In this document: positions 1-64,000 of the stretch, piece after piece
How positions within the stretch are numbered: the first letter of the stretch is position 1
How the letters are laid out: the number at the start of each line of letters is the position of its first letter
From: Sipunculus nudus
Taxonomy: Eukaryota > Annelida > Sipuncula > Golfingiida > Sipunculidae
Direction of reading: 5' to 3'
Assembly: GCA_026874595.1 (NCBI GenBank)
Contig: CM049306.1
Location: 41,538,019 to 41,602,018, forward strand
Length of the DNA: 64,000 bases
Notes under the pieces: model-generated
Seen by the model: the letters and a program-made list of their open reading frames with translations, nothing else
The model's database searches: none
Told to the model about the DNA's origin: nothing
Made by a program: the position numbers and the translations under genes

Positions 1-2960
1 ATCTGAACTGAAGGCAGACCTATGTATATATTCAAAAAGCAAGTTTTTAACATTGTCACTGTGTTAATTTAAGAAAATTTGCTAAAATATTTATAAAAAA
101 CGTTTATAGTTCGATTCACTTGAATAAATTATTAAAAAGTGTGTTATTAATGAAATAAGAGAAAACCATTTTCCAAAAAAACTATGAACCGATGATCAGA
201 ATCGTTGACGGTACGTAGTATAGAGCAGTTTTGCCTACTTTTAGTGAAAATTAAAGACATAAATATCTCAGTGAGAGTTACTAACTCATAATTTACATAA
301 TTATATTAAAAAATGCATAGTTTTTAATTCATAACCTGGTGGTTTAACAACCTTTTCGACCAAATCAGTTACCTGATATGACGTAATAAAATGAAGTGGC
401 TTACGTTCAGTGACGAAATGATTTAATTGTATGACTTAAAAAAGTTGATTGTTTCAAATGTACTTCAAGAGTTCACCTAAGTTGACTACACTGGGGTAAA
501 TGATTAAAATTGCCAATTTAAGGTTACAACTGAAATTAAATAAACCGTAATTTATCGGTTTACTATTGACAGGTGGCCCATTAATTTTAAAGGGGCATAA
601 TCAGGATGAATATTATTCCTATTCTTTTACACTACCAGTTCAGTTTTGTTTTATACAATGGTTTCCCTGCAAAACCATTCCAGCACACAGTCTCATTTCC
701 TCGCATACGGCTGTTTAACACCTTGTAATAGCCCTGCGTGTTGGTAAACACAGTGTGTTTACCATAACAAGGCCAGGTGACCGGAGGTCCGATTAAGAGG
801 GGCAACACATGGTATTTCAGCCAGCGGGAACATATATTACATTTTTTGGGCTAAGTCAGTCAGGGCATCTCCTGATTGGCATGCACGTGTTCTGGCTCCG
901 GCCCGACGCACTGTGACACCTGTTGACACCTGCGATCGCGCCCGGTTCACTGTTTTTAACACTCGTTTACAGGAGTAAGCAAACGGTTTAAGGCAATATT
1001 TTGGCAGGTACAGATTTATTTTAAAGGGGAGAAGCTATTTTTCGTGTAAACTCAATATGCTTAATAGGTGATTGGGCTCCTTAAAGCTGTCAGCTGCACG
1101 CGCTCAGTGCATACCGGTAAGTACACACACATACACACACACGCGGACACCCATCCACACAAACTCATAGACACACATGTGAATTCCCTGTCAAAAACTT
1201 TAAGGTTAATTTTGACTATTACTAGCTCGGATGTATCGTGCAACCTAATGTGTTGCCCCCCCCCCCCCCCCGAATGTAGTATTTCTATACTGCTTGACTG
1301 GAAGTCATGTTGCTGGAAGTATTTTAGCCTACTTGGTTTCAGAAAGGAGGATATTCCCTTTTCTATATGTACCCAAATTACTTCAGAACTTCGAATAATT
1401 TCAAAGAAAAAAATCACAAAGTGCGATGGGTAAACCCCCTCTTACTCACAGTGACAATGCATACCCTGGACAGTCGCATTATGAATTCTCAAAAATAGCG
1501 CTTCCCCCCGTATTATATTTATAGACTTCTGGGCCCATCACTGGTATATTGAGAAAATGTGTGCGTGTGTTTGCGTGTTGATGGGGACTATTTAAACATG
1601 GCATAACACACTGGAAGGTCCTGTACGTGGTGTTAATATTATTGTGTGTGTGTAAGGGGGGGGGGGGAGGGGGGGACTGCGCCCTTGTTTCGGGGGGGGG
1701 GGGGGGGGTTAAGGCATTATCATAAATGGAAATGAGGATAAGCACACTTAATGAAGGTAACATCATAGGATTATAATTGACTAAAACGTTAATAAAATGC
1801 CGTAACCTCGGAATTTAAAGTATCTTAATCATAATCAGCTATGATGAAAGTATAAGCGTAAGAGATTAGGGCCTGCTGTTACCGGCATATATTGTTTTTA
1901 ATCTTAAGCCCAATTTCCTTTTTTATATACTGGTGTACATACGGTTAATTAGGGAGATACCCTATCTGGTCAAAGGTCAAAAGGTACATTTATCAAGGTC
2001 TGGGTTTGTGACGTCATATACGTGATGTCCCCTTGGTAACGGTCATGTCATAGAATCCCAAACTCGATCAGTCTTACTCGAGCAGGCTTCCTGAGCGCGT
2101 AGGATCTGGCAAACAGCAAGTTTTTTGCATCAAAATCTAAAAAGTCAGATAACACTAACAGACGTTTTGAAAACCACTGCTAGAAGAATTAAACGAAAGA
2201 CAGGAGAAGGAAGATCCGTCATGTTGCAAATGTAAGTAAAACTTTCATTAGGCCTACTAAATGTTTTCGTGTCGCCAAGAAGATTTTGTGAATCACTGCA
2301 AGGGCGGGTCCAGGATTCTGGGAAAGGATATGGGGAATGGGGTTTCAGCTTCAACCAGTGAATAATGCCTTACTCCATGCAGCAAGAAGGTTTAGTTTTG
2401 ATTAAATCCGAGAAAATTGTAATATCTCAGGGGGGGGGGGGGGGGTCGGCTTAACTCCTCCTCTGTGCCGTTCCTGCTTTGTACCTAATGAGCTAAGGTT
2501 TTTGGAAATATATTAAGTTAAAGTAGCTACTTGCCCCAACTATAAAAACATATGATTTCAGGTAAGATATAGTTGGTGCTGACCTATATGTAAAAGTCAG
2601 ATTACATAAAAAAAGGCCGTCCAAGATATAATTTCCTTCATGTCTATGACAGATCTTCTATCCTGTGTTACTAACCTTTTTTAAACATTTTTTATATGTT
2701 TAAACCACTCGCTTATTAGCTCATAGCGACCCATTGATGAAGTTTTCCACTGGTTTTAATTTAAAGTATCCAGCATGTCATTAAATTAAAACATATAATT
2801 AATTAATAAAAACATGTATAAAATCCCTTATAATTAGACACTTCATGATTATAAATAGGGCCCAAAACAAGACATGAAAAAAATCTTGCGTCAAACGCTA
2901 CACTGAGCCCTACTACAATGTTTGTTGGTCTAAAACTTCTGTTTCAATTTAATATAAGCT

Positions 2961-2963
<3 letters not shown>
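1..2963. other. Non-coding AT-rich stretch with homopolymer runs
   Basis: I see no convincing coding exon. The open frames here are short, run through CA-rich (about 1123-1165) or homopolymer tracts, and show no protein-like composition. It holds four unusually long G/C homopolymers: C16 at 1256-1271, G12 then G7 at 1656-1675, G17 at 1692-1708 and G16 at 2430-2445. Confidence 0.6.

Positions 2964-3022
<59 letters not shown>
2964..3022. repeat. (TA)n microsatellite
   Basis: About 58 bp of uninterrupted TA dinucleotides. An apparent ORF through it is only an Ile-Tyr artefact. The same class of repeat recurs at five other places in the window. Confidence 0.95.
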
Positions 3023-3029
<7 letters not shown>

Positions 3030-3084
3030 GTATTTCAATAGTTTTCAGTCATTTATTAAGGCTGTTAAATGCCCAAAGATCTGG

Positions 3085-3200
3085 CTGGGCGAGCTCCATG
3101 GCAACCGCCAGAACAGAAGACCAACGCATGCGCTTCCCGTTTGTTTTGTTTACACATGTTTTCGTGACGTCATGTTTAGCTGCCTGACGTAAAGCGGCTC
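3085..3200. promoter_or_regulatory. Promoter-like patch with CRE and NRF1-like site
   Basis: A locally GC-richer stretch contains ACGCATGCGC (NRF1-like) near 3125, a full cAMP-response element GTGACGTCAT near 3163 and a second half-site CTGACGTAA near 3185. Such clusters mark housekeeping-type promoters in animals. It lies about 600 bp upstream of the 3795-4124 ORF, which may be its target. No TATA box is evident. Inferred from motifs only. Confidence 0.3.
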
Positions 3201-3488
3201 GGTCTCCGCTTCGATGTAAACCTAACGGAATTTAACAGAGCGTTTTTGTATAACTTTACCACTTATCGACCATATATGCTAAAGATTAATATAAATAATT
3301 GAAGTTAATAAAGGTAGACATCAACCTAGCAAATGGTGGAGCAACCACACAGTGATTAGGCCATACTTATTTAATTTTTCGTTTCTCAGACCCGCCGACC
3401 CTAAGTTGTGACAATTTGGAAAATAAATATAACAGTGTCCCTGTCGTTATTTTTTTGCCGCCGTTATAAAATGTGTCCATGAGTCGTG

Positions 3489-3555
3489 ATATAAATCCCC
3501 TAAAAAAGTCACCTCCTACAAATATAAATCCCCAAAACGCGGTCACCTCCTACAA
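3489..3555. repeat. Two-copy 33-bp tandem repeat
   Basis: Two adjacent copies of a unit beginning ATATAAATCCCC and ending TCACCTCCTACAA, offset 33 bp, differing at a few central bases. Confidence 0.8.
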
Positions 3556-3794
3556 AATGCGACCCACACGACAGAGTCGGTCGTTTTTTAATTAAGTCAC
3601 CGCATCTGCCGTGCCCATGGTTAGTGAAACATTTCCCTTGTCTTTCTCATGATCATCTAAAATCCGAGGATCTGCGGAGATAAAAAGATTTTCGTCGGAG
3701 ATCTTCCTCAAGTCAAACCGTTCAAATGTTCTCCTTTCAGACTTTCACGTTTCATCACGGTCATACCTGATTTCAGTTTTATGTTCTTCTTATA

Positions 3795-4124
3795 ATGATG
3801 GACCGCTTACGTTCGAAAACATTAAAGGTGCTGACTGTAATATATTATATCAGCAGGGATTTTAATATTTCCCACAGGGTGTCCGAAAAAGTCTGTCTTT
3901 TGAATGGATCTGCCGAGCTCAGTTTCGGATGCCACCTCAACGCAGGGTCACGATCGAACTATTGTGACATTCTTGACATCGCGTGGAAAATCCTCTGTAG
4001 TCAAGGAATCATTAGGCCGAAGGCGGAAAAAGTCGACTTATTTAAATCTCTTCGTAAAAATAGCTGCGAATATGTGATTATGGAAATTCTGGATGAAATC
4101 AGCTACTTTCGATATTTTGGATAA
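3795..4124 (+). CDS. Possible small unassigned protein or coding exon, 109 aa
   Basis: An ATG-initiated frame of 109 codons with mixed, protein-like composition. It starts with two consecutive ATGs; the second has A at -3 and G at +4. It encodes a basic N-terminus (MDRLRSKTLKV), several cysteines, and an amphipathic C-terminal half containing LFKSLRKN and IMEILDEISYF. I recognise no domain. It sits between two promoter-like patches (about 3.1 kb and 4.3 kb). It could be a small gene, an exon whose splice sites I cannot place, or chance. Confidence 0.25.
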   Translation: MMDRLRSKTLKVLTVIYYISRDFNISHRVSEKVCLLNGSAELSFGCHLNAGSRSNYCDILDIAWKILCSQGIIRPKAEKVDLFKSLRKNSCEYVIMEILDEISYFRYFG

Positions 4125-4224
4125 CCGATCGTTCATGCTTGTAGCATCGCATTTGAGAGCACAGGAATTTTTGCACACGGACAATTTCCCGCCGTGAAAT
4201 CACATGAATGAAATTTAACGCGCA

Positions 4225-4365
4225 TGCGTGTAGTATACTATGAATCTCTGATTGGCTCTCTTTCTAGGGCTGCTGGGCGGGGTCTCTTTCCGCCAATCGC
4301 GTTGAAGCCCTGACAGGTCGTCATATGCAAATAAACTCTTAACTCTCAATTAAATACTCGCGCGA
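4225..4365 (+). promoter_or_regulatory. Promoter-like patch: CCAAT boxes, GC box, octamer
   Basis: Within 140 bp there are an inverted CCAAT box (TGATTGGCTC, near 4248), a GC box GGGCGGGG (near 4276), a direct CCAAT (CGCCAATCGCG, near 4291), a perfect octamer ATGCAAAT (near 4325) and a weak TATA-like TTAAATACT (near 4350). The order suits rightward transcription, with the Ser-rich ORF at 6334-7123 the nearest downstream candidate. Function is inferred. Confidence 0.4.
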
Positions 4366-6333
4366 TGGAAATGCTAAAAATAGCACTGAGCACCTGTGTG
4401 TTGTTTACAGGGTGGCAAATACCTCGTTATAGACCGCTACCACGTTATACCGCTATATTAAGGGCTCCGACAAGTGACAGATGTACGAACCTTGTTGCAA
4501 AACATTCAGAAATGATGTTCATCAATATATACTTACGTCAGATATATTTGTTCATATTAGCTAATTTTTTCCCACCTTGCAATTGTTTACATTTCTGAGG
4601 GGTAAAGTTTTACCTCATTTGATACATTTGATTAAATTTCTGATGGGTATATTTTTACGAGATTTTTTATATAGTAATTTTTAATTTATGTTTCTGAGGG
4701 TTTTTTTCAATGATTGACAACAGATAGATCTTATCTTAAAGCTGATTTCAGTGATATTTTAAATAAAAAGGACTTTGCTTATTTTCTGACTGGGTGACCC
4801 TGATGAACCTTGATATTGCTTAAATGTGCGTTTGTGTTTGAATTGCATATTTCATGGCTATTTTCATTTGCCTGAACTTTCCTTTATTTGTTGTAAGCTT
4901 TATATTTCCACTGACCATATAATATACTTCAAAATTAACTGTTAATTTTGCAACCAGTCTCCTGTACAGGTCATTTTAAACTTTCCAGCTGTTTTAGTAA
5001 GAAAGTGCACTGATTGGTTTGTCAAAAATGTTAATTTAGTGGAAATTTATTATTTGTTAATTTAAATTGATAAAAGTTTATTTAAAAAGTAGAAAAATCA
5101 TGATATTTTACAAAAGTTTATTTTTTACCAGCCCTTCCAGAAAGTATTGAGGATATTCTGCAGATACAGAAAATACTTTAGTTCACTTGACAGTGAGCAC
5201 ATATAGTTCCTATATATTCATTTCATCATTTGTAAAATTTATATGGAAAAAATGGCGCTTTTCATTTAAAAAATTTTGAATTATATTTATTTTTATTTTC
5301 CCTCCTCCTCCCCACCACTTTTCATTTCTTCGTCCGAGAAACTTTTTATTAAATAAGTAAGGCCTTATTGTCTGTCGTAATGGCTCAAAGAGGGCGCCAC
5401 CACACATTATTTGCCTTTACGACGCAAACGTTTACTGAAGTAAAGCTTTGGCCAAAACGCGGAATGTATTCTGTATATAAAGATAATTATAATATAGCTG
5501 TTTACGAATAACGTGACTGTCATATTCATTCTTATATGTACTTGTGAAATAACTATCAGACAGTCGACAAGTAGACTATATATACATAACAAATTATTTG
5601 GTCGATAATCAGATGTTTTGAATTATAAATATATTAATTTTATATGACATCTTGTACGTTGCCTAGATATATTAACGTTGACATATATACTGTGGCACTG
5701 TTTTCATTCTTTATTCCTTTAGGAAAAAGAGCAATGTGCATAGAGAAAAGACACACACAAATATGTATACATTTATGGCTTGACACAATTTATTAGAAAA
5801 GGAGTAGGAATTTATGTTCCTGAAATCAATAAAATACATAAATCCTTAATGTTCATAACGCCAACGCAAGTATCAGGGCACTTATTCAAAACAGAACATA
5901 ACCCTGTACATTATTATGGGTACATATGATTATAAGACTAAATACTGAAATAATTAAGGCAAAGCTAAAAAATAAACTTTTTTACGGATTGCGGATCATT
6001 GTTTTTATTAATGAAGTCTACAGTAAACATTGTCTTTGTGCTCATGTCTCGATCCCTTGAAAATCATAAATGTAGCACAGAAAATGGATTAAAGTTTGTG
6101 TTGCTTAACCATTTTTCAAGAATTGCAGCATTATGTTTTAATTTATTCCTGAAACTACAAGTTTTTTTGTCTCGACCAGTACATGTAGCAGTTGACAAAA
6201 AAATCACAATATATTACTTGTTTACCTTGACCTAATGCTAGATAGATCATATGATATATAGCCCTTGAGGTTAAAATCAGAGTGTGTACTTACGCATGTT
6301 TGTATGTACGTCTATGTGTATGTTTATCAACAG
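4366..6333. other. AT-rich non-coding stretch
   Basis: Short open frames here are AT-driven and not protein-like. If the patch at 4.2-4.36 kb is a promoter, this would be first intron or leader. The 3' edge ends in TTTATCAACAG, a usable splice acceptor for the ORF that follows. Confidence 0.45.
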
Positions 6334-7123
6334 GAACCAGACCAAATGCACGGAGGGACTTGGGCCAGTTAGCCCGAGTCATTCACGACAAAAGATTACA
6401 GGTAAGAGGGTAAGTAATCTTTTTTCAAGGATTTCAACAGTGTTCCGGAGGTTAGGGAAACTCCCAAGAATTTTTAGGAGAAAATTGAACCGAATGTCTT
6501 CAAGTTTTCGCCGGAACATTGTGTATCCGGTTAATGAGGAAAATGTCGAAATGTTGGGTAACTCATGCAGTACCGAAAGTTTGGCGTCTATTACATTCAG
6601 CACCCCCAGGGCAAAGACCCCCACTAATTCTGTTGATACGATGCATTCGCCAGTTGCTGGTGAATTTTTCACTCTGGATGACTTTGCTAGCTCATGCAGC
6701 TGCTGTTCAACTATTTATTCAGAGTGCAGCCCCGCGCCTTCCAAAAGTGTTGACTCCCATAGTTTACTGTCGATTTGTACAGCAGCCTCCGCAAGCTGCA
6801 ATGGGTCTGACACCATTGAGTTTTTGGAGCTAGAAGCTGACATCCTCAGTGACTCATCTTCAGCCTTTAGTTCCTCAAGACCAGTGTCCTCCGATCATTC
6901 CTTGGGAGAAGCTGACGAGGCAAAAATAAGTGAGGACGTCCGTGATGTCCTGAACTCTATGATGGATGCCATTTGCTCTACAGTTGACCGCCCCAGTACA
7001 ATTGCTCCAGTTGACAGTTGTTCTTCAGACTTTCTTCTGGAGCACGAGGTCATTGATGTTGTTACATCTATGGTACAAGCGGTCTGTTTTGCCGAGCGGG
7101 TCGAATCAGCCAGGGATTGCTAA
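6334..7123 (+). CDS. Unassigned Ser-rich protein, probable terminal coding exon
   Basis: A 263-codon open frame ends at TAA 7121-7123 and continues upstream to 6284. I place the left edge at the acceptor-like CAG 6331-6333; the first in-frame ATG upstream is 6296 and another is at 6494. The product starts with a strongly basic segment (KRVSNLFSR, FRRLGKLPRIFRRKL), continues through a long Ser/Cys/acidic region and ends with two related amphipathic segments, DVRDVLNSMMDAICS and EVIDVVTSMVQAVCF. Codon use looks coding and composition differs from the flanking AT-rich DNA. CAGGTAAGAGGGTAAGT near 6402 contains two donor-like sites, so part may be spliced out. I recognise no family; a nuclear or regulatory low-complexity protein is a guess. 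Confidence 0.45.
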
Positions 7124-7299
7124 ATGTGGAGTTCAAATCCATCTTCATTTAATATATAGCAAATTTCACTTGAATTTGAGTCCCAGTTTTTCGGGAGTTC
7201 TCGGGGTTCAGCCGGACCAGGATCTGATAGCGACGCTTAATTTAGCATGCTCAGTCAGTTCATTAGATTTAAATTGAAGTCAATATTTATTATTATCAA

Positions 7300-7630
7300 C
7301 TGTCACACCAGCTACACCATTTGCTAATACAGCATACAACTTCACAAGGAGTATTGTTTTCTTAAACCATTTGCCAATACAGCACATTGCATTACAGGCA
7401 TTTTAATGGTTTTTCCTGTCGATTAGGCAATACACCTTATTACATTACAGGCCTATACTGTATTATAAGCAATTGTTTTCTTGAAACACATGCATATTGC
7501 ATAACAGGGAGCTGATCGATTTTCTTTAAACTATTGCATGCCAATGTAGCAAACTTAAAATTCATTACAGGCACTTGTGTTTTCCTGGACGCCATGCCAA
7601 TACAGCGTAAGTTGCATTACAGGCAATTAA
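7300..7630. repeat. Degenerate tandem repeat, TTGCCAATACAG / GCATTACAGGCA unit
   Basis: Five or six diverged copies of a unit of roughly 50-70 bp carrying TTTGCCAATACAGC followed by GCATTACAGGCA, often with TTGTTTTCTT between. Spacing is irregular, so it is an old array. Confidence 0.6.
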
Positions 7631-8934
7631 TAGCTGTTTTAGCTACATTATCCACGGTAATATATCAGCGGACAGGCTATAGTCGCTCGAATAAGGCCCT
7701 TTAGTGTACTCGGAGAAGATACTATTTAAGAATAATAAGTTTGAATACAGTTTCTGAACTGAGATCACTTAGTATGTCTGACCAGCTATACAGTCTAGCT
7801 GAAGTTACACAACTTATTTCAGTCCGGGTACCATATTTGAATAGATTTGGAATAGACAAGACCCGGTAGAATTTCAACTACAACTGATTAGAAATTCCCA
7901 TTACAATGCAATTAACATAACAGTTATCTTTTTACTGTTAATTGTTACTTTGTGGGAATTTAAGGAAACACACCGTCACACTGTGTTTTGTTAACAGAAT
8001 GTTTCGAGTGTCACATGGATTGATTCACTAAACAAACTTTCATTCACGCCTTCAGTATAGAAGAAATTAATTTTAAGTGTGAAGAGAAAAGAATATGCAA
8101 ATTTAAATTGGAGGAAAAATACAAAAAAAGTTCAATCCTTTTATTATTCATTTGTTCAGAATAATAAAAAAATAAAAAAAAAAATCGTTAAGGCCAAAAA
8201 AAAAAAAAAAAAGATATGGTTCTCAGGCATTCATTTTTTACCTTTTTTATATGGTTTGATAAAATTGTCATAAGATCAGGGGAAAGCATGAAAATAACAG
8301 ATTTGTTATGCTAAACAGATAAAAGCACTACATAACAAAGGAAATCTTATCAAAATTGTATTATTTTATCTTCTTGAAAGTTGAAAAATCAAAATAACAA
8401 TTTTTGATGGGGGGGGGGGGGGGGGGGTTAAAATTGACGGGGGCTGTGCCTGAGAACCAGACCTTTTATTGTCTGGCCTTGTTGTTCGTTGGTTTTGAAT
8501 TAAAACAAATTAAAAAAAAGTTTTGAACGTTAAATTTGTTGACTCAGAATACTTCATGTGTTTTCTAAGTTCGTGGAATTTGTTTTCTAACTTTGGTTCT
8601 AAAATATTTTTGTGAAGCGTTGGTAAAGTATAATAAAGACCTACCGATTCATGTAATTATTAATTATAAAATCATGTTATTGTAAATTCTAGGCATCGCT
8701 TAATAAGGAATATGTCCATGTGTAATATGTCCAGTCTATGTGTGGTTATAAACTTAATTCCCCTGTAAACTTTTATAAGGATATGACCCAGGGTATTAGA
8801 CAGAAAAATTAAAGATCCAATAAAATGCTTTAAAGATGAACTTTCAAACCTTTGTTATATTCTGAGTCCAGTATTGTTCAATCATTATATAGATTTATAT
8901 GATAACATGTTTTGTCACTCTTTATCACTATCTG
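7631..8934. other. AT-rich non-coding stretch
   Basis: No gene seen. It contains A-rich runs around 8160-8215 and a G20 homopolymer at 8409-8428. Confidence 0.55.
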
Positions 8935-11900
8935 TTAGACAGTATGTTAGGTAGATAAACTAGGTATATTAGGTCGATAGAAGAAAAAAAAAAGAAGATT
9001 ATTGGTAGTTGAAAATGTAGGTTGGTAGAATATCTATTTAATTAGATTAGGGAGGTAGATAATACATAGATTAGATTGCGGAGGTAGGAAAGGTAGATTA
9101 TGTAGTTAGATTAGGTAGGTAGATTTGGTAGTTTAAAAGATAAGGTATAAGTGATAAGGATAGTAGATATGATGGGTACACTAGATAGATAGATTAGGTA
9201 AGTAGATTAGGGTGGCAGATATGATAGGCAGATTAGGTAGGTAAGTAGAACAGACATGACAGGTAAATCACACAGGTAGATAAGATAGGTAGATAAGTAA
9301 CAAACAGTCAGCATGTGGAAAGACGAGGTAGATAGGTAGGTAGATTAGACAGGACAGGTAGATCAGACAGGAAGATGAGGTAGGTAGATCATTCACGAAG
9401 ATAAAGAAGGTGGGAAGATAAGGTAGGTAGGTAGTTTAGACAGATAGAGAAGTAAGTAGAATATAGGTAAGAAGATCTGATAGAAAAGATTTATGGGAAA
9501 TTAGGTAGGTAGATTATATAGGTAGGTAGCTCAGGTAGATTGGGCAAACTAGGTAAGTAGGTAGATTTGGTTGACTAAGTATATAGATTAGGACGGTAAG
9601 TTACACAGGTAAATAAGGTATATATGGTAAGAGAATGAAGGATGGACAGGGTGGTTGGACAGGTCGTAAAGATAAGGTAGGTAGATATATCAGACAGAAA
9701 GATTAGGTAGATAGATATATAAGCCGGAGATGAGATAGATTAGGTAGGAAGATATTAGACATTCATATTAGGTAGGTTAATAAATTCGACAGATAGATAA
9801 GGTGGGTAGATATATATTAGACCGATAGACTAGGTAGGTAGAATTATTTGACAGATATATTAAGTAGCTATTTTAGACAGATAGATAAGGTAGGTAGATA
9901 TATCAGACACAAAGATAAGAAAGGTAGATAGATTAGACAGATAGATAAGGTAGGTGGATATATTTGATAGATAGGTAGTTAGATGAACTAGGCAGATAGA
10001 TTAGGTGGGTAGATATATTAGACAGATAGATTAGGTGGGTAGATATATTATAGACAGATAGATTAGGTAGGTAGATATATAGTAAAAGATAGATTAGGTA
10101 GGTAGATATATTAGGCAGATAGATTAGGCAGATAGATAAGGTTGGTAGATATGTTAGACAGATAGATTAGGTAGGTAGATATATTAGAGTGGTAGATATA
10201 TTCGGTTGATAGATTTTCTGGGTAGATATATTAGACAAGTAGATTAGGTAGGTAGATATATAAGGCAGATAGATTAGATGGGTAGATATGTTTAACAGAT
10301 AGATTAGGTAGGCAGATATATAAGGCAGATAGATTAGATGGGTAGATATGTTTAACAGATAGATTAGGTAGGCAGATATATTAGACAGATAGATAAGATA
10401 GATAGATATATTAGACAGATAGATTACGTAGGAAGATATATTAGATAGATAGTAAGAGAAGGTGGACATATTGGACAGATATATTGGGTACGTAGATTAA
10501 TTAGACAGATAGATTAGGTAGGTAGATCTATCAGGCAGATAGATAAGGTGGTTAGCTATATTTGACAGATATATTAGGTAGGAAGATATATTCGGTAGAT
10601 AGATTATGTGGGTAGATATATTAGACAGATAGATTAAGTAGGTAAATATATATTAAACAGATAGTTTAGGTAGGTAGATATATAAGACATATATATTAGG
10701 TAGATAGATGTATTAGACAGATAGATTAGGTAGGTAGATATATTAGGCAGATAGATGAGGTGAGTTGATATACTAAACATTTATATTAGGTAGGTAGATA
10801 GATCAGACAAATCGATTAGGACGAGTGTAAATTAGATAGATAAGGTAGGTAGTTATATAAGACAGATAGATTAGGTAGGTAGATATATAAGACAAACATC
10901 TTCAGTAGGTAGATAAATTAGACAAATATATTAGGTAGGTAAATAAATCAGACAAATAGATTAGATGGGTAGATATATTAGACAGATGAATAAGGTAGGT
11001 AGATATATAAGACAGGTAGACAAATAAGGTAGATATACTGGACAGATAGATTAGTTAGGTAAATGTATTAGACAGATAGATTAGGTAGGTAGATAAATTA
11101 GGCAGATAGATGAGGTGAGTATATATATTAGACATTTATATTAGATAGGTAGATATATTAGACAGATAGATAAGGTAGGTAGATAGTTCAGACACATCGA
11201 TTGGGAAGATTGTATATATTAGACATAAAGATTATGGGAAGATTGTATATGATACAAAAAGATTAGGTACGTAGATATATGAGACAGATAGATTAGGTAG
11301 TTTGATATATTAGGAAGATAGATTAGTTGGGTATAGAAGATATATTAGACAGATTGATGAGGTAGGTAGATATCTGGATGTAGATCAGGTAGAAATATTG
11401 TATAGGTAGTGTAGGTGGGTGGATTATTTAGGTTGATAGATTAGGTAGAATAAGTAGGTAGATCAGATTAGATTAGGTAGGTAGATTAAACAGATAGATT
11501 AGTTAGATAAGACAGGTAGATTAGATTTGAAGATAAGTTCTGAAGGTGTATTAGTATAGGTAGATTGGTTAAGAGGTTAGATTAGGTAGATTGACTAGGC
11601 AGGTAGTTTGGGTCGGTAGATTAGACAAGTAGATTAGATATGTAGGTAGATCAGTCAGACAGATGATTCAGGCAGAAAAGCTAGTTAGATTAAGGTTGGT
11701 AGATTACACATGAAGATGGGCAGACGGTGATACAGACATGGACATAGATAGCGGATAAGCTAGGACGACTAGAAAGGTAGGTAGAATATTATTTTAGGTA
11801 GGTACATTTGTTAGCTAGATTGATTTAGCTAACAGTATTTGGGTAAACTATCTAGATAGGTTGTGTAGAAAGGAAAAATATGTAGGTAGATAAGGTAGAT

Positions 11901-13260
11901 AAATTAGCTGGGTACATCAAATTGGTAGATAAGAGAGAGGCGAATTTTAGTATATGGTTATATAGATTAGGTAGTAAGATTATGTAGGTAGATAGATTAG
12001 AAGGGTTGACTTCACCGGTTGATAAAGAAGACTGGCCAGGTTAGGTAGGTTGAGTAAGAAGATTAGTATAAGAAAGGTAAATTATATTGGAAGTTTAGGT
12101 ATGTAAGGTAACGTGCAGGAGTACAGGTAGGTTGATTTTGCAGGTATATTAGACTAGGTAGGTAGATTAGTTAACGTCATCTTCCAGGGAGACTGGATAC
12201 GAGATTAGGTAGATATATTAGGTATGTAGATTTATTAAGTAGATGAGATCAGTACCTTAAGAAGGTAGATTAATTAAAAAGGTAGGTAGTTTGGGTATAG
12301 GTAGATTAGGTAGGTAGGTTTATCAAGATCAATTGGTTGGTAGATAAGACAGGTATATTACCTATGCAGATTAGCCAGGTACATTGGCTTGTAGATTAGA
12401 CAGGTAGATTAAATAAATAGATTAGCCAGGCATATTAGTTAGTCGATTATATTAGATAAGCAGATAAGGTGGGTAGATCATAGCAGCTTGGTAGATTAGC
12501 TAGGTGGATTAGCTGGGCTCATTAAGTAGCTAGTTATATTTAGTCGTTCGGTGGTATAGGTAAATAATAAAGGTTGACAAGATGGGTAGGTTATAAAGGC
12601 AGTTAAGTGTGTTAGGTCATTAGATTAGCTATATGGGTTTTCTAAGACGGTAGATTAGGTGAGCATATTTATTAGGCAGGTAGATAAGTTAGTTAGTTTG
12701 GAATGGTGGAATAAGTGAGTAAATTAACTTGATAAGTTTGGTGTGTAGAGTATAATAAAAAAAGTAAAGAAAGAAAGTTAGGTACGTGGATTAGATTAGA
12801 TTAGGTAGGTAGATTAAGCATGTGGACTAGATAGGCATAATAAGTAGGTTTGATAGATATATAGATAATGTATATATGGTAGGATATAGTAGGTTAGAAT
12901 GTAGTTTAGGTAATTAGGTTAGCTTGAAAGATTAGTAATGTTATATAGGTTTAGATAAGTGGTTAGCTAGGTAGATTAATAGGTAGGAAGGTTTTATATA
13001 TACATTTGTCAGCTAGATTAATATAACTAGGTAGATACGTTAGGTAGATTAAATAGGTGTAGATTAAGTAGGTTGGTAGATTAGGCAGGTAAATTAGGGC
13101 TGGGAAGTCGGATAGGTTATTTAGTTAGGTGTGCTAGGCAGGCAGGGCAAGTAAATGGAATAGATAGATTGATAAACAGATAGTGTAGGTATAATAGGTA
13201 TAATAGGTAGATTTGATAGATAGGTATAGAAAGTAGACTAGGTAGATAGGGAGGATGTTG
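8935..13260. repeat. Long degenerate GATA/GGTA minisatellite, block 1
   Basis: More than 4 kb of purine-rich DNA built from TAGGTAGGTAGATA, TTAGACAGATAGAT and relatives. In the best-ordered part (about 9.9-11.3 kb) the period is 30 bp, pairing a TTAGACAGATAGAT half with a TAGGTAGGTAGATATA half. Lines 10261-10320 and 10321-10380 are identical, an exact 60-bp higher-order duplication. Order decays towards both ends. The minus strand gives a 100-codon frame with a 10-residue period, which I treat as an artefact. Confidence 0.95.
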
Positions 13261-14539
13261 GCGTTTTACATTTGCTATTCTATTTATTAACTGTATATGC
13301 TCAATTTATTTACTCTTCCTGTCTATCCACTCTTTTTACGCTCCCTTCTTTACCTATCTACCAACTGATTTACCTTATTGACCCATTACTTATCTGTTTT
13401 CTTTTTCATTATTGTTCATGTTTTCTTTGATGTTTTCCGAGACCCTCATCTTTTATCTTAGAACTTTCGGACTTGCTTGAAATGACTAGGATCCCGTCCT
13501 CCTATGTATAAACGCATAAGTTTATAGAATTGAGACGTTAGAAAAAGTATTAATTTTGTAATATTAACATGGACATACACGACTCATGCACATCTGTAAT
13601 CACATCTGTAGATATCTATTATTATCCAAATTCATTGTGTGATCACATGATCTCATAGTAATAGTTCCAACAGATCCATAATTCAGTTAATTAAGGAAAT
13701 TCATTTATAAGAAGATATTTTCTTTATATCTTTTATGTACAATATAAGTACAGTTTGTAGCCATTCCTTATTGGTTCGCCTATTCTTTTAAACAAACAGG
13801 ATAATTTCTATTAATCACGCCAAATACTTCAGTATTTGAAGGTCACAAGCCCTTATCAAGTAGGAGTGGTTGAAAATATCCTGTTTATGAATATATGTTC
13901 TGTTCATCCCGCAAGTTCGTAAATGCCTTCACACTTACCTATTTATGCATTGATCAACTTTAGATATAAAGATGGTTTCTAGATGGTTTCTGTGTAATTC
14001 TTCAAACTGTGTTGATATTATAAACGATTAGACTGACATACAATGTAAATAAGAATCGAGAATAGACTGATTGTTTTGACATTAAGATATCATTTTAGTA
14101 AATATAGTTTAAACTTTTAAACTATAGTAACAAACGGAACGTTATTTTGACATATTCAAAGAATCGAAAGGACTCACTTAAAAGCATGTACAGCATTTTC
14201 TTCTCGATAGCATTGTTTACTCTCTCTAAGTAGTAAATGTGATACTATAATTTTTTTTAGTAAAAAAAGAAATAAACTTCTGTCTTCTTGCTCTTCGCGA
14301 CTTTCAGATGATCTGATGTCCATCTAATATTTCCCTTTATTATTTTTAATAATGCTGTTCTTTTTTTCTGTTTTCCATATTGTTGGTTAGTCAATTTGAA
14401 TATATCTCAAATAAGGCCTATGTCCTTCCAAGTAGAGTTCGTTCTGTTGTTAGCGATATCACTCTGCACTTAATTTCGCTCATTTGACAACCAGATTGGC
14501 TTCAATATTAGATCTGATTGTTTTTATCTCATCTGACTG
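13261..14539. other. Unique AT-rich insert between repeat blocks
   Basis: Ordinary AT-rich sequence without GATA units or coding signal, separating the minisatellite from the hairpin array. Confidence 0.55.
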
Positions 14540-15290
14540 AAAGTCATCTGAGATATAGCGATCACTCTCTTTCCGTCGTCCCGACAGGGCATACAGCTCA
14601 GCTGGCTGAAAGTCATCTGAGTTGTAGCGATCACTCTATTTCCGTCCCTCGTCCGTCCAGAAAGTCATCTGAGCTACAGCGATCACGCTTTTTCCGTCTT
14701 CCGTCCATCAGGAACGTCAACTGAGCTATAGCGATCACTCTTTTTCCGTCGTCCCGACGGGGCGGACAGCTCAGCTGGCTGCAAGTCATCGGAGCTGTGG
14801 CGATCACTCTTTGACCGTCTTCAGTCCATTCCGGAACGTCAACTGAGCTAAAGCGATCACTCTTTGTCCGTCGTCCGGACGGACGGACAACTTCAATAAC
14901 TTAAAGTCATCTGAGTTGTAACGATTACCCTTTTTCCGTCTTCCGTCCGTCCGGAAAATCATCTGAGCTATAGCCATCACTCTTTGTCCGTCATCCGTCC
15001 ACCCGGAAAGTCAACTGAGCTATAGCCATCACTCTTTTTCCGTCGTCCGGACGGGGCGGACAGCTCAGCCGGCTGAAAGTCAGCTGAGCTGTAGCAGTCA
15101 CTCTTTGTCCGTCTTCCATCCACCCGGAAAGTCAACTGAGCTATAGCAATCTATATATCTCTTTTTCCGTCTTCCGGACGGGGCGGTCAGCTCAGCTGGC
15201 TGAAAGTTATCTTAGCTGTAGCGATCACTCTTTGTTTCGTCACCCGTCCGTCCGGTCGTCCGTGAACAGGGCACAAATCTAAACCGTAAG
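14540..15290 (+). repeat. Array of alternating 52-bp and 69-bp hairpin units
   Basis: Twelve units begin AAAGTCATCTGAGCTATAGC or a variant and continue GATCACTCTTTTTCCGTC. Unit starts are near 14540, 14608, 14659, 14711, 14781, 14834, 14903, 14955, 15007, 15076, 15128 and 15203. Short units of about 52 bp end in CCGTCCGTCCGG. Long units of about 69 bp carry an extra segment ending ACAGCTCAGCTGGCTG. Across a long-unit junction CAGCTCAGC and GCTGAGCTG pair as an inverted repeat (perfect 9-bp arms at about 15059-15089). The array ends in CCGTGAACAGGGCACAAATC, a motif also present near 38815 and 39135. Confidence 0.85.
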
Positions 15291-15292
15291 GC

Positions 15293-16012
15293 CCAGGAAG
15301 ATTAGATTAGGTAGTTAGCTTACCTTGGTAGATATGTATAATTATAGATAGATTAACTAAATAAATTAGAAATATATGTAGATGTGTCAGACAGATTATA
15401 CGGGTGGATTCTGGGGCAGATAAGCAAGCATATAGATTAGATTAGGAAGGTGTATAAGCCAGGTAGATTAGGTAGGTATACCAGGTAGGTAGATAATGTA
15501 GGTAGGTAATTAGTCAGGTGGATAATCCAGGCAGATAAGGTAGATAGATCAGCTATGTAGATTGGCTATATAGTTTAGCAAAGTATGTTATCCAGGTAGA
15601 TTAGTCAGGTATATTTTGTAGCTATATTAGTCTTGTAGATTAACTAGTCTGTTTTAAGTATTTTATTGAATTATCTGATAGAAAGATAAGGTAGGTAGAT
15701 AGACTATAGGTAAGTAGATCAGAATTTATATTAAAAAGATGAAGTAGGTCGATTTTGCTGTTAGGTAGATTATTGTCGGTAATTAGATTATACAGGTAGG
15801 TAGATTATGCAGGTAGGTACGTTACACAGGTAAGTAGTTTATTTGGGTAAGTAGATTACGCGAGGAAGTAGATTATGCAGGTAAGTAGATTATACAGGCA
15901 GGTAGCTTATGCACGTAGATAGATTATGCAGGCAAGTAGATTATGTAGGTAGATAAATTATGCAGGTAAGTAGATTATGTAAGTAAGTAGATTATGTAGG
16001 TAGGTAGTAATA
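15293..16012. repeat. GATA/GGTA minisatellite, block 2
   Basis: The same family as block 1 resumes: TTAGGTAGGTAGAT early, then a more regular GCAGGTAAGTAGATTAT unit in the last 250 bp. The two blocks are probably one array split by the intervening 2 kb. Confidence 0.85.
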
Positions 16013-16765
16013 CATAAAAAAGAATTAACATACAACTTACACATTATAATGCAGAGAGCTAACCAGGGCCGTAGGCTGAGCAAAGTCGGGGGGGGGGGCT
16101 AAATGCTTAGAGCGAAGCATAACGAGGGGTATATAGGAGAGGGAATTCCCCGGTGTGGAATCTTTAAAAAATACATGCTATAAATTGGCATTTCTGTGGG
16201 TATTTTCTTATAATATAAGCTAATAGGCCAAACATAATTGCTTGCTTTTATGTACGAGGCTAAAGGACAATTTACTGAGTGATAGTTATCAGTCAAATTG
16301 AACTTTCTTGCAAATACTGCCGACAAATACTCCCCGGAGGCTACGGTCCTGCTAACATAAGGAGCTTTGAGAAGAAAACTCCTTAACTACCAATATGCTT
16401 GTACAGATTAATCTAGGTATTTAAACAGAATGGTCTCCAATAAAGAAAAATTGCATTAGCCTACAACTTATTACACTGTAGCAAAAGATACCATAAGACT
16501 GAATTTCTATGATAGTCACACTTTTGATACTGGTTATGATGCGGAGCTGAATTCTGCGAATGGGAATATTGTAAACAAGGGATGATAAGTAAAAAGCATG
16601 GATTTTAATTGTAATTCTCATTTTGGTTTGACTTTCCAACTTTTTAAATTGACCTTTGGTCAATCAGATATCATTCAAACATTTGAGCTAGCAGCACTTT
16701 ACAGCTTTATATCCGAGAGCCATCCGGGGCCATCCGATGTTTCCTGGTAGGCCGATGGTATAAAA
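16013..16765. other. Non-coding stretch
   Basis: No gene seen. Two minus-strand frames of 75 and 80 codons show no family resemblance. A G9 run lies near 16090. Confidence 0.5.
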
Positions 16766-17931
16766 AACTAGAAAGTAGGTAGACACCACATATATACCTG
16801 TGCCAGGATCCTAATCACAGTGAAGTTGGCAACGCATGGCAGACCCAGTGTCACTTGGTTTTGAGTAAACTTACGTCACTAATATCAACAATTGCAGACT
16901 GAATCATTTATTGTAATTATGCCATATTTTGTCCAATCATAGTTCTCCACAATCTGTCAGTATATCCAAACCATATTAACCGACTATAGAAAATCACTGC
17001 ACCGAACAAGACTTAACTAGTAGTGACACCTGTTGCGCATAATGCAAAGTAGTTTAACAGAGCAACCGTTATATACTGTTATAGTCACTGGATCTAGTAG
17101 ATCCCCCAAGATTGTAAAATATTAATATAGGTTCTTTTTATGATTTATTATCTGATATTAAGTTAATCTTTGGTTCCTTATCCACTTTGATGAAAACTGT
17201 ATGATGATATAATAATTTCAGATAATAATCACCAACGTTTCAATGGGTACCTACCTACCAGTGGAACAAATCATATTGGGCCGCACGAAGAGCGGACGTT
17301 TGTGGTACTAAGCGGACCGGAATGCTAGTCCGGGACTGCTCCTGACCCAGTCCTGAGCGACCCAGGCCATTTTTATAATTCAGAACTGGTCCTGAGTTGT
17401 CCGGTCCGGTCCGTTTCAGTCAGCTCTGTTTGCGTGGGTTTCAGGACTAACCACAATCGGGAGTATTCAGTTTATCATTGACCAATGCATGAGAGCAGTT
17501 CTATAACTCTTATGATAGGCGTACAAATTTGAGGATTGTGAATAAAGAAAAGGAGATTTAAGGAGATTATGGGAGATGACACATGAAGATTGGTGTCCTC
17601 TTCAGCTATAAAATAGCAATACTTGCTATAAATGTTGGTGTTGTTCACCTCATCCCCTATCTATATACAACATAAAGGGTTCACGTGTTATATTGCCAAT
17701 CAACATAAAAGAAAACAACCAAAGATATAATTTAATGTTGACTCGTAATAGGAATTTGTTGTGCAACCGTGTTTGATGATTTAGAGAAGAAACAAAACCG
17801 ATGATCGAGTATTAATCGATTTGTATATATATGTTCCATATTTCCATTACAGTTGCTGCATATCATTATAATTAATATATTGACCGAATAAATTTAGTCT
17901 CGACTTGAACATCACACTGAAAGGTCAAATT
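16766..17931 (+). repeat. 1.17-kb direct tandem duplication, copy 1
   Basis: It begins AACTAGAAAGTAGG and ends with AAAGGTCAAATTAA, immediately followed by a second copy in the same orientation. Landmarks shared in order are CCTGTGCCAGGATC, GTGTCACTTGGTTTTGAGTA, TGGGCCGCACGAAGAGCGGA and the GGTCCTGAGTTGTCCGGTCC segment. Confidence 0.9.
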
Positions 17932-19114
17932 AACTAGAAAGTAGGGAGAGATCACATTTATACCTGTGCCAGGATCTTAATCACAGTGAAGTTGGCAAGG
18001 CATGGGAGATCCGGTGTCACTTGGTTTTGAGTAAACTTAGTTCACTAATAACAACAACTGCAGACTGAATCATTGATTGTAATTATGCCATATCTTGTCC
18101 AGTCATAGTACTTCACATACTGGTATATACCACAATCTGTCAGTATATCCAAACCATATTAACCGAATATAGAAAATTACTACACCGGACAAGCCTAAAC
18201 CATACAGTAGCGCCATCTGTCGCGCATAATGCAAAGCAGTTTAACAGAGCAACCGTGTTGCATTGACTTCATTCACTGGCCCAAGATGATCCCCCAAGAT
18301 TTTAAAATATTAATGCTGGTTATTTTATGATTTTATTATCTGATATTAAGTTAATCTTCAGTTCCTTATCCACTTTGATAAAAACTGTATGATGATATAA
18401 TAATTTCAGATAATAATCACCAACGTTTCAATGGGTACCTACCTACCAGTGGAACAAATCATATTGGGCCGCACGAAGAGCGGACGTTTGTGGTACTGAG
18501 CGGACCGGACTGCTAGTCCGGGACTGCTCCTGACCCAGTCCTGAGCGACCCAGGCCATTTTTTATAATTCAGAACTGGTCCTGAGTTGTCCGGTCCGGTC
18601 CGTTTCAGTCAGCTCTGTTTGCGTGGGTTTCAGGACTAACCACAATCGGGAGTATTCAGTTTATCATTGACCAATGCATGAGAGCAGTTCTATAACTCTT
18701 ATGATAGGCGTACAAATTTGAGGATTGTGAATAAAGAAAAGGAGATTTAAGGAGATTATGGGAGATGACACATGAAGATTGGTGTCCTCTTCAGCTATAA
18801 AATAGCAATACTTGCTATAAATGTTGATGTTGCTCACCTCATCCCCTATCTATATACAACATAAAGGGTTCACGTGTAATATTGCCAATCAACATAAAAA
18901 TAACAACCAAAGATATAATTTAATGTTGACTAGTAATAGGAATTTGTTGTGAAACCGTGTTTGATGATTTAAAGAAGAAAATCGACCGATACTCGAGGAT
19001 ATTCGATTATTTTATATATGTTATATATGGCAGTTGCTGTTTTTAAATATACTTAATATATTGACCGAATAAATTCAGTCCCGACTTAAATATCACGTTT
19101 AAAGGTCAAATTAA
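17932..19114 (+). repeat. 1.17-kb direct tandem duplication, copy 2
   Basis: Second copy, offset 1166 bp from the first and slightly longer. Long stretches match base for base, notably about 18361-18880, with more divergence near both ends. The last 200 bp of the unit also resemble the sequence around 59960-60070. Confidence 0.9.
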
Positions 19115-19835
19115 CATCCGGGTTGTGACACTTGTTCGTACGCTCCATAAGCAGCGGTTACGCAAAAATATTCGCTCCACTGTAACCGCTGCACGAAACC
19201 GCGGTAGTCCGCCAGGTTTGGCCACCAGGCGATGCTGTCTCCGTGGAATTCCCTCCTGTGTAATATTTAACCACCCCCGTTAATATACGCAGGATGCAAT
19301 CGTAACCTTTCAGGCCAGTCTCTATACTAATTTGCTGGTGTGGTCTGGGGTCAGTTAATTATTCCCCACTGTTTGCATAAATTATCTCTCCTGTCGTGCG
19401 TTACGACGAGCTCCGCATGGACGCACCTATCGTTGTTTACACGCTGAGCCAATCCGATTTTGTTTTACGAGCTCAGCATGGCTCACCCAACGTTAGTTTG
19501 CTTGGTGTTTGGCAGCTTGCAAAACCTGAAGAATCCTTTCATTTCTCACAGGGTGTCAGGGGAAGGTCTCCGGGGGTCACACGCTGTGTAGGGAGCGTAA
19601 TTTGTTCGCTGCACAAGGTTTATTTTAACTATTGGCCTAATTGTGTGCTCTGTGTCCCGTCTTTTTATATCTCTGACAGGATAGGAATATTTTTTTTCTG
19701 GATAATACATAATCGTTTGTGATTGGTTATTCAAAAAATGCAATCGATATAATGGAATATGAAAGAAAACGACCAATCGATAAAATCGATGAATAGGAAC
19801 ACCACTTATGTTGACCATCATTTCGATAGTTAAGT
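19115..19835. repeat. Dispersed repeat with CAGCGGTTAC hairpin
   Basis: It carries the inverted repeat CAGCGGTTAC (19153-19162) and GTAACCGCTG (about 19183-19192) with a 20-bp loop. A cognate is near 50790, with ACGCTCC before the arm in both. The right part (GACAGGATAGGAATATTTT, GAAAGAAAACGACCAATCGAT) has a diverged relative at about 60180-60350. Confidence 0.6.
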
Positions 19836-20080
19836 ATGATCAAACCAGTGGTACTTTTTTATTATTATATTTACTTTTATATAAACAATAAACCTTTATT
19901 CAGAGTTATGTAATATAAACAAATACATTATAGCACAATACGTATACCATTGTTGATATAAGGTCGTAATGTGAAACAACACTGTATATATAATCATGTG
20001 GAGGTTCAAATTTGTATCATGTCAATGCCTGATTTATAATGGCAGAGGAAGTGACAAAAAATTCAATAAATGTTTATATA

Positions 20081-20083
<3 letters not shown>

Positions 20084-20141
<58 letters not shown>
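20084..20141. repeat. (TA)n microsatellite
   Basis: About 58 bp of uninterrupted TA repeats, upstream of receptor gene A. Confidence 0.95.
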
Positions 20142-20145
<4 letters not shown>

Positions 20146-20868
20146 TAGCAAAAAGCATGCTGGAGTACCAGGGTAAATGAATCCCCTACAGGATTCTCAG
20201 TTCTGTCCGGTCAGATCCGATCTCGTCTCGTCCTGTGTGCGGTCTGCATAATCCTATCTAGGTGCAGTCGCTAATAAAACGGAAGATATACCTGGATATA
20301 TCTGGTCTGTTGACGATACAACATGCAGGTCCTAGTCAGAAAATATAACCTTACCACTTTGGCTGCAGATACCTATGACCTTTACTTTTGCTAATAATAT
20401 TCACCGGTGTAAAAATAAAGGTTTCCCCAACGCATGTACCTCAACTGTGCTTATCCTGCTATACGCAAGCCCTGGTCTTCAGTAAGTTCAGCTTGGTGTG
20501 GTATATATAACTATATTTATATTTATGACGCACTCAAATCGGAGGTTCATTAATGTGCACTATTTTTTTTTTTAAATTTGGCATCTTCACACTATATATA
20601 ATTAAAGCCCGTTTGACTCTTGATGGAAACCGCACTACATTGCAATGCCTGTGATGTTAAGCCTGCACATTGCATTGTTTTTACCCAAAGTTGTCGGGGT
20701 CAGGGCCAGAGGGTTATGCTAAATGCCAGTCAGTGCTGGGGTACAGCTTCAGACAGCTGCAATTCTGCTTATTATTTGCTAAGTTGATATTTAACAGATA
20801 GGCTCATACAGGACGCTGTATTTTACTAACTTTATATCCTGCTTATTACACATGCCACTTCACCAAAG
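20142..20868. other. 5' flank of receptor gene A
   Basis: No coding sequence. It should hold the promoter and leader of gene A. A TATA-like ACTATATATAATTAAAG lies near 20590, about 280 bp before the start codon, but the region is AT-rich and the match may be chance. Confidence 0.35.
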
Positions 20869-21090
20869 ATGGATTCGAGGCTGACGTTAAGAGAAACTTT
20901 AAAGTGGTTCTGTGTTTTGATGGTATTTTTGCACATTGCACCAGTCTGCGGATATAAGTACGCAAATATTCTGTACGAGGATATTCTTAAAAAGAGTGGT
21001 TACACAAAACACGCCCGCCCCCGGTCGTCCGACAACACATCAACCACGATCATACACGTGGACATGAAGCTCACCCAGATCGTGGACGTG
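20869..21090 (+). CDS. Gene A exon 1: signal peptide and N-terminus
   Basis: Seventy-four codons, phase 0. The start ATG has A at -3 and G at +4. After the signal peptide comes the family N-terminal helix ([16 protein letters not shown]). The donor is GTG|GTATGC. Confidence 0.85.
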
Positions 21091-24000
21091 GTATGCATTT
21101 CTTGATATTATATTATGTTATATTATATTATTTTATATTTTTTGTATCTTAATATACTATATTAGAAATATATCGTATATATCATATTACAATATATCAA
21201 ATCTTATTGAATTATTATATCGATGACATTATATTACATTTTATATTAAATTTTGAAATATATTTTTATTTTATTTTATTTTATCGATATTATATTCAAC
21301 CATATTATGTTATCGATATTAAATTTAATTATACAAAAATATGTTGTATTGTATATGAGAATATATGTAAATGACAAAGTGTTACTTTTGAGAATGACAT
21401 AAAACTTTAACTTTCCTATAACTGAAAACGCTACAATCCAGTGTGTGCACCAGGATTGTTTATATAGCTTCCAGTGTATATTCAGTTGTCATATTCGTTT
21501 CTTACCTGCTCCTCATTTGCATAATAACAGGATGAGAAACAAGAAACGTTCACCATAACCATACAGCTCAAACAGGTAACACATTTTTATATACATTTTC
21601 TTACTGGTCTTTTTTTTCAATATACTTAACATATTTCGAGCATAGTTTTATCAGTTATCAATTTATGAAATGTTCACTGTGTAAATAAAATAAACGCAAT
21701 ATTTCAGGCTAACAATATGTTACTAATCGCTTTGATTGCCACTGCCCTCAGTCTGTTATGAAACCATAATAAAATAGAAATCTGCATTCTGGGGACGTAC
21801 GCCTATATACCGTGTGTGTGTGTGTGTGTGTGTGTGGGGGGGGGGGGGATTGTCCCTATTGTAGGATGCTCCTAAACACCGCATTCATTAATTCGGCCCA
21901 TATTTCCTGGTTCATTCGTGCACAAGTGACTGTGCATTTGTGAATATACCTTGATGGCGTTCCTGAATCCGAATCATGTGCGGGATCAACACTAAACTCT
22001 TATGGATTCTTTATTGTCCCATTCTCAAAATGCCCTGAATTTTTTTCACGATTTCCGTTCATGATTGCGTGAGTTATGTTGTGAACACACACACACGAAC
22101 GGGGGGTTAACGCATACCCTCTTGGCGGAGGCGACATATAAATTTATAATGATATTTTTATTAAATGACCATCCTTGACATTAACCATATAAGCAGTCAC
22201 TCTGTTTTTTACTGAATATTCACAATATATTATTTTATATATAATTATGATATATGGTGTTCGGATGATTATGACCTATGTCTATAGAACGTACGACACC
22301 TGGTAAAGTAATCTCCAATCCTTTGGGGTGTTGCTTGCCGATTTCATCTGAAAACACAATAAATCTGAACACAATGCACTCAAGCGCGAATAAAACCTAT
22401 AATAAACGAACCGAACCAGGCATCTTGGCTCGTATCGCCTCTGCTGAAATTAATGCATGTGTACGCTGAAAACTATATGTTGTCCTTAATAATTAGTAAA
22501 TTAATGATTAAACTTTAGCATGTGTTATGTTTCTGCACGATAAGTATGTAATGAATATTATATTATCACAGGTTGTCAAAGAAATAAGCCTGTGCTTATC
22601 TTCAAGTATCGCATATTGGATCATCTTGTTTCGTCTCCAAAGATCATTTACACAGCATTTTGATCTTCTTTCAATGTCAATCTGTTTTACTATTTTATGA
22701 ATTCAGAGAACAGCTTACGGTGCATAGTTGCTTGTCAGAAGATATTCCCAATTCTTTTCATACAAATATCATTACGTTTATATCATTAAGGGTAAACTGT
22801 CGCTCTCCCTCTCTCTTTCTCTCTCTCTTCACACACACACACACACACACATAAATATATGCAAAGGAATGTGATGGATCTGAATCACTACCGTTGGTTG
22901 CGCCTCATTGGCTCATCAGGTGACTGAAGTTTAACTATTGCGATATTGTTTTTTTTATCATTTTTTTCGCACGTTTGGCTGCCCTTGGTCCATGGCGAGA
23001 GGTAGATACAATTTAGAAAAGTTTGTTCATTAAATTCTTTTGTTTGGAGGTTAAGATTGCTAGCAAACACAGTTTCCATTTAAATATAACAAACATGCTC
23101 CCATCTGCTACAGTAAGCATCATTGATAAGGTATGTTCATGTGTATAAGAACTGATTCATTGATTCTACCAGTGCCCATGATGTTTCACTTCAGCGTTGG
23201 AAAGACTATGTTTTGCAATGGAACCCAGAGGATTATGGGGACATCACCACAATGTTTGTTCCTTCCGCCGACATTTGGATTCCGGATATCGTATTATACA
23301 ACAGGTAAAACACTTTTTACCCAACCCACTTGAGACACTCGTATCGCCATTTTGTCCCTCTGACATAATAAATAGTCTATGGAGTAGGCCTATCAGTCCT
23401 ATATAAATGCCTACCGAGTCGTGTATTCACGGCTACACACGGAAAGGGCGACTGATACTGAATGTTCGGTTCAAGGGGCGGATTTTTTTTTTTGGGGGGG
23501 GGGGGGGGGGGGCTGTGAAATGAGGACTTATGAGATAACCTGGAAAGGTCCTTAGGCTAGGAAAAGGGGAGGGCCCAGGCCTTAAAATTTATGTTGAGCC
23601 CCTTAAAATGATTCTGGACCCCTCGACTTAACATCTCGCGATAATTTTTTTTTCTGCACCAAAATATTTTTTGTGAACTTTTGTGAGATTTTATGTCGAG
23701 ATCTCGTGATAAATATTTATTTTTTCCGTGTCCTAAATCACCGTAGATAAGATAATAGTTGCACGGATAATAGTTTGTAAAATATTGTCACAGATAATTT
23801 TTCTTTGACAGCCGTTGATGCACACAACGGAAAGCATGTAAACATTTGGGAAATAAATTCTTTTTCGCTGAATTTGTTATTTCTTTCTCACATTAATTCC
23901 TTGATTTAGTAAAGTTTTTTTTTATTTTTTAGTGCTGATGCCACTTTTGGAATAGACAAGACATCCTTAGCTGTTATAAACCATACTGGTGACATCGAGT

Positions 24001-25882
24001 GGAACCCGGCTGTTAAGTTTCAGAGTACATGTTCCATTGATATCGAACTCTTCCCTTTTGATACTCAAGAATGTCATCTTAAATTGGGAGCGTGGACGCA
24101 CGATGCCCTCGCTGTGGACGTGAGACACGTGCGCCACACTGACGGTTCTTGCGCCCTTGGGGAAGTCATCATGAGCGGCGTGGACACCAACGAGTACCAA
24201 AATAACACAGAGTGGGACCTTTTACCAACTAAAGCCCGTTATTACATCACCAGCTATCCTAGTGGTGGACACTATGGGCACTTGGAGTTCAATTTAACCA
24301 TCTCTAGAAAGAAGCTGTTTAACGTAATCACTGTGATAATCCCGTGTGTGGCCATTTGTTCGACCACCTTAATGGTGTTTTACCTGCCCACTGAGTGCTG
24401 TGAGAAAATCACCCTGTGTACCACCATGTTGACCTGCTTGACCTTTTTCCTCAACATGGTATTTGATATCAGTCCGCCGACTTCCAAAGCCACACCGTTG
24501 ATAGGGAAGTACCTCCTTTTCATTATGTGTATTCTGGTGTTAACAACGTTTATGACGGTTCTGGTGCTAAATGTGCATTTTCGAACTCCGGCCACCCACA
24601 CTATGTCTCCAATGACACGGAGAATTTTTCTACACTTTTTACCCAAGGTTCTTCTCATGAGACCCCCGATGAAGGAGCAGAAGTTGAAGGTTCCGGCCAC
24701 CGTGAATGGTGTAGTTATGAGGAATTTCTTCCGTAGCCATAGACAGTTCAGCTCTGATATGGGCGGAATAGATGGCTATACTGATGGGGCACCCGGACGA
24801 CGTAAATTATTTGGTTATCGTTTCTCTGGAAAGATATCGGCCCCCGCTCGCCACGCGATGGACGGTTTGGACGTGGTTGCTAAGCACATGCGTGAAGCGG
24901 ACTCGGAAAAGAAGGTCAGATGTCATGCAATCATAGACAGCCTGCTCAGAAAATAAGAAATACAAATAAATAGTATGAGTAAATATAAGTAATCTCTGTT
25001 ACAAAACTAAAAAAACTATTGCAAATAGCAATTTAACCATTTTGGATAAATCATGTTATAAAGATTTTCATTAAAATACGGACTTCTTTATTTTCTGCAA
25101 AGACCTGTCAAAGTTACCAAATCGGAAATACAAAAGTTGAAGCAACTGGGTCCATAGATCTTGTTTCAAGGGGGAAATGTCCCCCTCACTCTTTAGGGAA
25201 TAAAATGCATAATTTTTAACATAGCAACGTTGAGGTATTTTTTTTTATTCATATAGACAGTTTACTGCAGTTGGTCTGCAGTTTTGCATCTCATATTGAG
25301 AATAATATAAGAAATTGTATGCTTCAATTGCACAACTGAATAGTCATAAATGTTAGCATATATTGAATGTTTTATTAATATGTAAATGTAGGTCATTTAA
25401 ATTAAATTTAAATTATGAAAATAAAATGTTGACAATTTAGCAATCATTTGCTTTTTTAAACGAAATATGTACTCAGTATTATGTGGTGGGAGAGGGAAAA
25501 TTATGATCTTCTTGGAGGGTAAAGTTAGTCCGCTTTGTTATTACATGGACTTGTTCTGGGTTGGTTTGAATGGTTCCTTTAAGTTGGGCATCTGTCCGTC
25601 CTCCAGTTGACTGTCTCCATCACATTTTTCCCGCAAACAAAGCCCATGACTTGATGTGTCATCTTTTTATGATATATGTCTGTATGTCTCTTGTTGCAGA
25701 CCAAGGAGGACTGGCAGTATATCGGGCGGGTCCTGGATCGCTTCTTCCTCTGGATATTTACGGCGGTATCTGTGGTGGCGACAGCTAGCTTATTCATAGC
25801 CGGGGAAATCCAAAATGAACTTTCTAAAGGGCTAACAGATAAGACAACCAAATGGACCTATTGTTACCCGGATGTGAATTGA
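20869..25882 (+). CDS. Receptor gene A: nicotinic-type Cys-loop channel subunit, non-alpha
   Basis: Joined exons 20869-21090, 21531-21575, 23195-23304, 23933-24914 and 25700-25882 give 513 aa. It is a plasma-membrane subunit of a pentameric ligand-gated ion channel. A signal peptide (about 1-28) precedes the extracellular domain: loop-[13 protein letters not shown] (117-128), Cys-loop C159/C173 with FPFD, and loop-B GAWTHD. Loop C reads [12 protein letters not shown] (234-245), so the vicinal Cys pair of alpha subunits is absent. M1 has the family Pro-Cys (263-264). M2 has E283 at -1', T293 at 9' and D304 at 20'. M3, a loop of about 100 residues and M4 (ETW-type DWQY...DRFFLW) follow. The loop-D Trp is Gln86. 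It is most like gene B: 5 differences over the 40 residues from E283. It probably needs an alpha-type partner to form a conventional site. Length and exon phases fit an intact gene. Confidence 0.92.
21091..21530 (+). other. Gene A intron 1, TTATA-rich
   Basis: The intron starts with about 240 bp of degenerate TTATAT/ATTTTA repeats and no GC content, then ordinary sequence to the ATAACAG acceptor. Confidence 0.7.
21531..21575 (+). CDS. Gene A exon 2 (45 bp, loop D)
   Basis: Fifteen codons, [15 protein letters not shown], between ATAACAG and GTAACA. This 45-bp exon is a classic nAChR exon. The residue normally Trp (loop D) is Gln at its twelfth position. Confidence 0.9.
21576..23194 (+). other. 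Gene A intron 2 with compound microsatellites
   Basis: It contains (GT)n running into G13 at 21812-21848 and (CT)n running into (CA)n at about 22803-22851. The open frames at 22278-22469 and 22660-22854 lie wholly in the intron and show no domain. Confidence 0.75.
23195..23304 (+). CDS. Gene A exon 3 (110 bp, loop A)
   Basis: It encodes [14 protein letters not shown] through WIPDIVLYN and ends two bases into the next codon at AACAG|GTAAAA. The length of 110 bp is the ancestral nAChR exon length. Confidence 0.92.
23305..23932 (+). other. Gene A intron 3 with T11-G19 tract
   Basis: GGGGCGGATT followed by T and then G19 (23494-23512), with CCCCTTAAAATGATTCTGGACCCC further on, fits the dispersed 'GGCGGATCCAGGGGG' repeat family also seen at 50485-50525. 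Confidence 0.6.
23933..24914 (+). CDS. Gene A exon 4: Cys-loop, M1-M3, cytoplasmic loop
   Basis: 982 bp, entered after TTTTTTTATTTTTTAG and closing the split Ser126 codon. It holds everything from SADATFG to EADSEKK. The donor is AAG|GTCAGA. The frame stays open 13 codons into the intron, so intron retention would give a subunit without M4. Confidence 0.92.
25700..25882 (+). CDS. Gene A exon 5: M4 and C-terminus
   Basis: It enters after TTGTTGCAG with [18 protein letters not shown], spans M4 ([17 protein letters not shown]) and ends in a 27-residue extracellular tail finishing YPDVN. Confidence 0.9.
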   Translation, partial: TKEDWQYIGRVLDRFFLWIFTAVSVVATASLFIAGEIQNELSKGLTDKTTKWTYCYPDVN

Positions 25883-28160
25883 CTTCATTGTTCACGCGTT
25901 CAAAACATTCAACTGGATCCCATCGGTTTACAAGTACTCTCTCGAATTTAATTCATGTTTCTTCCCGATCTGTTTTTGGACAGAGTTCAGAAAAGAAATA
26001 ACGGACCGACATGTAACAGACCAATGCTTTATTTACAACATAGGAACTTGATTAAATGCAGATCGATGTACAGTAAGTTAATGGTAATACCATTATCAAT
26101 ATTATTTCCGTGACTGACTTACATCAGGAGAGGACATATATATTGGTTGACAGTTAAATCATTAAATCATCAATGGAATGATGTATTTTTAATTTTGCTT
26201 TTTTTTTTTTAATCAATTTCATGATTCCAGTGTAAATATATTGTACTTTAATTTCATTAAGAATATTAATATTGTTCTATATTAACACCTTCATATTGCA
26301 GTAGTGCAGCTTTCTCTAAAGGGTGTAATATTTATATTACTATGGTTAAATTCAACAAAAAAATAATACCGTAAGCCTTTCTAACCACATTCACCTGATG
26401 ATCGGGTCGCTTCCCGTGAAACGGACTGTTGTGAATTTACAGTGTTGTTTTTCCTCAGCGTTTTCCCGCTCTGGCCTAGTCTATAGGCCATAGAGCACTT
26501 TACAACGGAGGGTTACTCTACCTTCTACATATATATGTATACATATATACCGCATAAGCTTTGCCTTATTATTTATTTACTACATGCAGGGTGCTATGAT
26601 GAGTCTAATGACGTCATATGACGGAATTTTTAATTAGACTACTTTCAATCAATATTGAAAAAGACATTTCAATTAATATTTTTATATTCATGAGATACCG
26701 ATAGGTATGTAATATTTCCATTAGTTTCAGTTTCAGTACCTCTGCCCGAATAATCTTTTTTCAAGTTTATTCCTTCAGCTGCTACACACATTGCAGTTTT
26801 ACCAAAGGAGGCAATGTGGTCATTTATGATAATTTAAATAAGTATGAAACAAACATATTAACTTTGCGACGCGGGAAATTTTTGTTGACATGTTTAAAAA
26901 AGCTTCAGAAAACGTTATTTCAAGTTGCTATATATTCTTTATAATTCAAGTGGCTATATAATATAATTCCTTTATCAAAGAGAGATGTACGTGTGACATA
27001 ACAAATATGTTAATTACAAATACCATAATGACGCCAACGCAGTATTTCGTAAAAAAAATATCAAGTTCAAGACCGTCAGCATAGTCCTTCAAAGATATTT
27101 TGCAACGCCGGCTCAGTCATATTATGTTTTTAATTCATAAATGGGAGATTATTATTTGATGTCAGTTAATCGCCACACTTGATCCATGGCCCATGCGAAT
27201 ATGATAAAACGATAAACATGATTACATGACGTTACCTAACACGTTACAAATACTACCTTCTTTTTTTGGCAAATGGTATGTTTTTTTTTCTAATCAGTTA
27301 ATCAGTCACTATTAGATGTATACCGGAAGAGATAATTTTGTGGTTCATGAACGTTCAGTGTCTGTTATAAAAAAATAACTCTAATGAATTCTATTGCATT
27401 TTTATTGAAAATAAAGGCTATGTTGTTGTTGTTTCTAACAAAAGTTAGTTCTTTCTTTAATTCAAATGAAACTAATTATATTAACTCTTTTCTAATTTCG
27501 TGATTTATTGGGAGATCGATAACCATATTCTACTCATGCATAATGTATGGGACAGCAAAATGTACGTTTAAAAGAACGTGGTACACATACATGCAATATA
27601 CATATAAATTATAATTGCAAGCTGGAAGTGTCTATCTCAGCATATCTGATAATCCTTGTGTTTGGCTACTTATTTTGTTGAGCTGCTGTCTTTGAATTTA
27701 TAAGAACGTTCTTTATCGGCACATCTCCGTGGTCAGTCGGAGCTATTATCATATATTTATAAGGTAGCCTTACGTTAGTCTTTTATAACTCCGTTTCTTT
27801 ATCCTAATGACATTTTGTAAAACTTGAAATATGAGCAAAATTAACAACGGAAACACACCTAAGCTCTAGGATGCTGAAGAGATCTAAGTTAACGTAAAAC
27901 GTTAACCATAAAAGTCCTGTATTAGGGTCCCACGTTTACCAGTTTCTCAAAATGGCGGCCTTGTGGCCATATTGGATTCCAGACTGGTCTGAAAAATGTC
28001 ACCACAAATAATCTAACGGGGAACAATCTTTAACAAATCATGACATTATCTAAACAGTAGTTGCGAAAGGTTTTTAAACTATTTGCCTAGCAGTCAAATT
28101 GAGTTAAAGGGAGTCTAAAATTTGGAAGCACACAACCCCCTCATAGGTGTCAATATTCTG
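25883..28160. other. 3' flank of gene A and spacer
   Basis: AT-rich and without coding signal. The gene A 3' UTR must begin here; I found no AATAAA close to the stop codon, the first clear one being near 27409. CCATATTGGATTCCAGAC-type sequence near 27965 is an outlying copy of the repeat that follows. Confidence 0.5.
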
Positions 28161-28645
28161 TTAACTTTCCGCAAAGATATTCACTGATGATGTTAAGGCG
28201 GCCATACTGGACAGGTCTGTAAGAGCCCTCATAGGCACCATTCCTCCCTGTGATTTAAGAAAGATCAAGCATATTCTCTTTGAGATATTGCGCGGGAAAA
28301 AATTCACCGCGTGCTTTTGTGACCATATTGGAATTCGGACAGTCATCCTAATCAATTTGAGAAAGATTAAACATATTCTGCTTGCGATAATGCGCGTGAA
28401 AGAAAATCAACTAATGTGCTCTGATGGCCATATTGGATTTCAAGCGGGTCTATATTTCGATAGGGCTGGCGATCCCATATGCATCAATCATCCCTGTAAA
28501 TTTGGGAAAGATCAAATGTATTCTGTTTGAGATAATGCGCGAAAGAAAACGTCACTTACGGACGGACACCATGACGGACGGAAGGACGGCCCGACGCACA
28601 GACAAACCGTTCACTATAGGGCACCCTAATATATATTATTCATTC
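28161..28645. repeat. Dispersed repeat, GGCCATATTGGA units with GACGGACGG tail
   Basis: Three diverged units of about 115-125 bp. Each carries (G)GCCATA(C/T)TGGA, then a TGTAAATTTGGGAAAGATCAA-like core, ATATTCTGTTTGAGATAATG and GCGCGAAAGAAAA. It closes with GACGGACACCATGACGGACG and ACTATAGGGCACCC. The layout is typical of abundant molluscan non-autonomous repeats. The two open frames across it are by-products. Confidence 0.75.
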
Positions 28646-29890
28646 CATCACATCCATATTCCACCCCATCGATAAAAGTCGATTAAACAGTTGCAGATTT
28701 TATGACTTCCCATAATTATGCACCCAATGGATACTCGTGTAAAGAAACTTTGCATAATAGCTAATAGGGAAAAAAATTCTGAGAGCGGAAAGCTTTAAAC
28801 TTTGGATTAAATGGTGAATTACTTTATGCCTTATCCATTCGTCATTCCTCTGTGAGATTATCTATTAAATTTATTGCAAATTACGGGTGGATAGGGGAAG
28901 TCCAATATAAAACACGTCTTATGTGAAGACAGCTTATCAGTCGGTTGACATATTTGCCGGACAGATATATTTAAGGCAGTGCATGATCAGTTGGAAAACA
29001 AATCCGCAAATATCGTTTAAGATTGTGTTATTATTAACAACCGGCAGATGGCGTTGAGTTACCTTTCTCCTGGAAATTTTCAGTAAATGTGAACTAAGAT
29101 ACATTTACCTCCGCCAGGTGGCGAGTTTGTATATTTTTCCCTGTCAAAAATTTTTTTTTTTCCTTGTTTTTTTTTTTTGGGTTGGTTATTTGTAAATAAG
29201 GAATGTTACTCAGATTATTAAATATGAACTCATTTTGATGATCTTTGTGGAAGGTAAGGGTACCACCAAATGGTCAACCCATTAAAAATTTGAGTTAAAC
29301 TGGACCATATATTATGTTTTTAACATAAAGAGTCCTTTTCATCGTTAGGGCATTTCTTTATCCTACCTGAAGGAAGGGGTTAATCATAGTTAAAGTTATA
29401 ACTGGCGTTCACCTGGACACCGTGTATCAATAGTAAACCGTGACACCGTGTAGAACGCTGCAGAGTTGGATCAGTATCCTGGCGCAGGTATTCGTGTAGC
29501 CTTAAGTTAGTTTTATTTTGTCCTAACAAAGACTTTCCGTCTGCTGAAAAGAATCTGTAGGACGGCATCTGCAGAAAAAAAGGACGAGGGTTTAGACGTT
29601 TATACACATTAAATAAAGTGTAAACGCGTACCTACGTTAAATACAACATTAAATTTAAACTTAAAATTGAGATTTATGATCCGATATCATGGCCGATGTC
29701 TCTTTCGGCTTTTCACTTTCCTTTCAGGTCCTTCGAGTCTGTTAATTAAACTTCTTGTTGCTTTTCTCGGCTCCCTGGAGAGCATACGCTAAAAAACCCA
29801 ACACGATTATCTATTTTACACCTGCCTATCACAAGTGATAGGCTCATTTAATCCTAGCTGTGTGAAGCGGTATGTCTGTACGTGTGTGCG

Positions 29891-29943
<53 letters not shown>

Positions 29944-30801
29944 AAGAGAGAGCAGGACAATTGCATCACTGCCCTCATGTTAACTTCGAAATTTTCATGG
30001 TTAAGGGATGGGAGAACATTTTACACTGCCTGTTTCGGCACAGACTTAATTTGCTCTTGACGTTCGGTTTACAGATAAGTTTCTATCACCAAAAGGGTAA
30101 AAATTGGTTTAAATAATCTCCTGAGACATATTTTCATTACTCTTTATTTCTCCCCTTCCCCTCTTAACGCACACTCCACGTGCCAAGTATGTTGTTTGTT
30201 ATTTGCTAGAAAACATTACAGCTCAGTATACAGTCAGCTTTTGAGCGTGCTGGGCCAGTGCTTGTGCGAGCTGCGTGAATCCCTGTGATGTTATGGCCTC
30301 ATACCTGGCAGTCCGCCCCTCACCCCTCCCTGGAAGGATGGTGCCCACCAGGTGCTTCCAGAGGTGCACAGCTGTTCCCGCGCGCTGATCCACCGGGATC
30401 ATTATAAACGCCACAGTTCATGAGTTTCCCGGGCGGCACGTGTATTATTTGTAGATCTCGGAGCATCTTTCGAGGGCGAGCAGCCAGGAGATTTACACAA
30501 CCAGATTTACTAACCCTCGTAACAAAATCCCCCAGTGCTTTTTCCCCTCGCAGGTAGTAGGTTTGGTTACATGTCATTCAACAGCTGCCGGTGCATTTTT
30601 TTTCTTGAGCTTCCGCTGAACGGAAATATTTTGGCGACGAGTGTTGGATGCGTACTTTAACTAAAGCAAAGAACAACACTGAAAGCTGATCAGTGACTTA
30701 TATCTGACATAATAAGGCTATAATGACATAACATGGACTTCACTGAGAATTTCGCTGGTTCTGGTTAATGCCTGCACGGAATATAATTATTGAAAAAAAA
30801 C
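28646..30801. other. Spacer and 5' flank of receptor gene B
   Basis: No gene seen. A (GA)n tract of about 55 bp occupies 29895-29949. From 30230 to 30580 the sequence is clearly GC-richer than its surroundings, with an E-box CACGTG at 30437-30442 and TATAAA at 30403-30408. This may be the gene B promoter or leader, about 400 bp before the start codon. The minus-strand frames in this patch look accidental. Confidence 0.4.
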
Positions 30802-30999
30802 ATGTTATTCCTGTTGTTGCCAGTTCTGTTGTTGCTAGGTCACGTGGATCATGTGACCGGAAACACAGACGCTAAGCGTCTGTACGAGGACCTGTTACAC
30901 AACAGTGGTTACACTAAACATGCTCGTCCAAGAGCGAAGAAAAATGAATCTCGAACTATTGTCAAGCTGGGCCTCAGTCTGTCCCAGATTATCCACGTG
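30802..30999 (+). CDS. Gene B exon 1: signal peptide and N-terminus
   Basis: Sixty-six codons ending LSQIIHV, donor GTG|GTAGGT. It shares the motif [16 protein letters not shown] with gene A. Confidence 0.87.
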
Positions 31000-33900
31000 G
31001 TAGGTTCTCTTTTAATATTATGATTATAAATTTTCGACAATCAAATCAAACTCTGTTTAGATTTTAATTAATTGAAACATGAGTCATTCTTATTAACGTT
31101 TGCTTTGCTGTCAGGAAGGCTTCTTTTTATATCCCGCATGGTTAATTAAGCCCAAACGGAGGATTTGAATATCGGGAGTGCTGGATTTATTTATGTATCG
31201 GAATTTGGGTCTCTTTGTGCGTGTGTGTGTGTGTGTGTGTGTGGACGGGGGGGGGGGGATTTCTTACGTTCCGAAAAAGCAAAACGAACGAAAAATCTGC
31301 CATATTCCTAAACAAATGTTTGCAATAAGTCTCCGATACAGCAGATTATTTTTTTTTTTCAGAACTGGCCTCTGATAACTATAGTGGCTTCAGGTGACAG
31401 ATCTACGTCTGATATATATATATTTCTCATCTTGACCGAATTGAGAAGATTGTTGTATCGTATTTTATCTTATTAGGTCATTCGCGCTCAATATTTTTTT
31501 TCGAAGCGGTTTGCTGTTTTAAACAGCTTGTTCCCTTAGAAACATTTTATTAATAACTTGCTAGCACTCAGATTTGAAGGTCATGGTCGTACAGCCTCTA
31601 GAATATCAAAATAGTGAAAATTGTTAGAAAAGACATACTTCTGCCTTAGAATTGTGTTTAAAGAATTGTGTTTGAAAAATTGTGTATGAAGAATTGTGTA
31701 TGAAGTCGTGTGCTGAAGACGTGCATCTGATAGTACATCAGTGTCCTTGACCTTTTCTTCTTTCCTTGTTTGCGCTATATCTCGGAAACAATATAAAAGC
31801 TTACCTTTTGTCAGAGTAATAGCCAAAAGTTAACGATATGTACCTTTTATATATTTGTTTCCTTTACCACTTTTTTTTAGCCCTAACCTCGGTCTCCTTT
31901 TTTCGCGTTTATTTTCGCTCAATATTTTTCGACTTGAATTGCTTCAAGGGACAGCTTTTCCACTTAGGAATATTTCAATAGGCAGGGGCATCAATATAAA
32001 GGGGGATAGTTATAAATTGGTTCTATTTCGTATAAATATTATATATCTTTTCGAAGTAACCGATAAATATAATATTAATTAAAATATAATGTTAAAAAAA
32101 GCTTATACTTAATAAAAGGTATATATATATATTTATATATATAAATATATATATATATTTATATATATATATATATATATGTTTATAAATAATTGTCCAA
32201 ATTTTGATTACCCTCCAACTCCCCCCCCCTCCCCACTCACAACCCTTGGGGGATAATCAATAATCACTCGCTAGCACCTAGTTTTGAAATTCTAAGTCGT
32301 TTCCCTTCCGAAGTTAAAATGTTGAATATTGTCATTCGGCGATCTTGTTTGCGATCTTAAATACACCTTCAGGGAGTTGCAATTGTATATGAGTATTAGG
32401 CCGTATCCGCACTTGGTTGCATCTAAACCGGTTCACACTAAACCGGTTTACTTTAGTCTCGAAGTAGTCCGCTTTGCGTCCGCACTGTAGTTCGCTTCAC
32501 AAATGCCTAAACCGGTTTAGGCATTTGTGAAGCGAACTACAGTGCGGACGCAAAGCGGACTACTTCGAGGCTAAAGTAAACCGGTTTAGTATAAACCGGT
32601 TTAAATGCGTACCAAGTGCGGATACAGTGCCTGATTCTAAGAATGTTACCCCTCAAGTTCATAGGTCATTCCAAAACAGCATTATTGAAGCTGTAGGTGT
32701 TTACAATTCGCCGATTTACTGCAGTCTACTGTCACAGTGTACCGTAAAAATTTGCCGTTTCCACTACGGACAGTGTGGCACTTTTGATAATAATTTATTC
32801 TGGGAAACTGTCATTTTCCTTAAAATCTTTCTTCAATGAAGTTTCATGTAATCAATGGTTATTTATATTTCTTGCATTCTTTTACATTTATTTTATAAAT
32901 TATGGGCATGGAAAATATGTCCGATATATTTAACTGAAATCTGAAACATAAACATGATCGCAATATAAGAATCAGCAAAAAAAAAACAAAAAAAAAAAAC
33001 AGTATATCACACGGGCTTAAATATTTACGGTTATTCAAGACAAGTATTAAATAAATTAAAATAATTTTATTATTTGTGTATATCATATTTGTTTCTCTTT
33101 TCATGTACAGGACGAGAAAAATGAAATGTTCACAATCAACGTTCGGCTCAAGCAGGTGAGGTACAACGGGGGGGGTATCTATTTTTGGGAATAACTCTGG
33201 TGATAAATTAAAAATAAATTAAATTTTTCCCAGAATGCTGAATTGTCGCCTGCATTAATTCAAGATTTAGAAGGTAGGGTTACGTAAAACTGCTGGTAAA
33301 GTGACACTGAGGTCACATGTATGAAATGTAACCTTCTTCGGGTTGTTGAACTTCGAACTCCCTAAGGCTGGTTTCACTAATATTCGCAATTTAAAAGCTA
33401 AATCTACATAAGTATTCGATAATTGCTTATGTAATAATATTTTACTGGAGAAGTATGGACCTTCACATATCTTCAAGGATTGTTGATTGTTCTAATATCG
33501 ATGATTATAAAATCTGTCTAAAATAGGAAACTGGTGTAATCTCTGTTTGTCTTTCATTCTCTCAAGTTATCAGCAACACAAACGCACACATATGTATGTA
33601 TGTTTGCTGATGAGCACTTGTTTTGACAGCAATGGGAAGACTACGTCCTGACGTGGGACCCGTCAGAGTACGGTAACATAAGCCGTATATTCGTACCTTC
33701 CACCGACATATGGATCCCAGATATAGTGCTCTACAACAGGTAACCGTCAGAACATCTCGTAATGTCACGGTCTGAGCATCTGTCAGTAGAAAGATGAGCA
33801 AAATTATCAACATATACAGTGACTGTATATAGACCTTTCAAATCATGATTTTTAAATACCTGGGTGTTTCAATTATTTGTTATTTAATTTGCCGCCATAT

Positions 33901-36664
33901 TTTCGTAAATAGGGGTACTAAACATCAATTTACTGAATATATTAGCAGCAAAATCAACACCATTTTTCAATCATGCACTTAGTATATCAATTTATGCACT
34001 AACTACACTAAATTGTAGAAAGGACATTTTTCTTCTTAATACTTGTACATTTGATTTGCTAAGAATATTTATTATTTTAACTCTTAATTACAAAGAGGTT
34101 ACCTTGAATTTAGCACCGACATTTTTTTCCCAACTTATTTCGAAAGCTAAGCTCAAGAACTTATTTCGAAAGCAAAGCTCAATCTAAATAGTAAATACTT
34201 CAATATTTATAATTCGTAAAACTTATTTTTTTTCTAGTGCTGACGTAACATTCGGAGTACCGAAGACCGTGAGCGCCACTTTACACCATAATGGCGTCAT
34301 CAACTGGAATCCACCGGTCACTTATCAAAGTTTATGCGCTATCAATGTTGAGCTGTTCCCGTTTGACAGCCAAGAGTGTTACCTGAAATTTGGATCTTGG
34401 ACACACGATACGTTTGCGGTTGATATTCGGCATTTCAAACATGACGAAGGCTATGATTTAGCAGACGTCATCAGTAATGGTACAGACATAGAACAGTACA
34501 GCATAAGTACAGAATGGGACATACTTAGTATGAACGCAAAGTGGTATGCTAAAAATTACCCCTGCTGTAACAGCGCCTTCTCGGATATCAAATTTAACTT
34601 TACTATCAGACGGAAAACACTATTCTACACTATCAATCTTGTGATACCATGCGTGGCCATTTGTTCACTGACCATAATGGTGTTTTACTTACCAGCGGAG
34701 TGCTGTGAAAAGATCACGCTTTGTACCACAATTCTGACCTGCTTGACCTTCTTCTTGAACTTGGTACTAGATATCAATCCTCCAACTTCAAAAGCCACGC
34801 CGCTGATCGGAAAATACATACTCTTCACAATGTTTGTTTTGGTGTTCTCAATCTTTATGACCGTCTTTGTATTAAACATACACTTTCGGACGCCGGCTAC
34901 GCATACTATGTCACCGCTCACACGTCATATATTCCTTGAGTTTTTACCCAAGTTATTACTTATGCGACCACCGATGTCGAACAAGGTTGGCCATCCCACT
35001 ATGAATGGCGTGGTGCTGCGAGGGTTCTTTCGCAGTAACAGACATTTCAGTACAGACATGTCGGCACTTGATGATGATTATCCAACCACCGGGCGTCGAC
35101 AGTTCAGAGGCTTTAGAAAGTCCGGGAACCTGTCAACAGCTGCCCGTCAGGCCATGATAGGTGTGGGCATGGTGGCTAAGCACCTCCGGGAACAAGATGC
35201 TGAGAAAAAGGTGAGGGGGTCGTCTATGATTAACATCGCTGATATAGTCAAGTCTGTACCATCCGAGTCCGAGTGCATGTCCATGTAACGGCCACACGTC
35301 AGAGTCCAAGTCAGAGTCTTCAGGTTCTAGTCCAATTAAGTCCGTCATCTTCGAATTCAAGTCGTTTGGAACCTGAGTCCAAGTTTAATGCAGATCTTCT
35401 TATTAAAACAAATCTAAAAGGGAAATTTGAGATTTTCACCTATATTTTAACTTAATTTAATGAATTTACACATGTTTTTACATGAATGTTTGATCACACT
35501 TGGCTTCCGATGAAGAGCTTAAGCTTAGTAAAGATAATCCATTTATTTTAATATTCTACTAGGAATTCGCACATGTGTGTAAGACTTAACCTTCTACTGG
35601 ACTTGATAGACTCTCGAGTCTAAGTACGAGTCCCTTGAAGGTGGACCCGAGTCCTACATCACTGATTAATATTGTCATAATACGTACGTTTGGCAATATT
35701 CCATTGTTTCCATGGGGCGGGTTACGTTGTCAGCCGTGTTTATTTGTTCTTTATTCGTTGTTTTATTTGCTTTGCTTGATTTCTTTGTCTGGACGCGGGG
35801 TTACCTGTAAACTCTTGCGTGTCAACTCTTTCTTTAAAATATTTTGGAGGGATCCGAAATAAGTCACGGGAGACCCCATTAAATTTGGGTAACGATCGGG
35901 ATGACGAGGGGCGGATCAAGTCGGATATTAAAATATTTTGTAGAAATTGTTTGAACGCGTTATGTCTGTTTTCACCCTTCATTGATATCTATTAGGACAA
36001 AATTACATCTGAGCCCTGATATTTTGTTGATAATTGCACAACACAGGCTTCTCAGCTTCATGTCGGGCATTTTAATTTGACTATACTTTTTTGGATTTAA
36101 CACCATATAACTCAGTTTCGTGATGTAACAAGAATGTGTTTTGGTGTAAGTATTTTGCCACACACTCCATTCACTCGGTTATATTTAATTCTGTAACCTT
36201 CTTTGTTGTTACTTTTCATGCCTCAACTTTTTTTTGTGTTTGTTAGAATGGTTTTGTGACAAGAGTGCAACAGCAAATATCATCCAGCTTGCTTAGCACT
36301 CAAGAACCTTTTCCCCGGTTTTTTTGTGAAGAGATTTAATCTCATTTTTTAAATTACTTTCCCAGTCTGAACAGTACCAAGTGCATTACCATAGCAAAAG
36401 CAGGAATGACTAACGGCAGAAGTTTGGGGCTTTAAAAAGGCAAATAAACCTTTTGTAACATTTAAGAAACCATTTTATTTGTGCTGGTTTAAAGTGGTTC
36501 AATTGTGTTTATTTTCGCAGGCAAAGGAGGACTGGCAGTACATCGCCCGGGTGATGGACCGGTTTTTCTTGTGGACGTTTACGGCAGTGTGTGTGGTGGC
36601 GACGGCGGGCATGTTCCTGGCCGCCAAAGCACAGGAGGACAAACGCCAAGCCATAGACCAGTGA
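30802..36664 (+). CDS. Receptor gene B: nicotinic-type Cys-loop channel subunit, alpha-type
   Basis: Joined exons 30802-30999, 33111-33155, 33630-33739, 34238-35210 and 36521-36664 give 489 aa. The first true ATG is 30802; the open frame upstream has only TTG. It has a hydrophobic signal peptide (MLFLLLPVLLLLG), loop [13 protein letters not shown], Cys-loop C151/C165 with FPFD, loop B GSWTHD and loop C NYPCCNSAFSDIKF. The vicinal pair C227/C228 classes it as alpha-type and able in principle to supply a principal face. The second loop-C aromatic is Phe232, not Tyr, and the loop-D Trp is Arg78. M1 has Pro255-Cys256. M2 has E275 at -1', T285 at 9', N292 at 16' and D296 at 20'. M3, a cytoplasmic loop and M4 follow, with an unusually short C-terminal tail (KRQAIDQ). 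Closest relative in the window is gene A. Confidence 0.93.
32119..32180. repeat. (AT)n microsatellite, interrupted
   Basis: Runs of AT broken by TTTA and AAATA, about 60 bp. Confidence 0.9.
32402..32625. mobile_element. Foldback / MITE-like 224-bp palindrome
   Basis: Two arms of about 112 bp meet at 32513/32514 (CCTAAACCGGTTTAGG) with essentially no spacer. The outer ends read GTATCCGCACTTGGT and ACCAAGTGCGGATAC. Inside, AAACCGGTTT recurs several times, and the central 80 bp of each arm match almost perfectly. The structure fits a non-autonomous DNA transposon of the foldback type. I could not identify a target-site duplication with confidence. Confidence 0.85.
33111..33155 (+). CDS. Gene B exon 2 (45 bp, loop D)
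   Basis: DEKNEMFTINVRLKQ between CATGTACAG and GTGAGG. The loop-D Trp position is Arg. Confidence 0.92.
33630..33739 (+). CDS. Gene B exon 3 (110 bp, loop A)
   Basis: QWEDYVLTWDPSEY through WIPDIVLYN, acceptor TTTTGACAG and donor AACAG|GTAACC, phase 2. Confidence 0.92.
34238..35210 (+). CDS. Gene B exon 4: Cys-loop, M1-M3, cytoplasmic loop
   Basis: 973 bp, acceptor TTTTTTTTCTAG, ending DAEKK at AAG|GTGAGG. The frame runs on for 25 codons past the donor to TAA 35286-35288, into a GAGTCC-rich dispersed repeat. Confidence 0.93.
35262..35665. repeat. GAGTCC/AAGTCC-rich dispersed repeat, copy 1
   Basis: It begins at the gene B exon 4 read-through with GAGTCCGAG and AGAGTCCAAGTC motifs, continues through TTTACACATG...CTTCCGATG, and closes with CTCGAGTCTAAGTACGAGTCC. 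A longer diverged copy with the same order of landmarks lies at 54165-54690. Confidence 0.65.
35666..36520 (+). other. Gene B intron 4, remainder
   Basis: No coding signal. The overlapping open frames on both strands at 35635-35982 look accidental. Confidence 0.6.
36521..36664 (+). CDS. Gene B exon 5: M4 and C-terminus
   Basis: It enters after ATTTTCGCAG with AKEDWQYIARVMDRFFLW, then M4 TFTAVCVVATAGMFLAA. Stop TGA 36662-36664. Confidence 0.92.
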   Translation, partial: AKEDWQYIARVMDRFFLWTFTAVCVVATAGMFLAAKAQEDKRQAIDQ

Positions 36665-37960
36665 TCATTTTATAAAAAAGTATCCAGAGAGTTTCAGAGG
36701 ACCTAAACGCAACTACATATATTCGGGTTTAAAGGGCACAAACGAGTATTTTATTGGGCCGCGTGGGATCCATAAAAGACCTCTGCTTTTACTTTGCATG
36801 TAGACTTATTATATACCTCTTGTGGATGTATATATTCATGCATATGAGTACCTTTGCGACTACTGACAAAATACGTTACAGACGCTACTGTTGATACAGA
36901 CAATCGACAGAACTAATTACAAGTAAGATGATCAACGTACAGCATGCATCTGCTGTAAGGAGGTTATGATTTCGCCCGTTTTTACTTGTCAACAGGATTA
37001 TGCCCTGGTATTGGTATGCGTTCTACGGTGTACCATTTTAGTCAGATATGGTGGAGTTTTCCAGGTGTTTATTTCTACCTATTTAATCAGAGTAGTGTGT
37101 TCGGAAAACAACTTGAATCATACGTTTTGAAGACTGCGTTAATATGAAAAATAACAGATCCTGAGATGTTGGTGTCGTTTTCATATGCTGTCAGGATGAT
37201 AATTTTACATTGTACTGTAAAAAATGACTTAACTGTCATCATTAAAACATGTAATTCAAAGTTATGAATTGTTTTCTGGTCATTCTGTTCACATGTGCGT
37301 ATTTCTGTCATGAAATTGTATTATTTACTAAAGTTTTCGCATAGTGATGATACACTAGTTTTCCGGATAAAATATATTATACCATTACATCGATCTGTTT
37401 TCAGAGAAAAATATATAATATTGAATAAAGCTTAAATTTTCCAATATATGATGTATTTATAAAGTAGAAATGTGCTTTTTATGCAAGTTCAAAGGTATTA
37501 TTAAGATCGGCATGTAATGTTTAAGGATAATCCGGTAAAGTCAGTACTAAAAAAAAACTGTGACGATTAAATATGACACAGTAGATCAGCTCTGAATAAC
37601 ATTCAAATATAAGCAGCAGTTTCTTCAATAATTATTATGCAGCCTTGATGCTGATCCCTTCTGTTGGTTTATTGCTTTTTAGGAAATTAGTGCTGGTGTC
37701 ATTTCTATGATTTCAATGTAAACCAATGTGTGATAGTATTTCAGAAATACGGTGTTGTAGCACACAAATAAGGGGGGCATTTCAGTCAGATCGATATCTT
37801 TATCATCCTGCAAACTTTGTATTAACTGTGACAAAAGTTTAAAATTGCGTGTAAAAAATACTTTAAAAAAGATGAGACTCCAAATGGTAAAATACAACTA
37901 AATCAACTTGAAAAACTGCACGGTACGTCTACAAAGCAAGTAATATATATATATATAAAT
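36665..37960. other. 3' flank of gene B
   Basis: AT-rich, without coding signal; it should contain the gene B 3' UTR. Confidence 0.5.
37424..37429 (+). promoter_or_regulatory. Candidate polyadenylation signal for gene B
   Basis: AATAAA, the first clear one downstream of the gene B stop codon (about 760 bp). No transcript evidence. Confidence 0.25.
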
Positions 37961-37969
37961 ATATAGTCC

Positions 37970-38130
37970 AGGGTTAAAACACTCAGTTCTCTCCGCTGGG
38001 GACCCGGGTTCGATCCCGGCGTATCTATGAGAGCCAGAGGTAGCGGCCCGTCGAGGTATGGTTGTTTTCTCCTGGTTCTTTGGTTTCCTCTAAATCTAGA
38101 CACTACCGAACGCTAGCACCTGAGTCATGG
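37970..38130 (+). mobile_element. tRNA-derived SINE remnant
   Basis: A perfect RNA polymerase III B box, GGTTCGATCCC (38007-38017), sits in a tRNA 3'-half context (GACCCGGG...CCCGGC). It is followed by GAGCCAGAGGTAGCGG and a GTTTTCTCCTGGTTCTTTGG / TTTCCTC core resembling conserved SINE central domains. The A-box half is degraded, so this is a SINE relic and not a tRNA gene. Confidence 0.65.
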
Positions 38131-38189
38131 ACGCTGCCTCGTTTAGTTATATTAACTGTGTAAAACAAAGTAATTATATATATTCATCA

Positions 38190-39360
38190 TGCAGTGTTTC
38201 ATCAGTTTCTGCAGACTGGTGGCGCCATCCAGGTCTTCGAATTTTTACGCATTTTTCTCTCTTGTTTTTAAACCCTCAAAGCGAGGTTGTCTGTTAACAG
38301 GGCACAAAGCGTCACCATTTGACCTGAAATCTTCTTACTTAACATCCAGGGAGGTCCATGAAAAATCACCTTGGAACCTGAATTTAGGTCTCTGTTATCC
38401 ATAACCTCCGAGCTAACTGGCTCAGAAGTACCCCCCCCCCCCCTTGAATAATTAACAATCGATATAAAAGCTCCAGTATCTGAACAACTAATGCACTGAT
38501 TACCATGATTCTTTCCGTGCATATTGACCATGGAGTGCTTCATCAGTTCCTTCAGACTGGTGGCGCCACCTGTAATTTTTTCCCCAATTTGGACGCCTTT
38601 ATTTTATTATTATTTTTTTTTAGACCTAGATTTTTCTAAGTGCACATCCAGGGAGGTCCATAAAATCACCTTGGAAACCTGAAATTAGGTCTTTGTTATC
38701 CTTATTCTCTGAGGTATGGACCGTATAAGTACCCCACAGAATAATTGAAAATTTTGTACCAAAGCTCCGGTATCTGAATAACTTATGCATTGATCGTCCG
38801 TCCGGCCGTCCGTTAACAGGGCACAAATCGTAACCATAAAGCCTAGAATCATGAACCTCTGCATCCTCGAAAGTTCTCATAGCCTGAAATGAGGTCACTG
38901 TGACCTATATTTTTTTTAGTAACGGAGCCTGTTTAAACGCCCCCCCCCCCGCCCCGAAAAATTTAATATATCCACTAATTAACAGATTCCTCAGGAACGG
39001 TTTGATGGGTTGTCAGCAAATTTGGTGTGCTTATGGGTCTTAAAGAGCCTTAGATACTGGGCATGAATGGTGGCGCCACATGCATTATCTTAATTTTTAA
39101 GAATATTTACTTGTATTTTTTAGAACACTAGGTCTGTTAACAAGGCACAAATCGTACCCGTAATGACTAAAATCATGAAACTCTGCATCCTGAGAGTTCC
39201 TTGAACGTTCTCACCAGAAATCTTAATCAGTACCTGTGACCTATATTCTCCGTGTTACGCGGCATGTTTGAGCACCAAAGAAATAATGCAAAATACACAC
39301 AAATTGCCAGTTTCCTCAGGAACGGCTGGATGGCTTGTTACTAAATTCTTCGACTGTAAA
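38190..39360. repeat. Tandem/dispersed repeat with GTGGCGCCA and AACAGGGCACAAA motifs
   Basis: Three diverged units contain in order ATCAGTT...AGACTGGTGGCGCCA, TTAACAGGGCACAAA, CATCCAGGGAGGTCCAT, ACCTTGGAA.CCTGAA and GTTATCC, or truncated forms. GTGGCGCCA starts near 38219, 38560 and 39060. C13 (38431-38443) and C11 (38940-38950) runs sit at equivalent places in two units. Confidence 0.75.
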
Positions 39361-40763
39361 AGGTTGGCGTGGTCTTGCAATAGCGGGCTTAGTTAATAAC
39401 ATAGATTGTCCATAAGCTACTGCGAACAAAATTTTTTAATCGCTGTAGATGCTCGATATTCAAATAATAATAAAAAAATAAGGATTCTGTTCTACTGACA
39501 TATTACGTTTGTTCTAACAGCTAGAACATTGGGTGAATTTAAGAATTTGAAAAAAAAACTGAAATATTAAAAGTAACTGTGACTTGACTTACAGTTATTT
39601 ATAAAGTATGAATTTAACTGGTTTATTTAACTGCTATCCTGTATAGAAATCTTATTTCATAAAAAATTGTAAATATCGAAATAGGAAGAGTCGAGTTGAT
39701 TTTACTACCAGCAACTTCATACATAAACAAAATCAATTTATTTTATTTATGTTTTTATACATCAAATGTATAAAAACTGTTTAAAGCCTGTCTAAAATAA
39801 AACACTAAAGAATATAGAAATAGAAGACCACATATTCACAAATTGATTCGCAGAAAGGCTCAGAGACGCTGAATAAACTTTGAAAAAAGTCTTCCAGGTA
39901 GCATTCATAAACATTCCTTGGCTGGGTTGTAACTTTCAGAATCTTTACGTTAAGTGCGGATGCTGGCAACAATAAAGTTAACATAACTGTTACTAAGGCT
40001 TTGGTGTCACCATAAAACTAGACTGACACAGGTGATCCTTGTTATTATGTCATAAAAGAAGCAAAACAGTGCAAAGCCGACGTTGTTAAGATAGCAGAGT
40101 AAAGCGGAGCACTCAGAGTTAGCCCATGTATTCTTTGTGTAAGAATAAAAGTGACCTTCTCTGTTAACGTCAGCGTTATGATGGTTCACAGAACCCCTAT
40201 CACATAACAGACTTAAGGTGCCATCTGACGCATACCTGGCGTGGCCTACCGACCTGAGACAACCCGCAGGGCACCCCCCTGTTGTAACCTGGTCCTTTTC
40301 TGCACTGCAGGATACAGTGACTCCATGTGAAAATGTCAAACATTCCTCGCAAAGGTTGGCTGGTTACAGCCAGATGGGTATAGCCTTGTTGCATGTTGTA
40401 GCAAGTCACGTGACCTCATTTACTGGAGTTAAAAATAAAAACAATAATAATGATCTGACAGTCGAAAAAACAAGGACGTAACAATCAGCAAGCATCCAGC
40501 CAGACATCCTTTGGATTGTTTGATCTTTGGGAACTCAAGTGGTTGTTGATAGCTCCGGCTCAGGGCCTCCGTATAGGTAAACAAAGGTATCGCCCAGGTA
40601 CCACTGGATCATCCGAGAACCGTTGTCGAGGGTGCAGGTGGTCCCCCATGGCTGGTTTTTCTTTCAGTTCAGGCAACAGGTAACATTTTTATACATTTTC
40701 AAATATTTTTTTTTACTAAGAATAGGTTATTCTAATTAAAAAATAGTAGCTTCCACTGATGTT

Positions 40764-40815
<52 letters not shown>

Positions 40816-42195
40816 TGACACTTCTGCAACCCAGATGCATTTGTTGTGTGAACCTATACTTTTCACCACCAACCTGTGTACATCTGTTTTGCAGAGATAA
40901 CTTTCTTAAAGTTTATATTTATCAATAATTTTCTATAGAAAGCCGCATATGGAAGTGACGGTAAACGTGGAAATAAAGAATTTAACAATAAATATCAGGA
41001 TTATGTTTTATAACTTTATAGTTGTTTCACAATGACCTGACAGTGTCCCTGTATGAGTAGCCATCTTTGTTTGAGCTAGTCATATTTAATGCTAGGATTA
41101 AACCGTGTATACGGTTTCTTGGTCGCGTTTCCGCGGAAAATTATTTGGATGAAGCGAGGTATTCTGCTCGCGGAAACGTGATCATGGAAAAGGGGCCTGA
41201 GGCTGTTTTTTGCAGGAGACCAATGACCTTGAACTATATAAGTGTGACTGAAATGTTGTTTAATGTAGATTGATTTCTGATATTTTAAAATAATTTTATA
41301 TTTACCTGCCTTGATGAAAATAAGGCCATTAAATATCTTACCATTTTTCCCTCAAGATATCACTAACAAAAGTTTCCATTACAAAAAACTATAACGGACT
41401 ATAATAACATCGGCTTAAGTTATTTTATACAACCTGACTAATCAGATGTAACGATGTTCAACTTAGGGGGATATTAAACCAAACACTATTCTAGTTATTT
41501 ATTTTACAGGCCGTTCATAATAACTGATACTATATAAAGCATATATAATCCCGAAAACTTATCATTTATATGTTAATATATACATATATTATAATACGTA
41601 GGTCACAATGAGATCAGGGTGACCATACAGTGCTTAGCACTAAATAGACAAGAAAACCAGCTGTTGGGCTCTTTGTATTCTTTCCAGACATACATGGTTC
41701 CGGCCGGACTGGCTAGCACTTTTGTGTACATTCTTTTGTGGGTTGATGACTGGTTCTCACCTGGACAACCTGTATTCATTTCCAGCTCCTGTCAAGACCA
41801 ATACAGGCGTCCGGCATTTATCTAGCCTTGGCCAGAAACCGTGAGGTCACAGCTATCCGGCATCTGGTTGTGTTTACATCGGCCATTAAAGAGATCCCAG
41901 CATGACTCGGATGGTATAAATCTGCTATTCAATAAACACGAAGATTCAGTTCTCTCCAGACCAACACACCAATCAAGATACGGAGGGCCTGTGTTACTTC
42001 AAAGGAAAATGATGTATACCAATATGTCGAAAAGTGGTGCTAATTTACAACTTCACAATACTTAGCACTATAGGCTACGTCATATAATCTCTACCATAAA
42101 ATAAAGGTATTCAAAGGAGCAGTTTATCCGTGGTTATTAAAGACGATTTTTTTTTTTGAATCACTTTGATGGAGTGAAGCATATTCCTCACCAAA
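39361..42195. other. Spacer and 5' flank of receptor gene C
   Basis: No gene I can support. It contains a TA microsatellite (40765-40812) and an inverted repeat with 10-bp arms, CGTTTCCGCG (41126-41135) and CGCGGAAACG (41169-41178). GC content is somewhat higher at 40200-40670 and 41680-42010; the latter may include the gene C promoter or leader, though no core element is clear. Confidence 0.45.
40765..40812. repeat. (TA)n microsatellite
   Basis: About 48 bp of TA dinucleotides. Confidence 0.95.
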
Positions 42196-42432
42196 ATGAA
42201 GAGGACATTATTCATAACGTCTCGTGACGTAAGGTGGGTCGCCATGGAGACCACCTTCCTCGTTCTCCTGAGTGTTTTAAATGGCGTGCTACCTGATCCG
42301 GACTCACGGAGACTTTATCATGATTTGTTTGTCAAGAGTGACTACAACAAGAACATCCGGCCGCGTCCTCACCGGCTCACCAATGCTACGACTGTTAAAC
42401 TAGGGATCAGCCTGACCCAGCTAGTCAACGTG
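42196..42432 (+). CDS. Gene C exon 1: signal peptide and N-terminus
   Basis: Seventy-nine codons. The signal core is TTFLVLLSVLNGVLP, followed by LYHDLF.KSDYNKNIRPRP. Donor GTG|GTAAGT. Initiation at 42196 or 42244 is undecided. Confidence 0.83.
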
Positions 42433-44903
42433 GTAAGTCCCTCGTCACAACCCCTAATGCAATAATAGGTATATTAAAATAAATTATCATAGGAAGTTGT
42501 AAATTCGTTGTTTCCCTACTGAAACAACGTCCAATTTTGTAATGATTATAATATAAATTGTTCATTCGTTGTTTCTCATAACCAGTATTGTACAATGGCG
42601 TAACCTAGTGCAATAATTATAAAATATGGGATTGCAACTCTATTGTTTCTCGAATACGCACAATCGTAATAACGTTTATTAATATCACAATTGTTACATT
42701 AGGGTTCCGATTGAAAAAAATGGTATTTTTTTATTGTATACAACATTTTACACAAACATAATACAAAATTTAATACAACAGCTTACACACACATAAATAC
42801 AATGTTGAAAACAACACATTGACATTTATAACAGAAATACATCAGAGCTAAGTCAAAAGCATTTATAAGAGAGGCAATAACCTTATATAATTACAAAATA
42901 CATGTTGGTATAGTGATATTTATATTATGAGACAAAAAAGTGACATATTGTGTTTTTTCGGGAGGTATGAATTAAATCTTGAATTGTTATCTTTCATGTT
43001 TGAGACTGAGTACGTTGACAATCATTGAATTTAGCATGACAGTGTTCTATAAATATAAAGACTAAATTGCATTACAATAGTAATATGTCATATTAAAGGA
43101 ATATGATAATTGTAAACCGTACATCAAAGTTAATTTAAATTACATGAAAGTGTTTTCTACAAAAAGTGGATTCCATTTTTTAAAGTGATTGATATAATTC
43201 CTTTCTTGTGAGCAAGAAAAATGGTATTACAATAGGGTGTTAGGGGTAAGAACCGTTTAAGCTGGTGTGCCTTTGCCCATGGGCATTGCCTATGCCTATG
43301 CATATGCTATACAGCAACTTTTAGTTCCAAGTCACCAAATGACTATCGGTCATGTATTTCTGTATTTGCAAAGAACATAAGTAATATACGAAAGGATAAA
43401 TATTCAGGTCTTATGGAGTTATTTTAACAAAATATAATGTCATTTATCAATTTATGTGCAACTTATCACAGTTGTGTTTATAACAATCACTTACTATTTC
43501 TTTATTAACGAATCACTACTAAATACTGTTGCGATATACGCGTGTTTTTTTGTTGTTTTTTTTTGTAGTGTTTCATTTAATTCACAGAAAATTCTGACGA
43601 CATTGATATAACAACTACAGCAGCAATAGTTAGTATTCAATGCCGTGTTAATACAAGTGAAGAGGACTGTGACAGTCCGTCGGCTATAGACTTTATAATT
43701 GCGTATTCTCCCTCAGCATACTGTCGATCACTCGTATCACTTTCGACCATAAAATATACGCATGAACGTGGTTTTTCTGCTAATGATTTTAACAATGCCT
43801 TCCCCTGATATTTAAATTACTGTAAATACCAGTAACACCGTCGGTTATAAGAAGTGTTGGGGGGGGGGGGGGGAGGGGGAAGCTAGTGGAACGTATTTAG
43901 AAAAGCATAATGAACCGCTAATAAGCTAATATTTAACTAAAACTTTTATGACTGCTTTCGCCTTCGTGTCACTGATCGTGTGCACACTCAAACGCTTGCA
44001 TGTACCCGAACGGTACATGTATATCCATGTACTGGATAAAGTTATCGTTATTTAATGCAGATATTTATTGTACATGAGTTTCTCTGTAGCATATGTTATT
44101 GATGATATTTTCAGGATGTGAAGAACCAGATTATAACAACAAATGTTTTTGTGGAACAGGTCAGTAAGTCTACAAACCTTTAACAAATCATGTATTTAGG
44201 ATCTCTTATATATGGGGGAATTATTGGTTATAGGTCCTTGAAAGCACAGCACATTTGTGTTTTTAAACCTAAATGATTCCAGATGAAATACATAAATACA
44301 CTGTGCTTCAACAGAGTAATATATATGTAGTCTTAAAAATAAAAACACACACCAGTTATATATGTTCGGTATAAATGTTCCATAGTTGATAAAAATCCAT
44401 GGAATAAGTTAATAAGCAGATTTTGTGTAACCGCATTATGTTTAATATAAATCTTCAAGCTTCTTTTCATCATTCGCTGATAATTAACATATTCCTTACA
44501 ATTAGGCATGTAATATTCATGATAATAAACCAAACATAGACAATCGTGTGCTCAATATATATTATTGCAACTCTCTTTTTACACTAGATGAAGGTAATTT
44601 TCTGCGATTTTAAATAAGCTCAAATACCAGTGGACTTTTCATATTAACCATGTAAAGAATTTTAAGATCTAATTTAATTATATTTCTTCATTCAAAACTG
44701 AAGATATGCAATGTGTATTAATGTTAAGTTTGTATTTATTACATTTTAATCTATAGGAATGGGAAGATTACAAACTGAGATGGAATCCTTCAGATTATGC
44801 CAATATTTCACGTATGTACGTTCCTCCTCAAGATATATGGACGCCAGATGTCGTGCTTTACAACAGGTTAGTGGTTTAAAATCAGTCAACTTAATTATGC
44901 TGA

Positions 44904-44945
<42 letters not shown>

Positions 44946-47900
44946 AGTAAAATATTAGTAAGTTGTAACATACCTTTTCTCAGAGCTTACGCTCGTATGT
45001 ATGTTTTTGATATTATCAAGTCCAGCTAGTTTGCATTGTGTCTTTGATGTGAACCAAATTACATGCCAGGAACCCCCAAAAAACCTCGCCCTGAAAATGA
45101 GAATTTTATATGCTTATTTACCCTATCCCCGACCACCAAATTATTTCTTAAACTTTGTAAATTTTACCACAGTTGGCGCATATTTTATCAGATTATGATA
45201 CATTTTTCCATAATTGTGATGTTAACTAAAAAACATTTATGGACTCTAAGCTTAAAATCAGTCAGCTGCATATCTGTTTTTTTTTTCTAGTGGATGACCT
45301 CATGTAATGCCAATGGTTCACTCGTCTGGTTTGCTTCGTACCGTTAAAATTATTTGCATCTATTTATCTAAAACTCTGCATTTAATTTAATCCATATATA
45401 TTTTTATTTGATCGTGAGAACATGCTCTGTTTAGTACTGGTTAAATGATAGTATAGCTTAGATAGGAGTTTTATTAAAAAGGTGGTGTGTTTCCTATCTG
45501 ATAAGTGTCCTTTTATCAACATAGTCACCTGCTTTGCATCAAGGTACTTACAAATATCTACAAGCGTTTATATTTGTTTATATTTATCATCTGTCCTTCT
45601 GCCTAAATTTGACTATTAATAATTGGATGATGTAACAAATGACTTTTTACAAAAAAGTTGCAAAACATACAGAAAGAACATTAAGAAAATGTTTTACAAC
45701 ATATGTTTAAAACTATAGAGCTCTGGTCCTGAGAATTTGTTTGTAATATCCCTCTAAAATGGGCAGAAGCTGGTTCAGCAGAATGATTTTGTTCTGGTTG
45801 CCTTACTGGAATGTGGAGCCATGTGACTGTCAAATCAAATGACCCCACAGGGTGATCAGATTTGATTCTCTTTGGGTCTACCTTAACCATGTATTATGTA
45901 TGAAAAGTTTGTTTAATGAGGCATTTCAATAAAACGGGACCCGATTACTTGATAGCTGTCGCCGACAAAATTCTCTAGTGCAAAGAAAAGGTATATTGTT
46001 TATGGCTCTATGATAGTTTGTTTCCAAGTTTTATATTCACATGCAGTGCAACATTTAAACATCTTTATATCAAGCATGGGTTTTTCTATATGACATATGA
46101 ACGTAAATATTCGATTAATTTATGATTTTTTTTCATTGTATACCTGATCATACCTCACATGTAATTTACCATACGTTTTCTTCTTCGTCATTTGCTCTGT
46201 ATATGTGTATTCTTTCAGTGCCGATGGCAACTTTACTGTGAAAAGACGGGCCAAAATAGCGGTACATCACACAGGCGTGATGAAGTGGCGCCCCCCAGCG
46301 GTGTATCTTAGTTTGTGCGAGTTCAATATCGCATTTTTCCCGTTTGATGAACAGACATGCTATCTTAAGCTAGGAAGCTGGACATTTGACGGGTTTAAAG
46401 TTGATATACGTCATCAGAGATTGAAAGACGAGGAAAGTTCATTTACCTTTGTCCAGGACGGCATCAATTTACAGGAGTTCAGCGAAAGCACGGAATGGGA
46501 TGTTATTGACGTCCCCGCGCAGAAATACAACACCGTTTACCCGTGTTGTCCGGAACCTTTCCAAGATATAAAGTTCAACATAACCATCAGGAGAAAACCT
46601 CTGTTTTATATCACAAATGTTATCTTGCCTTGCGTTTCCATGTGTTGCGTCACCGTTCTTGTGTTCTTCCTACCATCACGGAGCCTGAAGAAGATATCCA
46701 TGGCAATCACTGTGATGAATTCTCTGATTGTGTTTTTACTTCTGATCATTGAGATAACGCCTCCCATATCTAGTAATACCCCTCTGTTCGGGAAGTACAT
46801 TGTATTTACTATGGTTTTGATTGTAGGCTCTATAGCCGTCAGTGTTTTTGTCATACATCTACACTTCCAGTGTCCCGTCACTCATACTTTGTCTCCTTGG
46901 ATGCGCGAGCTGTTCTTTTGTATGTTGCCCCGCCTACTTTTGATGAGGCCACCACGAGTGTTTGCAACAAGTAGCAACCAGGGGTTTCACAGAGATCTTC
47001 ACTCCAACACTAAACATGTAAAAACCAAAAATACTATAAGACAAAATTTATATGACAATTATGAGGATTTTCAAAGTGCAGCAGACGATTTGGATGATGT
47101 GGGAAGCATATTTACCCCGACGTCTTCATACCAAGATCTGAAAAAGCTTCCGAAACACTTAATGTATACGATGGTAGGTGTGTCATCTATAGCGGATTAT
47201 CTTCAGCGGAAAGAAGAAAGTAAAAAGGTTAGTAACCCACTTTTAACATTCATACAGCCCGGCCGCACTGCATTTATATCTGATCAATTTGTCGTGTTTA
47301 TAATGCAGATCCAGTTTCAAAGGTAAATGCTTAAGCAGAATGTTTTCTTTTCTAATACTGGTCATTGATTGAACAATTACTGCAGAGGAAGTTAAAAAGG
47401 TCACAACAATTCCTATTATAAACACGTGAGCTTTTATAATGATTGCTCCATGGTTGGATGCAAATTGCAAATAAAACAGCCAATAACACCTGTTAACTAG
47501 GTCTGTATAAATGGTTTTCGTGTTTATAATGGGAAATTATCATGTTGACTGCTTGTTTTGTAAAGAATAATTTACATTTCAGGCTAACATGCAGACATCA
47601 ATCATACCAGTATATCCAGTGATATGCATTTTCGTTTTTAAAATACAGGAATTTTATATTTTACTTATATTTCGATCTGATGATATTTAAAAAGAAATTT
47701 GTATGTATTTTAAATGCTGTTTTTCCGAACTCGTGATTAAAGTAAAATAAACATTTTTTTCCGACAAAAACCACAGTACATGTAATCGTATGACTTTTGT
47801 TTCAGGTGAAGGCTGATTGGCATTTCGTTGCCCAAGTAATGGACCGGTTGTTTCTGTGGGTATTCGTGGGTTCGTGTCTCATCGGGACCCTGGGTATCCT

Positions 47901-48003
47901 GATTCAGGCTCCATCACTGTACGACCGGCGGCCTGCCCTTAAAGCCGAAATCCTCGACAATGAGTGCACCGTGTCCGGCTGCCAACATTTCCTATACAGC
48001 TGA
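42196..48003 (+). CDS. Receptor gene C: divergent alpha-type nicotinic subunit with basic pore-mouth residues
   Basis: Joined exons 42196-42432, 44115-44159, 44757-44866, 46219-47227 and 47806-48003 give 532 aa, or 516 aa from Met17 (42244), which has the stronger context GCCATGG and directly precedes the hydrophobic core. Features are loop A WTPDVVLYNSAD, Cys-loop C164/C178 with FPFD, loop B GSWTFDG, and loop C VYPCCPEPFQDIKF with vicinal C240/C241 and Phe245 in place of the second Tyr. The loop-D Trp is Phe91, a conservative aromatic. M1 has Pro268-Cys269. The M1-M2 linker and M2 are unlike genes A and B: LPSRSLKKISMAITV puts Arg285 at -4' and Lys288 at -1', where cation-selective nAChRs carry Asp and Glu. 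N298 is at 9' and E309 at 20'. M3, a loop of about 125 residues and M4 (LFLWVFVGSCLIGTLGILIQ) follow, with a Cys-containing tail. Confidence 0.92.
42433..44114 (+). other. Gene C intron 1
   Basis: AT-rich without coding signal, with a G15 run at 43859-43873. Confidence 0.7.
44115..44159 (+). CDS. Gene C exon 2 (45 bp, loop D)
   Basis: DVKNQIITTNVFVEQ between TATTTTCAG and GTCAGTAAGT. It is the closest of the three to the canonical nAChR exon, with Phe where Trp is usual. Confidence 0.9.
44757..44866 (+). CDS. Gene C exon 3 (110 bp, loop A)
   Basis: EWEDYKLRWNPSDY through WTPDVVLYN, acceptor TAATCTATAG and donor AACAG|GTTAGT, phase 2. Confidence 0.92.
44867..46218 (+). other. Gene C intron 3
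   Basis: It starts with a (GA)n tract at about 44907-44942. The short open frames in it are not part of the receptor and show no domain. Confidence 0.7.
46219..47227 (+). CDS. Gene C exon 4: Cys-loop, M1-M3, cytoplasmic loop
   Basis: 1009 bp, acceptor TATTCTTTCAG, ending ESKK at AAG|GTTAGT. The frame remains open 32 codons beyond the donor, to TAA near 47326. Confidence 0.92.
47806..48003 (+). CDS. Gene C exon 5: M4 and C-terminus
   Basis: VKADWHFVAQVMDRLFLW opens the exon after TTTGTTTCAG. The tail after M4 has two cysteines (NECTVSGCQ). Stop TGA 48001-48003. Confidence 0.92.
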   Translation: MKADWHFVAQVMDRLFLWVFVGSCLIGTLGILIQAPSLYDRRPALKAEILDNECTVSGCQHFLYS

Positions 48004-48976
48004 TTTAAACACTCTGATTACAACGTACCGATTTTAAAGCACTTAGTCGATTGTCAGTTTATATTTAGAACAGTTGGATCACGAATAATTCCATAATAAC
48101 GACACAAGTATCATGCACTCCATATTGTGTTTGTAGGCGAAGATTACACGTGTTTACATGAACATTTAACGCTTATATACGGGAGAACAGCAACAGAATT
48201 GCGAATACACTTTATCTGGTTCCGTAGGTATACCCTCACCCGTCTGTGTCTCTTCATTCTGGAGTTTGTACTCAATCTTCACTCCCACTCTCTAATGTCG
48301 CTTCATTTATACACAGGGATGACGTGGTAGAATGTTCCAAATATTTCTCCCATTTCTTCAGGGACCCGCCGTGTGGACGTGATTTTCAAGTGTCATGTGT
48401 GTAGGCTTCGCCACGTCGACCAACATGAGTCTTCCAGTAGTGTTTAACTTATTTATGGTTTAATTAACGTGCGTAATTATGGTAAATGATGAGATGCAGG
48501 TTTTCTATTACTTTTACCAAACAATATATATAGTGCTAGGATTACAATAACATTTGTAATAACATTTGTATAATATACGACTCTGAAATACTGGTCATTC
48601 TGCTTTTCCCCTCCAAACTATACTTCTACAACTTTCTTGTTTAGCAAAATGTTTTGACACCGTCCCAAAATGAGGCGTAAAGCCGCGCGTCCATTGTACG
48701 GGTAAGTGAACCCCTCAAAGGGAAGTATAACCGATTGTATCCATGTGTACTTTGTGGAGTGTGGTCTGGCCAACGGTTACTTCTGTTCTGGGTACGGAAA
48801 CGTATACGTGAACATGTTCGGTGCCATTTTGGAGTCTAGAAAGACTTGAAATTCGTATGGACAAACGTATATATAGGACGCTCGCAATCATACACGCATG
48901 TAAGGCATGTGTATTAAGGGGAAATAACTTCATGAAATATCTTCCGTTACAGCAGTTGAGTGCATATTATGTTACG

Positions 48977-49065
48977 AATAAACTCTATCGTCCTGATGTC
49001 GATATAGAGAAACCCGTCTCTACGAGGAAACCATGGACAGACTAAGATAACGAATTTCAAATAAA
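48977..49065 (+). promoter_or_regulatory. Candidate polyadenylation signals for gene C
   Basis: AATAAA at 48977-48982 and again at 49060-49065, the second followed by a run of A at about 49089. They lie about 1 kb past the gene C stop codon. Motif evidence only. Confidence 0.2.
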
Positions 49066-51187
49066 CGCTGCTGAAATGATTTAATATTAAAAAAAAAACA
49101 TACTCAATTATAAAGACGCATGACTACATATATCAGAGTAAATGGAATTACTGTGGAGAGAAATTAGGAGATGAAACCGATGAAATCAAGTACTAAATTT
49201 CTGGGTAGTTCTATCTCATTCGCACTAGAGGCGTGCATGCGGGCAGTAAATGGTGTATTTTGTCTCATTTCGACAGAATGGGTCAACTTTATAGTCCGTT
49301 CCATCAACGGATGCCAATCGGGTGTTTGACAATAATTAGGGTATACTGATATTTCTGTAAATTATACTACAAAGACAGACAATTATGTGCATTCCTGCAA
49401 AAGACAATGAAAGATTTTAGTCAAACCTATTAAATATTCACTTTGCAGTCTTTTAGTCTTTTTGTTAGCGATGTATTTTAATATATTTATGGTACCAACT
49501 GCTCTACCATCATCCAATCAAAAGGTGCCAATGACCCTGACACTTCAGTCAATATGTGGTGAGAGGAAAATACGTTTGTTCTCCTGTATTAAATTAATTG
49601 TTCCACAGTATGGTAGTGTTTTCCTTGAAAATAATTTTGGGAGTACCTGATTTATTGACTTGCAGATGTTTTTTTTTCAAAATAAACTGACTTTTGAATA
49701 AATAATGCCAGTAACCGATGGGTGGATTTTGATGAGACGGACTATAATCAATAGAGATGAAGATACATGTATATCTTCTGATGTATTGTTAATCGTGCTC
49801 AGAAGCATAATGGCGCTACAATACTTACACCGTCTTCTTAATCAGTTGAAAAGATTGTTTAAAGCCTGACCCTCGTAAAATCATATTTATTCGCCGGAAA
49901 ACTTGTAAAATATTTTGCAGGTCAAATTGAGAAAACTAAATTTCATGACAGTGACAGATGTGTTTTGGTGTAAATGTTTTTACTACATTTGGTGTTCCAG
50001 CGTACAGAGCACTATTATACATGCGTTGAAAGCAATACTGTGTACCAGTCGAGCGATGTGTATGATATATTAAATTATAAAAACACCCACAAGAAGGATT
50101 GTGATTTTTTTCGGCATTGAATGGTTGTTTTGTTGGCTGATAGGCCTGTATTTTAACTGGCCGGTAGGTTTACCTGTTAAAAATGGTACTAAAGCCTGAA
50201 TAACAGATTTTGTTTTTTTTTATTGGGGAAGCACCTGTGGAACAATCAACTGATTTGTGGGGGATAATCTGGATGACCCTAATGTCTCAGTTTACAGTAT
50301 TATTTTCTATTGGGAAAGGGCAGTTTTATCATTCCAGCCTAGGGCTTAAGGGGCCGCCTTTGTTCAGTCAGGTTGAGCTGACCTGTGATATAACCATTCA
50401 GTTGGTGAATCATGACTTGGCATGCATCATTCCAGAGGTATATATATGATCTCTGAATGTGTTTTTTATATAATCATTATACAGTGGCGGATCCAGGGTG
50501 GGTTGGGGACCCCCCCCCCCCTTTATAATACCATTTATTATCATAAGTGTCTCTATTGGTGTGCCAATCCTATGATCTACTTCAAAATGAGACATGACAG
50601 ACCTTTATAAAATCTGCTTGCAGTTAACCTTATGTATCAGATAAGAAGTTATACAGAAGTAAGAAGCCAGCCTTTTAATTGATTTGCTCTGCTCCTACTT
50701 AAGAGTACATTGAGTAATTAATTAAGAAACTATTTTTATGTTATTTCGAGCTGAATGCAGGCCCGCCGATGTCATTATACGCTCCTCACGCAGCGGTTGT
50801 AACTGCAGTCGTCCTTAATATCTTTTTGTGTAACCGCTGTTTGGCATGGCAAGGTTCTCTGGGCAGGAACACCAGGGTGCGCAGAGCACGGAATTGTTAT
50901 CAGTCTACTTAAAGCGTGGTATCGCATTGTGCATTCAGCCCAAATTTAAACATATGCGACACCCGCTTTCGTTGGTCTGATATAACGCCTTTTCTGGCAT
51001 AAAGCCAATGAGAGCTTGTGCCCCTTTTTATAAAATAAAATAGTTCCATTCTCCGTTAAACTTGTGTTCCATTATTTATGTCTTATAAACAATATAAATT
51101 CTATCGAACGAATCGATTCAAACTTTATTATTTACACTCAGATTTCAACACTCGTCATTGCTGCACGTATATACTCTTACCAATAAA

Positions 51188-51193
<6 letters not shown>

Positions 51194-51239
<46 letters not shown>
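51194..51239. repeat. (TA)n microsatellite
   Basis: About 46 bp of TA dinucleotides. Confidence 0.95.
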
Positions 51240-51242
<3 letters not shown>

Positions 51243-53114
51243 ATGGTTCATTGCCATGGTGGTCAGAAGAAGAGATCATTATTGAACAGTTTGAAGGAGT
51301 AGGTCACTATACTCTGTGTTAATAAAATTTTACCTGCCAGACACAGTATGACATGCATATCCTACATGTCTAATATATTCAGAGTTACAAGTGTTTTTCA
51401 CACTTTTGCCTTTTTTTGTTTAGTTATTGTTTCGTGTTTACCCATTTGTAAAATATAATAGGTTTTAAAAATATATCCTGAAAAAAAAAAATACTATAAA
51501 CCAGTTGAATCAACAGCAGGTGAAAAACAGGGTTCTCATCTGTTGATAGTAATGTTTGGATAGGATAATTTTGTTATGTACACAGGCTATAATAGAGTAC
51601 ACGGATCCCGGAACACCTGTGTAAATATATACCCATATCTTGGACGATATAGCTCAATATATCCCCTGACACTGACATGTTACTAAAACTGGCCCCGCCT
51701 GTCCCGGCATGCGCAACCTGACTTGGGAAGGCCGTGCGATGATACCGTGGATTTGATGGGAGCACGCAGGCCAGTAGGATAGGGCTATAAGCAAGGGGGT
51801 CTGGAAAGATAGTCTTGGAACAGAACATCAAAGATATACTGGCACTATGATATACTGGCACTATATATACAAGAAGCATAGGCTTGGATAGAACTCAAGT
51901 GCATTGAAAAATATTTCCTACAGATGCGTTGGCAATTTTAGTTACATGCTGTAATACTATAGACGTGAAAATATATCACACATGTTCAGTTCAGGTAGCA
52001 TACCTGGCACACACCTCTAAATTTAAAATCAACCCAGAAGCTATTTGAGATGCATATTAGACCCCACGAAGTATAAAACTGCTACAGAGCTCTTTCTAAT
52101 CTAAAGATTTCTAGTTCATGGAATTCACATTCATTATCATATGAAATTTTAACATTTTTAGAAAATTTAAAATTGTTGAATAGTATATAATTTTAAGCAA
52201 CCGTTAACAGCAACCCAATTTTTCATAGGCTATTATCATACTACTTGATACGATCTCAAAACTTTTTTTTGTGTATCATGTTTTATTCATACTTATTTTT
52301 TTTCGTTTTGTCGCATACGCACTCCGCCTGCCGGATTCACGCATAACGAATCTCATTATTTATTTTGTCAATACCGATTTTATCCGCATTCCGCATGCTG
52401 CATTCTGTACATTGGGATTCTTAGCTTAAGGCTGGCCTGCAACTTTCCTTTCCTAGCTGTGCTGCGGTTTCCATTCGATTGGGCCACGACTTGCTTCCAT
52501 TTCCTACGATACACAACAACCTAGACATGCGATTTCAACTATTTCCTATATTATAAGTGTTGTAACAGCTCAGATTAGCATGAAAGGCTTTTATTCTTCG
52601 TTCATTTCTTCAACGTGATGTATACATACATTGTTATATATTACGTGTCGTAATTTTCTCTATCTGATAGGTAAAGTGCATGTAGGTAAAAATACTCACA
52701 TACTTCTCGAAATTATAGCAATGAGGCGAGCTTCAGAACAGAAAAAATAAGACATAAAGATGATAGTACAAATTAAGCTAGAAGAAAACTTCTCAAGTCA
52801 GACCGTTAGCACAAAAATAGTTAATAAAGAGAGTGAAAAAGTGCACAGTGGAGATATAATTATATAACATATATGTTATGATGCATCATACAACATGGGG
52901 CGAGAAGATCGGTTACACAGCTTCATCACAAAGAAACATGTCAGAGAGCTTACCGTAAATAATGCACACAGTTCGGGTTAACTCTATAACAACTAGAATA
53001 CGGGTAGTCGAGAAGCGACTACGTGTATCCGCCAAAATCCGAGTGGAACGGGTGAAGTGAGGCATGGATTGAGTGGCAAGGGGAAATAGAGTGAGGTGTG
53101 TTGCATATTAGCAT

Positions 53115-53975
53115 GAATGTCTGCAGCTGAAATGTATCTGTAGGTTGCGCCACCTACCACAAATCCAGAAAGCTGTCCAAGTTGTATACATATGCAAAAT
53201 TTTAGGCAGAAAAGTCAAAACACTACATGTATACGAGTGATTTTATCCCACAGCAGACAAACAGAAGGACTTGTGCAAAAATGGTGGCAGGTAGCGCCAC
53301 CAATTTTGTGTATGATTACAAGCTATGTGAGATCTATACACATGCAAATTTTCAGGGGGATATGTCCAACCAGTACTTAGATATAAGCCTGAATGTCTGC
53401 AGCGTTAACATAAATGAAGGTGTCGCCACCTGCCAAAAAATCGAGAAAGCTATCCAAGATGTATAAACACGCAAAATTTTTAGGCAGATAAGTCAAACCA
53501 CTACAGAGATATGAGTGATTTTAGCCAACGGCAGACAAACAGACAGACGCTGTGCAAAAATGGTTGCAGGTGGTGCCTCCAGTTTTGTGTATGATAAAGA
53601 GCTATGTAAGATCTAAACACATGCAAAATTTTGGCCCAATCGGTCAAACAGTTCCCGAGATATGAGCTTGAATGTCTGCAGCGCGAACGTGAATGTAGGT
53701 GGCGCCACCTATCATAAAATCAAGAAAGCTATTCAGGATATGTATACGCATGCCGAATTTCAGGTGAATTAGTCAAACCACTGCAGAGATATGAGTGATT
53801 CTAACCCAAGGCAGGTGAACAGATGGACACTGTGCAAACATGGTTGCAGGTGGCGCGACCATTTTTTTGTGTATGTTATAGAGCCATCCAAGGGCTACAT
53901 TTGTACAAAATTTTTTTCCTGATCGGCCAAACGGTTCCCGACATATGTGGGTTAATGTATGGAAACAGACGCACA
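53115..53975. repeat. Tandem array of about 277-bp units
   Basis: Three full units and a partial fourth, each opening with GAATGTCTGCAGC (53115, 53391, 53670). Each contains GTAGGTGGCGCCACCT or a variant, AGAAAGCTATCCAAGAT, a CATATGCAAAATTTTAGGC-like segment, GGCAGACAAACAGA and a second GGTGGCGCCACC. Unit spacing is 276 and 279 bp. Confidence 0.85.
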
Positions 53976-54164
53976 AATGGACGCTGGGCAGAGAGGAAAG
54001 GTCAGAGGTCAACGCAAATTGGTTAGGCACCAGATCACATGTGACCTGATAACTGGTGTAAGTTTCGGAAAAATCCGTCCTGTAGTCTCAGAGGAGTTCT
54101 CCGAAAACGAACGCGGCGGCGGTGGCGCGGGCGACGGCGGAACCCGGTCAAAAACATAGTATCC

Positions 54165-54690
54165 GCAAAACTTCGTTCCAAGTCCTGGTGCAAGTCCAAA
54201 TAGAAGTTCAAGTCCGAATCCTTGAGGTTCAAGCCGAAGTCCATTTCTTCGAGTCGGAGCGCAATAAACATATTTTACAAAAGTATACTTTAAAATGAAA
54301 ATATCATATTGTCAGTTATGTTATTGTTAGTTTACACACGCTTTTAACTTTAATGATAATTACATTAAGTTTCCGATGCAGAGATATATCAAATTTTTTT
54401 CTGTCACAAGTTCGCATAGAACTCTTCACATGCTGTACATTTTTCTTAAAGCCAGGCTCGTGTGAGAGTTTTTTTTTCTGGATTCAATATGGACTCGACC
54501 TTATTTTTCGAGTCCCGATCTCCAGGTCCGGGTACAAGTCACAGTTTCAGTAAACCAACTTAAGCCTGTTATTCTGCGTCTTTAAGTCGATTTCGATTAA
54601 AATAACATTAGTGACTTAAGTCACCTGGCGGGCTGAAATGCTAAGCCTGCACCAAGGAGGCCTGGGCTTAAAGTCCAAGTTTCATGCACT
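54165..54690. repeat. GAGTCC/AAGTCC-rich dispersed repeat, copy 2
   Basis: AAGTCC, CAAGTCCGAATCC and GAGTCGGAGC motifs, then TTTACACACGC...TTTCCGATGC and a closing CGAGTCCCGATCTCCAGG. The order matches copy 1 at 35262-35665. Confidence 0.65.
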
Positions 54691-54865
54691 TTTATAAGTT
54701 AAAAATGCGTAATGTACCCTTTTAATAAGTTAATACAGTGCTTACAACACCGTTTCAAGCTGAACGAGATCGAATTTATGCTCAATTTTATCCGTGAAAC
54801 ATCACGGTAATCACGCTGCTGAGTGCAAAGGTGCACTCGGAGATGAGCGGTGGGCGTGTCTTCAG

Positions 54866-54880
54866 TGACGTCACGTGTGG
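54866..54880 (+). promoter_or_regulatory. CRE/E-box composite, left copy
   Basis: TGACGTCACGTGTGG, a full CRE overlapping an E-box, 102 bp upstream of the ATG of the THAP-like ORF. An exact inverted copy lies at 57598-57612. Confidence 0.5.
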
Positions 54881-54981
54881 CACGGCTGGGTAAACATCAC
54901 ATGGGTCAACATGCCGCGTCTTGCCGGTCTGCATCCTTGACTGCCGTGTTTTTTCCCCTCGACAAACATTGTAGTATCAAA

Positions 54982-55398
54982 ATGACGAAGCGAGATGTTC
55001 TTAGTGGATGCAATAATACCAACAAGGATAGTGTGAACGTCCACAATTGGCCGAAAGACGTACGTTTAGGGAAAAAGTGGGACCTGTCAGACAAAGACGA
55101 GCTGATTTTAGGTCGGGAACTCCTGGCAAAACTTTCCAGTGTCATGTATGGGGCACAATTTCGGATCCCGGACGATTTTTAAAACTATCAGCAATGGTAG
55201 GCCGGATATATAAAAAAACAAATAGATCTGATACAACGGGCAATTCCGAGTATAAATCCACAAGAACCCGCTGCAAGACAGTGGATCCAGCCTTGCTTCA
55301 ACTTCAGTCAAGGGCCGGGGCAAGATAACGCCGCAAAGCGCCCGAGGTACTCGCTGGGCGTGAAGCCTGCTAAGTCACAAGAAAAGGGCTCCATAACT
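54982..55398 (+). pseudogene. Decayed THAP-type zinc-finger exon
   Basis: The frame from ATG 54982 (A at -3) reads MTKRDVLSGCNN, then VNVHNWPKDVRLGKKW and ends SSVMYGAQFRIPDDF at TAA 55180-55182. Order and spacing match the THAP DNA-binding domain (C2CH zinc module, N-terminal). Three of the four zinc ligands are changed: Asp for the first Cys, Tyr for the third, Gln for the His. In another frame the middle reads VRQRRADF, the usual THAP continuation after the Trp, which indicates frameshifts. A further frame continues with basic sequence (NAAKRPRYSLGVKPAKS) to a donor-like ACT|GTGAGTAA at 55398. It is most simply a broken, unprocessed THAP gene. Confidence 0.55.
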
Positions 55399-55830
55399 GT
55401 GAGTAAATTGACTGCTTACAGGAAAGTTATTTATTTATTTTAAATTTTAAGAAATTGTCACGTGATTTGAATATACCTTATTATCGCCCATGTAAACACG
55501 GTTGTTGTATACTTAATCTTCTCCGAGGCCTAGTGCAAAGTTGTTGCATTTTTGTGCCCTTTTGTTCCAGGGAAATCTGTGAACACCCACCACTCCTGCC
55601 AAATTGGCTTTTCAGTCAGCCAGCAAATTAGGGGTGCGTCAAGGGGAGTCTCCATAACCCCCATTTTTTTGTTAACAAAATACAGTGGCCACTCCGATTT
55701 AAATAATCATTTAATGCTTACAGTTGTGACATTTTGCCTTATTTAACAAATATTATTACACATGCACAATTTTATTTCAATAAAGCATAAATACTATGAA
55801 TATTGTGTGATAAGATCTTATGACATTTTA

Positions 55831-55833
<3 letters not shown>

Positions 55834-55888
<55 letters not shown>
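55834..55888. repeat. (TA)n microsatellite
   Basis: About 54 bp of TA dinucleotides inside the presumed intron of the THAP relic. Confidence 0.95.
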
Positions 55889-55891
<3 letters not shown>

Positions 55892-55961
55892 ATTTACAAA
55901 TGAAGAAGTTATCTTTTAGTTGTCCTGGAAATCAATGAAAATGGCATAGTTTCAAATTCAG

Positions 55962-56195
55962 GTTGCCCAGTGAATGTATCCTCAGAAAATGCTGGTGTCC
56001 AGTGCTCACTGAATGGTGAAGCTTTGGTTGGCCAAAATACAGAAGATAGCAGCATCTTCAGTGATGAAGAAGAAGCAGATGATAATGATGATGATGAAAC
56101 ACCACCAGTTTATAAAGATGATGAATACTTCCCCGCTGATGATGAAGATTATGATACCGATTTACCCTTCGATGAACTTATTGTTAAATATTTAA
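55962..56195 (+). pseudogene. Acidic exon remnant, possible second exon of the THAP relic
   Basis: After an acceptor-like AAATTCAG the frame encodes a Ser/acidic stretch (SSIFSDEEEADDNDDDE, then YFPADDEDYDTDLPFDE). It then becomes hydrophobic AT-driven sequence, so the coding part probably ends near 56190. Acidic linkers of this kind are common after THAP domains, but the reading phase does not join cleanly to 55398. It could be an exon of another gene. Confidence 0.35.
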
Positions 56196-56438
56196 TCTTT
56201 ATAAATTTGATATTTATTATAGATTATTCTAATATCAGTATATAAAATATGCAGTTAAGAAAATGAGATAAGTTTATTCAATCTGTTTATGCTGACTGAC
56301 TTTATTCAGGCACCGCTAAAAAATAATTGCCTTGATGTCTGTCCATCAGTCCTTGGTCCGTCCATCTTTCCTATAAATCCAAATCCAACGCAGCTTCCAA
56401 GCACATACATGTATGTACCTTAAGATCCTCTTAATGCC

Positions 56439-57237
56439 TCATCTAAATAATCTTTTAAAATTTTTCTGAATATAGGTCCTATTCAGGTTATTTTGGGTGA
56501 TAAGTTTCAGGCCAATGTGACATCCAATATGGCAACAGGGCTTCATTTGTAAAATATAATATATTCTCAGAAAAGTGTGTGTGTGATGTGTGTGTGTGTG
56601 TGGGGGGGGGGGGGTGATTACACTGACCATTCCTTTCCTACTTGCCAAAAAGAGTGGGGGATATATCCCTGCCCCCCCCCCCAACCCCTGCACACACAGA
56701 GAGTTGAGAGTAAACAATAACCCTTGCAAGGTTATTGGAATGCATAAAAGATCAGTAAATATTACTAGTATATATCTAGTATTTACAAAATTATACTTTT
56801 TAAATAATTAATAATTATATATATGTGCATGCAAAAAAAATGAAAATTTAATTTAAATTTTATCATGTTATCATTATTAGTATTGTGAAAATAATTTTAC
56901 AATTTTAATAGCATCCAGATTGAGAATTCACAAGTCACTTGTCAAATGACAGCTTTAATAGTAGGTATATCAGTAATTTTTTTTTTCAAAATAAAGCTTT
57001 TCAGATAATATATACACTGCAAGACTGGTTTTTGTTCAAGGATCTTATTCAATATGGTTCTTAAATCAACAAGATATGACCACTGACTGAAAAGTAATGG
57101 CATTTTAATAAATCACAGAAATGAGCTAGCTGGGACCTATCTTTCCAGGAAAACTTATGACTGTCATAAAATCATACAGTGCTCCATGCGTTGGTTGAGC
57201 GATATTTATTTCAGTGTAATAAATCCACCTGTCCCAA
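56439..57237. other. Non-coding, (GT)n-G13 and C11 tracts
   Basis: (GT)n into G13 at 56577-56614 and C11 at 56672-56682. The open frames across them on both strands are composition artefacts. Confidence 0.6.
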
Positions 57238-57283
57238 TTACAGAAACTTGAGATGTATTCCGTGTAACAGTAAAATTAAATAA

Positions 57284-57576
57284 TTATCTGTCATTTGTGC
57301 CTGCTCCCATAGACGCCTGAGACGGTTCATCGGATTCTGTGTTGACACAGCTGTCACTGTCAGAACCGGTACACCCTCCTTCGATCTCGCCTCGTCGAGC
57401 CAATGGCCCAGATCGAAATGGTTCAATATCACAAGGATTTTCAAATTCTACATCACTACAATAACTTTCTGACATACTTCCGAAATAACTTATTTTGAAC
57501 CATAGTCGGTGGACGCATGGTTGTCACTTGACGCATAGGAAGTTTCATCTGATTGTTTAGTTTGGACCACCGCCAT
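57284..57576 (-). pseudogene. Acidic N-terminal exon remnant, opposite strand
   Basis: On the minus strand an ATG at 57576 in good context (A at -3, G at +4) opens MAVVQTKQSDETSYASSDNH, but stops after 28 codons (57492-57490). A second frame resumes with MSESYCSDVEFENPCDIEPF at 57475 and stays open to 57284. Both are Ser/acidic and read like one exon broken by a frameshift. The DIEPF segment resembles the short acidic N-terminus of invertebrate proteins annotated P2X7-like, a weak resemblance from memory. The exact CRE/E-box motif lies 22 bp upstream. Confidence 0.35.
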
Positions 57577-57597
57577 GATACTTGCGTGAGACGACTT

Positions 57598-57612
57598 CCA
57601 CACGTGACGTCA
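57598..57612 (-). promoter_or_regulatory. CRE/E-box composite, right copy
   Basis: On the + strand CCACACGTGACGTCA, the exact reverse complement of 54866-54880. It sits just upstream of the minus-strand ATG at 57576. Confidence 0.5.
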
Positions 57613-57858
57613 CGGATTTCCCCTTGGGCTTTCGGCAGTTTCCGGAGTGTATTCGGCGCGTCAATTTCAAATTGTCGTATTAATTGATTAAATTGCTAGA
57701 TTAATTTTAAATGGACTAACATCGTGTTTTGATACATAGAAAACGGGCATATGACACTCATCGACCTCCGTGCTGAGACTTGGACTTTAACTCCGACTTA
57801 GCTAAATCGCGATTAATGAAACTGACTTATCTCACGGAATAACGTCAGTCGACTAAAG

Positions 57859-58198
57859 CCGCGTGTCCACCTGTACGGATGCGGTGCGTGTGCGGTGCGG
57901 ATACGTATGCGGATATTTTGTATGTGTGTGTCCATTAGATACGTTTTTCAGGGCCTTTTTAGGTCTTTCACTCTCTTTAACATCTACAAAATGGCACGTA
58001 TCCGCATACGTTTCCGCATGCGTTTCCGTACCCGCGGCTACATGGTCCGTTTTTTTAAAACGTTTACGTTTCCGCACGCCGCACGCACTCCGCACCGCAT
58101 AAGTGGACAAACTCCTTCTTTATTCGATATGCGCGATTAAAAACGCATCCGCATCCGCATCCGTATCCGTATCCGTACCGCACAAGTGGACACGCAGC
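57859..58198. mobile_element. GC-rich foldback / MITE-like element
   Basis: The ends are inverted: GCGTGTCCACCTGTACGGAT on the left and TACCGCACAAGTGGACACGC on the right. Both arms are filled with CCGCAT/GCGGAT and CCGTAT/ATACGG motifs, and two internal palindromic segments (about 57990-58045, 58060-58100) carry the same words. The open frames on both strands here arise from the repeat. Confidence 0.7.
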
Positions 58199-60955
58199 TT
58201 TAGGGGACGTTTCGTTAAAATTTGACTCTTGCCATACGCATTCTTACTGAAACTGGGCCCAGGACGTATTTTCGTTCTCTTAACATGTTCCTGTTCATAA
58301 AAATGATGCAAACAAGAACACGTTCCGGTTCCGATACCAAAATGCATTGTTCACATATACTAATACATGTGAACACTCATACATGCATCTTATAAAAAAC
58401 CAATAAACAGTGTATGCATGTTACTTGATTTCATTGATATTTATCAAATAAATCAGCAGATTCAATACAAATAATGACAAATTTAACGTTATATCAGTCA
58501 ATAAAATTCAAGTGAACAGTCCGAATGTGGGTAGGCACTTCTTCCCTTGCCGCCACTGTTGCCAGCCTTTACCTCGTTCCTGTGTAAGCAGCTCCCGGAG
58601 TTTCCTTACGTTTTTCTTGGACTATTAACAGGAACACCTTCGTTTTCGTGAGCAAAAACGGTCTGTGTTCATGAACAGAGGTATAAATAGGAACATGTTC
58701 GTGGAACGAAAACACGCCACATGTTCGACTCCGAGACCCAAAAAATCTACTCTACTCTAGATTTAGAAAAAAAAGATAACTGGCATGAAGAGTTGAATCC
58801 CTCAAATTGTGATAAAATACTACACCATCTTATCTGTCATCTTATCAGTATATACTAAAATCGTCTTACTAACAGATCCACCAGGCATTTGACTGAAAAT
58901 ATATATCGTATTTAATCCTTGGATCACCATGGAATCGGCTCTTATTCCAAGATATTCCAAGATATTTTGACAACAAAATCTAGCATGTAAACATGTTTAG
59001 TTAAATATCACATCGACAGATATAACTTTCATTAGATTAGACATTTAAAATACTCGTTCGTGTGAGATAAATTCCGTCTAAAATTTTTTTTTTTCATTAA
59101 CGGACGTATTGTATTCCTAGATTTTCCATTTTCAGTATAATAAATCGTACTAAATGTGCCCGGGAGTGAAATAAATAGAAGGACAGGTGAAATCAACACC
59201 ATGTGCTCCAGATCTACAAATGAGGTCACCGGAACACCTGTGAACCTGAAACTCACAACTTTAGTGCCCTGGATTTGTAAATTTCCTTTCTGAATTCAAT
59301 GTCAGTGACCTTTGACATATGTCGGGGTTTGCCTTTAGCAGCACACCTGGGCATATATAACGGGTAGAGGCGGTTGGTGCAAGTTTGCGGAGATTATTTA
59401 TTGTATTCAGTATATGCCAAAGATAACTATTAACCCGGTTGCTTTGCACATGTTATCATATTCATATCATTTTATCACAGAGACTGGATTACTCAAATTT
59501 CCTATAGATTAATGGTATAGGGTGGTCAATGAACATATTTGGAATTTGTTTTAAATTTTGTAGATCTACCGGAGGACCCGATGAAAACCATCCACCTTGG
59601 GCGGGCAACTATACACTTGCAGCCTCCTGTTATAGCAATGCCCGGAAACGAACCTGGGTCGCAATATTAGATATCAACCCTAATTAACCCTAGGTATTAT
59701 GAACACTAGCAAAACACCAATATTTTATAAAATATAATACAAATAGTCAATATAGATATTTATCATTACTGATCATTAAGTTGGTAGTGTAGAAATAACA
59801 AGGCCACACTAACCCAGTTAACAAACATATTAATTTAATACATTTCATATATATTGATTCAACCGCTCGTAATTTATTTAAATAAATAAGTGTGAGTAAA
59901 CCGATATAAATATCTCAGGTTATTTAAGGCACAATTTATCGTGATATTAGCACTAATGATAGGAAGTGGTTCAAACCATGTTCGATGTTTAAAAGAATAA
60001 AACGACCCATGATCGATTATTAATCGATCATTATATATCCATTTATAAAATTATAACATCAATATTGACAGAGTAAATAACGTCTGGCTTCCTCACCACA
60101 CTTTAGTCAAGGTATAGTGACTATGTAGTTCACACTTGTTTCCCGCGGAAGGTCCAGTTTTAATGCTGTTGTATACTTTGTGTTCCGTCGTCTTATCCCT
60201 CTCAGGATAAGAATATTTTCCTGACTTCTTTGTGCGTATGGCCATATATTCTGGTCGATAATTAAAAAAAATCACGAATTTGATCGATAATGAAAGAAAA
60301 CGACGAATCATAGATATAATCAATTTATACGCACACCATTAATTTCCACTGTTAGTTTGATGTAAAAACACACATCGTCATGGAAGGAGGAAAGGGTTCT
60401 AAACAAGGGAAAATGTTAAAGTAGTTGTCACTTGAAGAGTCTGACTATATATAGTCTATATGTCATGTTTCTGATATTTTTTTTAAAATCCTGTATTCGT
60501 GTAACGGTCCAGTATAATTGAGCCACTTGAAAGAACGTTACACAGTATGGAATGTTATATATTCTGGATGAAATCCTCTTGCCTTGAAAAAAAAAAACAA
60601 AATTTCCTCTGTTTAATGTTGGGCCTCAGATATTGAGTTAGAATTGTACATTCACGAATGAGATTTGATTAAATTTTGAGGTTGTATTGCATCCACTGAT
60701 CCCGACATCTGATGGAGAATATTGGTACTAGAGAAAACCAAAAATGCGTATACCCAACGTGTATATATCATCAAAAATAAAATCTGCTATATTCCACATA
60801 ATATAATATGCTTTTCTGTCCTTGGGAAAAATTGAAAATTCGACATTTTTATAGTTCCTTTTCCGCCCTTGAGATGTCACTACCGGAGGAAAATGGAATG
60901 CGCTCAACCATCCAAACTAAAATGATAATCGTCATCATTAGGTGAACGGTAGATA
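58199..60955. other. Gene-poor stretch with a dispersed repeat copy
   Basis: No gene seen. Between about 59960 and 60350 it carries a diverged relative of sequence around 17760-17850 and 19660-19800 (AAAACGACCCATGATCGATTATTAATCGAT; CTCTCAGGATAAGAATATTTT). Confidence 0.5.
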
Positions 60956-61440
60956 TAAGTCATAACGTAATGAAGAGAAGCATGTTATTAAAATTGAAAC
61001 CTAGTAAAAACGCATTACAGGCAGGAGGGAAGGATGTTATGAAAAAAGAAACGTGGTCAAAATCCTGGTTATGAAAGGTTAACTCTACTCATAACCAACA
61101 CCGTGCTGGAGTGAATGGTGTTATAAAAGATAAACTCTGGTCATAACGCCTAATGTAATGAAGAGATTTTTTATATAAAAGATGAACCCTTGTTATAACA
61201 CATAATGTGCTGGAGAGAAGCGTGTTAAAAAAAGACGAACACTGGTCATTGCACCTAAGGTAATGAGAAGACTTGAGTTTTAAAAGATGGTCAAACCGCC
61301 TAATGCAATGAAGAGACTTTAGCGTTAACTATAAAAGATTAACCTAGGACATATTGCATAACGTGCTGGAGAGAATGGTTTCATAAAAAATGGAAACTGG
61401 CCATAACACATAATGTGTTATGGAGTAAAGTGTTATAAAC
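60956..61440. repeat. Degenerate tandem repeat, TCATAACGCATAATGT unit
   Basis: Seven or eight diverged copies, spaced about 55-65 bp, of a unit with TCATAACGC(C)TAATG, TAATGAAGAGA or GTGCTGGAGAGAA, TGTTATAAAAGAT and AACTCTGG. Further copies appear at 62885-63030, so the family flanks the next two arrays. Confidence 0.7.
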
Positions 61441-61599
61441 AAGGCCTACAGGCCTGTTGCGAAACTTCGTAATGGGATATTCACAAGATATAATGCTTCA
61501 ATGCTGGATCATTACTTTTCAAACTGTACATGTGCAACATGTATATGAACAATGCAAGTACTAAACATTTTTGGACTAGAAACAATTACACAAACATCA

Positions 61600-62000
61600 C
61601 TGCTGAAATTCTGGCATGGGTTCACATCACACAAAAATGATTGTAGCTGGTACCAACAGTCTTGTATATATCGAAGCTATCAGAGATATATACATATGCC
61701 CAATTTTAGACTGATATACCAAACCTCTCCTGAGAAATAAGCAGGGACATACACTGTGCAACTATTTGTGTAGGTGGCACCACCAGTCTTATATACGACA
61801 AAGCTTTCCGATATGTATAAATATGCCCAAATCAGGCTGATATATCAAATCCCTCCGTTGAAATAAGCAGGCACTTACACTGTGCAAAAGTCATTCTAGG
61901 TGGCGACACCTGTCTTTTGAACAACAAAGCCATCATAGACGCATAGACAGGTCAAAATATCAGGTCAATACATCAAACGTCCATTGCGTTTGATGCACTG
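61600..62000. repeat. Tandem repeat related to the 277-bp family
   Basis: Three units of about 125-130 bp with TGTAGGTGGCACCACCAGTCTT, AAGCTATCAGAGATATA, ATATGCCCAAAT and AAATAAGCAGG...CACTGTGCAA. The GGTGGC(A/G)CCACC word and layout link it to 53115-53975. Confidence 0.7.
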
Positions 62001-62009
62001 GGCTGACCA

Positions 62010-62410
62010 GGCTTAGGTGAGAAAGGCAGTTGCCCTGAGTGAACTGTGACAAACTGCTGGCTTAAGCTACTGCACTGAGAGAACTTTTGACCTGCACCTG
62101 GCCAGACTGAGTGAATTTTTTACCTGTCCCTGGCTGCACTGAGTGAACTCTTGACCTGTTGCCTAATCTGACACAATTGGCAGTCTGCCAAAGTTAAAAA
62201 TAGATCAAGGCTGAATTTTGGTGCTAAATCTGATGCAGTGGGCAGTCTGCCAAAGCTATAAATAGAATGCAGCTACTGCACTGAGTGAACACTGACATGT
62301 TGCCTAATCTGATACAGTTGGCAGTCTGCCTAAGCTATAAATAGTTCCATGTGAACTTTGGCCTGTTGCCAAATCTGAAATACTTGGCACTCTGCCAAGC
62401 TATTTATAGA
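62010..62410. repeat. Degenerate short-unit repeat, ACTGAGTGAAC / TTGGCAGTCTGCCAA
   Basis: Repeated CTGCACTGAGTGAACTCTTG and CTAATCTGA.ACA.TTGGCAG, the latter with the palindrome TTGGCAGTCTGCCAA, in irregular order. Confidence 0.7.
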
Positions 62411-64000
62411 AACACACAATCTTCGTATATCTGTTTACACATACTGAAAGACTTTGATTTTAGATTTTTGCATAAAATTTGGGGATGCTGGCTCCTGCTT
62501 AGTTTGCATTTTAGGACAGATGACTAAGTTAAACTTCTTGTAACTCGGCCAAAAATCACCGAACTTAAACCATTCGAACAAACTTGAGAGAGATTATTCC
62601 AGGTATAATTTCTATGAAATATTGGACAATTTGGCTGAACAGTTTCGGAGAAGAAGATTTTAAAAGCTTTTATTTTAGCTTTTTCCATATAAAATCTAAG
62701 AAAATGCAAATAGTAAAAAAATAAGCAAAATCCGATAGGTTTTTAGATGACTAATCTTTGGCAAAAAATTTAATGATGCTAGCTCCTGTCGTTTTCGAGA
62801 TGGTTTGAGTTAACTTACAGGGGACGGACGACAGACAACGCCACACCATCGCATAAGCTCATAGGTTCGCTACAAAACGAAAACGGGTCATAACGCAAAA
62901 CGTACCGAAAAGAAAGGTATTATGAAGGATGAAACCTAGTCATAACGCATGGTGTGTTGAAGAGAGGGGTCTTATTAAAAAAACAGGTCATAACGTATAA
63001 TTTTGCTGACGAAAAAGATGTTATTAGAGATAACTGTGGTTTCACATTATATGAAGAAATGTAAGAAGCACTTCAGGTATTTTGAGACAAGAAAGTCGTG
63101 GCAAATGTAACGAGATAACGGTTGGGAACTCATGAGGCTGTAAGATATATGAGTCAGAAATATAACACGCAAAGAAAAAACAAAAAGATTGAAAAAAATA
63201 TTTGCTGCGGAACTTGCATTATGTGATATCGGGACGAAAGAAAATTCCAGTTGTTTCGGAAGTGGTCAATTCACCGGTGTATAGGAAATGGTATTACAAG
63301 AACATGAGGAAGCCGTGATGCAATGGGCCACACCCGGCAGCAGCTCACAGGAGGATCTGGTTTTTGGATTCACCTGTTCCTGTCGTATATGAAGCTGCAT
63401 CAGTTATCAAGTGCCTTGCGGGTCCGGCCAGGGAGGATGCGTAACCATAGCGATTTATGACCGAGTCGTCTTTCAAGCACTGAGCCAGACCGCCGTAAGA
63501 TTGCTGTGTTATCCAACTCGCAGCTGACATATCAGTTAATAGCATTTGACGGCTAAACATATGCTCGTGTCTGAATGGCGGGCCTCTGTGGATCTTCCTG
63601 AAACAACGCGAGGAGTGTCTTCCATGCGCAAGGGACCGTGCAGGAATTGTGCAGCGGCTCTGGGGCGTTGTTTCCTAACACCAACACGTGTTTTCAATCA
63701 GCCCTGTGGAATCTGCCGATGCATGTTAGATTGATGTGTTTTGTAGGGATACCTGCCTCGGTGCTATGTCTTATTTACAGGTAAAACCATTCACTAAACA
63801 GTGAACCCCACGGGGCTCCGGCACCAATAATTATGAGGCCATCTGCATGGACGCACTGGTATAACTCTGTAACGAACCGTGCCAACGTCTTTGGAAAAGT
63901 GACATAATGATAATTCCATTATGATGCTTCCAAATAAACTGGTATAAAAGACGGCAGGGCTTTAGAATTATTATAAAACAATTGATATGATAATTTGTTA
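62411..64000. other. Non-coding stretch
   Basis: A GGGACGGACGACAGACAACG tail with CATCGCATAAGCTCAT (about 62820-62865) marks another dispersed repeat end. I see no supported gene to the window edge; frames at 63345-63734 on both strands lack recognisable features. Confidence 0.5.

Follow-up and report, generated by a model that had tools for sequence, protein, structure and literature searches.

What may a nicotinic acetylcholine receptor (nAChR) subunit do when the Glu at pore position -1', by which cation-selective nAChRs are recognized, is replaced by Lys? This question is raised by gene C, one of three nAChR genes (A, B, and C) that stand in tandem on the + strand within the window, the whole 64-kb stretch of DNA that was analyzed from a genome of 1.43 Gb. 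Beyond the right-hand end of the window lie gene D, at a distance of approximately 10 kb, and gene E, approximately 100 kb away on the minus strand. Elsewhere in the window, positions 6284-7123 hold an open frame of 279 aa that is serine-rich and has no Pfam match at E 0.001.

Gene C was modeled as five exons spanning 42244-48003 and encoding 516 residues, with a frame open to the stop codon at 48001-48003 and GT..AG borders at all four introns (4/4). The exons are as follows:

42244..42432, + strand: exon 1, likely signal peptide METTFLVLLSVLNGVLP (by eye) and N-terminus, with a GT donor and a phase that fits exon 2
44115..44159, + strand: exon 2, 45 nt, DVKNQIITTNVFVEQ, the same size as the second exon of gene B
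44757..44866, + strand: exon 3, loops D and A (KLRW, WTPDVVLYN)
46219..47227, + strand: exon 4, loop B, Cys-loop, loop C (YPCCPEPF), M1, M2, M3, MX, and the start of MA
47806..48003, + strand: exon 5, M4 (located by eye), C-terminus, and stop codon

A GA dinucleotide repeat occupies window positions 44909-44943 in intron 3. Pfam models PF02931 and PF02932 matched the gene C ORF at 46205-47323 with 110.2 and 115.5 bits, both above the cut-offs, and the presence of both ligand-binding and transmembrane domains places the gene among the Cys-loop receptors. The C-x13-C spacing of the Cys-loop is present (CEFNIAFFPFDEQTC), as are the vicinal cysteines of loop C by which nAChR alpha subunits are recognized, and the loop B Trp and loop D KLRW are kept. 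When gene C was searched against the PDB, the best matches were to the human alpha-4 nAChR (5kxi, 6ur8), and acetylcholine receptors made up all of the best 60 of 166 matches. On sequence grounds, gene C encodes an intact nAChR subunit of the alpha type. A pseudogene was ruled out by the open frame, splice sites, and domains. A recent duplicate or haplotig was also ruled out, given that a protein search of the genome (118 of 156 candidates scored) returned one copy of gene C and a next match only 51% identical. A pattern search for relatives on prokaryote contigs gave 18 matches and no relatives. The structure of exon 4 was predicted using AlphaFold2 from 12 aligned sequences, one of them gene C itself; with a mean pLDDT of 52 and a pTM of 0.29, the model was usable for helix limits only, and predicted M1 at 127-150 and M2 at 153-179 in exon numbering.

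Pore positions were assigned from the PDB alignment and the codons of gene C:

46670..46699, + strand: M1-M2 linker, LPSRSLKKIS
46679, + strand: CGG, Arg -4'
46682, + strand: AGC, Ser -3'
46685, + strand: CTG, Leu -2'
46688, + strand: AAG, Lys -1'
46691, + strand: AAG, Lys 0'
46718..46720, + strand: AAT, Asn 9', replacing the gate leucine
46730, + strand: GTG, Val 13'
46751..46753, + strand: GAG, Glu 20', extracellular ring, kept

In the 516-residue model, Arg -4', Leu -2', Lys -1', Asn 9', and Glu 20' are R269, L271, K272, N282, and E293. The 9' position corresponds to Leu251 of alpha-1. Human alpha-4 and gene C were aligned without gaps from M1 through M2; alpha-4 carries Glu -4', Gly -2', Glu -1', and Leu 9' where gene C has Arg, Leu, Lys, and Asn, and the two are alike in Lys 0', Val 13', and Glu 20'. 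The basic residues at -4' and -1' and the retained Glu at 20' had been proposed in an earlier, sequence-only reading of this DNA; the codons bear out all three (GAG at 46751), and its positions hold in the gap-free PDB alignment. Its numbering (Arg285, Lys288, and Glu309) names the right residues but runs 16 above the present model, which a second in-frame Met upstream of the exon 1 start, at 42196, would explain. Leu -2' and Asn 9' were absent from that reading. At the positions by which channel classes are told apart, gene C has Lys in place of the cation-selective Glu -1' and Leu-Lys in place of the Pro-Ala of anion nAChRs at -2'/-1', and it is without PAR, which sets it outside the GABA/glycine-type channels as recognized by a PAR-type M2 start and kinship.

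The frequency of these residues was determined across M1-M2 exons of the genome. A first pass gave 84 rows, reduced to 79 without repeats and to 75 without four PAR-type rows, with Lys -1' in two. A second pass added 20 further stretches for a total of 102 rows, from which 7 PAR-type rows and one row without -1'/0' residues (L118) were removed, leaving 94 aligned nAChR-like exons. The number 94 is a lower bound, since scoring covered 150 of the 280 candidates from the Pfam transmembrane search and 118 of the 156 from the search with the gene C protein, and no fewer than five matches that span the linker lie outside it (C3:21.027, C9:61.968, and three on C11). Residues at -1' among the 94 exons were Glu (70), Ala (7), Asp (7), Gln (4), Lys (2), and Val, Asn, Leu, and Ser (1 each), and Arg or Lys occupied -4' in 3/94. 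At 9', Leu was found in 62, Val in 7, Asn in 5, Thr in 2, Ser in 2, and four other residues once each, with 12 rows lacking a residue; an exon ending within M2 has no 9' residue to show, and part of the sequence there may be intron. The Pro-Ala motif was present in three separate exons (L006, L007, and L107; SPAK). Given these separate exons and the count of 2/94, Lys -1' is rare among the 94 exons and is not the Pro-Ala signature.

Other pore starts were observed in the same alignment. Six exons (L102, L103, and L106 on C8, L104 on C4, L105 on C12, and L116 on C5) carry RPDR (Arg -3', Pro -2', Asp -1', Arg 0'), in which the Pro of anion channels is combined with the acid of cation channels. 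Three tandem genes at C2:44.10-44.12 Mb (L001, L002, and L004), each open in one exon and 467 to 499 aa in length, have the filter SIAK or SVAK, with Ala -1', Ile or Val -2', and no Pro, together with Arg 17' and Asn 20'. Four rows counted among the 94 (L095, L096, L097, and L086) have a linker two residues shorter with Gln -1' (GQK or AQK); these may not be nAChRs and perhaps belong to another receptor class.

Gene C was grouped by tree with genes A, B, D, and E and with L012 and L014, both at C1:62.4 Mb, with a support of 100/99 and an inner branching order that is partly open. Its terminal branch measures 0.74 vs a median of 0.4. The main exons of the two window paralogues are as follows:

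23934..24917, + strand: gene A main exon, Glu -1', Thr 9', no vicinal cysteines
34236..35213, + strand: gene B main exon, Glu -1', Thr 9', vicinal cysteines present

Within this clade, Leu -2' and Lys -1' occur in gene C only, and all six other members keep Glu at -1'. The loss of the acid at -4', to which the sequence-only reading had drawn attention, is real in gene C but not special to it, as D and E have Gln, L012 has Lys, and L014 has Asn at this position; A and B keep Glu. The 9' residue is Asn in C, D, E, L012, and L014 and Thr in A and B. Clustering of Asn 9' over the seven labeled rows is not striking alone (52/500 shuffles as low), and Asn/Thr 9' is treated as a clade trait because of the 100/99 group support and not because of the shuffle test. 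Polar replacement of the 9' Leu usually eases channel opening, and a clade-wide Asn/Thr 9' suggests that the gate is built differently here. The gate region of A and B is also unusual at Phe 13' and Asn 16'; position 13' is Val in C, D, and E, and Phe 13' in A and B might compensate for the changed 9' gate.

The other exon with Lys -1', which the sequence-only reading did not include, belongs to L015 on the minus strand at C9:9.136 Mb, on another contig than gene C. Its linker is LPSQSLKKISM vs LPSRSLKKISM in gene C, and that of its tandem neighbor L013 is LPSESAEKISM. Because this paralogue has the same Leu/Lys pair, a sequencing error in gene C is argued against. The L015 exons that encode the binding domain, M1-M3, and M4 are open, vicinal cysteines are lacking (non-alpha type), and the exon structure is unlike that of gene C in having an extra binding-domain intron, as in L009 and L013. 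A tree of 13 rows was built with the linker and early M2 columns left out; the pair had been chosen after the motif was seen and before the tree. L015 was placed with L013 and L009 (100/100), descent of gene C and L015 as one clade was rejected (AU p 1.6e-5), and two changes to Lys -1' were needed on this tree. The Leu -2'/Lys -1' pair would thus have arisen twice, or have moved as a very short tract.

Such a move could have come about by gene conversion, in which C received its linker from an L015-like gene. This concerns the origin only and is compatible with any function; it would give the motif a single origin, and the motif may then be neutral. The linker is indeed the stretch in which C and L015 are most alike, with 27/33 bases matching (rank 1 of 190 windows) and 10/11 residues alike, the top excess over D, E, L012, and L014 in 183 windows. 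However, codon identity at shared residues is not clearly higher there (5/9 in the linker vs 24/70 outside, P = 0.16), Ser 2' is TCC in gene C and AGC in L015, and the tract would span only about 25-33 bases. Separate point changes that converged on the motif account for it at least equally well, and we regard gene conversion as unlikely.

With regard to function, we see roughly an even chance that gene C is a functional alpha-type subunit, used mainly in heteropentamers, that makes the cytoplasmic filter less negative and yields a calcium-poor channel of low conductance. The partners of gene C would be paralogues with the usual Glu -1', as found in its cluster mates A, B, D, and E, so that the charge of the -1' ring would go from -5 to -3 with one Lys and to -1 with two. 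The resulting channel would be gated by ACh, would pass sodium and potassium, and would be calcium-poor and low in conductance, perhaps with some chloride leak, and the polar 9' residue common to the clade would ease its opening. Calcium limitation is ranked the likeliest of these steps, and the effect of Asn 9' is less certain. Excerpts of PMC12646802 describe a zebrafish slow-muscle receptor in which delta -1' Glu is replaced by Gln and the reversal potential is insensitive to calcium, as well as Ciona receptors whose calcium permeability was lost by E to Q; excerpts of PMC5447003 give zero calcium current for alpha-7 E237A. Fitted constants taken from the latter excerpts reproduced the alpha-7 value of 10.4% when applied here. 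For an otherwise all-alpha-like pentamer, under the same constants (PMC5447003), a single Lys lowered the calcium current from 57% to 2.5% and a second Lys lowered it to 0.05%, an estimate that extrapolates a vertebrate fit without any Lys -1' and in which k for -1' has p = 0.08. Gene C is taken as a calcium- and conductance-limiting heteromer subunit because -1' ring mutants lose calcium and because of this arithmetic. The interpretation given in the sequence-only reading is supported in part: its expectation that cation permeation should be weakened in any pentamer with gene C fits, above all for calcium, the -1' ring work excerpted from PMC12646802, PMC5447003, and PMC8011927. The long end branch of gene C could alternatively mean relaxed constraint.

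As a counterpoint, gene C homomers or assemblies of C with L015 would have a fully positive ring, and a calcium-poor cation channel would then not be the right account. Five Lys at -1' might then make an ACh-gated chloride channel without Pro-Ala, by a second route to anion permeation. Anion selectivity of gene C, raised in the sequence-only reading, is possible, and both Lys -1' subunits also swap a small -2' residue for Leu. Among the 94 exons, Glu -1' was lost in 15/17 with a bulky -2' (Ile, Leu, Val, Pro, or Phe) vs 9/77 with other -2' residues (Fisher p 1.5e-9), although this test counts exons as independent despite their kinship, and Pro rows make up nine of the 15, RPDR exons accounting for six of these nine; with the Pro rows set aside, the association rests on six exons. 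According to Cymes and Grosman, residues adjoining the filter reportedly tune charged side chains. The cation-channel residues Val 13' and Glu 20' are retained, which argues against anion flow. Excerpts of PMC8011927 point in both directions, in that alpha-7 E-1'A was anionic in simulation and 5-HT3A E-1'A slightly anion-selective by experiment, whereas alpha-7 E-1'A alone remained cationic in experiments; in PMC6800317, also excerpted, one Arg at alpha-1 Leu251 gave chloride conductance at positive potentials. Taken together, this second route appears doubtful. C and L015, with and without vicinal cysteines, could pair, but their meeting in one cell is supposition, and we hold it quite improbable that C (alpha) and L015 (non-alpha) are the halves of one ACh-gated chloride channel, with a five-lysine filter ring and a polar 9' gate in C, amounting to a second, Pro-Ala-independent sign change reached twice in one genome.

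The same residues might instead silence the channel, such that pentamers with Lys -1' and Asn 9' reach the membrane, barely conduct, and allow C to damp other receptors of the cluster. Reversed charge in the narrowest ring favors damping, and the extra paralogues would make it plausible, but the main binding-site residues (vicinal cysteines and loop B Trp) are kept although damping does not need them, and decay would hardly have produced this pair a second time, in L015, by chance; we give damping a slim chance. ADAR disfavors an A preceded by G. RNA editing could restore Glu if the first A of the -1' AAG were edited and the codon then read as GAG, for which both C and L015 have the codon, but the A to be edited is preceded by G in both genes (CTG AAG), and Leu -2' and Arg/Gln -4' would stay unusual, making editing the most improbable of these accounts, with very little in its favor.

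Debate continues over the side chains that determine charge selectivity in pentameric channels, and engineered mutants conflict on this point (excerpts of PMC8011927). Among the titles and abstract openings listed from the open-licence literature, none reports a natural Lys -1' or Asn 9' in an nAChR. Two natural Lys -1' subunits, each with Leu -2', and a clade with Asn/Thr 9' are ready-made test pieces that bear on what a ring made basic at -1' does, be it to limit calcium, to block cations, or to pass chloride, and on how an animal copes with a polar gate.

Among known systems, the bivalve nAChR expansion of 99 to 217 genes (Jiao et al. 2019, in excerpt, PMC6896357) resembles the present genome in its high copy number and its genes arrayed in tandem; with its own arrays and more than 90 nAChR-like M1-M2 exons, this genome would fit a bivalve. 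Haemocyanin, looked for as a lineage marker, gave no match, and neither did its control. As a difference from the expansion of Jiao et al., gene C has introns and is not a retrocopy. The word "pore" is absent from the main text of that paper, and pore residues are not named in its abstract or section 9. Excerpts of PMC4055736 give Pro-Ala as the published anion-nAChR signature, in agreement with what the sequence-only reading had said of known anion nAChRs, and in this genome that motif stands separately from gene C. The Pro-Ala anion nAChRs of Lymnaea and Schistosoma (SmACC) are, like gene C, a lophotrochozoan nAChR lineage without Glu -1' (PMC4055736, in excerpt), but they have Pro-Ala where gene C has Leu-Lys.

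For gene C as a calcium-limiting subunit of heteropentamers, the comparison lies with the muscle gamma/epsilon subunits (Gln -1'), in which one subunit type likewise weakens the negative -1' ring. These subunits have a neutral Gln and carry Leu at 9', whereas gene C has Lys, is of alpha type with vicinal cysteines, and has Asn 9'. Receptors with muscle gamma/epsilon have a reversal potential without calcium dependence (PMC12646802, in excerpt). By analogy, the effect of gene C on calcium permeation and conductance is most likely similar to that of the gamma/epsilon Gln, but stronger.
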